Shown here in pieces: positions 1-64,000 of a stretch of DNA of 64,000 nucleotides (positions are counted from its first letter, which is position 1; the number at the start of each line of letters is the position of its first letter). Made by a program: the position numbers and the translations under genes. This DNA is from Qipengyuania algicida. Its GTDB lineage: Bacteria > Pseudomonadota > Alphaproteobacteria > Sphingomonadales > Sphingomonadaceae. Location: contig NZ_WTYA01000008.1 in assembly GCF_009828025.1 (NCBI RefSeq), positions 62,001 to 126,000 on the forward strand. The letters run 5' to 3'. A model generated the notes under the pieces. It made no database searches, had not been told where the DNA came from, and worked only from the letters and a program-made list of their open reading frames with translations.

Positions 1-279
1 GAAAAGCACTATTTCGCCCGCGCTGGGCAAATGCGCGATATAGCGCTGGTAATACCACTGCGTCTGTTCCGCCTCGCTCGGCTTGGACAGCGCCACCACG
101 CGGCACTGGCGCGGGTTGAGCACGTGGCGCACCGCAGAGATCGCCCCGCCCTTGCCCGCCGTGTCGCGCCCTTCGAACAGCACCACGATACGCTGCCCGG
201 TGGCCGCCGCCCAGCGCGCCATCCCGACCAGCTCCTGCTGCATCGGCTCCAGCGCTTCCTCATAGGCTTTGCGTTTCAT
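1..279 (-). CDS. ppk2: Polyphosphate kinase 2 family protein (PPK2), N-terminal part, truncated by window edge
   Basis: Only the first 93 codons are present; the frame is open from an ATG at 279 down to base 1. A GGAAGGAG ribosome site lies about 7 nt upstream. The Walker A stretch [16 protein letters not shown] and the downstream [12 protein letters not shown] stretch are typical of PPK2. These cytoplasmic enzymes transfer phosphate between polyphosphate and nucleotides, many of them favouring nucleotide synthesis. The nucleotide preference (ADP, GDP or NMP) cannot be judged from this part. It is divergent from the phenylalanine hydroxylase gene across 62 bp, so the two promoters must be packed together. 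Confidence 0.85.
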
Positions 280-341
280 TCCGCACTCCTTCCGCGCGTT
301 TGTCATGCCTCGTGCTAGGTGCTAATCCATCAGACAACATT

Positions 342-1280
342 ATGGCTACACAACTCGATATCGAAACCGATTTTACCCGCCTTCCGGAAATGCCGGAGGA
401 CGTGTTCACCGCGCCCTTGAAAAAGCCCGCCCATGTGGGTGAGGACTGGCTCGAACCGAAGCAGACCGACTATGGCGCCGAAGACGATGCGATCTGGAAC
501 GATCTGTTCGCGCGCCAGATGGAGGTGCTGCCCGGCCGCGCCGCGTCGAGCTTCATGGCCGGCTTGCAGAAGCTCAACCTCAATCGCGGGGGCGTGCCTG
601 AATTCGGCAAACTGTCGGAAGACCTGTCGGCGCTGACCGGGTGGAGCGTAGTCCCGGTGCCGATGCTGATCCCCGATCACGTGTTCTTCTGGCACTTGGC
701 CAACCGGCGTTTTCCGGCGGGCAATTTCATCCGCACGCGGGAAACCTTTGACTACATCCAGGAACCCGACGTGTTCCACGATGTGTTCGGCCATGTGCCG
801 ATGCTGACCGATCCGGTCTATGCCGATTACATGCAGGAATATGGCCGCGCCGGGTGGAAGGCGATGCGCTACAACCGGCTGAAGGCGTTGGGCGCGCTCT
901 ACTGGTATACGGTCGAATTCGGGCTGATCCAGGAGGCGGGCGGGATCAAGGCCTATGGTGCCGGCATCCTGTCAGGCCCGACCGAGATCGTCTTCGCGAC
1001 CGAAGCGAAGAGCCCCAACCGCATCATGCTCAACGTCGACCGGGTGATGCGCACCGATTACGTGATCAGCGATCTGCAGCCGACGTATTTCGTGATTCAG
1101 AGTTTCGAGGATCTCTATCACCAGACGGTCGAGCGCAATTTCGACCGGCTCTACCCCAGCCTCTCGCCATCCTTCACCTATGCCAACAGCGCGGTGATCG
1201 ATGTCGACGATGTGCTTCACCGGGGCACGCAGGAATATCTCCTGCGCGGTGGGCGCGGGAGCGGCGCGAAGCCGGTCTGA
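342..1280 (+). CDS. phhA: Phenylalanine 4-monooxygenase
   Basis: A 312-aa pterin- and iron-dependent aromatic amino acid hydroxylase that converts phenylalanine to tyrosine in the cytoplasm, the entry step of phenylalanine catabolism. The facial triad is visible: His146 and His151 in FHDVFGHVPML and Glu192 in YTVEFGLI. The length matches the short bacterial single-domain form, which lacks the ACT regulatory domain of animal enzymes. I chose the ATG at 342 because the protein then begins MATQLDIETDF as a plausible N-terminus; an in-frame TTG at 300 would add 14 unlikely residues. No strong ribosome site is visible. A clear hairpin terminator follows the stop codon. Confidence 0.93.
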   Translation: MATQLDIETDFTRLPEMPEDVFTAPLKKPAHVGEDWLEPKQTDYGAEDDAIWNDLFARQMEVLPGRAASSFMAGLQKLNLNRGGVPEFGKLSEDLSALTGWSVVPVPMLIPDHVFFWHLANRRFPAGNFIRTRETFDYIQEPDVFHDVFGHVPMLTDPVYADYMQEYGRAGWKAMRYNRLKALGALYWYTVEFGLIQEAGGIKAYGAGILSGPTEIVFATEAKSPNRIMLNVDRVMRTDYVISDLQPTYFVIQSFEDLYHQTVERNFDRLYPSLSPSFTYANSAVIDVDDVLHRGTQEYLLRGGRGSGAKPV

Positions 1281-1303
1281 AGCCGCACCACCTATGCAAC
1301 GGG

Positions 1304-1337
1304 AAAGGCGGCCCCGGATCGTTCCGGAGCCGCCTTT
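1304..1337. terminator. Bidirectional hairpin terminator
   Basis: Inverted repeat AAAGGCGGCCCCGGA / TCCGGAGCCGCCTTT with a short loop and one mismatch. It has A-rich sequence on one side and T-rich sequence on the other, so it can end the hydroxylase transcript and the convergent small lipoprotein transcript. Confidence 0.75.
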
Positions 1338-1366
1338 CCTTTACTGCTCGGCAGTGTGAAGCGCGA

Positions 1367-1630
1367 TCAATGCCCGTTGGCGTTGTCCGCTGCTTCACCC
1401 TGCTTTTCCATCGCATCGGCCTTGTCTTCGGCCTTCTTGGTCATCGCGTCGGCCTGATCGTCGGTGATCTTGCCTTGCGCTTCCATTGTTTCGGCCTTGT
1501 CGTTCACGGCTTCAGCGTGCTGTTCGCCCGCGTCTTCCATCGCGTTTTCCTTGGGCCCGTCACAAGCGGCTACGCCAAGGCTGAGGCCTGTCGCGCACAA
1601 TGCCAGCATGAATTTCTTGGTCGTGTTCAT
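1367..1630 (-). CDS. Small lipoprotein, charged helical, function unknown
   Basis: An 87-aa protein with a Lys-bearing N-terminus, a hydrophobic segment and a lipobox GVAAC, so Cys23 is the predicted lipidated residue. The mature part is Ala, Glu, Asp and Lys rich (AEDKADAMEKQGEAADNANGH at the end) and looks like a continuous, possibly coiled-coil, helix. I chose the ATG at 1630 because it follows a strong AAGGGGA site and starts directly at the signal sequence. Composition resembles small entericidin-like or Lpp-like envelope lipoproteins, but I do not recognise a named family. It is convergent with phhA. Confidence 0.7.
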   Translation of the reverse strand: MNTTKKFMLALCATGLSLGVAACDGPKENAMEDAGEQHAEAVNDKAETMEAQGKITDDQADAMTKKAEDKADAMEKQGEAADNANGH

Positions 1631-1689
1631 CAATTTTCCCCTTCTAGTAAAACCGTTATCAGGCACGCCTCGCGCCCCTGAAATTGTTG

Positions 1690-1962
1690 TCAGGACCGGT
1701 GTTCGGCTGAGCTGGTTATGAGATCGCTAGCGAGATTGACGATTATGATCGCCAGTGCTGCGCCGAGGCATCCCCAGATCAATTCGATCGCACTGGCCCC
1801 GTAAGGCAGCAAGTCCGGTCCGGCTCTGGTTGCGGCAAAAAGCGCTCCGGCAATTCCGGCGAAAACGTTGATCGTGCCACCGAACACATCGTCACGGCCG
1901 AGCAGGAAGGCTCCAAGCCAACCCAGTATCGCGCCGATGATAATGACCAGTGCCAGTCCCAT
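1690..1962 (-). CDS. GlsB/YeaQ/YmgE-type small membrane protein
   Basis: A 90-aa protein with three hydrophobic segments and glycine-rich turns (IIIGAILGWLGAFLLGR, then an INVFAGIAGALFA stretch, then a C-terminal helix). This is the layout of the transglycosylase-associated / YeaQ membrane family found in stress regulons; no enzymatic activity is established. The ATG at 1962 is preceded by GGAGAG, whereas longer in-frame starts add a non-hydrophobic tail. The gene lies about 80 bp downstream of uppP on the same strand. Confidence 0.7.
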   Translation of the reverse strand: MGLALVIIIGAILGWLGAFLLGRDDVFGGTINVFAGIAGALFAATRAGPDLLPYGASAIELIWGCLGAALAIIIVNLASDLITSSAEHRS

Positions 1963-2043
1963 GCTCTCTCCACACGCGCTATCGCGCCGCAAGAGAGACA
2001 AGTGTTGTCCCGGCAATATGTTCCCCGAAGTTTACCTCTGCGC

Positions 2044-2856
2044 TCAGCGCAACGTCAGCCAGACCACTGCTGCTGTACCGATCACGATTCGGTACCAGGC
2101 GAAGGGGGAGAACCCGTGGCGACTGATATACGTCACGAATGCCCGGATGACCGCCAGCGCGACCACGAAGGCCACGACGAAGCCGATGCCGATCAGGCCC
2201 CAGCCAACCGTCAGGCTGCCGCTGGCAAGCTCGGTGCGGTGGTCCCACATTTGCAGCACGGTGGCGCCGATCATCGTCGGGATGGCGAGGAAAAAGCTGA
2301 ACTCCGCCGCCGCACGCCGTTCGACCCCCATTGCCAAGGCGCCCATGATCGTCGCGCCTGAGCGGCTGACACCGGGAATCATCGCAAGGCACTGGATTAC
2401 CCCGATGCCGAAGGCGGTCCGCACCGGAATTTGCCCGATACCCGTGGGTGGGCCCGGCTTGGCGTATTTCTCGATCACGAGGATCGCGACCCCGCCCAGC
2501 ACCAGCGCGAACCCGACCGGATAGGGACTTTCGAGCAATGCATCGATCTGGCTCTTGAGCAGCACGCCGAGCACGGCGGCAGGAATGAAGGCGACCAGAA
2601 TGTTTAGGACGAACCGCAGGCTGGTCGGATCGCGGCTGAACAGTCCAGTCACCACCGCCCAGATCGTGCGCCAGTACAGCACCACCACCGCCAGGATCGC
2701 GCCCAGCTGGATAACGATGTTGAACACCTCCCAAGTCTTGGCGTCATAGCCGAACAGTTCGCTGGCCAGGATCAGGTGCCCGGTCGAGGAAACGGGAAGG
2801 AATTCGGTGACCCCCTCGACAATGCCGAGCAGGATGGCGGTGAGCGTCAGGTCCAT
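2044..2856 (-). CDS. uppP: Undecaprenyl-diphosphatase
   Basis: A 270-aa integral membrane phosphatase that recycles undecaprenyl pyrophosphate to the monophosphate carrier needed for peptidoglycan and glycan export. Both family signatures are present: EGVTEFLPVSSTGHL near the N-terminus and PGVSRSGATI in the C-terminal half, with about eight hydrophobic segments. Overexpression of this family causes bacitracin resistance, hence the older name bacA. The start is the ATG at 2856, which follows AAGGGGG by about 6 nt. It is on the same strand as, and 81 bp downstream of, an MsbA-like exporter. Confidence 0.95.
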   Translation of the reverse strand: MDLTLTAILLGIVEGVTEFLPVSSTGHLILASELFGYDAKTWEVFNIVIQLGAILAVVVLYWRTIWAVVTGLFSRDPTSLRFVLNILVAFIPAAVLGVLLKSQIDALLESPYPVGFALVLGGVAILVIEKYAKPGPPTGIGQIPVRTAFGIGVIQCLAMIPGVSRSGATIMGALAMGVERRAAAEFSFFLAIPTMIGATVLQMWDHRTELASGSLTVGWGLIGIGFVVAFVVALAVIRAFVTYISRHGFSPFAWYRIVIGTAAVVWLTLR

Positions 2857-2937
2857 TGCGCCCCCTTGGCGCATGGGTCATCCAAGTCAAGCCACCAGCC
2901 GTCATCCCGTCGCAAAAGGCGCGCGGTTGCAGGCGGT

Positions 2938-4773
2938 TTAGCCGGGCGCCAGCCCGAATTGCAGCGACGCCAGGCGTGCATAGAGCCCGCTGCCTGCCGA
3001 CAGCTGCTGATGCGTGCCCTGTTCGACGATCATCCCGTCATCCATTACCACGATCCGGTCTGCCGACCGCACCGTCGCCAGCCGGTGTGCAATGACCAGC
3101 GTGGTACGATTTTCCATAAGCCGCTCAAGTGCCTCCTGCACCAGCCGCTCGCCTTCGGCATCGAGCGCGCTGGTGGCCTCGTCCAGCAGCAGGATCGGCT
3201 TGTCGCGCAGCAAGGCGCGGGCGATAGCGATGCGCTGCTGCTGACCGCCCGAAAGCCGCGTTCCGTCCTCGCCGAGGAAGGTATCGAGCCCTTGCGGCAG
3301 CGCTTTCAGGAAATCGGCGGCATTGGCTGCACGCGCCGCCTCCCAGATCTCCTCGTCGCTCGCATCCCATTGGCCATAGCGCAGATTGTCGCGCGCATTG
3401 GCGCTGAACAGCACCCCTTCCTGAGGGACGAAGGCAAAGCGGTCGCGAATATCGGCCGGGTCTGCACCGGTCAGCGGTACGCCATCGAGACGGATACTGC
3501 CCGCCTGTGGATCATAGAAACGCTCGGCAAGCTGGAAGATGGTCGATTTGCCAGCTCCAGAAGGTCCGACGATGGCAACCGTTTCGCCCGGCTGCACCTC
3601 AAGGCTGAAATCACGCAGCGCTGCGGCTTCGGGGCGAGTGGGATAGCGGAAGGTGACGTTGCGGAACGACAGGCTGCCCCGCGCGGGGACCGGCAGCGCC
3701 TGCGGCCGTTCGGGGGCCGCAATTCCGGGGCGTTCGTCGAGCAGCTCGGCCAGCCTCGTCGATGCACCGGCAGCACGCAGCAAGTCGCCGAACACCTCGG
3801 TCAGGGCGCCCAGCGATCCGGCTGCGATCAGACCGGCAAAGACAAAGGCGCCGATGGTACCGCCGGTAATCAGGCCTTCGGACACCATCACCGCCCCGCG
3901 CCACAGCAAAGCGGTAATCGATCCGAAGATCGCAGTCATCAAAATGGTGGTAAGCACGGCGCGGATAACAATGCGGGTCTTGGCCACGGCAAAGGTCCGT
4001 TCCACCGCATCGCCGAAGCGCGCGGCTTCGCGCTCCTGCTGGTTGAAGGCCTGGACGATCTTCATCGCCGAAAGCACTTCGGTGGTCATCGCGCCAACGT
4101 CGGCGATACGATCCTGACTCGTGCGACTGATCGTCTTGATCCGCCGCCCGAACACAGCGATCGGCACGATCACCAGCGGCAGGGCGACCAACAACCAGAT
4201 TGCGAGTTCGGGTGCGAGCCAGAACAGATAGCCAATGCTGAGAACGGCCATGATCACGTTGCGCAAGGCAATCGAGATGGTGCTGCCCACGACCTGGTCG
4301 ATAATCGCGGTATCCGCCGTCATCCGCGAGGCAATCTCCTTGGGGCTGTTTTCCTCAAAGAATGCCGGCGACAGGCGCAAGAGGTTGCGCTGAACGCCCC
4401 GGCGGATATCGGCAACGATGCGTTCGCCGAGCCAGCTGACGAAATAGAAACGCGTGCCCGTCCCGATGGCCAGCACCGCGACGAGCAGCAGCAGATAGCG
4501 GAACCAGCGGCCGATATCCTCGGCCCCGCTACCGGCGGCGCCAAATCCACGATCGATGATCAAACGTAGCGCGGAAGGCAAAGCCAGCGAGGTGATGACC
4601 GCGGTCAGCAGCAGCGCGATGGCGGCTATCGTCAGTTGCAGCGGATACGCACGCGCCGCGTCAAAGATCATTCCCAGAGGTTTGAGCGAGCGCGACTTGG
4701 GCGGTTCTCCGGGAATTTTCCCGCGACGGCGGCGACCGCGCGGCTCCTCGGAGGCGTTTTCTTGGCCTTCCAT
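2938..4773 (-). CDS. ABC exporter with fused membrane and ATPase domains (MsbA-like)
   Basis: A 611-aa half-transporter. After a basic, Arg-rich N-terminal tail of about 35 residues come six membrane segments (roughly residues 45-320), then a nucleotide-binding domain. Walker A is GPSGAGKST near residue 404, the signature LSGGQQQRIAIARAL near 508, and Walker B ILLLDEATSALD near 529, followed by the H-loop IAHRL. These proteins work as homodimers in the inner membrane. The sequence fits the MsbA / multidrug-lipid exporter group, but the substrate cannot be assigned. I chose the ATG at 4773; 13 further residues are possible upstream. Confidence 0.88.
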   Translation of the reverse strand: MEGQENASEEPRGRRRRGKIPGEPPKSRSLKPLGMIFDAARAYPLQLTIAAIALLLTAVITSLALPSALRLIIDRGFGAAGSGAEDIGRWFRYLLLLVAVLAIGTGTRFYFVSWLGERIVADIRRGVQRNLLRLSPAFFEENSPKEIASRMTADTAIIDQVVGSTISIALRNVIMAVLSIGYLFWLAPELAIWLLVALPLVIVPIAVFGRRIKTISRTSQDRIADVGAMTTEVLSAMKIVQAFNQQEREAARFGDAVERTFAVAKTRIVIRAVLTTILMTAIFGSITALLWRGAVMVSEGLITGGTIGAFVFAGLIAAGSLGALTEVFGDLLRAAGASTRLAELLDERPGIAAPERPQALPVPARGSLSFRNVTFRYPTRPEAAALRDFSLEVQPGETVAIVGPSGAGKSTIFQLAERFYDPQAGSIRLDGVPLTGADPADIRDRFAFVPQEGVLFSANARDNLRYGQWDASDEEIWEAARAANAADFLKALPQGLDTFLGEDGTRLSGGQQQRIAIARALLRDKPILLLDEATSALDAEGERLVQEALERLMENRTTLVIAHRLATVRSADRIVVMDDGMIVEQGTHQQLSAGSGLYARLASLQFGLAPG

Positions 4774-4834
4774 GGGCAACCGCCTAGTCCGCTTATCCGT
4801 GAAAATCCACAATCGCGTTAGCCAGATTTATGCA

Positions 4835-4849
4835 TTGTGCGTTGCACAA
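4835..4849. promoter_or_regulatory. Perfect palindrome in the phaZ / exporter divergent promoter region
   Basis: TTGTGC-GTT-GCACAA is a perfect 6-bp inverted repeat with a 3-nt spacer, 69 bp before the phaZ start. Its core TGC-N3-GCA resembles the TGC/GCA palindromes described for PhaR regulators of PHB genes in alphaproteobacteria. Assignment to PhaR is inference. Confidence 0.35.
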
Positions 4850-4917
4850 GGGGCAAGAAAGGCCCACCTTGGAGCTATACATCACTCCGGAACCGGGGTC
4901 GCAGCAAGGGAATTTTC

Positions 4918-6153
4918 GTGCTTTATCAATTCCATGAATTGCAGAAAAGCTGGCTGAGCGGGGCCAGCGCCCTGGCATCGATCGGCGCCGAAATGTTTAC
5001 GAACCCGGCCTTGCCGATGGGTTATACCGGGATTGGCCCGGTCGCCGCCAGTGCATTGGAAGTGTTCGCCCATGCCACCGCGCCGCGCGGCAAGCCCGAA
5101 TTCGGCATCGATAACGTCACTGTCGGCGCTACGCAGCAGCCGGTGACCGAAGCCGTTGTCCTCAACAAGCCGTTCGGCGATCTGCGCCGCTTCAGCCATC
5201 CCGGCCTTGCCGACGATGCGCCGCGCCTTCTGATCGTCGCACCGATGAGCGGGCATTACGCAACGCTGCTGCGCGGAACGGTCGAACGGATGCTGGAAAA
5301 CAGCGTCGTCTATATCACCGACTGGGCCGATGCGAAGCGCGTGCCCTTGTCGGAAGGGCGCTTCGACCTCGACGACTACATCGATTACGTGATCGACTTC
5401 CTCGACCATATTCATGGCGAGGCCGATGGTGCCGGGGTCCACGCGATGGCGGTGTGCCAGCCTTCGGTCCCGGTGTTCGCCGCGACCGCGATCATGAACG
5501 CCAACAACCACCCCGCCGCGCCCAAGACGCTGACGATGATGGGCGGCCCGATCGACACGCGCAAATCGCCGACCTCGGTCAACGATCTGGCAATGGATCG
5601 GCCGATCGAATGGTTTCGCCAGTCGGTTATCGCGACCGTGCCGGTGCAATATCACGGTGCCGGGCGAAAGGTGTATCCCGGTTTCCTCCAGCTCGCCGGG
5701 TTCATGAGCATGAATCTGGGCAACCATTTGATGAGCCATTACGAGATGTTCAAACATCTCACCGTCGGCGAGCAGGAAGAGGCGCAGGCGACCAAGGATT
5801 TCTATGAGGAGTATCGTTCGGTCTGCGACATGACCGCCGAATTCTATCTCCAGACGGTGGAAGAGGTGTTTCAGAAGCATTCGTTGCCCAGCGGCACGCT
5901 CACCCATCGGGGCGAGAAGGTCGATCTGGGCACGGTTACCAGCACCGCGCTGCTGGCGGTCGAGGGCGAACGCGACGACATCTCCGGCATCGGCCAGACC
6001 AGGGCTGCGCTCGAACTGACGCCCAACCTGCCCGAGAAGAAGAAGCGCTATTACCTCGTCGAAGGCGCAGGCCATTACGGCATTTTCAACGGCAGCCGCT
6101 GGCGCACGAAGATCGCCCCGGTGGTCGAGGAATTCATGGCCGCGCACGGCTGA
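4918..6153 (+). CDS. phaZ: Intracellular polyhydroxybutyrate depolymerase (PhaZ)
   Basis: A 411-aa protein without a signal peptide, matching intracellular depolymerases that mobilise native PHB granules. The nucleophile motif is AVCQPSVP with Cys180; a Cys in place of the usual lipase-box Ser is the known hallmark of the Ralstonia eutropha PhaZ1 type. The C-terminal EGAGHYGIFNG supplies the likely catalytic His. The start is a GTG at 4918, chosen because AAGGGA sits 6 nt upstream and the protein then begins with the conserved LYQFHELQKSWL stretch. It is divergent from the MsbA-like exporter. PHB synthesis genes are not adjacent, although phaB occurs near 28 kb. Confidence 0.93.
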   Translation: MLYQFHELQKSWLSGASALASIGAEMFTNPALPMGYTGIGPVAASALEVFAHATAPRGKPEFGIDNVTVGATQQPVTEAVVLNKPFGDLRRFSHPGLADDAPRLLIVAPMSGHYATLLRGTVERMLENSVVYITDWADAKRVPLSEGRFDLDDYIDYVIDFLDHIHGEADGAGVHAMAVCQPSVPVFAATAIMNANNHPAAPKTLTMMGGPIDTRKSPTSVNDLAMDRPIEWFRQSVIATVPVQYHGAGRKVYPGFLQLAGFMSMNLGNHLMSHYEMFKHLTVGEQEEAQATKDFYEEYRSVCDMTAEFYLQTVEEVFQKHSLPSGTLTHRGEKVDLGTVTSTALLAVEGERDDISGIGQTRAALELTPNLPEKKKRYYLVEGAGHYGIFNGSRWRTKIAPVVEEFMAAHG

Positions 6154-6254
6154 CCCCCGCGTCGGCGGCGGTGTCAGGGAATTCGCGCGAAATCGGAACG
6201 GACAGGTGGCAGCACGGGTTTGGAAACCATACCCTGACTGGAGTTCCTGTCCCG

Positions 6255-7619
6255 ATGATTACGACACATAATCCCGCAACCGGCGAGACGCTGGCCGAAT
6301 ACGCCGAACTGACCGCCGACGAGATCGAACAGCGCCTCGCCAAGGCTGCCCAAGCTTTCGCCGAGTGGCGCAATTCTTCGATCGACGAACGCACCGGCCT
6401 GCTCGAAAAACTGGCCGAAACCTATGGGGCAAACGAAGAGAAGCTCGCAGAAATGGCCGCGCGCGAAATGGGCAAGACCATTGCCTCCTCCCGCGCGGAA
6501 GTGAGCAAATGCGCCAGCCTGTTCCGCCATCTCGCACAGGAAGGCCCGGCCATGCTGGAGCCGGAATTGTGGGCGCTGGGCGAGGGCAAGAGCGCTGAAG
6601 GGCGCTGGCTGCCGCATGGCCCGGTGCTCGCGGTGATGCCGTGGAATTTCCCCTATTGGCAGGTCGTGCGCTTTCTCGCGCCCGCTATCCTGGCCGGGAA
6701 TGTCGGCCTGCTGAAACACGCCAGCATCGTTCAGGGCACCGCCGCGCTGATGGAAGAAATGATGATCGAGGCCGGCGCACCTGCGGGTCTGTTCCAGAAC
6801 CTGTGCATCCGATCGGGCGCGGTCAATGCGATCATCGACGATGACCGTGTGGTCGCCGTCACGCTGACCGGCAGCGAAGGCGCGGGCAAGGCCGTGGCGC
6901 AGCGCGCGGGGATGAACCTGAAAAAGGTCGTCCTCGAACTCGGCGGGTCGGACCCCTTCGTCGTGATGCCCAGCGCCGATATGGACAAGGCGGTCGAGCA
7001 GGCGGTCACCGCGCGCATCCAGAACACCGGCCAGTCCTGCATCTGCGGCAAGCGGATGATCGTCCATACGGATGTCTATGACGATTTCCTGGACCGCTAT
7101 TCAACCGCGATGCAAGCCGTGGTCGCAGGCGATCCCTTCGATGATGCAACCGATATGGGCCCGCTCTCCAGCATGGAGCAACGCGACACCGTGCTGAGCC
7201 AGCTGGCGAAGGCACAGGACGAAGGCGCCAAGCTGATGGGCGGCGACGTGCCCGATGGACCGGGGGCCTATATCACCGCCGGAATCCTGACCGAGGTGCC
7301 ACTCGACAGCGAAACCGCGCAGGAGGAAATCTTCGGCCCGATCGCGCAGGTTTATCGCGCGGCGGACATCGACGAGGCGATCGCCATCGCCAATGCGATC
7401 CCCTTTGGCCTTGGCTCATCGGTGTGGACCAATGACAAGGGCGAGGAGGAACGCTTCATCCGCGATATCGAGGCCGGAATGACGGCGATCAACCAGTTCC
7501 TCGCCAGCGCGCCAGAGGCACCGTTCGGCGGGATCAAGAAATCGGGCCACGGGCGCGAGCTGTCGCACCACGGCCTGCACGAATTCATGAATTTGAAGAC
7601 GGTGATGCGCCCCGCCTGA
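6255..7619 (+). CDS. NAD(P)-dependent aldehyde dehydrogenase, succinate-semialdehyde-dehydrogenase-like
   Basis: A 454-aa ALDH superfamily enzyme. The catalytic Cys262 lies in NTGQSCICGKR and the general base Glu228 in VLELGGSDPF; the nucleotide-fold TGSEGAGKAV and the C-terminal PFGGIKKSGHGRE motif are intact. The overall pattern (MPWNFPYWQ, short N-terminus, about 455 residues) is closest to the GabD/Sad semialdehyde group, so oxidation of succinate semialdehyde to succinate is likely but not proven. It lies 101 bp downstream of phaZ on the same strand. The ATG at 6255 is preceded by GGAG; an upstream in-frame start would add a non-homologous tail. A strong terminator follows. Confidence 0.88.
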   Translation: MITTHNPATGETLAEYAELTADEIEQRLAKAAQAFAEWRNSSIDERTGLLEKLAETYGANEEKLAEMAAREMGKTIASSRAEVSKCASLFRHLAQEGPAMLEPELWALGEGKSAEGRWLPHGPVLAVMPWNFPYWQVVRFLAPAILAGNVGLLKHASIVQGTAALMEEMMIEAGAPAGLFQNLCIRSGAVNAIIDDDRVVAVTLTGSEGAGKAVAQRAGMNLKKVVLELGGSDPFVVMPSADMDKAVEQAVTARIQNTGQSCICGKRMIVHTDVYDDFLDRYSTAMQAVVAGDPFDDATDMGPLSSMEQRDTVLSQLAKAQDEGAKLMGGDVPDGPGAYITAGILTEVPLDSETAQEEIFGPIAQVYRAADIDEAIAIANAIPFGLGSSVWTNDKGEEERFIRDIEAGMTAINQFLASAPEAPFGGIKKSGHGRELSHHGLHEFMNLKTVMRPA

Positions 7620-7650
7620 GTAGGCTGCCGGTCAAACGCCCGAACAACGC

Positions 7651-7688
7651 AAAAGGGGCGCGCATCCCGATCGATGCGCGCCCCTTTC
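7651..7688. terminator. Bidirectional terminator
   Basis: AAAGGGGCGCGCATC pairs perfectly with GATGCGCGCCCCTTT (15 bp stem, short loop), with A-rich and T-containing flanks. It sits between the convergent aldehyde dehydrogenase and thiolase genes. Confidence 0.85.
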
Positions 7689-7715
7689 CTATGGGGCCAA
7701 TGCCGTTTGGAAAAA

Positions 7716-8897
7716 TCAGAAGATTTCGAACAATCCGGCTGCGCCCATGCCGCCGCCGACACACATGGTGACGACGCCGTATTTCGCCCCGCGACGCTTG
7801 CCTTCGAGCAGCACATGACCGGTGCAGCGCGCGCCCGTCATGCCATAGGGGTGGCCGATCGAAATCGAGCCGCCGTTGACGTTGAGCAAACCGCCCGGAA
7901 TTCCCAGCTTGTCGCGGCAGTAGATCACCTGCACGGCGAAAGCCTCGTTCAGCTCCCAGATGCCGATATCGTCGACCTTCAGCCCGAACCGCTTGAGCAG
8001 CTTGGGGATGGCGAAGACCGGGCCGATGCCCATTTCGTCAGGCTCTGTGCCCGCCACAGCCATGCCGACATAGCGGCCCAGCGGTTGCAGCCCGCGCTGT
8101 TCGGCGACCTTGGCTTCCATCAGCACACTGGCCGATGAACCGTCGGACAACTGGCTGGCGTTGCCCGCGGTGATGGTGGTGGGATCGCCCATCACCGGCT
8201 TCAGGCTGGCAAGTCCTTCGAGCGTGGTCGAGGGGCGGTTGCCTTCATCCTTGGCAATGGTGATTTCGACGTCGGAAATCTCGCCGGTTTCCTTGTCCTG
8301 CACCTTGTGCGTGGTGGTCACGGGTACGATTTCGTCGTCGAACAACCCGGCTTCCTGCGCCGCGGCGGTGCGCTGCTGGCTCGAAAGCGCGTATTCGTCC
8401 TGCGCTTCGCGGCTGATGCCGTAACGCTGGGCGACCGTTTCGGCGGTCTGCAGCATCGGCATGTAGATTGCGCCATGCATCGCGATCAGCTCAGGATCGG
8501 GCATCACGCGCATTTCCTTGGTCTGCACGAGGCTGATCGATTCCTGCCCGCCGGCAGCGACGATATCCATCCGGTCGGTGATGATCTGCTTGGCCGCGGT
8601 GGCGATGCTCATCAGACCCGACGAACACTGGCGGTCCAAGGTCATGCCGCTGGTGCCGATCGGGCATCCCGCACGCAGCGCGACCTGGCGGGCGAGGTTG
8701 CCCGCCTGCGTGCCTTGCTGGAGCGCGCTGCCCCACAGCACGTCATCGACCTCGCCGGGTTCGATCCCGGCGCGCTCCATCGCGGGCTTGAGGGAATAGG
8801 AGCCGAGCGTCGGCCCCTTGGTGTCGTTGAACCCGCCCTTGTAAGCGCGACCGATGGCGGTGCGGGCGGTTGAGACGATGACTGCATCGCGAGACAT
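7716..8897 (-). CDS. Thiolase (acetyl-CoA C-acyltransferase)
   Basis: A 393-aa thiolase with the full catalytic set: nucleophile Cys91 in DRQCSSGL, His349 in [14 protein letters not shown], and Cys379 in [11 protein letters not shown]. It either condenses two acyl-CoA units or cleaves 3-ketoacyl-CoA in beta-oxidation; the sequence looks more like a degradative acyl-CoA thiolase than a biosynthetic PhaA, but specificity cannot be fixed by eye. The ATG follows AAGGAA. It lies 52 bp downstream of a MaoC hydratase on the same strand, so the two probably act on consecutive acyl-CoA intermediates. Confidence 0.92.
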
Positions 8898-8949
8898 GGG
8901 TAATTCCTTGATTGGTTGGTTGGTCCGGTCCCTTGGGGAGGAGTGCCGG

Positions 8950-9399
8950 TCAGACGAAGAACTGCATGATCCATTCAGTGATCAAGGCGGGTTTGTCCTC
9001 GCCCTCGATCTCGATCGTGATCTCATGCGTCTGCTGCCACTGGCCGGGCCGTTTCTCGACCAGCTCGAGCAGTTTCCAGTGCCCGCGAATGCGCTTGCCG
9101 GACTTCACCGGCGCGATAAACCGCGTCTTGTTGCCGCCGTAGTTGACGCCCATCTTGACGCCATCGACTTTCGGCAGGTCCGAATTGGCCGACAGATAGG
9201 GGATCATCGACAGCGTGAGGAAACCATGCGCGATGGTGCCGCCGAAAGGCGTCATCTTGGCCTTTGCCTCGTCGATATGGATGAACTGGTGATCGCCGGT
9301 CGCATCGGCGAACATGTTGATGCGGTCCTGGCTCATCTCGACCCATTCGCTGGTGCCGAGATGTTCGCCGACTTTGGCTTCGAGTTCCTGTGGGGTCAT
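8950..9399 (-). CDS. MaoC-like (R)-specific enoyl-CoA hydratase
   Basis: A 149-aa single hot-dog domain protein. The hydratase-2 catalytic pair is visible as Asp32 and His37 in [12 protein letters not shown], followed by the characteristic [10 protein letters not shown]. Such enzymes hydrate trans-2-enoyl-CoA to (R)-3-hydroxyacyl-CoA, and PhaJ members feed PHA synthesis. It is the first gene of a likely two-gene unit with the downstream thiolase. A GAGAGAG-type ribosome site precedes the ATG at 9399; a longer frame upstream encodes a basic tail that I reject. Confidence 0.88.
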
Positions 9400-9523
9400 G
9401 GGCTCTCTCCTCAGATGAATATAGGCGTTCCGCGAGTCATCAATCGGGCGCGCCTGTGTGGCGAAGTCATGGCGCATGGACCGGCAGTGCGCAACCGCGG
9501 CTAACGTGCCGCTACGGCATTGC

Positions 9524-9603
9524 CTGCAAACGCAGTAGCCAGGGATTGTCTGCACTGGGCAAACGCCCGCGAATCGGCGGGAAAACGCGCAATTGTGTTG
9601 CGC
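9524..9603. promoter_or_regulatory. Two short palindromes between maoC and the 9.6-kb membrane-protein gene
   Basis: CTGC-AAAC-GCAG at 9524-9535 fits the published CTGC-N3/4-GCAG consensus for PhaR. GCGCAA-TTGTG-TTGCGC at 9587-9603 is a second perfect inverted repeat. Both lie in the 235-bp divergent intergenic region. A match as short as the first is expected a couple of times by chance in 64 kb. Confidence 0.2.
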
Positions 9604-9634
9604 ATGTCGGCAATCGCGAGATAACCTGTGGCGC

Positions 9635-10348
9635 ATGACGCGCAAGCGATCCATCCTCGAACATCCGGCTCTGCCCTATTGGGGTGCGCTGTGGCTCGCC
9701 GCGCTGGTCGGGCTCGGGGTTATGGTGTTGCCCGACTGGGTCATCGGCCGGGCAGTGGTTGTGAGCAGGATCGACGCCGTGTTCCCCGACCTCCTCCCAC
9801 CGCTCGACCTTGCGCGCCATATCGCGATCAGCCTTGCCGCAGCGGTTGTGGTCGGACTGGTCGGGCTGATGCTGTTCCTGCTCGTCTCGCGAGCGCTGCG
9901 TCGGCGTCACATGCATGATTGGAACGAGCTGGCCAGTGAGCTTGACAGTGCACCCGAAGAACTGGCCGAACGTATGCCGCGGCCTCTGCGCGTAAGGGAG
10001 GAGCTCGACGAAGGTTTCGACGCCGAGGATGACACGGCCACCTATGTCGAGGAGGCGCAGTTCGAAGCCTGCCCACCCGATAGCGATGTTTCGATCCGAT
10101 CCGGGGACGACACAGCTGAACGATGGGAAGAAGCCGAACTCGCCGAACTGGTCGAACGGTTCGACCGCGCCCTCGACGCCTTCCAGCGGGACCGGATCGT
10201 TCAGGCTGATCAAGCACCTTCGCCAGCGAACATTCCGGTCGAAGCGGAAGCGCCAGAGCCGATCGAGGACGTTACAAGCGATTATTCGACGGAACGCACC
10301 GAATTGCGCGCCGCGCTAGATCATCTCGCGCGCGCACGCAGGGACTAA
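9635..10348 (+). CDS. Membrane-anchored acidic protein, function unknown
   Basis: A 237-aa protein with two N-terminal membrane helices (about residues 14-38 and 62-88, the second ending RALRRRH) and a long, highly acidic, low-complexity cytoplasmic tail rich in Glu, Asp and Ala. No enzymatic motif is recognisable. The ATG at 9635 lacks a clear ribosome site. It is divergent from maoC and 216 bp upstream of gltB on the same strand; there is no evidence that it belongs to the gltBD unit. Codon use is normal for the window, so I consider it a real gene of unknown role. Confidence 0.55.
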   Translation: MTRKRSILEHPALPYWGALWLAALVGLGVMVLPDWVIGRAVVVSRIDAVFPDLLPPLDLARHIAISLAAAVVVGLVGLMLFLLVSRALRRRHMHDWNELASELDSAPEELAERMPRPLRVREELDEGFDAEDDTATYVEEAQFEACPPDSDVSIRSGDDTAERWEEAELAELVERFDRALDAFQRDRIVQADQAPSPANIPVEAEAPEPIEDVTSDYSTERTELRAALDHLARARRD

Positions 10349-10564
10349 CAAAAGGGCGCTCATCGACGCGACAGGATATTGCATGGCTAACGCCATGTGA
10401 GAAATTTCTTGTCGCCTTTCGCTGTTGCAAAAATTCTTTCGTATTGCCATGCTTGTGGCTTACGACAGGATGATTGTGCCGCTTGCGGCATCTAAGCCGC
10501 TGTCGGGTTTCGGATCGCCTTGCGCGTTGCGATGGCCCGGCCCCCGCGAGGATTGAGGATCGCT

Positions 10565-15213
<4,649 letters not shown>

Positions 15214-15214
<1 letters not shown>

Positions 15215-16650
15215 TGGGCAAGGAAACAGGCTTCCTCGAATACGACCGGCAGGTTCCCGGCAGCATCGATCCCGCCGAAAGGGTCAAGAACTACAAGGAG
15301 TTCATGGTCCCGCTGGCGCCCGAAGAGCTGACCCGGCAGGCGGCGCGCTGCATGAATTGCGGGATTCCGTTCTGCCACACCGGATGCCCGGTCAACAACA
15401 TCATCCCGGACTGGAACCATCTGGTTTACGAGGATGATTGGAAGCGCGCGCTCGAAGTGCTGCACTCGACCAACAATTTCCCCGAATTCACTGGCCGTAT
15501 CTGCCCCGCGCCATGCGAGGCGGCCTGCACGCTCAACATCGTCGACACGCCGGTAGCGATCAAGAGCATCGAATGCGCAATCGTCGACCGGGGCTGGGAA
15601 GAAGGCTGGATCAAGCCGCAGGTGCCCGAAACGCAGACCGGCAAATCGGTTGCAGTGATCGGCAGTGGTCCCGCTGGCCTCGCCTGCGCCCAGCAGCTTG
15701 CACGCGCCGGCCATGCCGTGACCGTGTTCGAGAAGTCCGACCGGGTCGGTGGGCTGCTGCGCTACGGCATTCCCGACTTCAAGATGGAAAAGCACCTGAT
15801 CAACCGCCGCGCGGTGCAGATGGAGGCCGAAGGCGTCCAGTTCCGTACCAGCGCCGAAGTCGGCGTCGAGGTCAGCTTGCAGGCGTTGAAGGACAATTTC
15901 GACGCGGTTGTGCTGGCCGGTGGTGCGGAAAAGGCGCGTCAGCTCGACATTCCCGGGGCAGAGCTTCCCGGCGTGCGGCTGGCGATGGAGTTCCTGACCC
16001 AGCAGAACAAGCGCAACGCGGGCGACGACGAAGTGCGGGCCGCGCCACGCGGAAGCCTGACCGCGACCGGCAAGCATGTGATCGTGATCGGCGGCGGCGA
16101 CACCGGATCGGACTGCGTGGGTACATCGAACCGGCAGGGCGCGGCCAGCGTCACCCAACTCGAAATCATGCCGCAGCCGCCCGAAAAGGAAGACAAGGCG
16201 GTAACCTGGCCCAACTGGCCGCTCAAGCTGCGCACATCCTCAAGCCATGAAGAGGGCGTGGAGCGCGACTGGGCCGTGCTGACCAAGCGCGTCGTGGCGA
16301 CAGATGGCGTGGTCACGGGTTTGGAGTGCGTGCGGCTATCATGGGACAGCGGACGCATGACCGAAGTCGAGGGCAGCGAATTCACCCTGCCCGCCGATCT
16401 GATCCTGCTGGCGATGGGCTTTACCGGCCCCAAGCAGCGCGGCCTGCTCGACCGGGCGGAGGTCGAACTGGACGAGCGCGGCAATGTTGCTGCTGACACC
16501 ATCAGCTACGCCACCAGCGAAGCGGGCGTGTTCGCCTGTGGGGATATGCGCCGGGGGCAGAGCCTGGTCGTCTGGGCCATCCGCGAAGGACGTCAGGCGG
16601 CACGCGCGGTTGACGAAGCATTGATGGGGGTCAGCGAGTTGCCACGTTGA
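15214..16650 (+). CDS. gltD: Glutamate synthase (NADPH) small subunit
   Basis: A 478-aa subunit that passes electrons from NADPH through FAD and iron-sulfur clusters to GltB. N-terminal cysteine clusters [14 protein letters not shown] and [10 protein letters not shown] bind two 4Fe-4S centres. The FAD site [15 protein letters not shown] and NADPH site [12 protein letters not shown] follow, and the C-terminal [16 protein letters not shown] is characteristic. Its ATG overlaps the gltB stop by one base. It converges on the CPBP gene with only 4 bp between the stop codons and no hairpin, so transcripts may run into each other. Confidence 0.98.
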
Positions 16651-16654
16651 TCGC

Positions 16655-17362
16655 TCAGCCGGCCTGAACGGGCAACACGTTCCGGAGCTTGAGTGCCATC
16701 GCGTAACCGGTGAGGTTCATCAGCACATGCGCGATGATGAGCCACCACAAGCTGGCCGTCAGCGCAAATCCGATCCCGAATGTAAGGCCGATCAGGGCGG
16801 TACGAATGATACCCACGCGCCCCTGATAGGCGTGGGCGATACCGAAAAGTAAAGCCGACGCCACCGCCGCGCCCCACACGCTCAACATCGGTCCCAGCAT
16901 CCAGAACACAAAGCCACGGAAAAACAACTCTTCCGCGATGCTGCCGATCAGTGCGACTTGCGGGAAGAGGACAAATTCGGCTCGCGTCTGCGGTGCCATG
17001 TGACTGTCGATCAAGCGGCGTTTGATGAGCGCTGCTTGCTCCGGTCCGGGCCGCAGCAAAAAGATTTGCCACGCCATTGCACCGAGCAACAGCGCATCGA
17101 TCCCGAAGCCCAGCCATGCCCGGCTGTCGAAATCAGAGCCCAAGCCAAGACTTGCGAAGGACCGGCCCGTCGCCCCCCATGTGCAGAGCAGTGCGAGCGA
17201 GACCAGCAATCCGCGCCCTATGATCCAGCGATACCGAACCAGCACTTCTCGCCCGCCCGATCGCGCATCGACCAGTCTGCGGCCGGCCAACAGCGATGCA
17301 ATTGGCATGGCTGCCAGCCCAAAAACGAGCAGCACCCAATCGGGCAGTGAACCATGCGACAT
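16655..17362 (-). CDS. CPBP-family intramembrane metalloprotease
   Basis: A 235-aa polytopic protein of the CAAX-protease / bacteriocin-processing (Rce1-like) family. Family motifs are present: EELFFRGFVFW (paired Glu plus Arg), FGIAHAYQG and a third His in IIAHVLMNL. Family members cleave membrane substrates or support bacteriocin immunity; the substrate here is unknown. I use the ATG at 17362 rather than the TTG just before it. It is divergent from a TetR-type regulator across a region with a dyad-symmetric site, so the regulator may control this gene. Confidence 0.82.
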   Translation of the reverse strand: MSHGSLPDWVLLVFGLAAMPIASLLAGRRLVDARSGGREVLVRYRWIIGRGLLVSLALLCTWGATGRSFASLGLGSDFDSRAWLGFGIDALLLGAMAWQIFLLRPGPEQAALIKRRLIDSHMAPQTRAEFVLFPQVALIGSIAEELFFRGFVFWMLGPMLSVWGAAVASALLFGIAHAYQGRVGIIRTALIGLTFGIGFALTASLWWLIIAHVLMNLTGYAMALKLRNVLPVQAG

Positions 17363-17378
17363 CAAAGCGACTCCGGTC

Positions 17379-17415
17379 TAATGCTATTTATGAATGCGAA
17401 TTCACATTTACATTA
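17379..17415. promoter_or_regulatory. Candidate TetR-family operator
   Basis: The AT-rich divergent region holds nested inverted repeats with the same centre: TAATG (17379-17383) with CATTA (17411-17415), and TGAAT-GCGA-ATTCA at 17391-17404. The position between the TetR gene and its divergent neighbour is typical of an autoregulated operator. An alternative start codon for the regulator (17394) lies inside the dyad, which argues for the later start. Confidence 0.45.
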
Positions 17416-17441
17416 TTGCGAGTCAAGCCTATCTGGTGGTC

Positions 17442-18089
17442 ATGCCTTCCCACGCCGCTCCGCCCTCAGCCATGCAGGACCGCAGCCACAAGACTGAGGG
17501 CCTGCTGTGTGACGCCGCCGAAGACGCCATGCGCGAAGGCGGGTTGGAGCTTTGCACTATTCAGGAGGTCGCACGGCGCGCCGGTCGTTCGGTGGGCAGC
17601 GTCTATCGCCGTTATGGCGACAAGGATGCGCTGATCGCTGCCGTAATCCTGCGCTATCTCGAGCGGGTTCGCCAGTCGAACGAGCAGGGTTTCGCACTGC
17701 TTGTCGAACGGCACCCCGGGCTCGATTCCCGGCTACGAACATTGCTCGAGCTGGCAGTCGCAAACCAGCGGCGCGAGGGTCGGCTGGCGCGCGCATTCGA
17801 CGAAGCGGCGAGCCAATCGGGCAATCCCATTCTGACCGACGCCATGCAGCGCCTTCGCCAGACGTTGCGCACTCTCGCCCTCGACATGCTGGACGATTGC
17901 GCCGCAGAAATTGTGCATGACAATCCGCGCATTGCCGCTGGCTTCGCGATCGACATGATGATGGGGGCGATCAGTATGGCGACCAACGAACCCGGATTCG
18001 AGTTGACCGACGAGGCGCTGGCGAGGGAACTTCACGCCATGCTGCTGGGCTATCTTCGCGGGCCTGCCGCCAGTGCACCCGAGCGATAA
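17442..18089 (+). CDS. TetR/AcrR-family transcriptional regulator
   Basis: A 215-aa one-component regulator. The N-terminal helix-turn-helix reads TIQEVARRAGRSVGSVYRRYGDKDALI, the standard TetR recognition pattern; the remaining about 150 residues form a divergent ligand-binding domain with no recognisable specificity. I chose the ATG at 17442, preceded by GGTGG; an upstream in-frame ATG at 17394 falls within a palindrome, and another lies at 17472. It is divergent from the CPBP protease gene, the most obvious target. A bidirectional terminator follows. Confidence 0.85.
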   Translation: MPSHAAPPSAMQDRSHKTEGLLCDAAEDAMREGGLELCTIQEVARRAGRSVGSVYRRYGDKDALIAAVILRYLERVRQSNEQGFALLVERHPGLDSRLRTLLELAVANQRREGRLARAFDEAASQSGNPILTDAMQRLRQTLRTLALDMLDDCAAEIVHDNPRIAAGFAIDMMMGAISMATNEPGFELTDEALARELHAMLLGYLRGPAASAPER

Positions 18090-18115
18090 GCAGATCCACC
18101 TTCCGGAAATATAAA

Positions 18116-18147
18116 AACCCGGCCCGGCATGACTGCCGGACCGGGTT
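18116..18147. terminator. Bidirectional terminator
   Basis: AACCCGGCCCGGCA / TGCCGGACCGGGTT stem with a TGAC loop and one mismatch. A5 on the left becomes a T-run on the minus strand. It separates the TetR gene and the convergent PEP-CTERM gene. Confidence 0.85.
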
Positions 18148-18172
18148 CTTGCAATTCGTACTCGAGTTCAGC

Positions 18173-18835
18173 TCAGCTGAACGAAAGCGCGCTATGCGAA
18201 CGACGGCGCGCTGCGGTGCGTGCGCGAAGCACGCCGCCGAGCAGGCCGAATCCGAGGATGAACATCGCCCAGGTTGCCGGTTCCGGCACGGCATTGACCG
18301 CAATGTTATCGATCTCGAAAGCATTGCTGGTCGAGGACAGGCGCAGACCGCTGAAATCGAACGCATCCTGACCCGAGAAGGTCAAGGTCACGATCGGGTT
18401 GCTGTTCGCTGAAGCCTGATTGCCGTTTGCCGGCGGAAGGCTGCCACCCATGATCGTGGCAAGTACCGAACCGCCCGTGCCGAGCACTTCAAGTGTGTTG
18501 TAGGTGTCGACCGAACCCCAGATGAAAGACACCCAGTTTACGCCGGTGGCATTGGCGATATCGATAGTACCCGGTGACGACGTCGACGGGCCGACCGAAA
18601 AATACATGCCGGTGCTACCGAGCGGCTGTGCGTACTGGCCACTGGTGGTGCCCGGTCCGACAATTCCACCACCCGAGTTGGTCGGTGTCGTCCCAGGTGT
18701 GTCGAAATCATAGGTTGGCGCAGGGCCAGCATAAACGGCCGCACCCGGCGAAGTGGTGACAGTCACCGACGCACCAGCGGCAGTGGCCATCGAGGCCAAC
18801 GCCACTGCAGTCGATGTTAAAACGAGTTTCTTCAT
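18173..18835 (-). CDS. PEPxxWA-CTERM sorting domain secreted protein
   Basis: A 220-aa exported protein. It has a signal peptide (KKLVLTSTAVALASMATAAGA), a Gly/Thr/Ser-rich extracytoplasmic body with a beta-sandwich look, and a C-terminal sorting tail VPEPATWAMFILGFGLLGG followed by an Arg cluster. This tail is the sphingomonad-type PEP-CTERM signal thought to be processed by an exosortase in bacteria that export polysaccharide. I chose the ATG at 18835 (GGAG just upstream), which gives a normal signal peptide. No exosortase is visible in this window. The upstream 230 bp are noticeably AT-richer than the surroundings and probably hold its promoter. Confidence 0.85.
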   Translation of the reverse strand: MKKLVLTSTAVALASMATAAGASVTVTTSPGAAVYAGPAPTYDFDTPGTTPTNSGGGIVGPGTTSGQYAQPLGSTGMYFSVGPSTSSPGTIDIANATGVNWVSFIWGSVDTYNTLEVLGTGGSVLATIMGGSLPPANGNQASANSNPIVTLTFSGQDAFDFSGLRLSSTSNAFEIDNIAVNAVPEPATWAMFILGFGLLGGVLRARTAARRRSHSALSFS

Positions 18836-19065
18836 GTCAAGCTCCTTGAACCACGTTGGGAAACGGGAGAATCCCGCATTTTTATCAAAGGTTTTCGGTA
18901 TCACCCCGAGGGGAGAGTCCTGTTTTTTGCGCCCGACTCACCGCAGGTCGATTCGACTGCGAGACAAATCAACAATACACCTTAACGAAATTTAATGAAG
19001 CCGAAATTTTGGGCGCCCCATAATGGGACGCTTCCGCAAAGAGCTGAACAGACTTTGCTATCGCC

Positions 19066-19392
19066 TCAGCTTGCGCACTCGATACAATTTGCAACGCTTG
19101 GATCATGCGCCAATCGCCTCGGCTCGATGGCGTTGCCACATTGCACGCACCAGCCCCATTCGCCTTCATCGATGCGCGCAAGTGCAGCATTTATGCGAGC
19201 CCTCTCGCCCAGCCGCCTCCGCTCCGCCGCTTGTGCCATGGCCTGCTGTTGCAGAGCGTCCATCCGGCTCAGCCGCCCCACGCTGTCCTGCCGCAGTTCG
19301 ACCGTTCCGCGCGCATCGGCGTTCACATTATCCTCGGCATCGAGTTCTTCGCGGCGCGCGAGCAGGCGGATGAGAGCTTCTTCCTCTGTCAC
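19066..19392 (-). CDS. TraR/DksA-type zinc-finger protein
   Basis: A 108-aa protein with an N-terminal helical region and a C-terminal four-cysteine zinc finger (Cys82, Cys85, Cys103, Cys106; CVQCGNAIEPRRL ... CIEC). It belongs to the DksA/TraR superfamily of RNA-polymerase secondary-channel proteins. It is shorter than full DksA and lacks the clear acidic tip residues, so transcription-modulating activity is uncertain. The start is a GTG at 19392 with no obvious ribosome site. It lies downstream of ung on the same strand, 179 bp away. Confidence 0.75.
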   Translation of the reverse strand: MTEEEALIRLLARREELDAEDNVNADARGTVELRQDSVGRLSRMDALQQQAMAQAAERRRLGERARINAALARIDEGEWGWCVQCGNAIEPRRLAHDPSVANCIECAS

Positions 19393-19571
19393 CGGGCGAG
19401 TTTCCTACACAGCGCGGGGCATGGCAAGCAGGCAAGATGTCCCCATGCCGCCCTTGCACCATCCTGCCGACCGCGCGATCCGTACACGGGGTGGCCAGGA
19501 ATTTTTGCATCAGGACCGTGTTCCATGTGTTCCATCCTGTCGGACTGACCCGGCGGGATCCTAATTTTGTC

Positions 19572-20255
19572 CTACAGCGTCCAATCGATGGTCCCGCGCC
19601 CGTGCGTGGCAAGAAAGGCGTTCGCGCGGCTGAACGGCTTGCTCCCGAAAAAGCCGCGATGTGCCGACAGCGGACTTGGATGCGGGCTGCGCAAAACCAG
19701 ATGGCGGCCATCTTCGAGCCCCGCGATACGCACGGCCTTGGCCTGCGCATGGCTGCCCCACAGGATAAACACGCTGGCCGCATTCCTGGCCGCAACCGCC
19801 GCCACCGCCGCATCGGTAATCGCTTCCCAGCCATGTCGGGCATGGCTGCCTGCGCGTCCCGCCTCGACCGTCAGCGTATTGTTGAGCAGCAAAACGCCTT
19901 GCCGGGCCCAACCGGTCAGATCGCCACTCCGGCGCCGCGGAATACCGAGATCGCTTTCCAGCTCCTTCGTGATGTTGATCAGGCTCGGCGGAAGGCGGAC
20001 GCCGCCGGGAACGGAAAAACTCAAACCCATCGCCTGCCCCGGACCGTGATACGGGTCCTGTCCAAGAATCACCACCTTCACATCGTCGAGCGGCGTCAGT
20101 TCGAGCGCGCGCAGGCGACACCCGCGCGGGGGGTAAATGGTCTTGCCCGCCTGCTCCTCGGCCCGCAGCCAGCCGCCCAGCTGCCGCGATTCGGGCGTCG
20201 CCAGCACCGGCTCCAGCGCAGCGCGCCAGCTTTCGGGAATTGCGCCTTCGGTCAT
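19572..20255 (-). CDS. ung: Uracil-DNA glycosylase
   Basis: A 227-aa family-1 UDG that removes uracil from DNA and starts base-excision repair. The water-activating motif GQDPYHGPGQAMGLSFSV and the DNA-intercalating motif HPSPLSAHRGFFGSKPFS are complete, and the length is normal. The ATG at 20255 leaves an 81-bp divergent region shared with the RNase D-like gene. Confidence 0.96.
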   Translation of the reverse strand: MTEGAIPESWRAALEPVLATPESRQLGGWLRAEEQAGKTIYPPRGCRLRALELTPLDDVKVVILGQDPYHGPGQAMGLSFSVPGGVRLPPSLINITKELESDLGIPRRRSGDLTGWARQGVLLLNNTLTVEAGRAGSHARHGWEAITDAAVAAVAARNAASVFILWGSHAQAKAVRIAGLEDGRHLVLRSPHPSPLSAHRGFFGSKPFSRANAFLATHGRGTIDWTL

Positions 20256-20336
20256 GCCCCTTCGCTAAAGCGCAAACCTCGTCATTTCCAGCGCCCCTTC
20301 CCCTCGATCCCCGATCCCGCTAACGCCCGCCGGATC

Positions 20337-20954
20337 ATGGCGATATTTTTTCACGAAGAAGACTTGCCCGAAGGCGTTCTGGCCGATGGTGCGATTGCAG
20401 TAGATACCGAGACGATGGGCCTCATCACCGGTCGCGACCGGCTATGCATCGTCCAGATCAGCGACGGCGGAGGCGACGAGCATCTCGTCCGCTTCGGCCC
20501 CGACAGCAGCTACGATGCGCCGGTGCTGAAGGCGGTTCTGGCCGATCCGGCGCGGACCAAGCTCTATCACTTCGCCCGGTTCGACCTCGCGGCGATCGAG
20601 CATTATCTCGGCGTTACCGCTGCTCCGGTGTTCTGCACGAAGATCGCGAGCAAGCTGGTCCGTACCTACACCGATCGCCATGGCCTGAAGAATCTTGTCG
20701 AAGAACTGCTCGGCGTTTCGCTGTCAAAGGCGCAGCAAAGCTCCGACTGGGGCGGCCCGGACATCAGCGATGCGCAACGCGAATATGCCGCATCCGATGT
20801 GCGCCACCTCCACCGACTGCGCGACGAACTGCAACGGCGGCTCGAACGCGAGGGCCGCAGCGAGATCGCGCAGGCGTGTTTCGACTTCCTGCCCACCCGC
20901 GCGCGGCTGGATATTGCGGGCTGGGCCGAACAGGATATCTTCAGCCACGCCTAA
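20337..20954 (+). CDS. Ribonuclease D-type 3'-5' exonuclease (exonuclease domain only)
   Basis: A 205-aa DEDD-superfamily nuclease. The metal-binding residues Asp23 and Glu25 lie in AVDTETMGL, a further Asp in YHFARFDLAAIEHY, and the Tyr/Asp pair in EYAASDVRHLHRL, matching the DEDDy type. It lacks the HRDC domains of full-length RNase D, so it corresponds to the short alphaproteobacterial form. Likely substrates are structured RNA 3' ends; this is inferred from the family. It lies 24 bp upstream of lptC on the same strand, a linkage common in alphaproteobacteria. Confidence 0.85.
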   Translation: MAIFFHEEDLPEGVLADGAIAVDTETMGLITGRDRLCIVQISDGGGDEHLVRFGPDSSYDAPVLKAVLADPARTKLYHFARFDLAAIEHYLGVTAAPVFCTKIASKLVRTYTDRHGLKNLVEELLGVSLSKAQQSSDWGGPDISDAQREYAASDVRHLHRLRDELQRRLEREGRSEIAQACFDFLPTRARLDIAGWAEQDIFSHA

Positions 20955-20978
20955 GGTGGCGACGGCGAAGAGGGGCCC

Positions 20979-21659
20979 ATGGTCTTCAAACGACGCGGCA
21001 GAATCGAAACCGAGGAGGCGAAGCAGCTGCGCGACGCGCGCAAGCACTTCGCCGAGCCCGGCGGCTCGCACGATCGGCTGGTCAAGTTCCTGGCGATGGC
21101 ACTGCCGATGGGCGTGGGGGTCGTCGCAGCGCTGATGGTGGTGACGCCGCTTTCGCCGCGCGGCGAAGTCAGCTTCCTGCTCGACCGCAAGAAAGTGGCG
21201 GTGGTGAACGAACGCCTGAGTTCCAACGCCGCGCTTTATCGCGGAACCGACAACAAGGGCCAGCCCTTCTCCCTCAGCGCGGGCAATGCAATCCAGCGAT
21301 CGAGTGCCGAAGGGATCGTGCGGATGCAGAATCTGGTCGCCAGCATCCTGCTGCCGGACGGGCCGGCACGGCTTCAGGCACCCGGTGGTACCTATAACAT
21401 CGCCGATGAAATGGTCCGGGTCCCAGGCACGGTCGAAATGACCGCTGCCGATGGCTACGCGATGGTGCTGAACGACGTTTCGATCGACCTTGCCGACCGG
21501 ATGGTAACTGGCCAGGGCGGCGTCTCCGGGTCGACCCCGGCGGGCACTTTTTCCGCCAACCGTCTCGAAGCCGATATCGCCGCCCGGACGATATCGCTGA
21601 TCGGTGACGCGCGGCTGCACATGATCCCGGGCAAAGTGAACCAGATGAGGATGCCCTGA
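20979..21659 (+). CDS. lptC: LPS export system protein LptC
   Basis: A 226-aa protein with a cytoplasmic N-terminus, one membrane helix (about residues 35-58) and a periplasmic beta-jellyroll domain, the layout of LptC. It links the inner-membrane LptBFG exporter to the periplasmic LptA bridge. The ATG at 20979 follows GAAGAGGGG. It overlaps lptA by one base (TGATG), supporting joint function. Identity rests on domain layout and gene order rather than a catalytic motif. Confidence 0.85.
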   Translation: MVFKRRGRIETEEAKQLRDARKHFAEPGGSHDRLVKFLAMALPMGVGVVAALMVVTPLSPRGEVSFLLDRKKVAVVNERLSSNAALYRGTDNKGQPFSLSAGNAIQRSSAEGIVRMQNLVASILLPDGPARLQAPGGTYNIADEMVRVPGTVEMTAADGYAMVLNDVSIDLADRMVTGQGGVSGSTPAGTFSANRLEADIAARTISLIGDARLHMIPGKVNQMRMP

Positions 21660-22216
21660 TGCGCGATCTCCTGCCTACCATGACCCGATCGGCACTGGCC
21701 GGCTTCGTGCTGACTCTGACAGCCATGGCCGGCATCCACCTCCATGCGCAGGCGATCGCCAGCCACGATTCGAACGCGCCGGTCGATTTTGGCGCGGACC
21801 GGATCGAATTGCAGGATCGGCAGGATCGGGTCGTTCTGTCGGGCAATGTCCGTTTCGATCAGGCCGGACTGACGCTGACCGCGGCACGCACGCTGGTCAA
21901 TTACACCAATACCAACAAGCTTCAGATCCAACGGATCATGGCGACCGGCGGGGTGACGGTGACGCGCGGCAACGAACGTGCGAGCGGCGATGTGGCGGTC
22001 TACGATTTCAATCGGCGGATCATCACCATGTCGGGCAATGTCCACTTGAAGCGTGGCAGTGATACGCTCAACGGCGGGCGGCTGGTGATCGATCTCCGCA
22101 GCGGCGTGTCGAGCGTTGATGGCAGCGCCAGCGGGTCGTCGGCAGTCGCGGGATCGACTACGAACAGCTCCAATGGAAGGGTAACCGGCACTTTCAGCGT
22201 ACCACAGCAGAACTGA
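21659..22216 (+). CDS. lptA: LPS transport periplasmic protein LptA
   Basis: A 185-aa secreted protein with an N-terminal signal sequence and an OstA/LptA beta-jellyroll (FGADRIELQDRQDRVVLSGN, with repeats such as ASGDVAVYDFNRRIITMSGN). It forms the periplasmic bridge that carries lipopolysaccharide to the outer membrane. The C-terminal region is a Ser/Gly-rich low-complexity tail. It is translationally coupled to lptC. The next gene is convergent after 9 bp, so no lptB follows here, unlike the usual lptC-lptA-lptB order. Confidence 0.88.
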   Translation: MRDLLPTMTRSALAGFVLTLTAMAGIHLHAQAIASHDSNAPVDFGADRIELQDRQDRVVLSGNVRFDQAGLTLTAARTLVNYTNTNKLQIQRIMATGGVTVTRGNERASGDVAVYDFNRRIITMSGNVHLKRGSDTLNGGRLVIDLRSGVSSVDGSASGSSAVAGSTTNSSNGRVTGTFSVPQQN

Positions 22217-22225
22217 ACGCCGACC

Positions 22226-23266
22226 TCAGCGCCGCGCCGCTTCGCGCGTTATCTGGGTCAGTCCTTGCGCCAGCAGCACCTCGCTCGACTGGCTGTTGGT
22301 GAGCATATCGCGATGCAGGCCGACCAGCCGCTCGGTCAGCCGATCAAGCCGCCGCCCGCGCCAAACCGCCGATTGCGCGCGGATATCGCGCTCCTCGCGA
22401 AAGAAGATGCCGAGCCGCGCCTTGGCCCCGCGATCGAGATCCTCGAAACGACCCCGTGGCCCCAACTGCGCCGAGATCCGCGCCAGCTGTGCCGCGCGCC
22501 GCTCGACCGCCAGCAGCACGCCTACCGGGTTGAGTGAAAGCTGCCGCATTCGCACGAGCTGTTGGGTCAACGCGCCGGTATTTCCACCAAGCACGCAATT
22601 GACCAGCGGGCCGAAGCCATCATCCTCGCACGCCGCCGTTACCGCATCGAGCGCTTCGCTATCGGCCCGACACGGAGCCTGCGGCGACGCGTCGAGATAG
22701 AGGGCAAGCTTGTCCACCTCCGATTGCGCCAGCCTGACATCAAGATTGGCTGCGCGAGCGATCCGCTCGGCCAGTTCGCCGCCCAGCGTCACGCCAGCGG
22801 CATCGCCCATCGCGCGGACAGTCTGGGTGACAGCGGGGAGATCGGGCTGATAGAACATGCCCACCACTGCATCGCCGCGCTTCTCCAGCAGCTTGGCGGT
22901 GCGCGACTTGTCGGTCGCCGCGCTGGCGACCACAATCACCGGGCAGGCCTCGCCCCCACCCGCGTCGCCGGTTTCGATCAGGGTCTTGAGCGCCTCGAGC
23001 GCCTCATCGCCTGCCGCCCGCACCCAGATATGGCGCTTGTCGCCAAACAAAGAGGTTGAACGCGCCTCGTCGCCCAGCAGTGCGGGGTTGCCGCGCAGTT
23101 CCGCACCGCTCAGTTCGACCCGCTCGCCCGGATTGGGCAGCATGGCAGCGATGTCGCGCGCAGCGGCGCTGGCACCTGCCTCGTCCGGGCCGCAGAAGAA
23201 GAAGATCGACGCTTCCCCCGCGATCTTGCGCGCCTTGGCAGCGAAGTCGCGATTGGTGAGCTTCAC
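22226..23266 (-). CDS. holA: DNA polymerase III subunit delta
   Basis: A 346-aa clamp-loader subunit. The N-terminal FFFCGPDEAGASAAARDIA stretch and the C-terminal AVWRGRRLDRLTERLVGLHRDM pattern fit HolA of alphaproteobacteria; delta opens the beta clamp during loading and has no active Walker site. The start is a GTG at 23266 that overlaps the lptE stop by four bases (GTGA). It is the last gene of the DUF3576-leuS-lptE-holA unit and is convergent with lptA. Confidence 0.9.
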   Translation of the reverse strand: MKLTNRDFAAKARKIAGEASIFFFCGPDEAGASAAARDIAAMLPNPGERVELSGAELRGNPALLGDEARSTSLFGDKRHIWVRAAGDEALEALKTLIETGDAGGGEACPVIVVASAATDKSRTAKLLEKRGDAVVGMFYQPDLPAVTQTVRAMGDAAGVTLGGELAERIARAANLDVRLAQSEVDKLALYLDASPQAPCRADSEALDAVTAACEDDGFGPLVNCVLGGNTGALTQQLVRMRQLSLNPVGVLLAVERRAAQLARISAQLGPRGRFEDLDRGAKARLGIFFREERDIRAQSAVWRGRRLDRLTERLVGLHRDMLTNSQSSEVLLAQGLTQITREAARR

Positions 23267-23775
23267 TTGGCCTTCCGACCGTCCTCGCGCAGCGTCAGCG
23301 CCACGCGCGTCACGATCCGGTCGGCGAGATCCTTCGCGAGATTCTCTTCGGCGGTCTGTTCGGCGGCGATGGTCGCATATTCGCTCGACACCACGTCGAT
23401 CCCGGCATCGGTCCCGTCGCTTGCGTCGAGCAGAATCGAATTGCTCTCCAGATCGACCAGCTGGTATCGCGCGCGCAGGGTCAGTCGCTCCCGGCTCACC
23501 GTATCGTCACCCAGCACGCCAAGCCCGGACAGGCTTTCATCGAGCCGTACATCGAGCCGATAGCGTGGCTGCGCATGCCCTGCCGCACCCAAGCGATCGG
23601 TAAGAGCGTTGCGAACGAGCCACCCTTTGCGCCCCTCGATCGGCGCGACCTCGACCGCCGCGATTCCGCGCGCGACCGTGCCGCTCGTACCGCCCGCATA
23701 CATCGGCGTGAGCCCGCAGGAGGCGAGCATCGGCGAAGCAGCAAGGACGAGCAAGAGGGCGAGGGGGATTCGCAT
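23263..23775 (-). CDS. lptE: LPS assembly lipoprotein LptE
   Basis: A 170-aa lipoprotein with a lipobox at LASC (Cys20). The mature part begins GLTPMYAGG, as is usual in alphaproteobacterial LptE, and carries the alternating beta-strand pattern of the family. LptE plugs the LptD outer-membrane translocon. It overlaps leuS by one base and holA by four, and the leuS-lptE-holA order is a familiar alphaproteobacterial arrangement that supports the name. Confidence 0.9.
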   Translation of the reverse strand: MRIPLALLLVLAASPMLASCGLTPMYAGGTSGTVARGIAAVEVAPIEGRKGWLVRNALTDRLGAAGHAQPRYRLDVRLDESLSGLGVLGDDTVSRERLTLRARYQLVDLESNSILLDASDGTDAGIDVVSSEYATIAAEQTAEENLAKDLADRIVTRVALTLREDGRKAK

Positions 23776-26294
23776 CAGGTAACGATATTGACCAGCCGGT
23801 CGGGGACCACAATGATCTTTCGCACCGGCGCACCGTCGAGCGAACGCTGGACCTTCTCGCTGGCGAGCGCCATTTCCTCGAGCAGTTCCTTGGCCGCTCC
23901 CTTTGGCGCGGTCAGCGTGTCGCGCAGCTTGCCTTTATGCTGGATGGCAATGGTAACTTCGTCCTCGACCAACAGGGCCGGATCGACTGCGGGCCATGCA
24001 GCGTCGGCAATCAGCCCGCCTTCGTCCATTGCGTGCCACGCTTCTTCGGCCAGATGCGGCATCATCGGCGCGAGCAGCAGCGCAAGTGTCCGGATCGCCT
24101 CGTTGCGGCTGGCCGAGGGCTGTGCCTTTTCGACTGCGCTCGTCAGTTCATAGATCCGGGCGACCCCCTTGTTGAAGGCCAGCGCCGTCACGTCGTCTCC
24201 AACCGCGGCGATGGTCTGGTGGGTCTTGCGCGTAAGTGCCTTGTCCTCGCCGTTCGCTTGTGCGTCGAGCTGGCCGAACAACCGCCACAGTCGATGGACG
24301 AAGCGCGAGCAGCCTTCGATGCCCGCTTCCGACCACGGCAGATCGCGCTCGGGCGGGCTGTCGGACAGCATGAACCAGCGCACCGCATCGGCGCCGTATT
24401 TCGCAATAATGGTGTCCGGGTCGACGACGTTCTTCTTCGACTTGGACATCTTGACCACGCGGCCAATCTCGACCTCTCCGCCATCCGCGGTGAGCAGCGC
24501 ACGCTCGGCCTCGCGGCTGATTTCTTCGGGCGCATAATAGACCACCCGCTCGCCGTCCCGCCGCGAATAAGTCTCGTGCGTGACCATCCCTTGCGTGAAC
24601 AGGCTGGCAAACGGCTCCTTCACCTCGATCATGCCGATATGGGCCAGCGCGCGAGTCCAGAAACGGGCGTAGAGCAGGTGTAGGATCGCATGCTCGATCC
24701 CGCCGATATATTGTTCGACAGGCAGCCATTTGGCGACTTCCGCCGCGTCGAACGGCTTGTCGCCGGGCTGGCTGGCGAAGCGCAGGAAGTACCAGGAGGA
24801 ATCGACGAAAGTGTCGAGCGTATCGGTCTCGCGCTCGGCCTTGCCGCCGCATTCGGGGCAGTCGACGTGCTTCCACGTGGGGTGGCGCAGCAGCGGATTG
24901 CCCGGCGTCTTGAAGTCGACATCCTCGGGCAGGGTAACTGGCAGCTGGTCCTCGGGCACCGGCACCACGCCGCAGGCCTCGCAATGGATGAAGGGGATCG
25001 GCGTCCCCCAATAGCGCTGGCGCGACACGCCCCAGTCGCGCAGGCGCCAGACGGTCTTGCCGGAACCGCGCCCTTCGGCTTCGATCCGCCGAATGACCTC
25101 GGCCTTGGCGTCATCGACGCTCATGCCGGTGAGGAAATCGGAATTGACGATGACCCCGTCGCCGTTCTCGGCCTCGCCCGCGAAGGGCTTGTCCGCCTCT
25201 TCGATGGTGGCGGCGACAACGCGCGGGATCGGCAGGCCGTATTTGGTCGCGAATTCGAAGTCGCGCTGGTCGTGCCCCGGCACCGCCATGATCGCGCCGG
25301 TGCCGTAATCCATCAGCACGAAATTGGCGATGAAGACCGGCAGCTCTGCCCCGGTGAACGGATGTTTCGCGGTGATCCCGGTGTCGAATCCCAGCTTCTC
25401 CGCCGTTTCGAGTTCGGCGGCGGTGGTTCCGCCCTTCTTGCACAGCTCGACGAAGGCCTTTGCTTCATCGCTATGAGCCGCCACTGCCTGCGCAACCGGA
25501 TGATCCGCAGCCACCGCGACGAAGCTCGCGCCGAAAATCGTGTCGGGCCGCGTCGTATAGACCGGCAGCTTGTCGCCATTCGACAGGTCGAAGCTGAACT
25601 CCAGACCAGTCGACTTGCCGATCCAGTTTTCCTGCATCAGACGCACCTTGTCGGGCCATCCCTCGAGCGCGCCCAACCCCTCGAGCAAATCCTCGGCGAA
25701 ATCGGTGATCTTCAGGAACCACTGGTTGAGCTTGCGCTTCTGGACCTCCGCGCCCGAACGCCAACCCTTGCCGTCGATCACCTGCTCGTTGGCGAGCACG
25801 GTCATATCGACCGGGTCCCAGTTCACCTCTGCCTGCTTGCGATAGACGAGACCCGCCTCATACAGCTTCAGGAACAGCGCCTGTTCATGGCCGTAATAAT
25901 CCGGCTCACAGGTTGCCAGTTCACGGCTCCAGTCGAGCGCAAAACCCAGCCGTTTCAGCTGCGCCTTCATGTTGGCAATGTTCTCGCGCGTCCAGCCGCC
26001 GGGATGGACGCCCTTTTCCATCGCCGCGTTTTCCGCGGGCATTCCGAAGGCGTCCCACCCCATCGGATGGAGCACTTCATGGCCGGTCATGCGCTTGTAG
26101 CGCGCCAGCACATCGCCCATCGTGTAATTGCGCACATGACCGATATGGATGCGCCCGCTGGGATAGGGGAACATCTCCAGCACATAGCTTTTCGGCTTCG
26201 CGGAATTGCTATTGGCAGCGAAGGTCTGCGCCTCGTCCCAGGCGCGCTGCCACCGCCCGTCAGCCTGCGACGGATCGAACGCCTGCCCGCTCAT
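23775..26294 (-). CDS. leuS: Leucyl-tRNA synthetase
   Basis: An 839-aa class-I aminoacyl-tRNA synthetase of normal length. HIGH is at residues 50-53 ([12 protein letters not shown]), the CP1 editing domain follows, and [12 protein letters not shown] lies near residue 615. The ATG at 26294 follows AGGGG. It is preceded by a DUF3576 lipoprotein gene 20 bp upstream on the same strand and overlaps lptE by one base. I looked for a leucine-rich leader before this operon and found none. Confidence 0.98.
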
Positions 26295-26314
26295 GATCGC
26301 CCCTAATCCTCTGG

Positions 26315-26764
26315 TCAGCCGGTAATCGCCTGGCGCCGCAAGGCGCGCGCCCGGGTCAGGATAACATCTTCCAGCTTCTGGACGGTTGCGGCCTGCACCG
26401 GCGCATCGACCCAGGTGCCGTTCTGCGCCACCTGGCGAGTCGCATTGACCTGCAGTGCGTCGGCGCGCAGGTCACGATCGAGGATCGACACTGACAGCTT
26501 GACCCGCTCCTTGGGATCGCTGGGGTTGGCGTACCAGTCGGTGACGATCACCCCGCCATTGCTGTCCGCCTGCAGCAGCGGTGCGAAACTCACGGTTTCG
26601 AGCGCCGCCTTCCAGAGGTAGGCGTTGACGCCGATAGTCGTGACGTTGGCCGCCGCGAGATCGGACTTGGGCCGCGCCTTGTGCGAGCAAGCACCGAGCG
26701 CCGCCAGCATGGCGACCGCGATGGCGGTGCGGGAAATTCGACGGGCAGAATAATGGGAGCGCAT
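26315..26764 (-). CDS. DUF3576 lipoprotein
   Basis: A 149-aa lipoprotein with signal sequence and lipobox LGAC (Cys26), followed by a DUF3576 domain ([20 protein letters not shown], then GGVIVTDWY). The family is restricted to alphaproteobacteria and is found immediately upstream of leuS; its function is unknown, though the link to lptE suggests an envelope role. The ATG at 26764 follows AAGGAC. Longer in-frame starts would bury the signal peptide and are rejected. Confidence 0.85.
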
Positions 26765-27068
26765 AGATGTCCTTGGTCTGTCGTTCCCGGCTCTATAACT
26801 TGCTGTGCGGTGCGGGCAAGCGCCGGACGCGGGCAAGATGCCCGGATCCATTGCCCATCCCCACGCTGAATGGGTAGTGAACTCGCCTGCCAGCGGTGCA
26901 AGTGCGCAACAGTTGAATCAATTCCGAGGGTTGGCCTTGTGGAAAAACTGGCAACATTTGTCTGGAGCGCCTATCTGTGGAACCGGATAGAGCCAGACGG
27001 TTATTCAGGGTGCATCGTGTATTGCGTGACAGGCCTGACAACCGGCTTTGTATGGGGATGAAAGGACA
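26765..27068. other. Divergent intergenic region, no gene seen
   Basis: The 304-bp region separates the DUF3576 operon from a divergent secreted-protein gene. I see only short unconvincing ORFs on both strands, no clear hairpin terminator and no strong sigma-70 hexamer pair. It must hold promoters for both directions. Confidence 0.5.
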
Positions 27069-27836
27069 ATGTCTAAGAAAGGCAGCAAATCCAGCGCAAT
27101 GCGGGTGATTCCTGCGCTGCTGGCGGCTGCCGGTCTGGCATTTGCCCTGCCGTCTGTCAGCGGTGCGGTGGTCAGCAAGAATGCCCAACCCGCGTCGCGA
27201 CTCGGGCTTGATTACGTCCCCTTCACCCCGGCCAAGGTGGATCCGCGGCTGGCCCGCGTGGTCGAGCAGGCGCTCGGCACGGACGGGCTACGATTTACAC
27301 CTGCCGCGCGCCCGGAAAACGGGGATCGCGTTGTGACCATGGCGGTGCGAGTCGACCGGGCTACGGCCAAGGCGATTTCCTTCCGCGCGCCGATGGATGG
27401 CGCGGATAATGCCCGTCCAGGCCTCGGCACAACACCGTTGGTTGCCCCGACTCGCTTCAATCTCGGCACGGCACGCGGCTATCAGAGTTTTGCCCAGCCC
27501 ACCGCCAAGCTCGCTCCATTGCAACCCGGTACGCGCGACATCGGCCTGCCTGACATGTCGCAGTTCAAGCTGGATGAAGGGGCAGAAGCGAGCAAGCCGT
27601 CGCGCCTGCAACCGCGAATCGCTTTCAAGCGCGACAACGAACCGGGTCATGGTCCGCGCGCCTATGACAGCGATATCGACCAGTTGGTTGACCTCGGCGG
27701 TGCCTATCGCATCACTCGCAACCTCGACGTGACCGCGGGCGTGCGTATGTCACAGCAGCGCGATCGCATCGCGCCGCTGACCGATGGGGTGGAAGACAGC
27801 AAGGCGATTTACGTCGGAACCCAGTTCCACTTCTGA
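27069..27836 (+). CDS. Secreted protein of unknown function, beta-strand-rich C-terminus
   Basis: A 255-aa protein with a signal peptide (about residues 10-33, cleavage likely after SGA), a central Pro/Ala-rich region and a C-terminal segment LGGAYRITRNLDVTAGVRMSQQ ... ending IYVGTQFHF. The aromatic C-terminal residue (Phe) and alternating pattern resemble the last strands of an outer-membrane beta-barrel, but most of the protein does not look like a barrel. The ATG at 27069 follows AAAGGA closely. I do not recognise a named family. Confidence 0.65.
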   Translation: MSKKGSKSSAMRVIPALLAAAGLAFALPSVSGAVVSKNAQPASRLGLDYVPFTPAKVDPRLARVVEQALGTDGLRFTPAARPENGDRVVTMAVRVDRATAKAISFRAPMDGADNARPGLGTTPLVAPTRFNLGTARGYQSFAQPTAKLAPLQPGTRDIGLPDMSQFKLDEGAEASKPSRLQPRIAFKRDNEPGHGPRAYDSDIDQLVDLGGAYRITRNLDVTAGVRMSQQRDRIAPLTDGVEDSKAIYVGTQFHF

Positions 27837-27912
27837 TCGTGCTGCCCCGGACGGCCTCACAATCGTATTCAGCAAGATTCCCTTTGCCCCTCAAGGCTCT
27901 TCTATCTACGCC

Positions 27913-27925
27913 TAGCGTAACGCTA
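27913..27925. promoter_or_regulatory. Palindrome just upstream of phaB
   Basis: TAGCGT-A-ACGCTA is a perfect 6-bp dyad around one base, 23 bp before the phaB start codon. Its position near the expected transcription start suits a repressor site. The regulator is unknown. Confidence 0.3.
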
Positions 27926-27948
27926 CGGAATGCTTGGGAGAGCAACAC

Positions 27949-28671
27949 ATGGGTAAAGTCGCTATCGTCACTGGCGGAACGCGCGGAATCGGTCGCGCGA
28001 TCTGCGAACATCTGAAAGAGGACGGCTTCACCGTCGTCGCTAATTACGGCGGCAATGAGGAAAAGGCCCGCGCCTTTACCGAGGAAACCGGGATCGCCGC
28101 CTACAAATGGGATGTCGGCGACCATCAGGCATGCCTCGACGGTTGTGCGAAGGTCGCAGCAGAGGTCGGCCCGATCGATGCCGTCGTCAACAACGCCGGA
28201 ATTACCCGCGACGGCACGCTCTTGCGGATGAGCTACGAAGACTGGAACGAGGTGATGCGAATCAATCTCGGCGGTTGCTTCAATATGGCCAAGGCTGTGT
28301 TCGACGGCATGAAAAGCCGGAACTGGGGCCGGATCGTCAACATCGGCTCGATCAACGGACAGGCCGGACAATACGGCCAGGTCAACTATGCCGCCGCCAA
28401 GAGCGGCATCCACGGCTTCACCAAGGCGCTGGCGCAGGAAGGCGCACGTTACGGCATTACCGTCAACGCGATCGCACCGGGCTATATCGACACCGACATG
28501 GTCGCCGCCGTGCCCGATACAGTGCTCGAAAAGATCGTCGCCAAGATTCCGGTCGGCCGACTTGGCCAGGCGCATGAGATCGCGCGCGGCGTGTCCTTCC
28601 TGTGCAGCGACAACGCCGCCTTCGTCACCGGCTCGACAATGAGCATCAACGGCGGCCAGCACATGTATTGA
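27949..28671 (+). CDS. phaB: Acetoacetyl-CoA reductase
   Basis: A 240-aa short-chain dehydrogenase that reduces acetoacetyl-CoA to (R)-3-hydroxybutyryl-CoA with NADPH, the second step of PHB synthesis. The cofactor motif is TGGTRGIG, NNAG follows, and the catalytic region shows Ser and the YxxxK motif in GQYGQVNYAAAKSG. The GQxGQxNY context distinguishes PhaB from FabG. The ATG at 27949 follows GGGAGAG. It stands alone rather than in a phaCAB operon. A perfect-stem terminator follows. Confidence 0.92.
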   Translation: MGKVAIVTGGTRGIGRAICEHLKEDGFTVVANYGGNEEKARAFTEETGIAAYKWDVGDHQACLDGCAKVAAEVGPIDAVVNNAGITRDGTLLRMSYEDWNEVMRINLGGCFNMAKAVFDGMKSRNWGRIVNIGSINGQAGQYGQVNYAAAKSGIHGFTKALAQEGARYGITVNAIAPGYIDTDMVAAVPDTVLEKIVAKIPVGRLGQAHEIARGVSFLCSDNAAFVTGSTMSINGGQHMY

Positions 28672-28683
28672 TGAACGGCGCAA

Positions 28684-28712
28684 AGGGCGCGGCTTATGAC
28701 CTGCCGCGCCCT
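28684..28712. terminator. Bidirectional terminator
   Basis: AGGGCGCGGC / GCCGCGCCCT forms a perfect 10-bp stem with a 9-nt loop between the convergent phaB and LuxR-DUF4019 genes. Confidence 0.75.
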
Positions 28713-28719
28713 ACGCCAT

Positions 28720-29475
28720 TTATGAAACGTAGATCCCCGCGACCTTCCACGTACCATCCTCGCGGACCAGCGATACGGTTTCGATCGCGCCCGAACGATT
28801 TGCGTAATCGGCTCGGTATTTGACCGCCACCAGACCTTGCGGCGAGGGCACATCATCCACACTCACCAGCTTGCGGGTCAACAGCTTGCCGAGATCGCCT
28901 TGAACGTGACTTGCGGTCTCGCTCCACCGCTCCAACGTGTTGGCTGCACGAAATTGCGATGCGGTTCCTGCGTAACTCGCTTTCCAGTCGCCCGCGTCAA
29001 CAAGCTTGAGCCAGCGCCTCGCGACGGCATCGACCGCTGCATCGCTTGCGGTGATCTGGGCGGCGGGCGCATCCGCTTGGTCTGAACCCAAAGGGCTGGA
29101 AAGCAGCAGCGCTGCGATAAGAACGGTCATGATGGTGACTCCGATCAGCAGGGCGACTGTCCGCCCCTTGCCCCGTCCGCCGGGCTGGCAGACTTCGGGC
29201 ACGGACGAGGCATCGCCTGCCATGACGCGACCGGCACCCCCCAAATCCTTGTCTACAAACGATTTGGGGCCAGCGTTCTCTGCCGCCGCCAGCTTGCGCG
29301 CGGCTTCGCGACTGCTGGAAACCCCCAGCTTGCGCCGAGCATTGCGCAGCCGTTCGTTGATTGTGTGCACAGACAGTTCAAGCTTGCGTGCCATCGATTT
29401 GGCATCGTGACCGCGCAGCATCAGCCGCAGCGTGTCCTTTTCCTTGTCGGTCAGCGCGTCGAGCCCGTCACTCAT
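28720..29475 (-). CDS. Membrane-tethered LuxR-type HTH protein with C-terminal DUF4019 domain
   Basis: A 251-aa protein. Residues 8-62 form a LuxR/FixJ-type helix-turn-helix (LTDKEKDTLRLMLRG ... ARKLELSVHTINERL), residues about 106-126 a single membrane helix, and the C-terminal about 110 residues a DUF4019 domain (RWLKLVDAGDWKASYAGTAS, then WKVAGIYVS at the end). The topology predicts cytoplasmic DNA binding and a periplasmic DUF4019 sensor, like a one-component ToxR-style regulator; this role is inference. The ATG at 29475 begins just before the HTH. It is divergent from the RHH gene by 85 bp. Confidence 0.8.
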   Translation of the reverse strand: MSDGLDALTDKEKDTLRLMLRGHDAKSMARKLELSVHTINERLRNARRKLGVSSSREAARKLAAAENAGPKSFVDKDLGGAGRVMAGDASSVPEVCQPGGRGKGRTVALLIGVTIMTVLIAALLLSSPLGSDQADAPAAQITASDAAVDAVARRWLKLVDAGDWKASYAGTASQFRAANTLERWSETASHVQGDLGKLLTRKLVSVDDVPSPQGLVAVKYRADYANRSGAIETVSLVREDGTWKVAGIYVS

Positions 29476-29560
29476 GGCTTGGCACTTTAAGCGCCCGGTC
29501 ACAGCCAACCACCCCCAAAAAATTGGTATCGCGCCACTTGTCGCGCGCTAGAACAGGCCA

Positions 29561-29824
29561 ATGCCTACGCCCTATCATCCGCCGGTAAAGCGTTCGGTCG
29601 CGATCAACGGTCACAAGACGTCGATCAGCCTCGAACCCGTGTTCTGGGATATGCTGCGCACAGCCGCCACGCGCGATGGGGTGCCTCTGGCGGCATTGGT
29701 CGCGCGGATCGATGCCGAGCGTATCAAGGCCGATCCCGCGCCGGGCCTTGCCGGAGCGATCCGGGTCTGGCTTGTGACACGGCAACTGGGCAGCGAGAAT
29801 TGCCTTGCTGCCCCCTCAACCTGA
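29561..29824 (+). CDS. Ribbon-helix-helix domain protein, copy 1 (intact)
   Basis: An 87-aa protein with KRSVAINGHKTSISLEPVFW near the N-terminus and AALVARIDAERI in the middle, the pattern of the RHH_4 family. These dimeric proteins can bind DNA; no target is known. Its 3' two-thirds and the following 37 bp recur, about 91 percent identical by my hand alignment, after the ClC gene. This copy has the complete 5' end. It is divergent from the LuxR-DUF4019 gene. Confidence 0.75.
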   Translation: MPTPYHPPVKRSVAINGHKTSISLEPVFWDMLRTAATRDGVPLAALVARIDAERIKADPAPGLAGAIRVWLVTRQLGSENCLAAPST

Positions 29825-29861
29825 TCGTTTGCTATCAGTAGTTTGCCGGTGGATCGCTCGC
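29624..29861 (+). repeat. Direct repeat, copy A (left of ClC gene)
   Basis: The 238-bp unit covers the RHH coding region from ISLEPVFW to the stop codon plus 37 bp. On the minus strand the tail still encodes ASDPPANY-stop, the end of the small gene that is intact beside copy B. I count about 21 differences and a 1-nt gap against copy B. Confidence 0.85.
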
Positions 29862-29901
29862 CAATCTGCTCCAAGGCCAATGGTTTCGTATCGCTGTCGG
29901 A

Positions 29902-30084
29902 ATGAGTTCCATCGCGATGGCACTGTGGACGTTGGCGCCCGACAAGTTGGACGGCGCCACCGAATCTGCCGCACCTCGTTTTGGTGCGTTTCTCACCACC
30001 ACCATTTCCTTCTTCATCGTCGCGGCGCTGGGGCTATGCACTCTGTACGCGCAACTAGCTTCCAACCGATCAAAGCCCGGATAG
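29902..30084 (+). CDS. Possible small membrane protein
   Basis: A 60-aa ORF with one strong hydrophobic segment (FLTTTISFFIVAALGLCTLYA). Codon use is acceptable but there is no good ribosome site, and an ORF overlaps it on the opposite strand. It lies between repeat copy A and the ClC gene, in an otherwise gene-free 367-bp stretch. It may have arrived with the ClC insert. Confidence 0.35.
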   Translation: MSSIAMALWTLAPDKLDGATESAAPRFGAFLTTTISFFIVAALGLCTLYAQLASNRSKPG

Positions 30085-30191
30085 CACCGCGCCAAGGTTG
30101 TTTCGACGCCGATAGTCAGACTCGCCCTTGATTTTTGCTTAGCCAAGTTGTCTGGAGCGCGGCATCCTTCGGGCGAACCAAGGGCGAGTCA

Positions 30192-31946
30192 GTGACACAA
30201 TCGAAGTGGATGCGGGTGCTGCTGATTGCGGCGATCCGCCAGCGGCGCATTCTGCGACAGAGCGAACTCGCCTTCATCGCGCTCGCCTGTCTCGTCGGGA
30301 TCGGGGCCGGTCTGCTGACGTTCGGACAGCAATTCATCGCCCACGGCCTCCAGCGGCTGCTCTACGGGATCGACGCCAATCGGCTCAGCGCACTGGCTGC
30401 GATCGATCATCCGTGGCGGTTGCTTGCGCTTCCGCTCGGCGGCCTGTCTCTGGTCGGTGTTGCCTATGCCTTGCGCAAACGGCGTGCCCCGATCGATGTC
30501 GTGGAAGGCAATGCCATGCATGGCGGGCGCATTCCCCTGCGCGACAATCTCATCATCTCTGTGCAGACGATGCTTTCCAATGGCACCGGCGCATCGGTTG
30601 GGCTGGAAGCGGCTTATGCACAGATGGGCGGCGGACTCGGTTCGCTCGCCGGGCAATGGATGCATCTGCGCCGCAAGGATCTGCGCACGCTGGTTGGTGC
30701 CGGAGCGGGTGCGGCGATCGGGGCGGCCTTCGGTGCACCGCTGACCGGAGCGTTCTACGCCTTCGAAATCGTCATCGGTTCTTATGTCCCCGCGTCCATC
30801 GCCCCGGTGGTGGCCGCATCGCTGATGGGAACGGTGGCCTCGCAATGGCTGGGGGTCGAACCCTATCTGATCGCGACCAGCGCCTCGCTAAATCTGACTT
30901 TCACCGATTATCTCGCCTATGCCGCATTGGGCCTGCTGTGTGCCGCGCTGGGCATTTTTATTATGCGCCTTGTGACCGCAGCCGAAATGAACGTGCAGGG
31001 GTCGAAGCTGCTGGGGCGATGGAAGCCGCTCGTCGGCGGGCTACTGCTGATTCCGATCGCATATATATCGCCGCAAGCCCTGTCCTCAGGGCATGGCGCT
31101 CTGCATCTGGACCTGCTGCTGCGACCAGCTCTCTCGGTGCTGCTGGTGATTATCGCCTGCAAGATCGCCGCTTCAGTGATATCTCTGAGTTTCGGTTTCC
31201 GCGGAGGATTGTTCTTTGCTTCGCTGTTTCTTGGCTCGGTGGTGGGTCAGGCTTTTGCGCAAGCAATCAATCTGCTCGGACTGGGGTTCACCCTCGACCC
31301 GGTCGACGCCGCGCTCGTCGGGATGGCGGCGCTCAGTGTGTCGATCGTCGGCGGTCCAATGACCTTGGCGATGCTGGCGCTCGAGATCACACACAATTTC
31401 GCGCTGACCGGCGTCGTGCTGACCGCGGCCATCCTGTCGACCGCCGCAACGCGGGAGGCTTTCGGCTATTCGTTCTCGACCTGGCGCCTGCATTTGCGCG
31501 GCTCCTCCATGCGCAGCGCGCGCGATATCGGCTGGTCCATCTCTTTAACGGCCGGGCGGGTCATGCGCCGCGACTGGGTTTCGATCGAGGAGACAGCCAA
31601 AGTTCGCGAGTTCCGGCGGCGCGTTCCTCTTGGATCGGCGAGCAAGGCAATCCTCAACGATCGCCAGGGGCGCTATGCGGGTATCGTCTCGACCGCTACT
31701 GCGCACCGGGAAGACATCGCTCCTGATGCGCCGCTGTCCTCGATTGCTACACTCAAGGATTTTGCGCTGGTCCCGGCTACGCGGATCGACGATGTGCTCA
31801 AGAGTTTCGACCGCCATGCGGTCGACGAACTGGCCGTGATCGACGCCAACGATTCCGTCATCGGTGTGGTAACAGAGAAATATGCGCGCCGTCGCTATGC
31901 GGAGGAGATCGAACTGAGCCAGCGCGAATTGTTCGGCGAAATGTGA
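30192..31946 (+). CDS. ClC-type chloride channel/antiporter with C-terminal CBS region
   Basis: A 584-aa protein with about ten membrane segments, then a soluble region with CBS-like sequence (DRHAVDELAVIDANDSVIGVV). The pore motif regions are diverged: GGRIP replaces GSGIP, GASVGLEAAYAQ corresponds to GREGPxxQ (the gating Glu is kept), and GGLFFASLFLG replaces the GxFxP motif. It belongs to a EriC-like bacterial subgroup; channel versus proton-coupled exchange cannot be told. The start is a GTG at 30192 after AAGGGCGAG; an ATG at 30210 is an alternative. It is bracketed by direct repeats. Confidence 0.82.
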   Translation: MTQSKWMRVLLIAAIRQRRILRQSELAFIALACLVGIGAGLLTFGQQFIAHGLQRLLYGIDANRLSALAAIDHPWRLLALPLGGLSLVGVAYALRKRRAPIDVVEGNAMHGGRIPLRDNLIISVQTMLSNGTGASVGLEAAYAQMGGGLGSLAGQWMHLRRKDLRTLVGAGAGAAIGAAFGAPLTGAFYAFEIVIGSYVPASIAPVVAASLMGTVASQWLGVEPYLIATSASLNLTFTDYLAYAALGLLCAALGIFIMRLVTAAEMNVQGSKLLGRWKPLVGGLLLIPIAYISPQALSSGHGALHLDLLLRPALSVLLVIIACKIAASVISLSFGFRGGLFFASLFLGSVVGQAFAQAINLLGLGFTLDPVDAALVGMAALSVSIVGGPMTLAMLALEITHNFALTGVVLTAAILSTAATREAFGYSFSTWRLHLRGSSMRSARDIGWSISLTAGRVMRRDWVSIEETAKVREFRRRVPLGSASKAILNDRQGRYAGIVSTATAHREDIAPDAPLSSIATLKDFALVPATRIDDVLKSFDRHAVDELAVIDANDSVIGVVTEKYARRRYAEEIELSQRELFGEM

Positions 31947-32177
31947 TTGGAGCCCCTCGCTCTCGAGGGTTTTAAGATCGCAATCAGCCTCGATCCCGTG
32001 TTCTGGACCATGCTTCGCACAGCCGTCACGCGCGATGGGGTGCGTCTTGCGGCATTGGTCGCGCGAATCGATGCCGAGCGTATCAAGACAGATCCTGCGC
32101 AGGGCCTTGCCGGTGCGATCCGGGTCTGGCTTGTGACACAGCAAAAGGGCAGCGAGAATAGCCTCGCTGCCCCCTAA
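31947..32177 (+). CDS. Ribbon-helix-helix domain protein, copy 2 (5'-truncated, possibly a pseudogene)
   Basis: A 76-codon frame nearly identical to copy 1 from ISLDPVFW onward. The first about 20 residues of copy 1, including the KRSVAING strand, are replaced by an unrelated LEPLALEGFK stretch. The only start is a TTG directly after the ClC stop codon and in the same frame. The DNA-binding ribbon would be damaged, so this is either an inactive remnant or a gene translated by coupling to ClC. A one-base deletion also shortens its C-terminus. Confidence 0.45.
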   Translation: MEPLALEGFKIAISLDPVFWTMLRTAVTRDGVRLAALVARIDAERIKTDPAQGLAGAIRVWLVTQQKGSENSLAAP

Positions 32178-32219
32178 CCTGATCGTTTGCTATCAGTAGT
32201 TTGCCGGCGGATCGCTCGC
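31983..32219 (+). repeat. Direct repeat, copy B (right of ClC gene)
   Basis: The 237-bp partner of copy A. Here the RHH 5' end is lost, but the repeat runs into an intact minus-strand small gene (32193-32417). Copy A shows the mirror situation: intact RHH and truncated small gene. Confidence 0.85.
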
Positions 32220-32417
32220 AGGGAAGCTCTGGTCGCTGTCTTCGTCGACCTCCGTCCATGCGCGCGCCGGCTTGTCGCGCATCGATTCGGGTCCGGCGTT
32301 GCGAATCGAGCCTTCGCCCTGTCCGCCAGCAAAGGCCGGTTCGGCCTCACGCTGCGTTTTCTCGTAATAGCGATACCCGGCATAGCCGAGCGCGCCGAGT
32401 GCAAGTAGTTTGAACAT
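32193..32417 (-). CDS. Small membrane-associated protein with C-terminal SFPASDPPANY
   Basis: A 74-aa protein with an N-terminal hydrophobic segment (FKLLALGALGYAGYRYYEK) and a charged middle. The C-terminal DSDQSFPASDPPANY matches a motif that recurs at the ends of small proteins of unknown function in many proteobacteria. AAAGGA precedes the ATG. Its last codons lie in repeat copy B, and a remnant of the same end is left at copy A. It is next to murA on the same strand. Confidence 0.65.
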   Translation of the reverse strand: MFKLLALGALGYAGYRYYEKTQREAEPAFAGGQGEGSIRNAGPESMRDKPARAWTEVDEDSDQSFPASDPPANY

Positions 32418-32476
32418 GGGTAATCCTTTCGCGTCCTTGTACCTAATGGACGCGAGAGGAGGCCGCCTGTTCCCGT

Positions 32477-33760
32477 TCAGTCGTCTCCGACCCGCTCGAT
32501 ATCCGCTCCGATCAGCTTGAGTTTTTCCTCCAGCCGCTCGTAACCGCGGTCGAGGTGGTAGATCCGACGGACCTCGGTTTCACCCTCGGCAGCAAGCGCA
32601 GCGATGATCAGGCTCATCGAGGCGCGCAGATCGGTCGCCATGACTGCCGCACCAGTAAGCGAAGCAGGACCTTTGACGACGGCGGTGCGGCCCGAAACTT
32701 CGATGTCGGCACCCATGCGCCTGAGTTCCGGCACATGCATGAACCGGTTTTCGAAGATCGTTTCGTTCAGCACGCTGGTGCCTTCCGCCTTGAGCAGCAG
32801 GCTCATCAACTGTGCTTGCATGTCTGTGGCAAGTCCCGGATAGGGCGCGGTAGAGAGGTTCACGGGCTTGAGTGGTCCGTTCGCCGCGACCCGCACACCG
32901 CCCGCGTCACTTTCCACCTCGCAGCCGATGTTGCGCAGCGCGTGGAGCGTTGCGCCCATGTCTTCGCCATTGGCGCCTTCCAGATACACCTCGCCACCGG
33001 TGATGGCCGCCGCGCAGGCATAAGACCCCGCCTCGATCCGGTCGGCCATGACCTTATATGTTGCGCCGTGCAGTCGCTTCACGCCGTGGATGGTGATGTC
33101 GGAACTTCCGATCCCATCGATCTTTGCGCCCATTGCAACGAGCAAATTGCACAGATCGACGATCTCGGGTTCGCGCGCGGCATTGAACAGGCGGCTGGTC
33201 CCGCTCGCCAGAACCGCCGCCATCAGCGCATTCTCGGTCGCGCCAACCGAAACCACCGGAAAATCATATTCGCCGCCCGGCAGTTTGCCTCCGGGAGCAG
33301 TGGCCTTCACATAGCCCGCCGCCAGTTCAATCTCCGCTCCAAAAGCCTCCAGCGCTTTCAAATGCAGGTCGATCGGGCGGTTGCCGATGGCGCACCCACC
33401 CGGCAGAGATACGGTCGCCTCGCCCGTGCGTGCCAGCAGAGGGCCGAGTACCAGGATCGAGGCGCGCATCTTGCGCACCAGGTCATAGGGCGCGACGTTG
33501 GAGGTGATCCGCGGCGCTTCCAGCGTCATCACGCGCCCGAAATCTTCCGGGCGCGAGCCTTGGACGCTGGTGGTGACGCCGAACTGGTTCATCAGGTGCT
33601 GAAACCCATCGATGTCCGCCAGCCGCGGCAAATTGCGCAGCGTCAGCGGCTCTTCGGTCAGCAGCGCGCAGGGGATCAGAGTGAGCGCGGAATTCTTCGC
33701 GCCGGAAATCGGCAGGGAACCGGATAGGCGGTTGCCGCCTTTAATGATGAGCTTATCCAT
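32477..33760 (-). CDS. murA: UDP-N-acetylglucosamine 1-carboxyvinyltransferase
   Basis: A 427-aa cytoplasmic enzyme that transfers enolpyruvate to UDP-GlcNAc, the first committed step of peptidoglycan synthesis. Lys22 (SGAKNS) and the catalytic, fosfomycin-sensitive Cys123 ([15 protein letters not shown]) are present. Length is typical. I use the ATG at 33760; the ORF could extend six codons. It is divergent from galU across 108 bp. Confidence 0.97.
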
Positions 33761-33868
33761 GGGGCCTGCCTTAAACACTTTGCAACGGGTGGCAAAGCAC
33801 TGCCCATGCTCCTAGGAAAACGCTGACTTGGGCGCGAGATGCCGCGCGAACATTGCTTGGGGATACCG

Positions 33869-34756
33869 ATGAATTCGCACAAACCGATCAAGAAAGCCGT
33901 CTTTCCCGTGGCCGGCATGGGCACGCGCTTCCTGCCAGCAACCAAGGCGATCCCCAAGGAATTGCTGCCCATAGTCGATCGCCCGCTGATTCAGTACGCC
34001 GTGGACGAGGCGCGCGAAGCGGGGATCGAGCAAATGATCTTCGTTACCGGTCGGGGCAAGACGGCAATCGTCGAGCATTTCGACATGGCCTACGAGCTTG
34101 AGACCACCATGACAGAGCGCGGCAAGTCGCTCGCCGTGCTCGATCCGACTCGCGCCACGCCGGGCGATATCATCACCGTGCGCCAACAGGTGCCCATGGG
34201 TCTCGGCCATGCGATCTGGTGCGCCCGGGCGATCGTGGGCGATGATCCTTTTGCGATTTTCTTGCCCGACGAACTCATGGTCGCCTCAAAGGGCGGCACC
34301 GGCTGCATGAAGCAGATGGTCGAGGCCTATAACGAAGTTGGCGGCAACCTGATCTCGGTGCTCGAAGTTCCGCAAGAGGATGTGTCCAGCTATGGCGTGA
34401 TCGCGCCCGGCAAGGACCTGTCCGATACTTTGACCGAGGTTACCGGGCTGGTCGAGAAGCCGTCTCTTGCCGAAGCACCGTCGAACAAGATCATCTCGGG
34501 CCGCTACATTCTCCAGCCCGAGGTAATGGGCGTGCTGAAGGATCAGGGCAAGGGCGCGGGCGGTGAGATCCAGCTGACCGATGCCATGGCCCGCATGATC
34601 GGCAACCAGCCGTTTCACGCGGTGACATTTGCCGGACGGCGCTTCGATTGCGGCAGCAAGATCGGGTTCGTCGAAGCGACCTTGGCATTGGCGCTGGAAC
34701 GCGAAGACATGGGCGCCGATGTGCGCGCGATGGCCAAGCGGCTGCTCCGCGACTAA
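33869..34756 (+). CDS. galU: UTP-glucose-1-phosphate uridylyltransferase
   Basis: A 295-aa nucleotidyltransferase making UDP-glucose from UTP and glucose-1-phosphate. The nucleotide-binding signature FPVAGMGTRFLPATKAIPKE and the VEKP and FDCGSKIGF motifs are intact. The ATG at 33869 follows GGGGA by 6 nt. It lies 87 bp upstream of gtrA on the same strand, which makes UDP-glucose supply for the gtr-like module a reasonable inference. Confidence 0.95.
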   Translation: MNSHKPIKKAVFPVAGMGTRFLPATKAIPKELLPIVDRPLIQYAVDEAREAGIEQMIFVTGRGKTAIVEHFDMAYELETTMTERGKSLAVLDPTRATPGDIITVRQQVPMGLGHAIWCARAIVGDDPFAIFLPDELMVASKGGTGCMKQMVEAYNEVGGNLISVLEVPQEDVSSYGVIAPGKDLSDTLTEVTGLVEKPSLAEAPSNKIISGRYILQPEVMGVLKDQGKGAGGEIQLTDAMARMIGNQPFHAVTFAGRRFDCGSKIGFVEATLALALEREDMGADVRAMAKRLLRD

Positions 34757-34843
34757 AAACACCCGGCCTGAATAGCCGGACGCGGTTTGACAATCGGCAT
34801 CAGCCGGAAAACATCCATTCGCGGGGGGGCATTCGGACCGTTT

Positions 34844-35293
34844 ATGAAACAATTCCTCAGATCCGAAATCGGCAGCCAGATGCTGCGCTTCCTGGTTTCG
34901 ACTGGTTTCAGCGCAGCCATGTCTTTCGGTCTGCCTGTTGCGCTGCATGAACTTGCAAACGCCCCAAAGACCACCGCCGTCGCCATCGGCTTTGTTACCG
35001 CTTATCTCGGCAACATTCTGCTTCTCAGACTGTATGTGTTCCGTTCAAGCGGCTCATGGCTGCACCAGATGTCGCGCTATATTCCCACGAACGGATTTTT
35101 CCGCCTGTGCGAGTATTTTGCCGTTGTCGGTCTTTTCCAGCATCTGGGTGTCGATTACCGGGTGGCGATACTTCTGGTTCTCGCAACCTCGTCAATCATC
35201 AAGTTCTTTGCCTACAGGTTGATTTTCGGTCACCGCTCCGACCGTGCCCGTTCGGCCGCGGAGCTCCAGGTTTCTGACCCGCTCGAGCGTTAG
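34844..35293 (+). CDS. GtrA-family flippase-like membrane protein
   Basis: A 149-aa protein with four membrane helices and the conserved pattern SQMLRFLVSTGFSAAMSFG ... FVTAYLGNILLLRLYVFRS ... KFFAYRLIFGHR. GtrA proteins flip undecaprenyl-phosphate-linked sugars across the inner membrane. A TTGACA at 34787 could be its -35 element. Its last 34 codons, past the conserved domain, overlap in antisense the 3' end of the GT2 gene. Codon use is less GC-biased than the flanks. Confidence 0.85.
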   Translation: MKQFLRSEIGSQMLRFLVSTGFSAAMSFGLPVALHELANAPKTTAVAIGFVTAYLGNILLLRLYVFRSSGSWLHQMSRYIPTNGFFRLCEYFAVVGLFQHLGVDYRVAILLVLATSSIIKFFAYRLIFGHRSDRARSAAELQVSDPLER

Positions 35294-36193
35294 TTCCATC
35301 AGCTGCCGGTTCCGGCCGACCAGGTCGGCGAGCAGGCCCATGACGAATGTCACCGTTCCGGCAGTCATCATCGCGGTGCCGATCACCAATGATTGAATTT
35401 TGCCGGCGCCACTGAAAAACAAATAGAAGTACAGGAAGCGGATGATCGGGATCATGCCGATAATGGCAATCACCGCACCGATCGCCGAGAAGATGCGCAG
35501 CGGCTGGTACATCGCATACATGAGCAATGTCGTTGCGCCCGATTTCTTGATGAAGCTCGGGATCGACTTGAACAGGCGTGAATCGCGCGTTTTGGCATTC
35601 GTTCGCACGGGAACGCTGGCCACGGCCATGCCCTTATGCCCGGCCTGGATCAGCATCTCGATCGTATAACTGAACGAGGACACAATATTGATGCGAAGCG
35701 CCGCCGCGCGGGAAATCGCGCGAAAACCGCTGACGGCATCGGGTATCCTGACGGTCGAGAACGTCCGCACGACAGAGCTTCCGAACTTCTGGAGCAACCG
35801 TTTCCCGGGCGAAAAATGCTCGATCTTGCCGGTTTCGCGGTCACCCACGACAATTTCAGCTTCGTGGCGGATGATCGGCTGGACCAGATTGGCGATGTCT
35901 CCGCCGTAGTACTGGTTGTCGCCGTCAGTATTCACGATGATGTCCGCACCGGCACCCAGCGCATAATCAAGTCCGCGCGCAAAGCTGCGCGCCAGACCGA
36001 GATTGGACGGATTCACCAAAACGTGGTGCACGCCAAGCCTTCTGGCGAGCTCAGCGGTTCCATCACTCGATCCATCATCGATAACGAGATATTCGATGAC
36101 ATCTATGCCGGCAATTTCGCGCGGGAGATCGGCAACCGTCTGCTCAAGTGTTCCACACTCGTTGTAGCACGGTATCTGGATTATAAGTTTCAT
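35192..36193 (-). CDS. Family-2 glycosyltransferase with C-terminal membrane helices (GtrB / DPM-like)
   Basis: A 333-aa protein. The GT-A domain starts IIQIPCYNECGTL, with VIDDGSSDGT and the metal motif region NTDGDNQY; two C-terminal membrane helices follow (about residues 230-285). This is the layout of GtrB and dolichyl-phosphate-mannose-synthase-like enzymes that load a sugar onto undecaprenyl phosphate. GGAGGGG precedes the ATG. It starts 15 bp after the upstream membrane-protein gene and converges with, and overlaps, gtrA. Confidence 0.85.
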   Translation of the reverse strand: MKLIIQIPCYNECGTLEQTVADLPREIAGIDVIEYLVIDDGSSDGTAELARRLGVHHVLVNPSNLGLARSFARGLDYALGAGADIIVNTDGDNQYYGGDIANLVQPIIRHEAEIVVGDRETGKIEHFSPGKRLLQKFGSSVVRTFSTVRIPDAVSGFRAISRAAALRINIVSSFSYTIEMLIQAGHKGMAVASVPVRTNAKTRDSRLFKSIPSFIKKSGATTLLMYAMYQPLRIFSAIGAVIAIIGMIPIIRFLYFYLFFSGAGKIQSLVIGTAMMTAGTVTFVMGLLADLVGRNRQLMELTLERVRNLELRGRTGTVGAVTENQPVGKELDD

Positions 36194-36207
36194 TCGTCCC
36201 CTCCCGA

Positions 36208-37704
36208 CTACCGCGTGGCCCTAGTCCGTTTGGCAGACTCAACTTTGCGCATCGTTAGAACGACTGCTCCTACAAAGGGAAGAAGCCAGATCAACCGCAT
36301 TTGATAACGTGCATGGGCCGTCGAAAGGGCGCCGCAAATCGCGTCATTTGCAAGGATCGCGACTAGCACGAGCGCGCAATAAATTGCGATGTCGTCTTTC
36401 GAGAAATCGCGTCTGATCGCCGCACGCGACAAATACCACATGACAACAAGCAGCGCGCCCAACGAGGTGACGATCGTGGCGACCACGCTGAATGACGTTG
36501 GCATGGTATTCCGTGCCGCTCGCGTCGTGGCAATATCGGCAGCGATAGACGCAGGATATCGTATCGCAAGACCGTCCACGCGAGAGCCGGGATAATTGAA
36601 ATTGGCGAGGTCGAAGCCGACCAGCATTTTTATCGCCCCCTGCACGGAAGTCCCGATAACGGTGCCGGGTTCGTATTTCAGAACAGCCAAGGCAAATCGC
36701 TTGTCCTCACGCGCCATCCGCTTTTGTTGGGCTGCGGTCGCCACTTGGAAAACCCCCTGCCCCTCGCGGTCGCTCCAGAGGAAATAATCGCTGGGTTGAG
36801 GAAGATTGGCAAGATGTTGGCACAGTTCCCAGCTGTTCGGCTTCGTCGGGCAAGTTTCACGCAAGTACGCCAGCCCAGGTCCATCTTCGGTCAGGCGAGC
36901 GGAAAGAAACGGCGGAGACATCGGCTGGGTGCGCAATGCACGCTCAACCGAGACATTGAAGGCAAGATTCCCCAGCACTGCGATGAGCACGATCGGAATT
37001 GGCATCATCGCCGCTTGCCAGCTGATCCGTCCGAGCAGCCAGAGCAAGCCACCCAATAAGCCGATAACGATCGTGAGCAGCAGGATCGTCGTGTGAAAGC
37101 TGGCCATGATGCCGCAAGCGAGTGCCAGCAATACCCGTTCGCGGCGCGACAGTCTGGCCCAGAAGACGATCAGCGTGGCGAGAGAAAGGATGAGCATACC
37201 GGAATAGATGTCCGGCATCAGCATCGAAACATAGAATGGTAGTGGAGACAGGAACACGAGTACAGCAAGGCCGATGTAAGGCCAAAATCGTCGTTCCGCG
37301 GGCAGCCCGCGCAAGGCGACAGAACTACAGAAGATCAAGAGCCCGGCAACCAGCAACGCCTGCAAGGCAATTGCAGCCCATGCACCGAGCGCCCGCATCG
37401 GGAAATAGACCAGAAAACCGTAATAGATCGACCGTCCTTTGAGAACCGGCCGGGTCGGTTGCAGGACATTATCCCGATCTGACATGCCATGCGCATTCAC
37501 TTGCGCTTGCGAATGGTCTGCAGAACCGATTTTGATCCTGTCGGACCATTCCGATGGGGAGCCTGTGACAAACAATGTCGCCGCATCGGCGGAGCGGATA
37601 TAAGAGCTGGTGTCTGGAAACCAGAAGGGCCCGCCGTTGATATAGGCTGGCCACAACAAGCTGATAGCCGTCGCAATGATAAGAAGGAACCCGCGAAGCT
37701 TCAT
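36208..37704 (-). CDS. Multispanning membrane protein, candidate GT-C glycosyltransferase
   Basis: A 498-aa protein with about ten hydrophobic segments. After the first helix comes GPFWFPDTSSYIRSADA, an acidic periplasmic loop of the sort found in GT-C transferases, and a large hydrophilic loop follows near residues 250-370. In gtrABC loci the third member is a polytopic serotype-specific transferase of about this size, so a comparable role is inferred from position. AAGGAC lies about 10 nt before the ATG. It heads the operon with the GT2 gene. Third-position GC is lower than in neighbours. Confidence 0.6.
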   Translation of the reverse strand: MKLRGFLLIIATAISLLWPAYINGGPFWFPDTSSYIRSADAATLFVTGSPSEWSDRIKIGSADHSQAQVNAHGMSDRDNVLQPTRPVLKGRSIYYGFLVYFPMRALGAWAAIALQALLVAGLLIFCSSVALRGLPAERRFWPYIGLAVLVFLSPLPFYVSMLMPDIYSGMLILSLATLIVFWARLSRRERVLLALACGIMASFHTTILLLTIVIGLLGGLLWLLGRISWQAAMMPIPIVLIAVLGNLAFNVSVERALRTQPMSPPFLSARLTEDGPGLAYLRETCPTKPNSWELCQHLANLPQPSDYFLWSDREGQGVFQVATAAQQKRMAREDKRFALAVLKYEPGTVIGTSVQGAIKMLVGFDLANFNYPGSRVDGLAIRYPASIAADIATTRAARNTMPTSFSVVATIVTSLGALLVVMWYLSRAAIRRDFSKDDIAIYCALVLVAILANDAICGALSTAHARYQMRLIWLLPFVGAVVLTMRKVESAKRTRATR

Positions 37705-37968
37705 TGGAAAAGATGTCCTTTAGCGTTCGAGTGATTTCCACTTAAAAATCAATTGCCTAACGTAACCACTGCATTGCGGTGAACGCCCGTTGAAATCCCG
37801 GCCCTCATGTTAAAATGCTGCACTGCAAATAGAAGCTGTTCGCTTTCGGGTAGTCAACAGCAATGAACGCCCAACCTGCCGACCTGTGCCAATTTTGTCC
37901 AAAAACCCGTGAAATCACTACCGCGAGAGGATTCTGAGTCACCAGTCCTGGTCGCGAATGCCGTCAAC
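37705..37968. other. AT-richer intergenic region, no gene seen
   Basis: The stretch upstream of the polytopic membrane-protein gene is AT-rich for this window and probably contains its promoter. I see no RNA gene, terminator-quality hairpin or supported ORF. Confidence 0.4.
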
Positions 37969-38238
37969 TTAGCGTTCAACAATTCGCAACGACAAACGAT
38001 TGAGGCCGCAAATGAAGGTGCTCATAGCGCATACTGGATCGCCTTCCAGCTCGACCGTCTCGATCCGGTCAAGCAATTCTCCGGGCAGGGTTCGCATTTC
38101 CACAAGGGCGAGATGGCGGTTGGCGCTGAGACCGGTATCGAATTTGCGCGGATCCTCGAACTGCACCTAGCCTTGGTGGGCACCGACATATTTGAGCATC
38201 AGCCGGTCGACCTTGGTATCTTCGGGCGAGGGCGCGGC
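37969..38238 (-). pseudogene. Possible gene remnant with in-frame stop
   Basis: On the minus strand an open frame encodes AAPSPEDTKVDRLMLKYV then GAHQG, an in-frame TAG at 38167-38169, then VQFEDPRKFDTGLSANRH and LALVEMRTLPGELLDRIETV before codon quality fades and the frame ends at 37969. Codon use on both sides of the stop is GC3-rich, as in true genes. I do not recognise the family. A 130-codon ORF on the plus strand (37909-38301) overlaps the same DNA and cannot be excluded. Confidence 0.3.
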
Positions 38239-38240
38239 GC

Positions 38241-39785
38241 TTACGCCGCCGCTCCTTCCGCGGCCTTGAGCTTATACTCGTCTCGCAACTCGCGCTTGTA
38301 GAGCTTGCCGTTGGCCTCGCGCGGCAAATCGGCCCGGAAATCGAATTGCTTCGGCATCTTTATGCGGCTGAGACTGGGAGCGAGGAAGTCGCGCAATTCC
38401 TGCTCCAGGCCCTCGCCAGCCTCATCCATGTCTATCGGCTGGATGACCGCAACGACCCGCTCGCCAAGGTCAGCATCCGGCGCGCCGATCACCGCCGCGT
38501 CCATCACCTTGTCATGGGTGACGAGCAGGTTCTCGATCTCCTGCGGATAGATATTGACGCCACCGGAAATGATCATGTGGCTCTTTCGGTCGGTGAGGTA
38601 GAGATAGCCGTCAGTATCGAGATGGCCGATGTCGCCCAGCGTCATCCAGCCGCGCTTGTGCATCGCCTCTGCGGTTTTGACCGGGTCGTTGTGGTAGGTC
38701 GGGACGCTATCATTCTCGAAATAGATCAATCCGTCGCTTTCGGGTGGCACTTCCTTACCATCCGGGTCGCATACGTGCACCGTACCGTGGATCGCCTTGC
38801 CCACGCTGCCGGGATGGGCCAGCCAGTCCTCCGATTTGATCAGCGTCATGCCGATCCCTTCCGACCCTGCGTAATATTCGATGATGATCGGGCCCCACCA
38901 TTCGATCATCGCCCGTTTGACCGGCACCGGGCAAGGTGCAGCGGCGTGGATGGCGCGCTTATGGCTCGACAAATCGTAACGGCTGCGCACCGCCTCATCG
39001 AGTTTGAGCATACGCACGAAATGGGTCGGCACCCACTGGCTGTCGGTCACGCGATAGCGCTCGATTACGGCCAGCGCCTCCTCGGGATCGAATCGCTCCA
39101 TGACAATCACCGTGCCGCCCAGACGCTGCGCAGTCGTGCACCAAGCAAGCGGCGCAGCATGATATAGTGGCGCGGGCGAGAGATAGACCATGCTGCCATC
39201 GGTCGGCATCCCCGCGCCCATTACCGCCAGCCCGACCAGCGCGTTCACCGCCAGCACGTCGTCATTTTCCGGCGGCTTGGGCTTGACCCCCTTGGGACGT
39301 CCCGTGGTTCCGGAGGAATAAAGCATATATTGCCCGGGCAGCGGGTCATCGAGCGGCGCATCGTCATGCTCCGCCAGCGCGGCCTCCAGATCATCTGCGC
39401 CGCCTTCGCCCAGCACCAGGAACGAGCAGCCGCTGCACTCGCGGCGCAATTCGGCAACGAGATCGGCATATTTCACCGAGGTGACCAGCATCCCGGCCCC
39501 GGCATCCTGCATAATGTATGCAATCTCGGGAGCGGTGAGCCGGGTCGATACCGGGACCATCATCGTGCCCGCACGCTGCGAACCCCACACCAGCTGCAGA
39601 TAGAGCGCGTGGTTTTCCATGAGCACGGCGAAACGGTCGTCGCGCCCCAGTCCTTTGCCGCGCAGCAACCGGGCGAAGCGGTTGGCCGTGCGATCCATTT
39701 CGCCATAGCTGATCGTCTGCCCGCTGGCGGCCATGATGATCGCGGGATGATCGGGGCGCGCCTGCGCATGGGTAATCGGATGCAT
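38241..39785 (-). CDS. Acyl-CoA synthetase (AMP-forming)
   Basis: A 514-aa ANL-superfamily ligase that activates a carboxylic acid to its CoA thioester with ATP. Motifs: YSSGTTGRPKGV (P-loop), YYAGSEG, the hinge DRKSHMIISGGVNIYPQEIE and the C-terminal catalytic Lys in EANGKLYKREL. The substrate is not determinable; fatty or cyclic acids are possible. The ATG at 39785 follows GGGAGAG; 26 further codons upstream are rejected. No pathway genes are adjacent. Confidence 0.88.
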   Translation of the reverse strand: MHPITHAQARPDHPAIIMAASGQTISYGEMDRTANRFARLLRGKGLGRDDRFAVLMENHALYLQLVWGSQRAGTMMVPVSTRLTAPEIAYIMQDAGAGMLVTSVKYADLVAELRRECSGCSFLVLGEGGADDLEAALAEHDDAPLDDPLPGQYMLYSSGTTGRPKGVKPKPPENDDVLAVNALVGLAVMGAGMPTDGSMVYLSPAPLYHAAPLAWCTTAQRLGGTVIVMERFDPEEALAVIERYRVTDSQWVPTHFVRMLKLDEAVRSRYDLSSHKRAIHAAAPCPVPVKRAMIEWWGPIIIEYYAGSEGIGMTLIKSEDWLAHPGSVGKAIHGTVHVCDPDGKEVPPESDGLIYFENDSVPTYHNDPVKTAEAMHKRGWMTLGDIGHLDTDGYLYLTDRKSHMIISGGVNIYPQEIENLLVTHDKVMDAAVIGAPDADLGERVVAVIQPIDMDEAGEGLEQELRDFLAPSLSRIKMPKQFDFRADLPREANGKLYKRELRDEYKLKAAEGAAA

Positions 39786-39865
39786 CGTGTTCTCTCCCAA
39801 CCGGCCTCTTGGCGGACCGAATAGTTGCGAGAAGAAACCTACGCCTCTGGAGAGTACGGGCAAGA

Positions 39866-39892
39866 AAAAAGGCAGCAGGTTTCCCTGCCGCC
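39866..39892 (-). terminator. Intrinsic terminator of the M23 peptidase gene
   Basis: On the minus strand GGCGGCAGG-GAAA-CCTGCTGCC is followed by TTTTTTC, a textbook stem-loop plus T-run 35 bp after the stop codon. Confidence 0.88.
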
Positions 39893-39926
39893 TCTTCGTC
39901 CCCAGCCCGTCAGCCAGACAGTAAGA

Positions 39927-40610
39927 TTATTCGCTGTCGTCGTCGCTGTTGTCCATCATCGCCAGCATCGGTGCCGTCGGGTCGCCCTGCGCTTCCATAT
40001 AGGGCGCAGGATTGACGGCATGGCCATCGACGCGGACTTCATAGTGCAGATGCGGGCCGGTCGAACGACCGGTCGAGCCGACATAGCCGATCAGCTGGCC
40101 CTTCTTGACGGTCTCGCCGGCGTGAACCGCAACCTTGGAAAGGTGGCCGTACCGCGTTTCCATATCCGCACCGTGTTCGATGGCGATATAATTGCCATAG
40201 CTCGAGAACGGACCTGCACGCTCGACGACGCCATCCGCCGGAGCATAGACCGGCGTCCCGCGCGGCGCGGCAAGATCGATGCCCTTGTGCATCCGCAGGC
40301 CGCCGAGCACGGGATGCTCACGCTCACCGAATGGGCTGGTCACCCGGAAATTGTTGACCGGGGTGCGCGACGGGATCGCAACGCTGTTGGCAATCGTGCG
40401 CGGCTGGCTCTGCTGGGCACTCCAGCTGGCAAAGAGCTGGTGAAACTGGGTGTCGGGGTTCTGGTTGGTGACGCCCGTGCCCGCTGCGGGCTGGACCACC
40501 GGGGCAACATAATTGGGAGATTCAGCAGAAGCCGGAGTGGCTGCGATCCCGAAAACTGCGGCTGATGCCGCAAGCACGACCGTAGCGCGCCGAATAATGC
40601 GATTGTCCAT
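39927..40610 (-). CDS. M23-family metallopeptidase (LytM-type)
   Basis: A 227-aa secreted protein with signal peptide (residues about 8-29, cleavage after ASA) and a C-terminal M23 domain. The zinc ligands are visible: His108 and Asp112 in MHKGIDLAAP and His189 in GPHLHYEVRV, with His187 as partner. It is expected to cut peptidoglycan cross-links or to regulate an amidase in the periplasm. The C-terminus is an acidic tail. No coiled-coil is present. The ATG at 40610 lacks a strong ribosome site. Confidence 0.9.
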   Translation of the reverse strand: MDNRIIRRATVVLAASAAVFGIAATPASAESPNYVAPVVQPAAGTGVTNQNPDTQFHQLFASWSAQQSQPRTIANSVAIPSRTPVNNFRVTSPFGEREHPVLGGLRMHKGIDLAAPRGTPVYAPADGVVERAGPFSSYGNYIAIEHGADMETRYGHLSKVAVHAGETVKKGQLIGYVGSTGRSTGPHLHYEVRVDGHAVNPAPYMEAQGDPTAPMLAMMDNSDDDSE

Positions 40611-40751
40611 ATTTGACCCGTCCAACCCGCGACTTGTGTCGCGACCCTTCTTTTCTGACCGAATGGAACGCCCCCGCGTTTCCGCCCGGCTTTGCGTTTG
40701 ACTTCGGAACCCTCCGCCGTCTCGTGAGTTAGTGGTTAAGGGCGCAAAGGT

Positions 40752-41555
40752 TTACGAAGCAATACCCGCGTAATAGCCGCGCGGCAGACCGGCTGCTTGG
40801 CGCGCCGAGTCGTTGAATGGTGCTTTAATGCGCCCCACGAAATGCTTCCTGACAAGATTTTGCCATAATTTCCGCGGGCATTCGTCGCGGGTGAGGCTCA
40901 CCTTGTCGAAGTGCTTTACACCGATTCCTACATGGCGGACTTCGTCGTCAAGGATTCGAGACAGGATCAGCGCGCCCGATTCGTCACCGCCTTGGCGTAT
41001 GCGATCAATCATTGCGGGCGTAACATCCAGCCCGCGCGCTTCCAGCACCATCGGCACGACGGCCAGTCGGGCAGCGACATCACCTTTGGTGTCGCAGGCC
41101 GCCTGCCATAACCCATCGTGCACCGGGAGAGCGCCGTAGAGGCTGCCGAACTGGCCAAGCTTGCGAGCCAGCAGGGCGAAATGCATCGCTTCGTCGGCGG
41201 CAACTCCGAGGAAATCGGAGACGAACTCTTCGCCCTGCTGCGCCCCGAAGCGGCCAGCCATGTCGAGCGCCAGATCGATCGCCACGAATTCGATATGCGC
41301 CAGCGCGTGCCACGATGCGACTTGCGCTCGCAAGGACCCGCCACGTCCGCGCCTCGGCATTTGCGTTGGCGGCAGCAGTTCGAGTCCGTCCGGCCAGACT
41401 GGCCGATCTGGCATGGGCTCAGGAAAGGAAAATACGAGCCGCCCGAGCCGCCAGTCGCGCGCAACCCGGCGTGTGGCGCGAATTTTCTCCTTCGGCTCCC
41501 CGGTCAGCAAGGCAGCGCGGATCGCCGAGCCCAGCGATGGCTTATCCGCACTCAC
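40752..41555 (-). CDS. DUF455 ferritin-like protein
   Basis: A 267-aa protein of the DUF455 family, a ferritin-like four-helix fold. Helices with Glu and ExxH patterns are visible (HALAHIEFVAIDLALDMAG, GVAADEAMHFALLARKL, ILDDEVRHVGIGVKHF), consistent with a di-metal centre. Substrate and reaction are unknown. The GTG start at 41555 overlaps the bcp stop by four bases (GTGA), so it is the last gene of a glnE-bcp-DUF455 unit. Confidence 0.8.
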   Translation of the reverse strand: MSADKPSLGSAIRAALLTGEPKEKIRATRRVARDWRLGRLVFSFPEPMPDRPVWPDGLELLPPTQMPRRGRGGSLRAQVASWHALAHIEFVAIDLALDMAGRFGAQQGEEFVSDFLGVAADEAMHFALLARKLGQFGSLYGALPVHDGLWQAACDTKGDVAARLAVVPMVLEARGLDVTPAMIDRIRQGGDESGALILSRILDDEVRHVGIGVKHFDKVSLTRDECPRKLWQNLVRKHFVGRIKAPFNDSARQAAGLPRGYYAGIAS

Positions 41556-42025
41556 GCAGAGCGCGCGGCTGCGAGCACTTCGGCGGCGTGGCCCTTGACC
41601 TTGACCTTGTTCCAAACGCGCTCGATACCCCCGTCAGGCCCGACCAGATAGGTCGTGCGGACCATGCCCATGAAGCTTTTGCCGTACATCTTCTTCTCCG
41701 CCCAAACGCCGAGCCGATCGGACAGCCCGTCCTCCTCGCGATCGGTCGCCAGCGGCACTGTCAGCGTATGCTTGGCGATGAAATTGCGATGCTTTTGGGG
41801 CGAATCCTTACTGATCCCGAGCAGCGCCACGCCAGCTTCGTCGAAATCGGGCTTGAGCGCTGAAAAATCGGTCGCCTCTGTAGTGCATCCGGGCGTGTTG
41901 TCCTTGGGATAGAAGAACAGTACGACCCGCCTGCCGGAAAAATCGCCAATGCTAACGGTCCCGCCGTCCGGGGTCTCCAGAGAAATATCGGGAATGGGGT
42001 CGCCCACCGCTGCCGTGTCGCTCAT
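41552..42025 (-). CDS. bcp: Thiol peroxidase, Bcp/PrxQ type
   Basis: A 157-aa peroxiredoxin that reduces hydroperoxides in the cytoplasm. The peroxidatic Cys47 is in FYPKDNTPGCTTEATDF. The resolving Cys found five residues later in E. coli Bcp is absent (Ala instead), so this is a one-Cys or atypically resolved form. It overlaps glnE by four bases (ATGA) and DUF455 by four (GTGA). Confidence 0.92.
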   Translation of the reverse strand: MSDTAAVGDPIPDISLETPDGGTVSIGDFSGRRVVLFFYPKDNTPGCTTEATDFSALKPDFDEAGVALLGISKDSPQKHRNFIAKHTLTVPLATDREEDGLSDRLGVWAEKKMYGKSFMGMVRTTYLVGPDGGIERVWNKVKVKGHAAEVLAAARSA

Positions 42026-44691
42026 GTCGTTTCCAGCTCCTCGTTGAAATGCTGTTTCCAGCCGCTCGCTACAGCTTCGCGCGCGCTATTCAAACCGTCG
42101 AGTAGTCCGGCGATATCGCCATGACCGGTCTGCCGTGCGAGAACCCCCGCCGCGCTCCCCACCGGCATTTCCAGTTCAGGCGCCAGCAGCCGCGCCCCGA
42201 CCAATAGCCGCGTCATCAGCCGATGGGCTTCGATCAGTTCCGGCGCAAGGAGCTCTGCTTCGACCAGCGCGACGACCGCTGAATCGAGATCGGGTGTTAG
42301 CGCAATCCTGTCGCGCAGTTGGAGGAAGTGAACCAGGAATTCGAGATCGACCAATCCGCCACGCAGCAGCTTGGCATCGAGTGGACCGCGCGGTGGCTTG
42401 TGCTGAGCCATCTCGAAGCGCATCGCCAGAACGTCGCCGCGCAGCTTGTCGGGAGCGCGCGGGATATTGAGGATCGTCTGGACGATCGCATCCAGTTGCG
42501 CAGACGCTTCAGGCGACCCGGCCAGCACCCGTGCGCGGGTCAACGCCATATGCTCCCATGTCCAGGCGTCTTCGCGCTGGTAGCGCTCGAATGCCGTCAG
42601 TCCTACCGCCAGCGGCCCTTGCGCGCCTTGCGGACGCAATCTCGTATCGACCTCGTACAGCGCACCCTCAGCGGTCGGGACGCTCAGAGCGGCAGTTACG
42701 CGCTGAGCGAGTCGATTATAATAAAGCGTTTTGCCAAGTGGTCGCGGACCATCCGATTCGCCCTCTCCTTCAGTGAAGAGGTAGATGACATCGAGATCGG
42801 ACGCATGGGTCAGCGCACCACCGCCAAGCCTCCCGAGGCCCAGTACCAACAATTCGCTGCCCTCGATCCGGCCATGGACGGTAGCAAACTCGTCCTGCGC
42901 CTTCTGACTGGCGACTTCTATGGCCGCCTCCGCCACGCGCGACAGCCCGGCTGCGATATCCAGCGGATCTTGCGACGCCTCGATCAATTGCATCCCGAAG
43001 GCAAAGCGCCGTTCGCTGACCACCACACGGATGCGGTCGAGCGCCTTTTCATAGGTGTCGCCCACCTCGCGACGGCGCATGTCCCCCGCCAGTTCGTCGA
43101 CGCTGGCGGTCGACGTAAACGCACTGCGATCGATCAGCGTGCCCAGCAGTTCGGGTCGACGCGCTAGTTCGTCGGCCAACGGCGGGGCGATGGCGAGGCA
43201 ATCGATCAACAGATCGAGCAGCCCGGGTCGTGCTTCGAGCAGGCGGAAAATATTGATCGCGCTGGGCAGGCGTTCGAGCAGCGTTTCCCACCGCACCAGC
43301 GCCAGCTCGCCATTTTCCGCGCCGTCGAAAGCCCCAAGCAATTGCGGGCGGATAGCATCGAAGGCGGCAATGGCCGCCGGGCTGCGCAGGGAGCGATAGC
43401 GTCCGTCGGTCCAACGCTCGACCCGCTCGATGAGCTGTTCGGGCGCGCTCGCCCCGGCCAACTCGCAACTGGGCCTTTCGGGACCATCGATCAGCCTGTC
43501 GAAGCGCGACGCCACATCTGCACAAACGTCCCGCAATTGCTCGACCAGTTCGCGCCCACCCTTGAACCCATCGAGCCGCGCAACATTGTCGAGCGCGTCG
43601 CCTTCTGGAAGCGTGTGGGTCTGATGATCGCCCACCATCTGCAAGCGGTGCTCGACGATGCGCAGCCGATCGTAGGCCTTGCCGAGGACCTGCGCGTCTT
43701 CGCTCGTGATGATCCCTGCTTGCGCCAGCGCATCGAGTGCAGCCCGCGTGCCGCGCTGACGCAGCTTGGGATTGCGCCCGCCATGAATCAGCTGGTGCGT
43801 CTGCGCGAAGAACTCGATCTCGCGAATGCCTCCGCGCCCCTGCTTGAGATTGAAACCGGGTCCGGGCTCGGTCGGTCCGGCATAGCGATCGCGAATCCTG
43901 AGCGAGAGGCGCCGGCTTTCCTCGATCGCCCCGAAGTCGAGGCTCTTGCGCCATACGAACGGTCGGATCGTGTGGAGGAATTTCTGACCGGCCGCGACAT
44001 CGCCTGCCGCAGCGCGCGCGCGAATGAAGGCGGCCCGCTCCCATGCCAACGCCGAGCTTTCATAATGAGACAGCGCTGCGTCGAGCGAGATGGCAAGCGG
44101 GCTCACTTCGGACGCCGGACGCAGGCGCAGATCGACTCGAAAGACATACCCGTCCTGCGTGTTTTCCGAGAGCAGCCGCATAATCTCGCGCGCATAGCGC
44201 TGCGCCGCCTCGCCCGGTTCGTCACGCTCGCGCCGCGGCAACGTATCGGGATCATAGAGCAGGATCGGATCGATGTCCGAGCTGTAGTTGAGCTCACCCG
44301 CACCGTGCTTGCCCAGCGCCAGTGCGATGAAACCGGCAGGCTCGGCATTCTCCACCCGCCCCGTGATCGCGGTGGCAATCGCGCGGTCGAGCGAGCGGTC
44401 GGCCAACGCGCTCAATTCGCCCATCACCCGGCTAAGCGGGAAAGCCCCGGCCAGATCACCGATAGCCAACGCGACCGCCAGCGCCAGCCGCTCGCGGCGC
44501 ATCGCGACCGCCGGATCGGCGTCTTCACGCCCTGCCTGCCGAGCATAATCGAGGGCATCCTCAGCCCGGCCTGCCGCGAGGAGATCGGCAAGCTCTGGCA
44601 ATCTGTCGAGACCATGCGCGAGAAAAGGAGCATGGGTTCGAGCGCGAACAAGCGCCCCATCCCAGTCAGCTTCGGAGACAAGCTTTCCCAT
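42022..44691 (-). CDS. glnE: Bifunctional glutamine synthetase adenylyltransferase / deadenylase
   Basis: An 889-aa enzyme that attaches or removes AMP on glutamine synthetase in response to PII and glutamine. Two nucleotidyltransferase domains are present: an N-terminal one with KHGAGELNYSSDIDPI (deadenylylation) and a C-terminal one with GLGRLGGGALTHASDLDVIYLF (adenylylation), separated by helical linkers. The N-terminus is slightly short for the family. It is divergent from the M28 peptidase and overlaps bcp. Confidence 0.95.
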   Translation of the reverse strand: MGKLVSEADWDGALVRARTHAPFLAHGLDRLPELADLLAAGRAEDALDYARQAGREDADPAVAMRRERLALAVALAIGDLAGAFPLSRVMGELSALADRSLDRAIATAITGRVENAEPAGFIALALGKHGAGELNYSSDIDPILLYDPDTLPRRERDEPGEAAQRYAREIMRLLSENTQDGYVFRVDLRLRPASEVSPLAISLDAALSHYESSALAWERAAFIRARAAAGDVAAGQKFLHTIRPFVWRKSLDFGAIEESRRLSLRIRDRYAGPTEPGPGFNLKQGRGGIREIEFFAQTHQLIHGGRNPKLRQRGTRAALDALAQAGIITSEDAQVLGKAYDRLRIVEHRLQMVGDHQTHTLPEGDALDNVARLDGFKGGRELVEQLRDVCADVASRFDRLIDGPERPSCELAGASAPEQLIERVERWTDGRYRSLRSPAAIAAFDAIRPQLLGAFDGAENGELALVRWETLLERLPSAINIFRLLEARPGLLDLLIDCLAIAPPLADELARRPELLGTLIDRSAFTSTASVDELAGDMRRREVGDTYEKALDRIRVVVSERRFAFGMQLIEASQDPLDIAAGLSRVAEAAIEVASQKAQDEFATVHGRIEGSELLVLGLGRLGGGALTHASDLDVIYLFTEGEGESDGPRPLGKTLYYNRLAQRVTAALSVPTAEGALYEVDTRLRPQGAQGPLAVGLTAFERYQREDAWTWEHMALTRARVLAGSPEASAQLDAIVQTILNIPRAPDKLRGDVLAMRFEMAQHKPPRGPLDAKLLRGGLVDLEFLVHFLQLRDRIALTPDLDSAVVALVEAELLAPELIEAHRLMTRLLVGARLLAPELEMPVGSAAGVLARQTGHGDIAGLLDGLNSAREAVASGWKQHFNEELETT

Positions 44692-44810
44692 CGCGCTGCC
44701 ATGCCCTGCGTCCGTCCGGCGAACAAGTCGCGGTTGAACGCAGCCCGCTTGCCCCTGCCCGGCATTGCTGCCAAATCGCTCGCACGTTCTTGATCAGAGA
44801 GGGGTCTCAC

Positions 44811-46520
44811 ATGTTCCGCAAATTCGCCATCGCCGCCAGCGCCATCGCGCTGACCTCCTGCGCCAGCACTCCCATCGACACCTCGATGATCTCTGTACCG
44901 GCGGAAACCGACCTCACCGCCGCGCAGGCGGAAGTCGCCGTGGCACCCTCGATTCCGCTGATGAAGGCAGTGACCAAGCGCCTCTCGCAGGACGATTTCG
45001 AAGGCCGGGCACCGAGCACCGCCGTCGAAACGAAAATCCTCGATTACATCGTGTCGGAGTTCAAAAAGGTCGGGCTGAAGCCGGGCAACCATGGTCAATG
45101 GCTTCAGGAAGTGCCGACGGTCGAAATCACCGGGGGCGATTATACGCCGCTGACCATCAAAGGCGGCGCGCAGCCACTGTCGTTTAATTTCGGCGATCAA
45201 TATGTTGCCGTCAGCTACCGCGTGACACCCAAGACCGAAATCAAGGACAGCCCACTGGTGTTCGTCGGATACGGCATCAACGCGCCCGAGCTGGGCTGGA
45301 ACGATTATGCCGGTATCGACATGCACGGCAAGACGGCGGTGATCCTGGTCAATGATCCCGACTATGCGATGAACGAGCAGACCGGGCTCTTCAAAGGCCG
45401 CCGGATGACCTATTATGGGCGCTGGACCTACAAGTTCGAAGAAGCTGCGCGCCAGGGTGCCGCCGCAGCAATCATCGTCCATGACACCTTCCCCGCCGCC
45501 TATGGCTGGAACGTCGTCAACTCCAGCTGGACCGGCGCGCAATATTACGTCCAGAAGAAGAACGACAACATGGATCAGACCATGGCCAATGGCTGGGTCC
45601 AGAAGCCTGTCGCCGAAGCAATCCTGCAGGATGCCGGGCAGGATCTGGCATCGCTGACCGCCGCCGCTCAGCGCAAGGGCTTCAAGGCCGTCCCGCTAGG
45701 CCTCACCGCCAGTTTCGGTTTCGACAACAAGATCCGTCGGGCGACTTCGCACAATGTCGTGGGCATCCTGCCCGGAACCAAGCGCCCCAACGAATACGTG
45801 CTCTATTCCGCACACTGGGACCATCTGGGCCACTGCACGCCCGACAAGACCGGTGACGACATCTGCAATGGCGCGGTCGACAATGCCACCGGTGTCGGCG
45901 CGATCACTGCGCTGGCCGATGCCAATCATCGCTATGGCCCCGCCGAAAGGAGTCAGGTGTTCATCGCGCTGACACTGGAGGAATCGGGCCTGTTGGGATC
46001 GGAATATTACGCCCAGAACCCTATCTATCCGCTCAACCGCACGGTCGGCGGGGTCAATATCGACGCATTGCTGCCGGGAGACCGCGCACGCGACTATTCG
46101 ATGACCGGCGGTGACAAATCGCAGCTGACCGACCTGTTCCGCCGCGCCCTGAAGGATCAGGGACTTTATGAATCCGCCGAGGAATCGCCGGAAAAGGGGC
46201 ATTATTACCGCTCTGACCATTTCAGCTTCGCCAAGCGGGGCGTGCCGATGTTCGATATCGGACGCGGGACCGACTGGGTTCATGGCGGCAAGGCGGCTGG
46301 GGAAGCTGCGGCCAAAGATTATGTCGAGAACCGCTATCACCAGCCGAGCGACGAATGGTCCGACAACTGGAACTGGGCTGGGATCACCCAGGATCTCGGC
46401 CTTTATTACCAGCTCGGCCGGATGCTCGCCGACAGCGACGTGTGGCCCAATTGGCGCAAGACCGATGAATTCCGCGCAGTGCGCGACAAGGATTGCGCGA
46501 AAGCTGATGCGGGATGTTGA
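44811..46520 (+). CDS. M28-family metallopeptidase, lipoprotein
   Basis: A 569-aa exported zinc aminopeptidase-like protein with lipobox LTSC (Cys17). A protease-associated insertion lies near residues 130-250. Zinc ligands of the M28 core are visible: HWDHLGH, GAVDNATGVGA, LEESGLLGSEYY and YRSDHFSFA. It probably degrades peptides in the periplasm or at the outer membrane. AGAGAGGGG precedes the ATG at 44811. Confidence 0.9.
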   Translation: MFRKFAIAASAIALTSCASTPIDTSMISVPAETDLTAAQAEVAVAPSIPLMKAVTKRLSQDDFEGRAPSTAVETKILDYIVSEFKKVGLKPGNHGQWLQEVPTVEITGGDYTPLTIKGGAQPLSFNFGDQYVAVSYRVTPKTEIKDSPLVFVGYGINAPELGWNDYAGIDMHGKTAVILVNDPDYAMNEQTGLFKGRRMTYYGRWTYKFEEAARQGAAAAIIVHDTFPAAYGWNVVNSSWTGAQYYVQKKNDNMDQTMANGWVQKPVAEAILQDAGQDLASLTAAAQRKGFKAVPLGLTASFGFDNKIRRATSHNVVGILPGTKRPNEYVLYSAHWDHLGHCTPDKTGDDICNGAVDNATGVGAITALADANHRYGPAERSQVFIALTLEESGLLGSEYYAQNPIYPLNRTVGGVNIDALLPGDRARDYSMTGGDKSQLTDLFRRALKDQGLYESAEESPEKGHYYRSDHFSFAKRGVPMFDIGRGTDWVHGGKAAGEAAAKDYVENRYHQPSDEWSDNWNWAGITQDLGLYYQLGRMLADSDVWPNWRKTDEFRAVRDKDCAKADAGC

Positions 46521-46535
46521 GGTGAAATCGCGTTT

Positions 46536-47522
46536 ATGACCCTTCGAATGCCGCCCGAATGGGCACCGCAGGAATGGCTCTGGATCGGCTTTCCTCACGA
46601 CGCTGACGAATGGCCCGAGGTGCTTGCGCGTGCGCAGGAACAAATTGCCGCATTCGCCAGTGCGGTTGCGGACAGTGGCCAGGAAGTGCGCCTGCTGGTG
46701 CGTGACGCGGCAAACGAGGCGCGCGCGCGCCAGCTCGTAGCGCCGTCCGTCACTCTTGAGCGGCAAGAGTACGGCGATGTCTGGCTGCGCGATACCGGGC
46801 CGCTGGTGCTGCTCGACGAAAACGGCCGCCGCAGTGCGCGGCGGTTCGGCTTCAACGGCTGGGGCGGCAAATATCTGATGGACGGGGACCAGACGATCGG
46901 GGCCGAGCTGGCGCGCGACGCCGGCCTGCCACTCGATACGTCGGACTGGATTCTGGAAGGTGGCGCAGTGGATGGCGATGGCACCGGGTTGGTAGTCACG
47001 ACCGAACAATGCCTGCTCAATCCCAATCGCAACCCGCAATTGTCGCGCGAGGATATAGAGCAGCGGATGACCAGCGATCTGGGTTTCAACCGGGTGCTCT
47101 GGCTTGGGGACGGACTGATCAACGATCACACCGACGGCCACGTCGACAATCTGGCGCGCTTCGTCGGCCCCAACCGCCTCGCTCTGCCCCGCGCAACCGG
47201 GCCGGACGACCCCAACGCAGCCATTTATACCGATGCGAAGCGGCGGGCGGAGGATTTCGGGGTTGAGGTCTGCGAGATACCCTCGCCCGGTCGCATGACA
47301 CGGGGCGATTTCGTCGAACCGGCAAGCTATGCCAATTTCGCGATCACCAGCCACCTCGTCGTCGTGCCGACCTTCGGATCACCGCATGATAACGAAGCGG
47401 TTGAAGCGATCGCGGCGCTGTTCCCGGACCGCAGCACGATTGGCCTGCCAGCCGACGCGGTATTGGCGGGCGGCGGCGGTTTCCACTGCGCCAGCCAGCA
47501 GATGCCCCGGGGCGCGATTTAA
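46536..47522 (+). CDS. Agmatine deiminase family protein
   Basis: A 328-aa member of the PAD_porph / agmatine deiminase family, which converts agmatine to N-carbamoylputrescine. The catalytic Cys318 is in GGGGFHCASQQMP; DTGP and the NDHTDGHVDNLARF motif carry the His and Asp residues. It lies 15 bp downstream of the M28 peptidase gene and is probably cotranscribed. No other polyamine pathway gene is adjacent except a spermidine-synthase-like methyltransferase gene near 48 kb. Confidence 0.9.
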   Translation: MTLRMPPEWAPQEWLWIGFPHDADEWPEVLARAQEQIAAFASAVADSGQEVRLLVRDAANEARARQLVAPSVTLERQEYGDVWLRDTGPLVLLDENGRRSARRFGFNGWGGKYLMDGDQTIGAELARDAGLPLDTSDWILEGGAVDGDGTGLVVTTEQCLLNPNRNPQLSREDIEQRMTSDLGFNRVLWLGDGLINDHTDGHVDNLARFVGPNRLALPRATGPDDPNAAIYTDAKRRAEDFGVEVCEIPSPGRMTRGDFVEPASYANFAITSHLVVVPTFGSPHDNEAVEAIAALFPDRSTIGLPADAVLAGGGGFHCASQQMPRGAI

Positions 47523-47556
47523 CCTTTCGTTAGCCTTTTCGGCGGACAATGCGGGC

Positions 47557-47688
47557 ATGGCCAAGGCAATCGCTCTTACGCGGACGCAGTTCAACGCGCT
47601 CACCGATCCCTTCGAGGTCGCACGAATGGTGATCGTGGCAGGCTGCGCACTGTCGCTGATACTGGCCCAGGGCTGGCTGCCCTTCTGA
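47557..47688 (+). CDS. Possible 43-aa membrane protein
   Basis: The frame encodes a hydrophilic N-terminus (AKAIALTRTQFNALTDPFE) and one hydrophobic C-terminal helix (ARMVIVAGCALSLILAQ). Codon use is GC3-rich as in real genes of the window, but the ribosome site is weak. It follows the agmatine deiminase gene by 34 bp and may be in the same operon. Function unknown. Confidence 0.4.
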   Translation: MAKAIALTRTQFNALTDPFEVARMVIVAGCALSLILAQGWLPF

Positions 47689-47748
47689 CTTGCCGTGACG
47701 GAGAGGGCTTCCACCCTCGCTGTAAGGCGCAATCGCTGGAATGAGGTG

Positions 47749-48423
47749 CTATTCGCGCGCCGAAGCAAACCAGATCACGTGACGCGGCCCTTTGCCATTG
47801 CTGCGTGATGCAACTATGCTTTCCTCGACCGAGAATCCGGCCTTGAACAATCGCCGGGTGAACGCCGGGTCGGGGGCTGCAGACCAGATTGCAAGCGTTC
47901 CTTCGGGGGTAAGCGCACGTCTCGCCGCTCTCAATCCGGTGGGCGTATAAAGCGCATCGTTCTCGGCGCGGACCAATCCGTCGGGACCGTTGTCGACATC
48001 GAGCAGGATCGCGTCATAGTCGCCGCGCGCGCCAGCGATGGCGGAGGCGACATCGCCCATCACCAGCTCGACCCGCGGATCGTCGAGACAGCCCGCGGCA
48101 AGTTCCGCCATTGGCCCACGCGCCCATTCGATGATCTCGGGCACCAGCTCGACTACGGTAATTCGCGCGTCGGCGGGAAGCGCGCGCAAGGCGGCGCGCA
48201 GGGTGAAGCCCATGCCATAGCCGCCGATCAGCAAATGCGGCCGCTTCACGCCGGTCAATCGCGCGATGGCCATCGTGGCCAAGGCCTCTTCGGACCCCCA
48301 TTTGCGCGTCGACATCAGCTCGTTGTAGCCGAGCACGATCATGAAATCGCGATCGTGGCGGTAAAGCTCGAGCACTTCTCCGCCAGGCACTTGCGCCCGG
48401 CCCAGCAATTCGCGCGCGATCAC
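47749..48423 (-). CDS. Spermidine-synthase-like SAM-dependent methyltransferase
   Basis: A 224-aa Rossmann-fold protein of the spermine/spermidine synthase superfamily: [19 protein letters not shown] (SAM or decarboxy-SAM loop), [15 protein letters not shown] and MGDVASA, then [10 protein letters not shown]. It lacks the full N-terminal polyamine-synthase domain, so aminopropyl transfer is doubtful. The GTG start overlaps the thrS stop by four bases (GTGA); longer in-frame starts lie entirely inside thrS and are rejected. Confidence 0.8.
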
Positions 48424-50420
48424 GCCGTGAGATCGGGCGGAGTCGCCTCGGCCTTCAACATCGCAATCGCCTCGTCGAGTGTCATCACGCGCTGATCCTT
48501 CTCGCCCAGCGTGCGCAACGCCACAGTGCCTTCCTCGGCCTCGCGCTTGCCGACCACAAGCAGCTGCGGAACCTTGGCCAGCGAGTGCTCGCGGACCTTG
48601 TAGTTGATCTTTTCGTTGCGCAGATCGCTCTCGGCGCGCAGGCCCGCCGCTTCCAGCTTGGCCAGCACCTCCTTGGCATAGTCGTCGGCGTCGGAGACGA
48701 TCGTCGCTACCACCGCCTGCACCGGGGCGAGCCACATCGGCAGGCGACCGGCATAGTGCTCGATCAGAATGCCAATGAAGCGCTCATAAGATCCGAAGAT
48801 CGCGCGGTGGAGCATCACCGGGCGATGCTTGTCGCCATCCTCGCCGACATAGCTCGCATCGAGCCTTTCGGGCAGCACGCGGTCCGACTGGATGGTGCCC
48901 ACCTGCCAGGTTCGCCCGATCGCATCGGTCAGATGCCATTCGAGCTTGGGCGCGTAGAAGGCGCCTTCGCCGGGCAGTTCTTCCCAACCGTATTCGGCAT
49001 TGGCCATGCCCGCTTCGGCAACCGCATCGCGCAATTCCTGCTCCGACTTGTCCCACAGCTCCTCGCTGCCGAACCGCATCTCGGGCCGCAGCGCCAGCTT
49101 GATGTCATAGCTGAAGCCGAAATCCTTGTAGACGCTGTCGGCCAGCTCACAGAATTTCTGGACCTCGCCGACCACCTGATCCTCGGTACAGAAGATATGC
49201 GCATCGTCCTGGGTGAACTGGCGCACGCGCATCAGTCCGTGGAGCGCGCCATGCGGTTCGTTGCGGTGGCAGCAGCCCATTTCGCCCAGCCGGATCGGCA
49301 GGTCGCGATAGCTTGTGATGCCCTGTTTGAAGACGAGAACGTGCGCCGGGCAGTTCATCGGCTTCAGCGCCATCCACTCGGCTTCGTCAGAGACCAGCGC
49401 GCCCTCGTCCTCGGTATTGGGCACCTCGTCGGGGATGACGAACATGTTTTCGCGATACTTGCCCCAGTGGCCCGACTGTTCCCACTGGCGGGCATCCATC
49501 ACTTGCGGGGTCTTGATCTCGCGATAGCCGCCGCCGTCCATCTTGCGGCGCATATACGCTTCCAGCTCGCGCCAGATGCGATAGCCTTTGGGGTGCCAGA
49601 AGACGCTGCCATGCGCTTCTTCCTGCAGGTGGAACAGGTCCATCTCGCGCCCCAGCTTGCGGTGGTCGCGCTTGGCGGCCTCTTCCAGCCGGTTGAGATG
49701 CGCGTCGAGCTGCTTCTTGTTGAGCCAGCCGGTGCCATAAATGCGCGTAAGCTGCGCATTCTTCTGGTCGCCGCGCCAGTACGCGCCCGCCACCCGCATC
49801 AACTTGAACGCCTGCGGGTCGAGCTTGCCGGTGCTGGGCAGATGGGGGCCGCGGCACATGTCGAGCCAGTCCTCGCCGCTCCAATACACCGTCAGGTCCT
49901 CGCCCTCTGGCAATTCGGCGGCCCATTCGGCCTTGAAGCTTTCGCCCTCCTCCTTCCAGCGCGCGATCAGATCCTCACGACTCCACACCTCTCGGCGCAG
50001 CGGCTTGTCGGCCTTTATGATCCGCCGCATCTCCTCTTCGATTGCGGGCAGGTCATCCATGCTGAACGGCTCGCGACCCTCGGGCGCCATCACGTCATAA
50101 TAGAACCCGTCGTCGGTCGCCGGGCCGAAGGTAATCTGCGTGCCGGGCCACAACGCCTGCACCGCCTCTGCCAGCACATGGGCATAGTCGTGGCGCGCCA
50201 ATTCGAGCGCATCGGCCTCGTCCCGCGAAGTGACCAGCGCCAGCTGCGCATCACCCTCGAACGGGCGGGTCAGGTCGCGCAGCTCACCATCCACACGCGC
50301 GGCCAGCGCTGCCTTGGCAAGGCCGGGGCCGATCGCCGCGGCGACATCCGCCGGGGTCGATCCCGCGGGCATTTCGCGCACCGATCCATCGGGGAGGCTG
50401 ATCTTGAGAAGTTCCGTCAT
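48420..50420 (-). CDS. thrS: Threonyl-tRNA synthetase
   Basis: A 666-aa class-II synthetase with all domains: N-terminal TGS (residues 1-60), editing domain with His77/His81 (HDYAHVL) and CRGPH, the catalytic core with zinc ligand in MNCPAHV, and the C-terminal anticodon-binding domain. The ATG at 50420 begins the TGS domain; upstream in-frame starts are rejected. A Thr-rich leader ORF and hairpins occupy the preceding 210 bp, suggesting control by threonyl-tRNA charging. A methyltransferase gene is translationally coupled downstream. Confidence 0.97.
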
Positions 50421-50640
50421 CGTTTCCACGCTTGTCCTTGTCGCGGTGGCGCCATGGCACAAGCGGGCGCGCGCCGGAAGTGGGGCGTTGCGAATTGGGT
50501 GAACCGGTTTTCGGGAAGCCAACGCCGCGCCGCCCGAAACCGGGCGACGGAGCCTCGCGTCAGAGCGCGAGCGACCGCCCCCGGGCGAACCGGGTGGTGG
50601 TAGTCAGCGAAATGGCAAATGGTCGAGCCATGGTGAGGAG
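50421..50640 (-). promoter_or_regulatory. Candidate threonine attenuator of thrS
   Basis: Between the leader peptide and thrS are competing secondary structures. Hairpin a, CTCGCG-N6-CGCGAG (50554-50571), encloses the leader stop codon. Hairpin b, CGCCCG-N4-CGGGCG (50531-50546), is terminator-like. The b segment can alternatively pair with CCCGAAAACCGG (reverse complement of 50504-50515) or with a CCGGGGGCG run inside the leader ORF. No T-run follows b, so the mechanism could be Rho-dependent or translational. Confidence 0.5.
50560..50631 (-). CDS. Putative thrS leader peptide with four consecutive Thr codons
   Basis: A 23-codon ORF, read from ATG at 50631 to TGA at 50560-50562. It encodes MARPFAISL, then Thr-Thr-Thr-Thr (ACT ACC ACC ACC, 50593-50604), then an Arg-rich end. 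A run of regulatory codons matching the downstream synthetase is the signature of ribosome-mediated attenuation. No Shine-Dalgarno is evident, but a promoter-like pair places the transcript start at or next to the ATG. Confidence 0.55.
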
Positions 50641-50666
50641 ATAGCCCTGCAACAGTGTCCGTTCAA
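50638..50666 (-). promoter_or_regulatory. Predicted sigma-70-like promoter of the thrS leader
   Basis: Minus-strand TTGAAC (50661-50666) and TATCTC (50638-50643) are separated by exactly 17 bp. The -10 element matches only its first three consensus bases. Initiation 6-8 nt downstream would fall on the leader ATG. Confidence 0.35.
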
Positions 50667-50711
50667 GTCAGTCCGATATGACAAGCACTCGCGCCTATAT
50701 GGAAAGCTTAG

Positions 50712-50745
50712 TTGACATTACCTCCATCGTGTGACAAATACACTT
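50712..50745 (+). promoter_or_regulatory. Promoter region of the membrane/XRE operon
   Basis: A consensus TTGACA (50712-50717) is followed by CAAATA at 17-bp spacing. The dyad GTGT-N7-ACAC (50731-50745 region) overlaps the -10, a plausible operator for the XRE protein encoded in the operon. Confidence 0.45.
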
Positions 50746-50769
50746 TACATAAAGGAAAGGACACCTCTC

Positions 50770-50955
50770 ATGCGCAAGCTTATTCCCGCACTCCTGCTCG
50801 CCGCCGCCATGATCGGCATCGCCGTGCTGGCCGTGTTCGACATCATCCCCGAAAAATACGCCCAGTTCGCGCCGCTCGCCCTGATCGCGCTGTTCCCCGG
50901 CGTATGGATGGGGCGCAACCGCACTTGCTGCGCGAGCAAGCGGACCGAGGCATGA
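50770..50955 (+). CDS. Small membrane protein, first gene of an XRE operon
   Basis: A 61-aa protein with two hydrophobic segments (LIPALLLAAAMIGIAVLAVF and FAPLALIALFPGVWMG) and a Cys-Cys, basic C-terminus. AAAGGA-like sequence lies upstream. Its stop overlaps the next gene start by four bases (ATGA). Function unknown. Confidence 0.65.
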   Translation: MRKLIPALLLAAAMIGIAVLAVFDIIPEKYAQFAPLALIALFPGVWMGRNRTCCASKRTEA

Positions 50956-51542
50956 CGTCCACCGCCAACTCCGCAGCGCGCAAATGGATCGTGCTGTTCG
51001 TGATTGCTGCGGCGGTTATCAGCGTGCTCAAGCTGACCGGGGCCATCGATTCTACCACCGGCTTCATCCTGCTGGCGGTTGCGATGCTACTGCTGATACC
51101 GTTTCAGCGTGCACTGGCGCGCAGCCGCTCAAGCGGAGCGAATCAGGCTTCTGTCCGATATACCAGGCGCATCGTGATCAGTTCGCTGCTCTATGTGCTG
51201 GGTCTGGGCATCGCCATCACGCTCGACCGGCGCATGGAGCTGACCGGTGCGATGGCTCTTGTCATTGCGCTGTTGCCGGTGCTGCCGATCTTCGGGATGA
51301 TCTGGGCGATGGCGCGCTATATCATAGAGGAAAAGGACGAATTCCTGCGTCATCGGGCGATCATGGCTGCGCTCATCGGGCTTGCCGCCGTGCTGGGGAT
51401 TGCGTCCTTCTGGGGCTTTCTCGAGCAGTTCCGGCTGGTGCCGCACGCCTATGGCTGGTGGGCGTTGCCGATCTGGGCCATCGCAATGGGGCTGGCGCAA
51501 GGAATCCTGGGCTGGCGCGATCGGCGGGAGGCGGGCGAATGA
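50952..51542 (+). CDS. Polytopic membrane protein, second gene of an XRE operon
   Basis: A 196-aa protein with about six hydrophobic segments and a short central cytoplasmic loop (ARYIIEEKDEFLRHR). No enzymatic motif is recognised. It is coupled at both ends by ATGA overlaps, to the small membrane protein upstream and to the XRE regulator downstream. Such membrane-protein plus XRE pairs recur in bacteria, but a function for this one is not known to me. Confidence 0.75.
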   Translation: MTSTANSAARKWIVLFVIAAAVISVLKLTGAIDSTTGFILLAVAMLLLIPFQRALARSRSSGANQASVRYTRRIVISSLLYVLGLGIAITLDRRMELTGAMALVIALLPVLPIFGMIWAMARYIIEEKDEFLRHRAIMAALIGLAAVLGIASFWGFLEQFRLVPHAYGWWALPIWAIAMGLAQGILGWRDRREAGE

Positions 51543-51736
51543 ACAACCGCCTCAAAGTGCTCAGGGCCGAGCGCGACTGGAGTCAGCAGGATCTCGCCGA
51601 CCGGCTCGGCGTCAGCCGCCAGAGCGTCAACGCGATCGAGAAGGGGCGCTACGACCCATCTCTCCCGCTTGCGTTTCGTATTGCAGCAATTTTCGAAAAG
51701 CCGATCGAAGATATCTTCGAACCCGGCCTGGAGTAA
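51539..51736 (+). CDS. XRE-family (Cro/CI-type) transcriptional regulator
   Basis: A 65-aa single-domain helix-turn-helix protein: VLRAERDWSQQDLADRLGV then SRQSVNAIEKGRYDPSLPLA, ending PIEDIFEPG. This is the compact YgzD-like group usually linked to a membrane protein gene. It overlaps the upstream gene by four bases. Autoregulation through the palindrome at the operon promoter is likely but inferred. Confidence 0.85.
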   Translation: MNNRLKVLRAERDWSQQDLADRLGVSRQSVNAIEKGRYDPSLPLAFRIAAIFEKPIEDIFEPGLE

Positions 51737-51827
51737 ACACAGCCCGCATCACTGCCGCCTAACATCTTGACTTCCCTAAAGCATGTGCAATCATCGCTGC
51801 GGGGAAAATAGAACAGGGGCACAATCG

Positions 51828-52913
51828 ATGCACGGGGTCGGTTCTGAAGGCGAAAGCGCCTTCACATTCGAAGGCACTTGGCGTGAGTACGCGCCAATCG
51901 CCTTCACCAATCTACTGCTCACTATCGTCACACTCGGTATCTATCGCTTCTGGGCAACGGCACGGACACGCCGTTACCTGTGGTCGCGTAGCCGGTTTGT
52001 GGACGAGAATCTGGAATGGACCGGGACGGGCAAGGAACTGTTTTTCGGGTTTCTGCTGGTAGTCCTTTTGGTAATCGCGCCCTTTTTCATCCTCTCGCAG
52101 GTCGCCCAAGCACTACTCATTCGCGGACAAAGTGTGCTTGGCGGCATAGTGTCGGCGATGGCGGTTCTGGCAATCTACTATCTCGGCGGCGTCGCACGCT
52201 TTCGCGCCATCCGATATCGCCTGTCACGCACGCGCTGGCGCGGCATTCGCGGCGGTACCGACAACCAAGGTTTCGCATACGGCCTTAGCTATATGTGGAA
52301 GACGTTCGTCGGCACCATCGTTTTTGGGCTGATGATACCTTGGTCGATGACCAGATTGTGGAACGAGCGCTGGCGTGCGATGAGCTTTGGACCTTTCCCG
52401 TTCGAAGCAGATGCCGCGTGGCAACCCGTCTTCAAGCGCTTCCTGCTGTTTTATCTTGCCCCGCTGCTCGGGTTCATCGGCATGGCAGTAGTATTGGCTA
52501 CCGGCGCTCTCGCCGGATACGGGATGGGGGGCGATGCTGGCGCCAAGGTCGGCATGGGACTCACCATCGTCGCATTGGTGCTATTTTTCTACCTCGGGCT
52601 GGGGCTGATCGCGGTGGCGTTCTACGCGAAATTCTACCGCGAAGCGGTCGGTTCAACACGCTGGCGCGAGCTGCAGTTCTCGTTCGAAGCATCGACCGGT
52701 GATTGGGTGAAACTGCTGCTGGGCGACATCGCGCTGGTGATCCTGACCCTTGGTATTGGGATCATTTTTCTGTCCTATCGCCACTGGAAGTTCTTCATGG
52801 TTCACATGGAAGCATCCGGAGAGATCCTGCTCGACGAGTTGACGCAATCGACGACCCGTACCGCTACACACGGGGAAGGCTTGCTCGACGCTTTCGATAT
52901 CGGCGCGATCTAA
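51828..52913 (+). CDS. DUF898 (YjgN-like) membrane protein
   Basis: A 361-aa protein with about eight membrane segments. The family pattern is clear: FTFEGTWREYAPIAFTNLLL, TLGIYRFWATARTRRYLWS and a later repeat ILTLGIGIIFLSYRHWKFF. The function of YjgN proteins is unknown. I use the ATG at 51828 (AGGGG upstream). The next gene, an M48 protease, starts 2 bp after its stop, implying coupled expression. Confidence 0.85.
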   Translation: MHGVGSEGESAFTFEGTWREYAPIAFTNLLLTIVTLGIYRFWATARTRRYLWSRSRFVDENLEWTGTGKELFFGFLLVVLLVIAPFFILSQVAQALLIRGQSVLGGIVSAMAVLAIYYLGGVARFRAIRYRLSRTRWRGIRGGTDNQGFAYGLSYMWKTFVGTIVFGLMIPWSMTRLWNERWRAMSFGPFPFEADAAWQPVFKRFLLFYLAPLLGFIGMAVVLATGALAGYGMGGDAGAKVGMGLTIVALVLFFYLGLGLIAVAFYAKFYREAVGSTRWRELQFSFEASTGDWVKLLLGDIALVILTLGIGIIFLSYRHWKFFMVHMEASGEILLDELTQSTTRTATHGEGLLDAFDIGAI

Positions 52914-52915
52914 CG

Positions 52916-53998
52916 ATGAGCGATCCCAATGATGCGGTAAGCGCCGTCTGGTACGACGGGGTGAACGCCTTGCGTCACCAAGGCGAAGTGCATTGGGATC
53001 GCCCTGCCGTCCTGCAGCTGGTCGAGAGCAACGGCGAGCTGTTGGAATGCCCCCTGGATGATCTGCGGTTTGCCGAAGTCATCGGCAATCGACGAATCTA
53101 CAGCCGTTCCAGCATACCCGATTTTCGGCTGAGATTGCCGCGCGAACTCCCAGAAGATCTTGCCCGGCTCCTGCCTGCCGCCAGTGTCTACGGTAAGTGG
53201 ATTGATCGGTTTGGGCTTTGGCGGGCAGCGGCCGTGCTGGCGGTTTTCAGCGCCGCCTGCGCCGCCTTGTTCATGACCGCGCCGCAGTGGCTCGGCCCAA
53301 TGATACCATGGAGCTGGGAACAGCGGCTCGGCGATGCGATGGTTGGAAATTTCGGCAATCGGCTCTGTTCAACTCCACAAAGCGACCGGGCCTTGGCGAA
53401 ACTGCTGGGAGAGATTGATCCCGGAGACCGCAGGATCCGGGTCGGCATCGCGAATATCGGGATAGTCAATGCCGTGACCTTACCGGGCGGACATATCCTG
53501 TTGTTCAATGGGATTATCCAGCAAGCCAAGAGTCCTGACGAGCTTGCAGGCGTGCTGGCGCATGAGGTGGGCCATGTACAGGAACGTCACGTCATGACCG
53601 CGCTATTGCGTCAGTTCGGCCTGTCGATCCTATTGTCGGGAGCCAACACGAATGTCGGCAACACTGCATTCGGTGTCGCTTCGATGAGTTATTCGCGCGC
53701 CGCAGAACGGCAAGCCGATGCCGATGCGCGCGCATCGCTGGCACGGGCAGATATCTCACCGATGGGGGCTGCGAATTTCTTTGCACGGATGGCGAATAAG
53801 ACCGGCGATGACGGAGATGATGCCTCAATTGCAAGCTGGCTCGCATCTCACCCATCCTCGGTTGAAAGGGAAAAGGAATTTCGCAGCAGCGCCGTGTCGG
53901 GCAAAAAGTATCATCCCGCACTGACGCCCCAGGAATTCGCCGCACTGAAGTCTGCCTGCAAGAACGACAAAGACGTCCAGGGTTTCGATTTCTTCTGA
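52916..53998 (+). CDS. M48-family metalloprotease, membrane-anchored
   Basis: A 360-aa protein with an N-terminal domain (about 90 residues), one membrane helix (102-122) and a zinc protease domain with HEVGH at residues 216-220 and the third ligand in SRAAERQADADA. This resembles BepA/Oma1-like quality-control proteases acting at the periplasmic face. It is directly coupled to the DUF898 gene, which may be its partner or substrate. Confidence 0.88.
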   Translation: MSDPNDAVSAVWYDGVNALRHQGEVHWDRPAVLQLVESNGELLECPLDDLRFAEVIGNRRIYSRSSIPDFRLRLPRELPEDLARLLPAASVYGKWIDRFGLWRAAAVLAVFSAACAALFMTAPQWLGPMIPWSWEQRLGDAMVGNFGNRLCSTPQSDRALAKLLGEIDPGDRRIRVGIANIGIVNAVTLPGGHILLFNGIIQQAKSPDELAGVLAHEVGHVQERHVMTALLRQFGLSILLSGANTNVGNTAFGVASMSYSRAAERQADADARASLARADISPMGAANFFARMANKTGDDGDDASIASWLASHPSSVEREKEFRSSAVSGKKYHPALTPQEFAALKSACKNDKDVQGFDFF

Positions 53999-54037
53999 CC
54001 GCTTGCAATCGCGCTTTGGGATCATGACTTTAAGGTT

Positions 54038-54778
54038 ATGACCCGGAATGTTCTGTCTCATTCGCTATCCGACGGGCGCAGCATCGCCTTTCGCCATTTG
54101 CCCGGCGCTGGACCGACCCTCGTTTTTCTGCCCGGCTACATGTCCGACATGAGCGGGTCCAAGGCGACGGCGCTGTTCGACTGGGCCGGCGAGCACGGCC
54201 GTGCCTGCCTGCTGTTCGATTATTCGGGTTGTGGCGCGAGTCCCGGTGATTTCGCCGATGGCACATTGTCGCGCTGGCGCGACGAAGCCGTTTCGCTGAT
54301 TGAGGCGGAGGTCGAGGGGCCAATCGTGCTGATCGGTTCTTCGATGGGCGGCTGGCTGATGCTGCTTATCGGCGAAGCCCTGGGCGAGCGGCTGGCGGGC
54401 ATGGTCGGCATAGCCGCAGCGCCAGATTTCACCCAATGGGGCCGCAGTGAAGAGGAAAAGGCGCAGTTTGACGCTGGCGAGACGATCTATGATCCCAACC
54501 CCTACGGTGCCGAGCCGACCCCGATGCATGCGGGCTTCTATCGCGATGGGCAAAGTCTTCTGTGTCTCGACAGGGATGTCCGAATCACCTGCCCGGTCCA
54601 CCTGCTGCATGGCCAGCAGGATCCCGACGTACCATGGGAGATCAGCCTCAGGCTGGCAGAGGCGCTGTGTTCGGACGCGGTACAGGTGACGCTGGTCAAG
54701 GACGGCGATCACCGCCTTTCGCGGCCGCAGGATATCGAACTGCTGCTGCGCATCGTTTCCTCACTTACCAAGGCCTGA
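54038..54778 (+). CDS. Alpha/beta hydrolase
   Basis: A 246-aa serine hydrolase. Nucleophile Ser102 lies in IGSSMGGW, the acid in HGQQDPDVP and the His in GDHRLS. No signal peptide; cytoplasmic. The short lid and LPGYMSDMSGSKA resemble palmitoyl-thioesterase-like hydrolases such as ABHD10. AAGG precedes the ATG. It leads a compact three-gene run with a TPR protein and an LLM oxidoreductase. Confidence 0.85.
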   Translation: MTRNVLSHSLSDGRSIAFRHLPGAGPTLVFLPGYMSDMSGSKATALFDWAGEHGRACLLFDYSGCGASPGDFADGTLSRWRDEAVSLIEAEVEGPIVLIGSSMGGWLMLLIGEALGERLAGMVGIAAAPDFTQWGRSEEEKAQFDAGETIYDPNPYGAEPTPMHAGFYRDGQSLLCLDRDVRITCPVHLLHGQQDPDVPWEISLRLAEALCSDAVQVTLVKDGDHRLSRPQDIELLLRIVSSLTKA

Positions 54779-54781
54779 TTC

Positions 54782-55618
54782 ATGCTCGCTCTAGCTCCCC
54801 TATTGATGATGGCGCAGGTCGGCGTCGATCCGACCGGCGGCGCTATCCCCGGCATCCCGGACGAATTGCGCAATCGCCCGCCACGCGAACAGCGATCGGC
54901 GATCAAGTCGATCGAGAAGGACAAGCCATCTGCGCGGCTCGAACCTTGCCTCAAGCAGGCATCGAACGATCCCAAATCGGCGCTCGAGACTGCCAAGGAC
55001 TGGCGCCGGATCGCGCGCAATTCAGAGCGTGCGCAGGCCGCAGAATGTCAGGGCATGGCGCTGGTCGGGCTGGAGCGTTTCGGCGAGGCGCAGGACGTCT
55101 TCGCTTCCGCCCGTGCCGAAGCGCCCGAGGGCAGCGTCGACCGTGCCCGGCTCGGCGCGATGGCCGCCAATGCCGCGCTGGCCGGTGGTGACGCTAAGGC
55201 CGCACTGGCGCAGGCGGGAACCGCGCTGGCCGATGCCAAGGCTGCGGACGACAACCCGATGGCCGCGGGGATCGAACTCGATCGTGCTCGCGCGCTGGTC
55301 AGCCTGAAGCAGCCCGAACAGGCCGCCGAAGCGCTGGCCAGTGCGCGCACCCTCGATCCCAAGAACGGCGAAGCGTGGCTGCTCTCCGCCACCCTCTCGC
55401 GCCGGATGAACGATCTTGCACAGGCGCAAACCCAGATCGAACAGGCCGCCATCCTGAGCCCTCGCGACCCTTCGGTCGGCCTTGAAGCCGGGGTGATCGC
55501 CGCGCTCGCCGGACGCGACGAGAACGCGCGCAAGAGCTTCCAGTCGGTGATTACCCTTGCCCCCGACAGCGAGCAGGCGAAACAGGCGCAGGGCTATCTG
55601 GACCAGCTCAAGCCATGA
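54782..55618 (+). CDS. Tetratricopeptide-repeat protein
   Basis: A 278-aa protein with a hydrophobic N-terminus that may act as a signal sequence and about four TPR-like helical pairs (for example DRARALVSLKQPEQAAEALA ... LDPKNGEAWLLSA). It is Ala-rich. TPR domains mediate protein contacts; the partner is unknown. It starts 3 bp after the hydrolase and overlaps the LLM gene by four bases (ATGA). Confidence 0.78.
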   Translation: MLALAPLLMMAQVGVDPTGGAIPGIPDELRNRPPREQRSAIKSIEKDKPSARLEPCLKQASNDPKSALETAKDWRRIARNSERAQAAECQGMALVGLERFGEAQDVFASARAEAPEGSVDRARLGAMAANAALAGGDAKAALAQAGTALADAKAADDNPMAAGIELDRARALVSLKQPEQAAEALASARTLDPKNGEAWLLSATLSRRMNDLAQAQTQIEQAAILSPRDPSVGLEAGVIAALAGRDENARKSFQSVITLAPDSEQAKQAQGYLDQLKP

Positions 55619-56595
55619 CCGATTTTTCCGTTCTCGACCTCGTTCCCGTCCGCGAGGGCGCAACGCTCGAACAGGCCTTCGCTGACGCCACAAGCCTCGC
55701 CCAGGCCGCCGAAGGATTGGGGTGCAAGCGGTTCTGGGTGGCCGAACACCATGCGATGCACGGCATCGCCGGCGGCGCGACTTCGGTGGTGCTGGCGCAT
55801 ATCGGTAACGCTACCAGCAAGATCCGGGTCGGGTCGGGCGGGATCATGCTGCCCAACCACACCCCGTTCCAGATTGCCGAGCAGTTCGGGACACTGGCTG
55901 CATTGTTTCCCGGTCGGGTCGATCTGGGGCTGGGCCGTGCGCCCGGAGCAGGGCCGGAGCTGCAACGCGCGCTGCGCAAGGACCTTCACCGCGCGGCGGA
56001 AATGTTCCCGCAGGACGTCGCCGAGCTTCGCGCGCTGCTGACCGGCGAGCCCGAACTTCCGATCCGCGCCACCCCCGGCCATGGCAGCGAGGTCGAGATG
56101 TGGATGCTGGGCTCCAGCCTGTTCGGCGCGCGCCTCGCCGCCCAGCTTGGCCTGCCTTATGCGTTCGCAAGTCACTTCGCGCCCGATCACCTCGATGCAG
56201 CGCTCGAACTCTATCGCCGTGACTTCACGCCTTCGGCGGCGCTGTCCGAACCGCATGTCATGACGGCGATGAACCTGTTCGCCGCCGACAGCGAGGAGGA
56301 GGCCGAGTTTGTCGCCTCTTCCCAATTGCAAGCCTTCGTGAACCTGCGGACGGGAAGACCGGGACGCCTTCCGCCGCCGGTCGAAGGCTATCGCGGCAGC
56401 CTGCCTGCCAATGCGCAGGCGATGCTCGCCCATATCGGTCAGGCTTCGGCCATCGGAACCGCGGAACAGGTCGCAGAAACGGTGCATGCGTTCATAGACC
56501 GGACCGGAGCGGATGAGATCATCTTCGCCGGTCCGACCTTCGATCCCGAAGCGCGGATTCGATCGCTCGGCCTCGCAATGCGCCATCTCGCTTAA
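55615..56595 (+). CDS. LLM-class flavin-dependent oxidoreductase (luciferase-like)
   Basis: A 326-aa TIM-barrel flavin oxidoreductase close to the YhbW/LuxA-like group: KRFWVAEHHAMHGIAG, VGSGGIMLPNHTPFQIAEQF and GRVDLGLGRAPG. It uses FMNH2 or F420-like cofactors; in this lineage FMN is more likely. The substrate is unknown. Translation is coupled to the TPR gene. Confidence 0.87.
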   Translation: MTDFSVLDLVPVREGATLEQAFADATSLAQAAEGLGCKRFWVAEHHAMHGIAGGATSVVLAHIGNATSKIRVGSGGIMLPNHTPFQIAEQFGTLAALFPGRVDLGLGRAPGAGPELQRALRKDLHRAAEMFPQDVAELRALLTGEPELPIRATPGHGSEVEMWMLGSSLFGARLAAQLGLPYAFASHFAPDHLDAALELYRRDFTPSAALSEPHVMTAMNLFAADSEEEAEFVASSQLQAFVNLRTGRPGRLPPPVEGYRGSLPANAQAMLAHIGQASAIGTAEQVAETVHAFIDRTGADEIIFAGPTFDPEARIRSLGLAMRHLA

Positions 56596-56791
56596 AAACG
56601 GGTCTTGTCCCGCAAGTTTCTTACGCATTTCCGAACAAGACATTACAGATATACCGCGTGTCCTTGCTCGCTTGCAGGCGCGCTGTCATGGGCCTAGGGG
56701 CGGCGGGTTGATGGCCCGCCCGCATTGGCGCGGTGCCCATGCAGAATAGCGCGGCCCTGCGGTTTCGCTGGCGCCGCCCCGAGAGGACAGG

Positions 56792-59700
56792 ATGGCTCGC
56801 AGCACTTCCGACGATGGGCAGACGCCCGCAATTCCCGCCAAGCTGACCAAGCAACTCGCCGACCGCATGCAGGAATCTCTGCTTCCCGGCGAATGCGACA
56901 CCGAAGAACTGGACATGGACGGCGCGGCGCGCTTCATCCTCTCCGCAGCGATCCAGCGCAAGCGCGGCCAGTCGGCAATCGCACTCGAAACGGTCAGCGA
57001 CACGCGGCGCTATATGCGCATCGCCATCGTCAACGAGGACATGCCGTTTCTCGTCGATTCGGCAGCCGCAGCACTCGCCGGGTTGGGTATTGCCATCGAC
57101 ACGCTGATCCACCCAGTCGTCCCGGTGAAGCGCGATTCGACAGGCAAGCTCACCCGGATCCTGCCTGACGACCCGGACGACGCCGATTACGAATCGATGA
57201 TCTATTTCGAAACGTCGCGCGTCGACGCCCGGCAGCGGCGCGAATTGCAGTCCGAACTCAAGGAAACGATGGCCGACGTGCGCGCCGCCGTCGGCGATTG
57301 GCGCCGGATGCAGGACGCCATGAGCGAAGACGCCAAGCGCATCGACGGCGTCGATGCCGAAGGCGCCGCCCTGCTCGACTGGCTGAACGGTGGGATGCTG
57401 ACCCAGCTGGGCCATCAGCTTCGCCATCGCGACGGCACTACCAGCGAAGCGCTGGGCATTTGTCGCCAGAACACGCGTCGGCTGCTTGCCGATGCATCGT
57501 TCGATCGCGCTTTCGCATGGTTCGAGGGAAGCAAGAAGCGGCCGGTCCCGCTGATCGTCAAGGCGAACAATGTTTCCCGCGTGCACCGGCGCACGCCGCT
57601 CGACCTCTTCATCGTGCCGATCATGGATGGGGCGAAGGTGACAGCGCTCTCGGTCCATGCCGGAGTATGGACCAGCGCCGCGCTTGCGGCCCCGCCCAAG
57701 AGTGTGCCGCGCCTGCGCGAAGAGCTGACGCGGGTCATGCAGCGGCTCGATCTCGACGAAACCGGTCATACGGGCAAGGCGCTGGTCCATGCTTTAACCT
57801 CGCTTCCGCACGATCTGCTGATCGGTTTCCGCGCCGACGATGCCGAGCGCGTCGCCACCACCATGATGAGCCTGGTGGATCGGCCAAGGCCGCGGCTCAC
57901 GCTGGTTCAGGCACCGCTGGCGCGCCATCTGTTCGCTTTCGTCTGGTTGCCGCGCGACCTTGTTGCGACCCAGGTGCGCCACGAGATCGTCGCGCTGCTC
58001 GAACAAGGCGCCAACGCCCACCTGCTCGACTGGAGCCTGGAAGTGGAAGGCGGCAGCATCGCCTTGCTGCGTTTCGTCCTCGACATCCGTGAGGGCGCTT
58101 CCAACCCTGACGAAGCCGCGCTCGATGCCGCTTTGCAGACGATGCTTCGAGGCTGGACCCATGCCGTCGAAAGCGAGCTGGCCGAACTCGCCGAACCCGG
58201 CCGCGCAGCAGCCATCGCGCTACGCTGGGCGGAAGCGTTCCCGACCCCTTTCCGTGCCCGTTTCGGAGCCGCCGAGGCCGCACGCGATATCTGCCGGCTG
58301 CGCGCTCTTGGCCAGCACTCCGACAGCGATTCCCCGCGCCAGCGCGACGCGCGGCTCTACCGTCACGATAGCGATGCACCCAATTGCCTGCGGCTCAAGC
58401 TGTATCAGGCAGAAGGCAGTCTGCCGCTGAGCGACGCGGTTCCGACGCTCGAAAACTTCGGCTTCCACGTACTGACCGAAATGCCGACCGAGCTCGACGA
58501 AGGACGGCTCGGCACGATCCACGATTTCCGCCTTGCGCTCGCCGAAGGCAATGATGCGCAGGGCATGATCGCTCGCGCCGAAGCGATCGAGGAAGCGATC
58601 GCCGGAGTGCTCAACGGCGAGGCGGAGAACGATTGCTTCAACCGGCTTGTCCCGGAAGTCGCCCTGTCGGCGCAGGAAACCAACTGGCTGCGCGCCTTCT
58701 ATCGCTATCTGCGCCAGACCGGGATGGGCTTTACCATCTACACCGTCGTCGATGCGCTGAGCCGCGCGCCGGAGATTACACGCGCCTTGATCGCAATGTT
58801 CAATGCACGCCACGATCCGGAGTTCGGCGGATCGCGCGATGAGGCGATCGAGACCGCCAAGGCAAGTATCAAACGCGCGCTGACCAAGGTCGCCGCCATC
58901 AACGACGATCGCCTGTTGCGGCTCTACCACTCGCTGATCGATGCGATCCTGCGGACCAATGCGTTCGCGCCCGCCGCGCACGAAGCACTGGCGTTCAAGA
59001 TCGAATCGAAACTGGTTCCGAACCTGCCCAAGCCGATCCCCTGGCGCGAGATCTTCGTCTATTCGCGCCGTGTCGAAGGCATCCACCTGCGCGCCGGACC
59101 GATTGCCCGCGGCGGCCTGCGCTGGTCCGATCGCCGCGACGATTTCCGCACCGAAATCCTCGGTCTGATGAAAGCCCAGCGGGTCAAGAACGCGGTGATC
59201 GTCCCCACCGGGGCAAAGGGCGGCTTCTATCCCAAGCTCCTCCCCGATCCCGCCAGCGACCGCGCCGGCTGGGCTGCCGAAGGGCAGGCGAGCTACGAGA
59301 TTTTCATTCGCACGCTGCTGTCGGTCACCGACAACATCGTCGACGGCAAGGTGGTCCATCCGGAAGCGGTCGTCATCCATGACGGCGAAGATCCCTATTT
59401 CGTCGTCGCTGCGGACAAGGGCACGGCGCGTTTCTCCGACGTCGCCAACGCTATCGCAGAAAGCCGCAATTTCTGGCTCGACGATGCCTTCGCCAGCGGC
59501 GGCTCGCATGGCTACGACCACAAGGCGATGGGCATCACCGCGCGCGGCGCATGGGTATCGGTCCAGCGTCATTTCCTCGAAATGGGCGTCGACGTGCAAT
59601 CCGATCCGGTGCGCGTGGTCGGTTGCGGCGATATGTCGGGCGACGTGTTCGGCAACGGAATGCTGCTGTCGAAATCGATCCGCCTCGTCGCAGCTTTCGA

Positions 59701-61516
59701 TCACCGTCATATCTTCATCGATCCCGATCCCGACGCGGCGGCCAGCTGGGCCGAACGCAAGCGGATGTTCAACCTGCCCAGTTCGAGCTGGGACGATTAC
59801 GACAAGAGCCTGATCTCCAAGGGTGGCGGCGTCTGGTCGCGCGAGACCAAGAGCATCAAGCTGCCAAAGCGCGCGCAGGAAGCGCTGGGGATTACGGCAA
59901 AGGAGATCGAACCCGACGATCTGATCTCCGCCATCCTCACGGCGCCGGTCGACCTGCTGTGGTTCGGCGGGATCGGAACCTATGTGAAGGCTTCGGTGGA
60001 AAACAACGTCCAGGTCGGCGATCCGTCGAACGATGCGCTGCGCGTCAACGCCGCGGATATCCGTGCCAAGGTGATCGGCGAAGGGGCCAACCTCGGCATT
60101 ACCCAGGCAGGCCGGATCGAATTCGCCCTCGCGGGATCGTCACACACCGGGGGGCGGATCAACACCGACTTCATCGACAATTCCGCCGGGGTCGACTGTT
60201 CCGACAATGAAGTGAACATCAAGATCGCCCTGGCTGCTGCGCGACGTTCCGGTAAGCTCTCCGAACAGCGCCGCAACGATCTGCTGAGTGCGATGACCGA
60301 CGAGGTTGCGGCGCTGGTGCTCGAGGATAACCGCCTGCAGGCGCTGGCCCTGTCGATCGCGGAATCAGGTGGCGCGCGGGTCGTCGAAGCGCAGTTGCGG
60401 CTGATCGAAACGCTCGAAGAGCGCGGCGATCTCGACCGCCGGACCGAAGGGCTCGCCGATCACGAAACGCTCGGTCGCCGCGCACGCGACGGGCTTGGCC
60501 TCACACGGCCAGAGCTGGCGGTGATGCTCTCTTCGACCAAGCTGACTTTGCAATCGGCGATCGAACAGAGTTCGTTGTCAGGTGACAGCGTGCTCGAACC
60601 GCTGCTGCTCGGTGCCTTCCCCGAGCCGATGCAGACGAAGTTCCGCAAGGAGATTCTCGATCACCGCTTGCGGCGTGAGCTGGTCGCGACGAAGCTTGCC
60701 AATCGCATCGTCAACCGGCTTGGCCTCGTCAATCCCTTCGAACTGGCGGAGGAAGAAGGGGCGACGCTTGCCGATGTCGCCGCCACATTCGTGGTGGCAG
60801 AAAAATTGTTCGCCAGCGAAGCGCTGTGGGCGGATATCGACGCTGCGCAGATGCCCGAAAGCGCCCGCCTGCTCCTGCTCGAACAGGCCGCCAAGGGTTT
60901 GCGTATCCAGATGGCCGACCTGCTCTGCGCGGGTGTGACGGCAGGAGGAATGAGCGCGGCACTGTCCGATCTGCAGACCGGCGTGACCAGGCTATCGGAC
61001 GAGGCACAAAACCTGCTTGCGCCGGAAGGCCGCCAGCAGTCCGATCGCCTCAAGTCCGAACTCGCCGCTGCCGGTGCACCCGATGCGCTTGCCTCGCGCG
61101 TCGCACATCTGTTCGAGATGGACGGCGCGATCGGCCTTGCCCAGCTTGCCCGCAATTCCGAAATCGACATCAGTGAAGTGACCAAGGCTTTCACCGAGCT
61201 TGGCGTGACGCTCGGGCTCGACTGGACGCAGGGGACCGCCGCGCTGATGAACCCTTCGGACGTGTGGGAGCGCCTGCTGGTCGCTGGTCTCGCGCGCGAT
61301 TTCCAGCAGATGCGGTTCGATTTCCTGCGCCGCCTCGCTCGCCGTCGCGGTGCGAAGGACGACATGCCGGCAGCAGTCAAGCAATGGCTCGACAACCAGT
61401 CGACCGGCGTTTCGCAATTTCGCAAGATGGTCACCCGTGCGCAGTCGCATAGCCCGGTCGCACCGGCCATGCTCGCGCAAATTGCCAGCATGGCGCGCAA
61501 CCTGCTGGGACGCTGA
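56792..61516 (+). CDS. gdhB: NAD-specific glutamate dehydrogenase, large (180-kDa) type
   Basis: A 1574-aa enzyme of the L_180 class, oxidatively deaminating glutamate to 2-oxoglutarate. The N-terminal about 700 residues carry ACT-like regulatory segments; the catalytic part begins near residue 750, with RGGLRWSDRRDDFRTEILGL and the active-site Lys in VPTGAKGGFYPK; the NAD-binding domain follows, then a helical C-terminus. GAGAGGACAGG precedes the ATG. Together with gltBD and glnE in the window it opposes glutamate assimilation. Confidence 0.96.
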   Translation: MARSTSDDGQTPAIPAKLTKQLADRMQESLLPGECDTEELDMDGAARFILSAAIQRKRGQSAIALETVSDTRRYMRIAIVNEDMPFLVDSAAAALAGLGIAIDTLIHPVVPVKRDSTGKLTRILPDDPDDADYESMIYFETSRVDARQRRELQSELKETMADVRAAVGDWRRMQDAMSEDAKRIDGVDAEGAALLDWLNGGMLTQLGHQLRHRDGTTSEALGICRQNTRRLLADASFDRAFAWFEGSKKRPVPLIVKANNVSRVHRRTPLDLFIVPIMDGAKVTALSVHAGVWTSAALAAPPKSVPRLREELTRVMQRLDLDETGHTGKALVHALTSLPHDLLIGFRADDAERVATTMMSLVDRPRPRLTLVQAPLARHLFAFVWLPRDLVATQVRHEIVALLEQGANAHLLDWSLEVEGGSIALLRFVLDIREGASNPDEAALDAALQTMLRGWTHAVESELAELAEPGRAAAIALRWAEAFPTPFRARFGAAEAARDICRLRALGQHSDSDSPRQRDARLYRHDSDAPNCLRLKLYQAEGSLPLSDAVPTLENFGFHVLTEMPTELDEGRLGTIHDFRLALAEGNDAQGMIARAEAIEEAIAGVLNGEAENDCFNRLVPEVALSAQETNWLRAFYRYLRQTGMGFTIYTVVDALSRAPEITRALIAMFNARHDPEFGGSRDEAIETAKASIKRALTKVAAINDDRLLRLYHSLIDAILRTNAFAPAAHEALAFKIESKLVPNLPKPIPWREIFVYSRRVEGIHLRAGPIARGGLRWSDRRDDFRTEILGLMKAQRVKNAVIVPTGAKGGFYPKLLPDPASDRAGWAAEGQASYEIFIRTLLSVTDNIVDGKVVHPEAVVIHDGEDPYFVVAADKGTARFSDVANAIAESRNFWLDDAFASGGSHGYDHKAMGITARGAWVSVQRHFLEMGVDVQSDPVRVVGCGDMSGDVFGNGMLLSKSIRLVAAFDHRHIFIDPDPDAAASWAERKRMFNLPSSSWDDYDKSLISKGGGVWSRETKSIKLPKRAQEALGITAKEIEPDDLISAILTAPVDLLWFGGIGTYVKASVENNVQVGDPSNDALRVNAADIRAKVIGEGANLGITQAGRIEFALAGSSHTGGRINTDFIDNSAGVDCSDNEVNIKIALAAARRSGKLSEQRRNDLLSAMTDEVAALVLEDNRLQALALSIAESGGARVVEAQLRLIETLEERGDLDRRTEGLADHETLGRRARDGLGLTRPELAVMLSSTKLTLQSAIEQSSLSGDSVLEPLLLGAFPEPMQTKFRKEILDHRLRRELVATKLANRIVNRLGLVNPFELAEEEGATLADVAATFVVAEKLFASEALWADIDAAQMPESARLLLLEQAAKGLRIQMADLLCAGVTAGGMSAALSDLQTGVTRLSDEAQNLLAPEGRQQSDRLKSELAAAGAPDALASRVAHLFEMDGAIGLAQLARNSEIDISEVTKAFTELGVTLGLDWTQGTAALMNPSDVWERLLVAGLARDFQQMRFDFLRRLARRRGAKDDMPAAVKQWLDNQSTGVSQFRKMVTRAQSHSPVAPAMLAQIASMARNLLGR

Positions 61517-61558
61517 GCGCTCTTGACCTGAACCGCGATTGTAGCGAACCAACGCGGC

Positions 61559-62785
61559 ATGGAAGCATCGGACGTTGTAATCGTGGGATCGGGGCATGGC
61601 GGCGCGCAGGCCGCTATCGCCCTGCGGCAGGCGGGGCATGAGGGCGGCATCCTCATGCTCAGTCGCGATTCCACGCCTCCTTACGAACGCCCACCGCTGT
61701 CGAAGGAATATCTCGCCGGAGAAAAACCGCTGGAGCGGATCCTGATCCGGCCCGAGGATTTCTGGGCAGGCAAAGACATTACCCTGCGGCTCAAGACCAA
61801 TGTCACAGAGATCGACTGGATGGCGCATGAGGTCGTCACCGGCGACGGATCGCGGATCGGCTATCGCAAGCTGATCTGGTCAGGCGGGGGGGACGCGCGG
61901 CGGCTGTCCTGCTCGGGATCGGATTTCGAAGGCGTCCACACGGTCCGGCATCGCCACGATATCGATCGACTGCGCGAACAGATCGACGGCGGCGCGCGCC
62001 GTGCCGTAGTGGTCGGCGGCGGTTATATAGGCCTCGAGGCTGCTGCCGTATTGCGCAAGCTCGGTTGTACGGTGACCTTGCTGGAAATGCAGCCGCGCGT
62101 GCTCGGCCGGGTAGCCGGGGAAGCGCTGAGCGAGTTCTTTGCCGACGAACACCGGCGACAGGGGGTCGATCTTAGGACCTCGGTTGCGGTCGAACGGATC
62201 GAGGGTGAGGCCGGCAATGTGACCGGCGTGATCACCGGCGACGGCGAGACCATCCCTTGCGAGATCGTGATCGTCGGCATCGGCATCGTCGCTTCGGTCG
62301 GCCCGTTGATCGCCGCGGGGGCGTCCGGCAGCAATGGCGTGGACGTCGACGAGTTCTGCCGCACCACACTCGACGACATCTATGCCATCGGGGATTGTGC
62401 GGCGCACGCCAATCCATACGCCGGGAACGCGGTGATCCGGCTCGAGTCGGTGCAGAACGCCAACGACATGGCCACTTGTGCAGCGCGCGCGATCATGGGC
62501 GACAAGCAACCCTATAATGCGGTGCCCTGGTTCTGGTCGAACCAGTACGATCTGCGCCTCCAGACAGTCGGCCTGTCGATGGATTACGATCAGGAGGTCA
62601 TCCGCGGCTCCATCGAGGAGCGCAAGTTCTCGGTCGTGTACCTGCGCGAAGGGCGAGTGATCGCGCTCGACTGCGTGAACATGACGCGCGACTATGCGCA
62701 GGGCCGCAAGCTGGTCGAAGCACGCAGCGTGGTCGATCCCGCGCTGCTGGCGGATACCGAAGTGCAGCTCAAGGAGATGCTGTAA
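61559..62785 (+). CDS. FAD-dependent NAD(P)H:ferredoxin/rubredoxin reductase-like protein
   Basis: A 408-aa two-dinucleotide-fold flavoprotein. FAD motif [13 protein letters not shown], substrate-loop [18 protein letters not shown] motif [16 protein letters not shown] and C-terminal [13 protein letters not shown] match the ferredoxin reductases of P450 and dioxygenase systems. No ferredoxin or P450 gene is adjacent. It follows the glutamate dehydrogenase gene by 43 bp. Its 3' end overlaps queG by 17 bp in antisense. Confidence 0.9.
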
Positions 62786-63830
62786 GCCTCGCTTCGGCCC
62801 AGTGCGCGGCGTCGGCCACCACCGGATCGGGATCCGAGAGAAGTGGCCTGACTTGCCGCAGCAGCGCGGCATTGGCGCTGTTACCCGCTGCATAAAGACA
62901 ATTGCGGACGAACCGGTCCCGCCCGATCCGCTTGATCGGCGAGCCGGAGAATTTCACCCGGAATGCCGCGTCGTCGAGCGTTAGCAATTCCGCCAGATCG
63001 GGCGCGACCAGCTCGTCGCGCGGCAGCAGTTTCGCATTCGCCTGCGCGGCGGAGGCAAACTTGTTCCACGGGCACACCGCCAGGCAATCGTCGCAGCCAT
63101 AGATGCGGTTGCCGAGTGCTGGCCGGAACTCCTCTGCGATCGGCCCCTTGTGCTCGATCGTGAGGTAGGAAATGCAGCGCCGCGCATCGAGCCGGTAGGG
63201 TTCGGGAAACGCATCGGTCGGGCAGGCGTCCTGGCACGCGCGGCAAGACCCGCAACGGTCACGATGCGGCGCGTCAGGTGCAAGATCGAGCGTGGTGTAG
63301 ATCGCACCGAGGAACAGCCAGCTCCCGTGGCTGGTGCTGACGAGATTGGTGTGCTTGCCCTGCCAGCCCAGCCCAGCCACTTGGCCAAGCGGCTTTTCCA
63401 TCACCGGGGCGGTGTCGACGAACACTTTTAACTCGCTGTCCGGCTCGCGCGCCACCATCCAGCGAGCGAGCGCCTTCAACGCCTTCTTGACGACGTCGTG
63501 ATAATCGCGCCCTTGCGCATAGACTGAAATCCGCGCCTTTTCCTCATCGCCCTCCAGCGCGAGCGGATCGACAGCGGGCGCATAGCTCATCCCCAGCGCA
63601 ATGACGCTGTTCGCTTCGGGCCAGAGCCCTTGCGGCGATCCGCGCTGGGCCTTGCGCGCCTCCATCCATTCCATCGATCCGTGATTGCCCTCGCCCAGCC
63701 AGCGTTCCAGCCGCTCGCCCTGCAGGCGATAGCCTTGCGCTGGTGCGAAACCGATCTGCGCGAAGCCCAGATTGAGCGCCTCGCTCCGCAAATCATCCTG
63801 AAACGCCGTAGTTGCCGCCGGTTTAACCAA
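62769..63830 (-). CDS. queG: Epoxyqueuosine reductase
   Basis: A 353-aa cobalamin- and iron-sulfur-dependent enzyme performing the last step of queuosine synthesis in tRNA. Two 4Fe-4S motifs are present: [16 protein letters not shown] and [14 protein letters not shown]; the catalytic Asp lies in [13 protein letters not shown]-terminal HEAT-like segment follows. The start is a TTG at 63830 after AGGA; a later TTG (DDLRSEA) is an alternative. It is divergent from a cut-off ABC transporter gene. Confidence 0.93.
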
Positions 63831-63875
63831 ACTTCCTGATGCTCCTGTTCATGGACGCCCTATAGTGCGCGGCGA

Positions 63876-64000
63876 ATGCTTACCGAAGCAGAGCAGCGCC
63901 CGCGAGGTGAATTGTCTTCTAAACCATCCCCACTCGCAATCGAGGCGCGCGGGCTGATAAAGCGTTTCGACGGCATACTCGCAGTCGACGGCGTCGATAT
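63876..64000 (+). CDS. ABC-transporter ATP-binding protein, N-terminal fragment cut by the window edge
   Basis: Forty-one codons from an ATG at 63876 to the window end. After a hydrophilic N-terminal tail comes LAIEARGLIKRFDGILAVDG, the first strand and loop of an ABC ATPase just before Walker A. The pattern suggests an ABC-2 or branched-chain type ATPase rather than LptB, but too little is visible to decide. Confidence 0.7.
   Translation, partial: MLTEAEQRPRGELSSKPSPLAIEARGLIKRFDGILAVDGVD

Follow-up and report, generated by a model that had tools for sequence, protein, structure and literature searches.

A threonine-rich leader peptide and competing RNA folds before thrS point to charging-dependent attenuation in Qipengyuania algicida and related Sphingomonadaceae

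The gene thrS of Qipengyuania algicida lies on the minus strand of the window, as we call the whole stretch of 64,000 nucleotides that was analyzed (contig NZ_WTYA01000008.1) and to whose positions all coordinates refer. It extends from its ATG at 50420 to 48423, and its product matches four Pfam domains of threonyl-tRNA synthetase, namely the TGS, the tRNA_SAD, the class II core and the anticodon-binding domain. Upstream, on the same strand, an open reading frame of 23 codons plus TGA, starting with ATG (50631-50560), ends about 140 bp before thrS. Its sequence and the peptides of relatives mark it as a leader ORF, and it contains four consecutive threonine codons, ACT ACC ACC ACC (50604-50593, minus strand), as putative sensor. 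An earlier note, made from the sequence alone, had described this frame correctly. Antisense to thrS, a frame of 672 codons is open as well (48585-50603, plus strand), which is probably a by-product of the high G+C content. An Rfam scan of the window delivered no family at gathering score, with both the T-box riboswitch and the threonine operon leader unmatched. The fold energy of the window sequence by itself is unremarkable (z = -1.24 for the minimum free energy). Since the fold is not unusually stable, our evidence is comparative and fold energy was not used as support.

The 36 genomes of the same genus (G001-G036) yielded 35 upstream regions; G006 comprises just the 3' part of thrS. A leader with at least three threonines in a row was found in 32 of the 35. 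The exceptions are one weak leader (L036, STT) and two regions without a leader: L029 has lost it and has kept the thrS-proximal promoter-like element and RNA segment 6 described below, while the upstream region of L035 differs from the rest of the genus. An ORF in L029 is a chance ORF and was left out of the count. The leader of relatives typically reads M-x6-TTTTTTT-PGxRGRxVA. In 115 distinct leaders threonine is encoded by ACC (404), ACT (155), ACG (115) and ACA (35); the longest run ranges from 2 to 9 residues across distinct leaders, and the N-terminal residues vary. The window leader is among the weaker members, with its run of four, since 70 of the 115 have a longest run of 5-7. As threonine is kept while synonymous codons change, selection appears to act on the threonine residues rather than on the nucleotide string. 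An alignment of related upstream regions had been proposed in the earlier note as a check on the threonine run, and the run is indeed conserved, both within the genus and across many other genera of the family, while the synonymous codons that encode it vary. For a wider count, we accepted ORFs with an ATG or GTG start, at least four threonines in eight codons and the right distance from thrS. Of 253 regions fetched from upstream of thrS, 149 hold such an ORF, versus 2 of 253 on the opposite strand; of the 221 distinct regions 119 do, versus 1 of 221. Neither 149/253 nor 119/221 is a frequency for the family, as the regions were selected as a mixture in which loci with a leader abound. The threonine-rich leader before thrS is real and far beyond chance.

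Leader and spacer comprise seven RNA segments on the minus strand that can pair in two ways. Segment 1 (CCCGG, 50594-50590) pairs with segment 2 (CCGGGGGCGG, 50584-50575), which lies within the leader ORF, as long as segment 1 is not covered by a ribosome. Alternatively, segment 2 can pair with segment 3 (CCGTCGCCCGG, 50550-50540), whose other partner is segment 4 (CGGGCGG, 50536-50530) in the hairpin 3:4. Together with the preceding TTT, segment 4 can also pair with segment 5 (CCCGAAAACCG, 50515-50505), the pairing strand being TTTCGGG at 50539-50533. Finally, segment 4' (GGCGTTG, 50526-50520) forms the 5' strand and segment 6 (CAACGCC, 50490-50484) the 3' strand of a long-range helix 4':6; relatives carry counterparts of segment 6 such as GACACC, GACGCC or AAGCC. 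Two fold sets result, {1:2, 3:4, 4':6} and {2:3, 4:5}, and they are mutually exclusive because bases are shared and helices cross. Two hairpins had been proposed in the earlier note. The one at 50546-50531 is present and has alternative partners upstream and downstream. The other, enclosing the stop codon of the leader, was dropped, as its pairing equals that of shuffles (75.9% versus 75.9%) and covariation is lacking. The downstream pairing of segments 4' and 6 had been missed.

Covariation supports the existence of both fold sets. It was scored in two alignments, A1 with 25 sequences and A2 with 95 sequences; the latter was aligned to the covariance model R1 and consequently leans towards the first fold of R1. 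In A1, 96.7% of the cells are paired for the first set and 98.3% for the second, compared to 36 to 65% in slid controls, and no shuffle of 500 reached the covariation score of either set. The count of pairs with changes on both sides is weak there, being reached by 41 of 500 shuffles for the first set and 12 of 500 for the second. In A2, the first set scores 0.244 versus 0.121 in shuffles and the second 0.128 versus 0.076, with 0 of 500 shuffles as high in either case; both-sided changes occur at 15 of the 20 pairs of the first set and at six pairs of the second, the latter count being reached by 28 of 500 shuffles. Helix 1:2 is paired in 93.7% of the cells of A1, where it shows no both-sided change, and in 91.9% of those of A2, where all six pairs show such changes. 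Helix 4':6 covaries most: in A2 both-sided changes are found at all seven pairs, with 94.1% of the cells paired, and its strands read, for example, GGCGTTT/AAACGCC, GGTGTC/GACACC, GGCGTC/GACGCC or GCGGCTT/AAGCCGC. When segment 6 was swapped between species, the own segment beat the swapped mean in 86 of 104 sequences. The separation is weak (19.1 versus 17.4), in part since one helix is common to many of the sequences and in part since other helices were at times selected by the search. In three regions of the genus (L016, L028, L031) segments 5 and 6 are separated by a palindromic, REP-like insert some 90 bases long, and helix 4':6 is intact in all three. The compensatory changes in the competing stems for which the earlier note had proposed to look are thus present in both alignments.

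Model R1, built from 25 sequences, matches 148 of 397 genomes of the family Sphingomonadaceae and 43 of its 96 genera, with one match per genome. The remaining 249 family genomes have no match which, together with the leaderless L029 and L035, indicates that the leader is dispensable. Within the order, 28 of 147 genomes match and all of these belong to the own family, the 147 including an uncounted share of other families. From the matched loci 70 were fetched, 30 as returned by the search (one being the window itself) and 40 chosen to span genera. The thrS start lies within the fetched stretch at 67 of them, and at one more (L086) thrS follows an inserted ORF, so that 68 of 70 matches precede thrS. 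The other two are weak (L094 and L101, E about 0.002 and 0.001), have no thrS start in the fetched stretch and are probably false. A match of E 0.009 (L096) lies before thrS and has no threonine leader. Among the best 80 of at least 587 named thrS loci, 24 match R1 at E 0.001 or better. They include Parerythrobacter, Allopontixanthobacter, Altererythrobacter, Erythrobacter, Pelagerythrobacter, Porphyrobacter, Croceicoccus and Blastomonas, as well as four Novosphingobium, one Sphingorhabdus, one Sphingopyxis and three loci labelled Sphingomonas. No match was obtained for the remaining loci of Sphingomonas and Sphingopyxis among these 80, nor for any of the Sphingobium loci there. In 40 chosen family regions without an R1 match, two pass the threshold of four threonines in eight codons, neither with the typical sequence. 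That the frame might instead encode a conserved small protein with a function of its own, or have arisen by chance, is hardly credible to us: the well conserved R-G-R-x-x-A tail would fit a protein, yet segment 2 falls on the RGR codons, whose conservation is explained by RNA pairing, and both the variable N-terminus and the changing length of the threonine run speak against it, as do the position of nearly all fetched matches before thrS and the single hit on the opposite strand of the distinct regions.

Promoter-like sequences flank the module on both sides. Before the leader, the putative promoter P1 (50666-50638, minus strand) consists of TTGAAC (50666-50661), 17 nt and TATCTC (50643-50638), and the A of the leader ATG lies 7 nt past the latter box. 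A logo of 114 distinct leaders aligned at the ATG, for which the first ATG giving 17-24 codons was taken if several were possible, shows TTGA at -36 to -33, TAT at -13 to -11 and, in 77%, C at -1; a Shine-Dalgarno sequence before the ATG is absent. Since the boxes are in register with the ATG and a Shine-Dalgarno sequence is lacking in the logo, we predict a leaderless leader ORF; this pattern suggests that transcription starts at or beside the ATG. Behind the module, a two-box element CTT-N18-TGCCA (50480-50455, minus strand) stands out by its fixed spacing. The general form CTT-N18-TGNCA occurs in 161 of all 253 fetched regions and in 130 of the 221 distinct ones, whereas 13 other spacings gave counts of 0-7 each. 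Among the distinct regions, 106 of the 119 that have a leader contain it, as do 24 of the 102 that have none. It often lies inside a GC-rich inverted repeat, the two arms of which change in concert. We read the element as a putative second, thrS-proximal promoter (P2), though it may partly be an RNA hairpin, and it probably supplies basal thrS expression.

The same region bears on another explanation. In Escherichia coli, thrS carries a translational operator that is bound by threonyl-tRNA synthetase, whereas the T-box of Firmicutes binds uncharged tRNA directly; both control the same gene, but do so without a leader peptide. If the enzyme repressed its own synthesis here in a way like that of E. 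coli, through a hairpin resembling an anticodon arm just before the thrS start, the leader would be secondary. Near the thrS start, many upstream regions, though not all, can indeed form a GC stem about the UGU-containing CUUGUGCCAU. However, UGU is not kept, as CUAUGCC, UUCUGCC and ACUGGCA occur in its place, and the CTT and TGNCA boxes hold their exact spacing of 18 nt although the stems vary, as would rather be expected of a DNA promoter. Such autorepression would also leave the leader unexplained, and we regard it as very improbable.

Taken together, the locus combines an upstream ORF with a run of cognate codons and exclusive pairings between which a stalled and a finished ribosome could select. 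We therefore read it as a ribosome-mediated attenuator that senses the charging of tRNA-Thr and controls thrS, a reading to which we assign a probability of roughly 80% and which upholds that of the earlier note, namely that a leader peptide senses threonyl-tRNA charging. Very probably, thrS expression is raised when charged Thr-tRNA runs short. Transcription would start at or beside the leader AUG, as the boxes in register suggest. Segment 2 precedes the stop codon and segment 3 follows it, and a finishing ribosome consequently covers segment 2, while a ribosome on the threonine run covers segment 1. If Thr-tRNA is plentiful, the ribosome would reach the stop codon and cover segment 2, such that 3:4 and then 4':6 form and transcription halts before thrS. 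If Thr-tRNA is scarce, it would stall on the threonine run and cover segment 1, so that 2:3 pairs and segment 4 is free for segment 5. Once 4:5 has formed, 4' would be trapped in its loop, helix 4':6 could not form and transcription would proceed into thrS. We infer from the logic of the ribosome footprint which of the two fold sets represents the ON state.

How transcription would halt deserves separate consideration. A run of at least five T in eight follows the strongest hairpin behind the leader in 0 of 104 sequences and is likewise missing at the leader of the window, just as the earlier note had stated for the latter. Such a run follows segment 6 in 5 of the 104 and lies somewhere between stop codon and CTT box in 24. 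A classical intrinsic terminator, that is a hairpin with a U-run, was thus found at this leader neither in the window nor in the 104 sequences, and the lack of this customary exit weighs against our reading. Between 44001 and 64000 of the window, 11 U-run terminators were detected while 14.5 were expected from shuffles. As they are not enriched in these 20 kb, little can be concluded in this genome from a missing U-run, and a Rho-dependent or U-less exit becomes the likely one. Termination would probably be Rho-dependent or rely on a U-less hairpin terminator; in the Rho variant, segment 5, which is rich in C and U, would be unpaired together with the bases that follow it in the replete fold alone.

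The missing U-run would suit an output at the level of translation or mRNA stability, in which the same sensor acts through folds that mask or expose an RNase site or the region of the thrS start. Instructive here is a genus in which, in four genomes (L270-L273), an ORF separates the module from thrS. As judged by eye, helix 4':6 has remained upstream of this ORF, and the module hence belongs to the leader and not to the thrS start; by eye again, segment 6 ends up about 10 nt before the start of the inserted ORF, which would favor a translational or stability output. In 34 sequences of the own genus, however, a distance of 55-87 nt separates the end of segment 6 from the thrS ATG, and the promoter-like element usually lies in between. 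Furthermore, folding of 115 sequences with ribosome masks predicts practically the same accessibility of the thrS ribosome binding site in the free (0.49), the stalled (0.49) and the stop state (0.50), being higher upon stalling in 17 sequences and at the stop in 23. Sequestration of this site is thus unsupported, and we consider a translational or stability output unlikely. Given the lack of a U-run and the equal accessibility, we infer a transcriptional exit, perhaps a Rho-dependent one. The inserted ORF itself (387-893 in L270, with counterparts in L271-L273) encodes 168 amino acids beginning with MRYYIDTEFNG and has no Pfam match; by eye we presume a resemblance to a 3'-5' exoribonuclease. 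An inserted ORF of this type would fall under threonine control.

Threonine leaders before thrS are found in other alphaproteobacterial families as well. In family f72, 7 of 10 thrS loci (L334-L339, L343) carry a threonine-rich leader followed by a hairpin and T6, and in most of them TTGACA and GATATT boxes that resemble a promoter lie shortly upstream of the leader start. This independent leader, with its hairpin and T6, indicates that thrS can be under leader-type control. In family f73, where 40 of 41 genomes had thrS, all 30 sampled loci (L284 plus 29 from the search, L345-L373) show a short leader that ends in RT and has at least three threonines in eight. This leader, of the MDRLFFPAPTTLTTVRT type, has a nearly invariant 3' end and is followed by a nearly invariant hairpin structure that differs from the one of Sphingomonadaceae. 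Family f73 perhaps represents a different, translational design. A GTTCG stretch near the thrS start of f73 could pair with the leader end. In family f58, to which genome G559 belongs, a threonine-run leader occurs in 2 of 30 thrS loci (L304, L305), besides one distant, chance-like ORF, and we read the leader there as recent or mostly lost. Across 14 regions from the order and 29 from a search of the class (one of which, L275, belongs to the own family), five have an ORF with at least four threonines in eight. Two of these (L044, L283) lie more than 400 bp upstream and appear chance-like; the remaining three are L284, L288 and L290. These occurrences hint at more than one origin of thrS leaders within the Alphaproteobacteria.

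Comparison with known systems reveals both likeness and difference. The pheST, trp, his and thr attenuators of E. coli follow the logic of 1:2, 2:3 and 3:4 with stalling on cognate codons, which the thrS leader shares. In contrast, they possess a U-run terminator and a Shine-Dalgarno sequence before the leader, and they lack a relay of 4:5 versus 4':6. The leaders of f72 and f73 are likewise short, with pairs or runs of threonine and promoter-like boxes close before the start, but f72 ends in a hairpin with T6 and f73 has its own nearly invariant structure. The earlier note knew of no described thrS leader of such a type, a statement that no longer stands: in Streptomyces lividans TK24 a leader named thrL is reported to precede thrS, which encodes 18 amino acids with two threonines on a leaderless transcript (PMC8079986). 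Its hairpin without a U-run is a further likeness to our leader; the S. lividans leader differs in its 18 amino acids with two threonines, was reported from one genome and is unlike in sequence by eye (PMC8079986). It was the only thrS leader peptide found in a search of the open-licence literature, as far as the accessible text of its hits extends, and with it in print the leader of Sphingomonadaceae is a well-supported variant of a kind already known. Before cysS of Rhodobacterales, the uORFC-8-2 motif comprises tandem cognate codons and a 3' U-run, and ribosome-mediated attenuation was proposed (PMC8632094). It resembles our case as a leader with tandem cognate codons before an alphaproteobacterial tRNA synthetase gene; however, it features Cys with two codons, two prominent stems and a U-run, while thrS of Sphingomonadaceae features a Thr run, seven segments and no U-run. 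In Caulobacter crescentus, a translated leader CDS precedes trpS, again an alphaproteobacterial tRNA synthetase gene, though for a different synthetase (PMC4117421).

Beyond sensing as such, we tentatively propose, at somewhat less than even odds, a seven-segment relay attenuator without a U-run, in which 2:3 would lead to 4:5 and thereby exclude a helix 4':6 whose end abuts a box like that at -35, part of a second promoter for thrS; its sensor ORF would be leaderless, its exit Rho-dependent or of an undescribed type, and leader control of thrS would have arisen several times in Alphaproteobacteria. The covariation of 4' and 6 makes a U-less exit directly testable, and the leader of Sphingomonadaceae offers a probably leaderless sensor ORF. 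With this locus, the threonyl-tRNA synthetase of a large environmental family joins the genes for which comparative evidence strongly favors a leader that responds to tRNA charging, and for thrS such leader control would stand beside the repressor of E. coli and the T-box of Firmicutes as a further solution.
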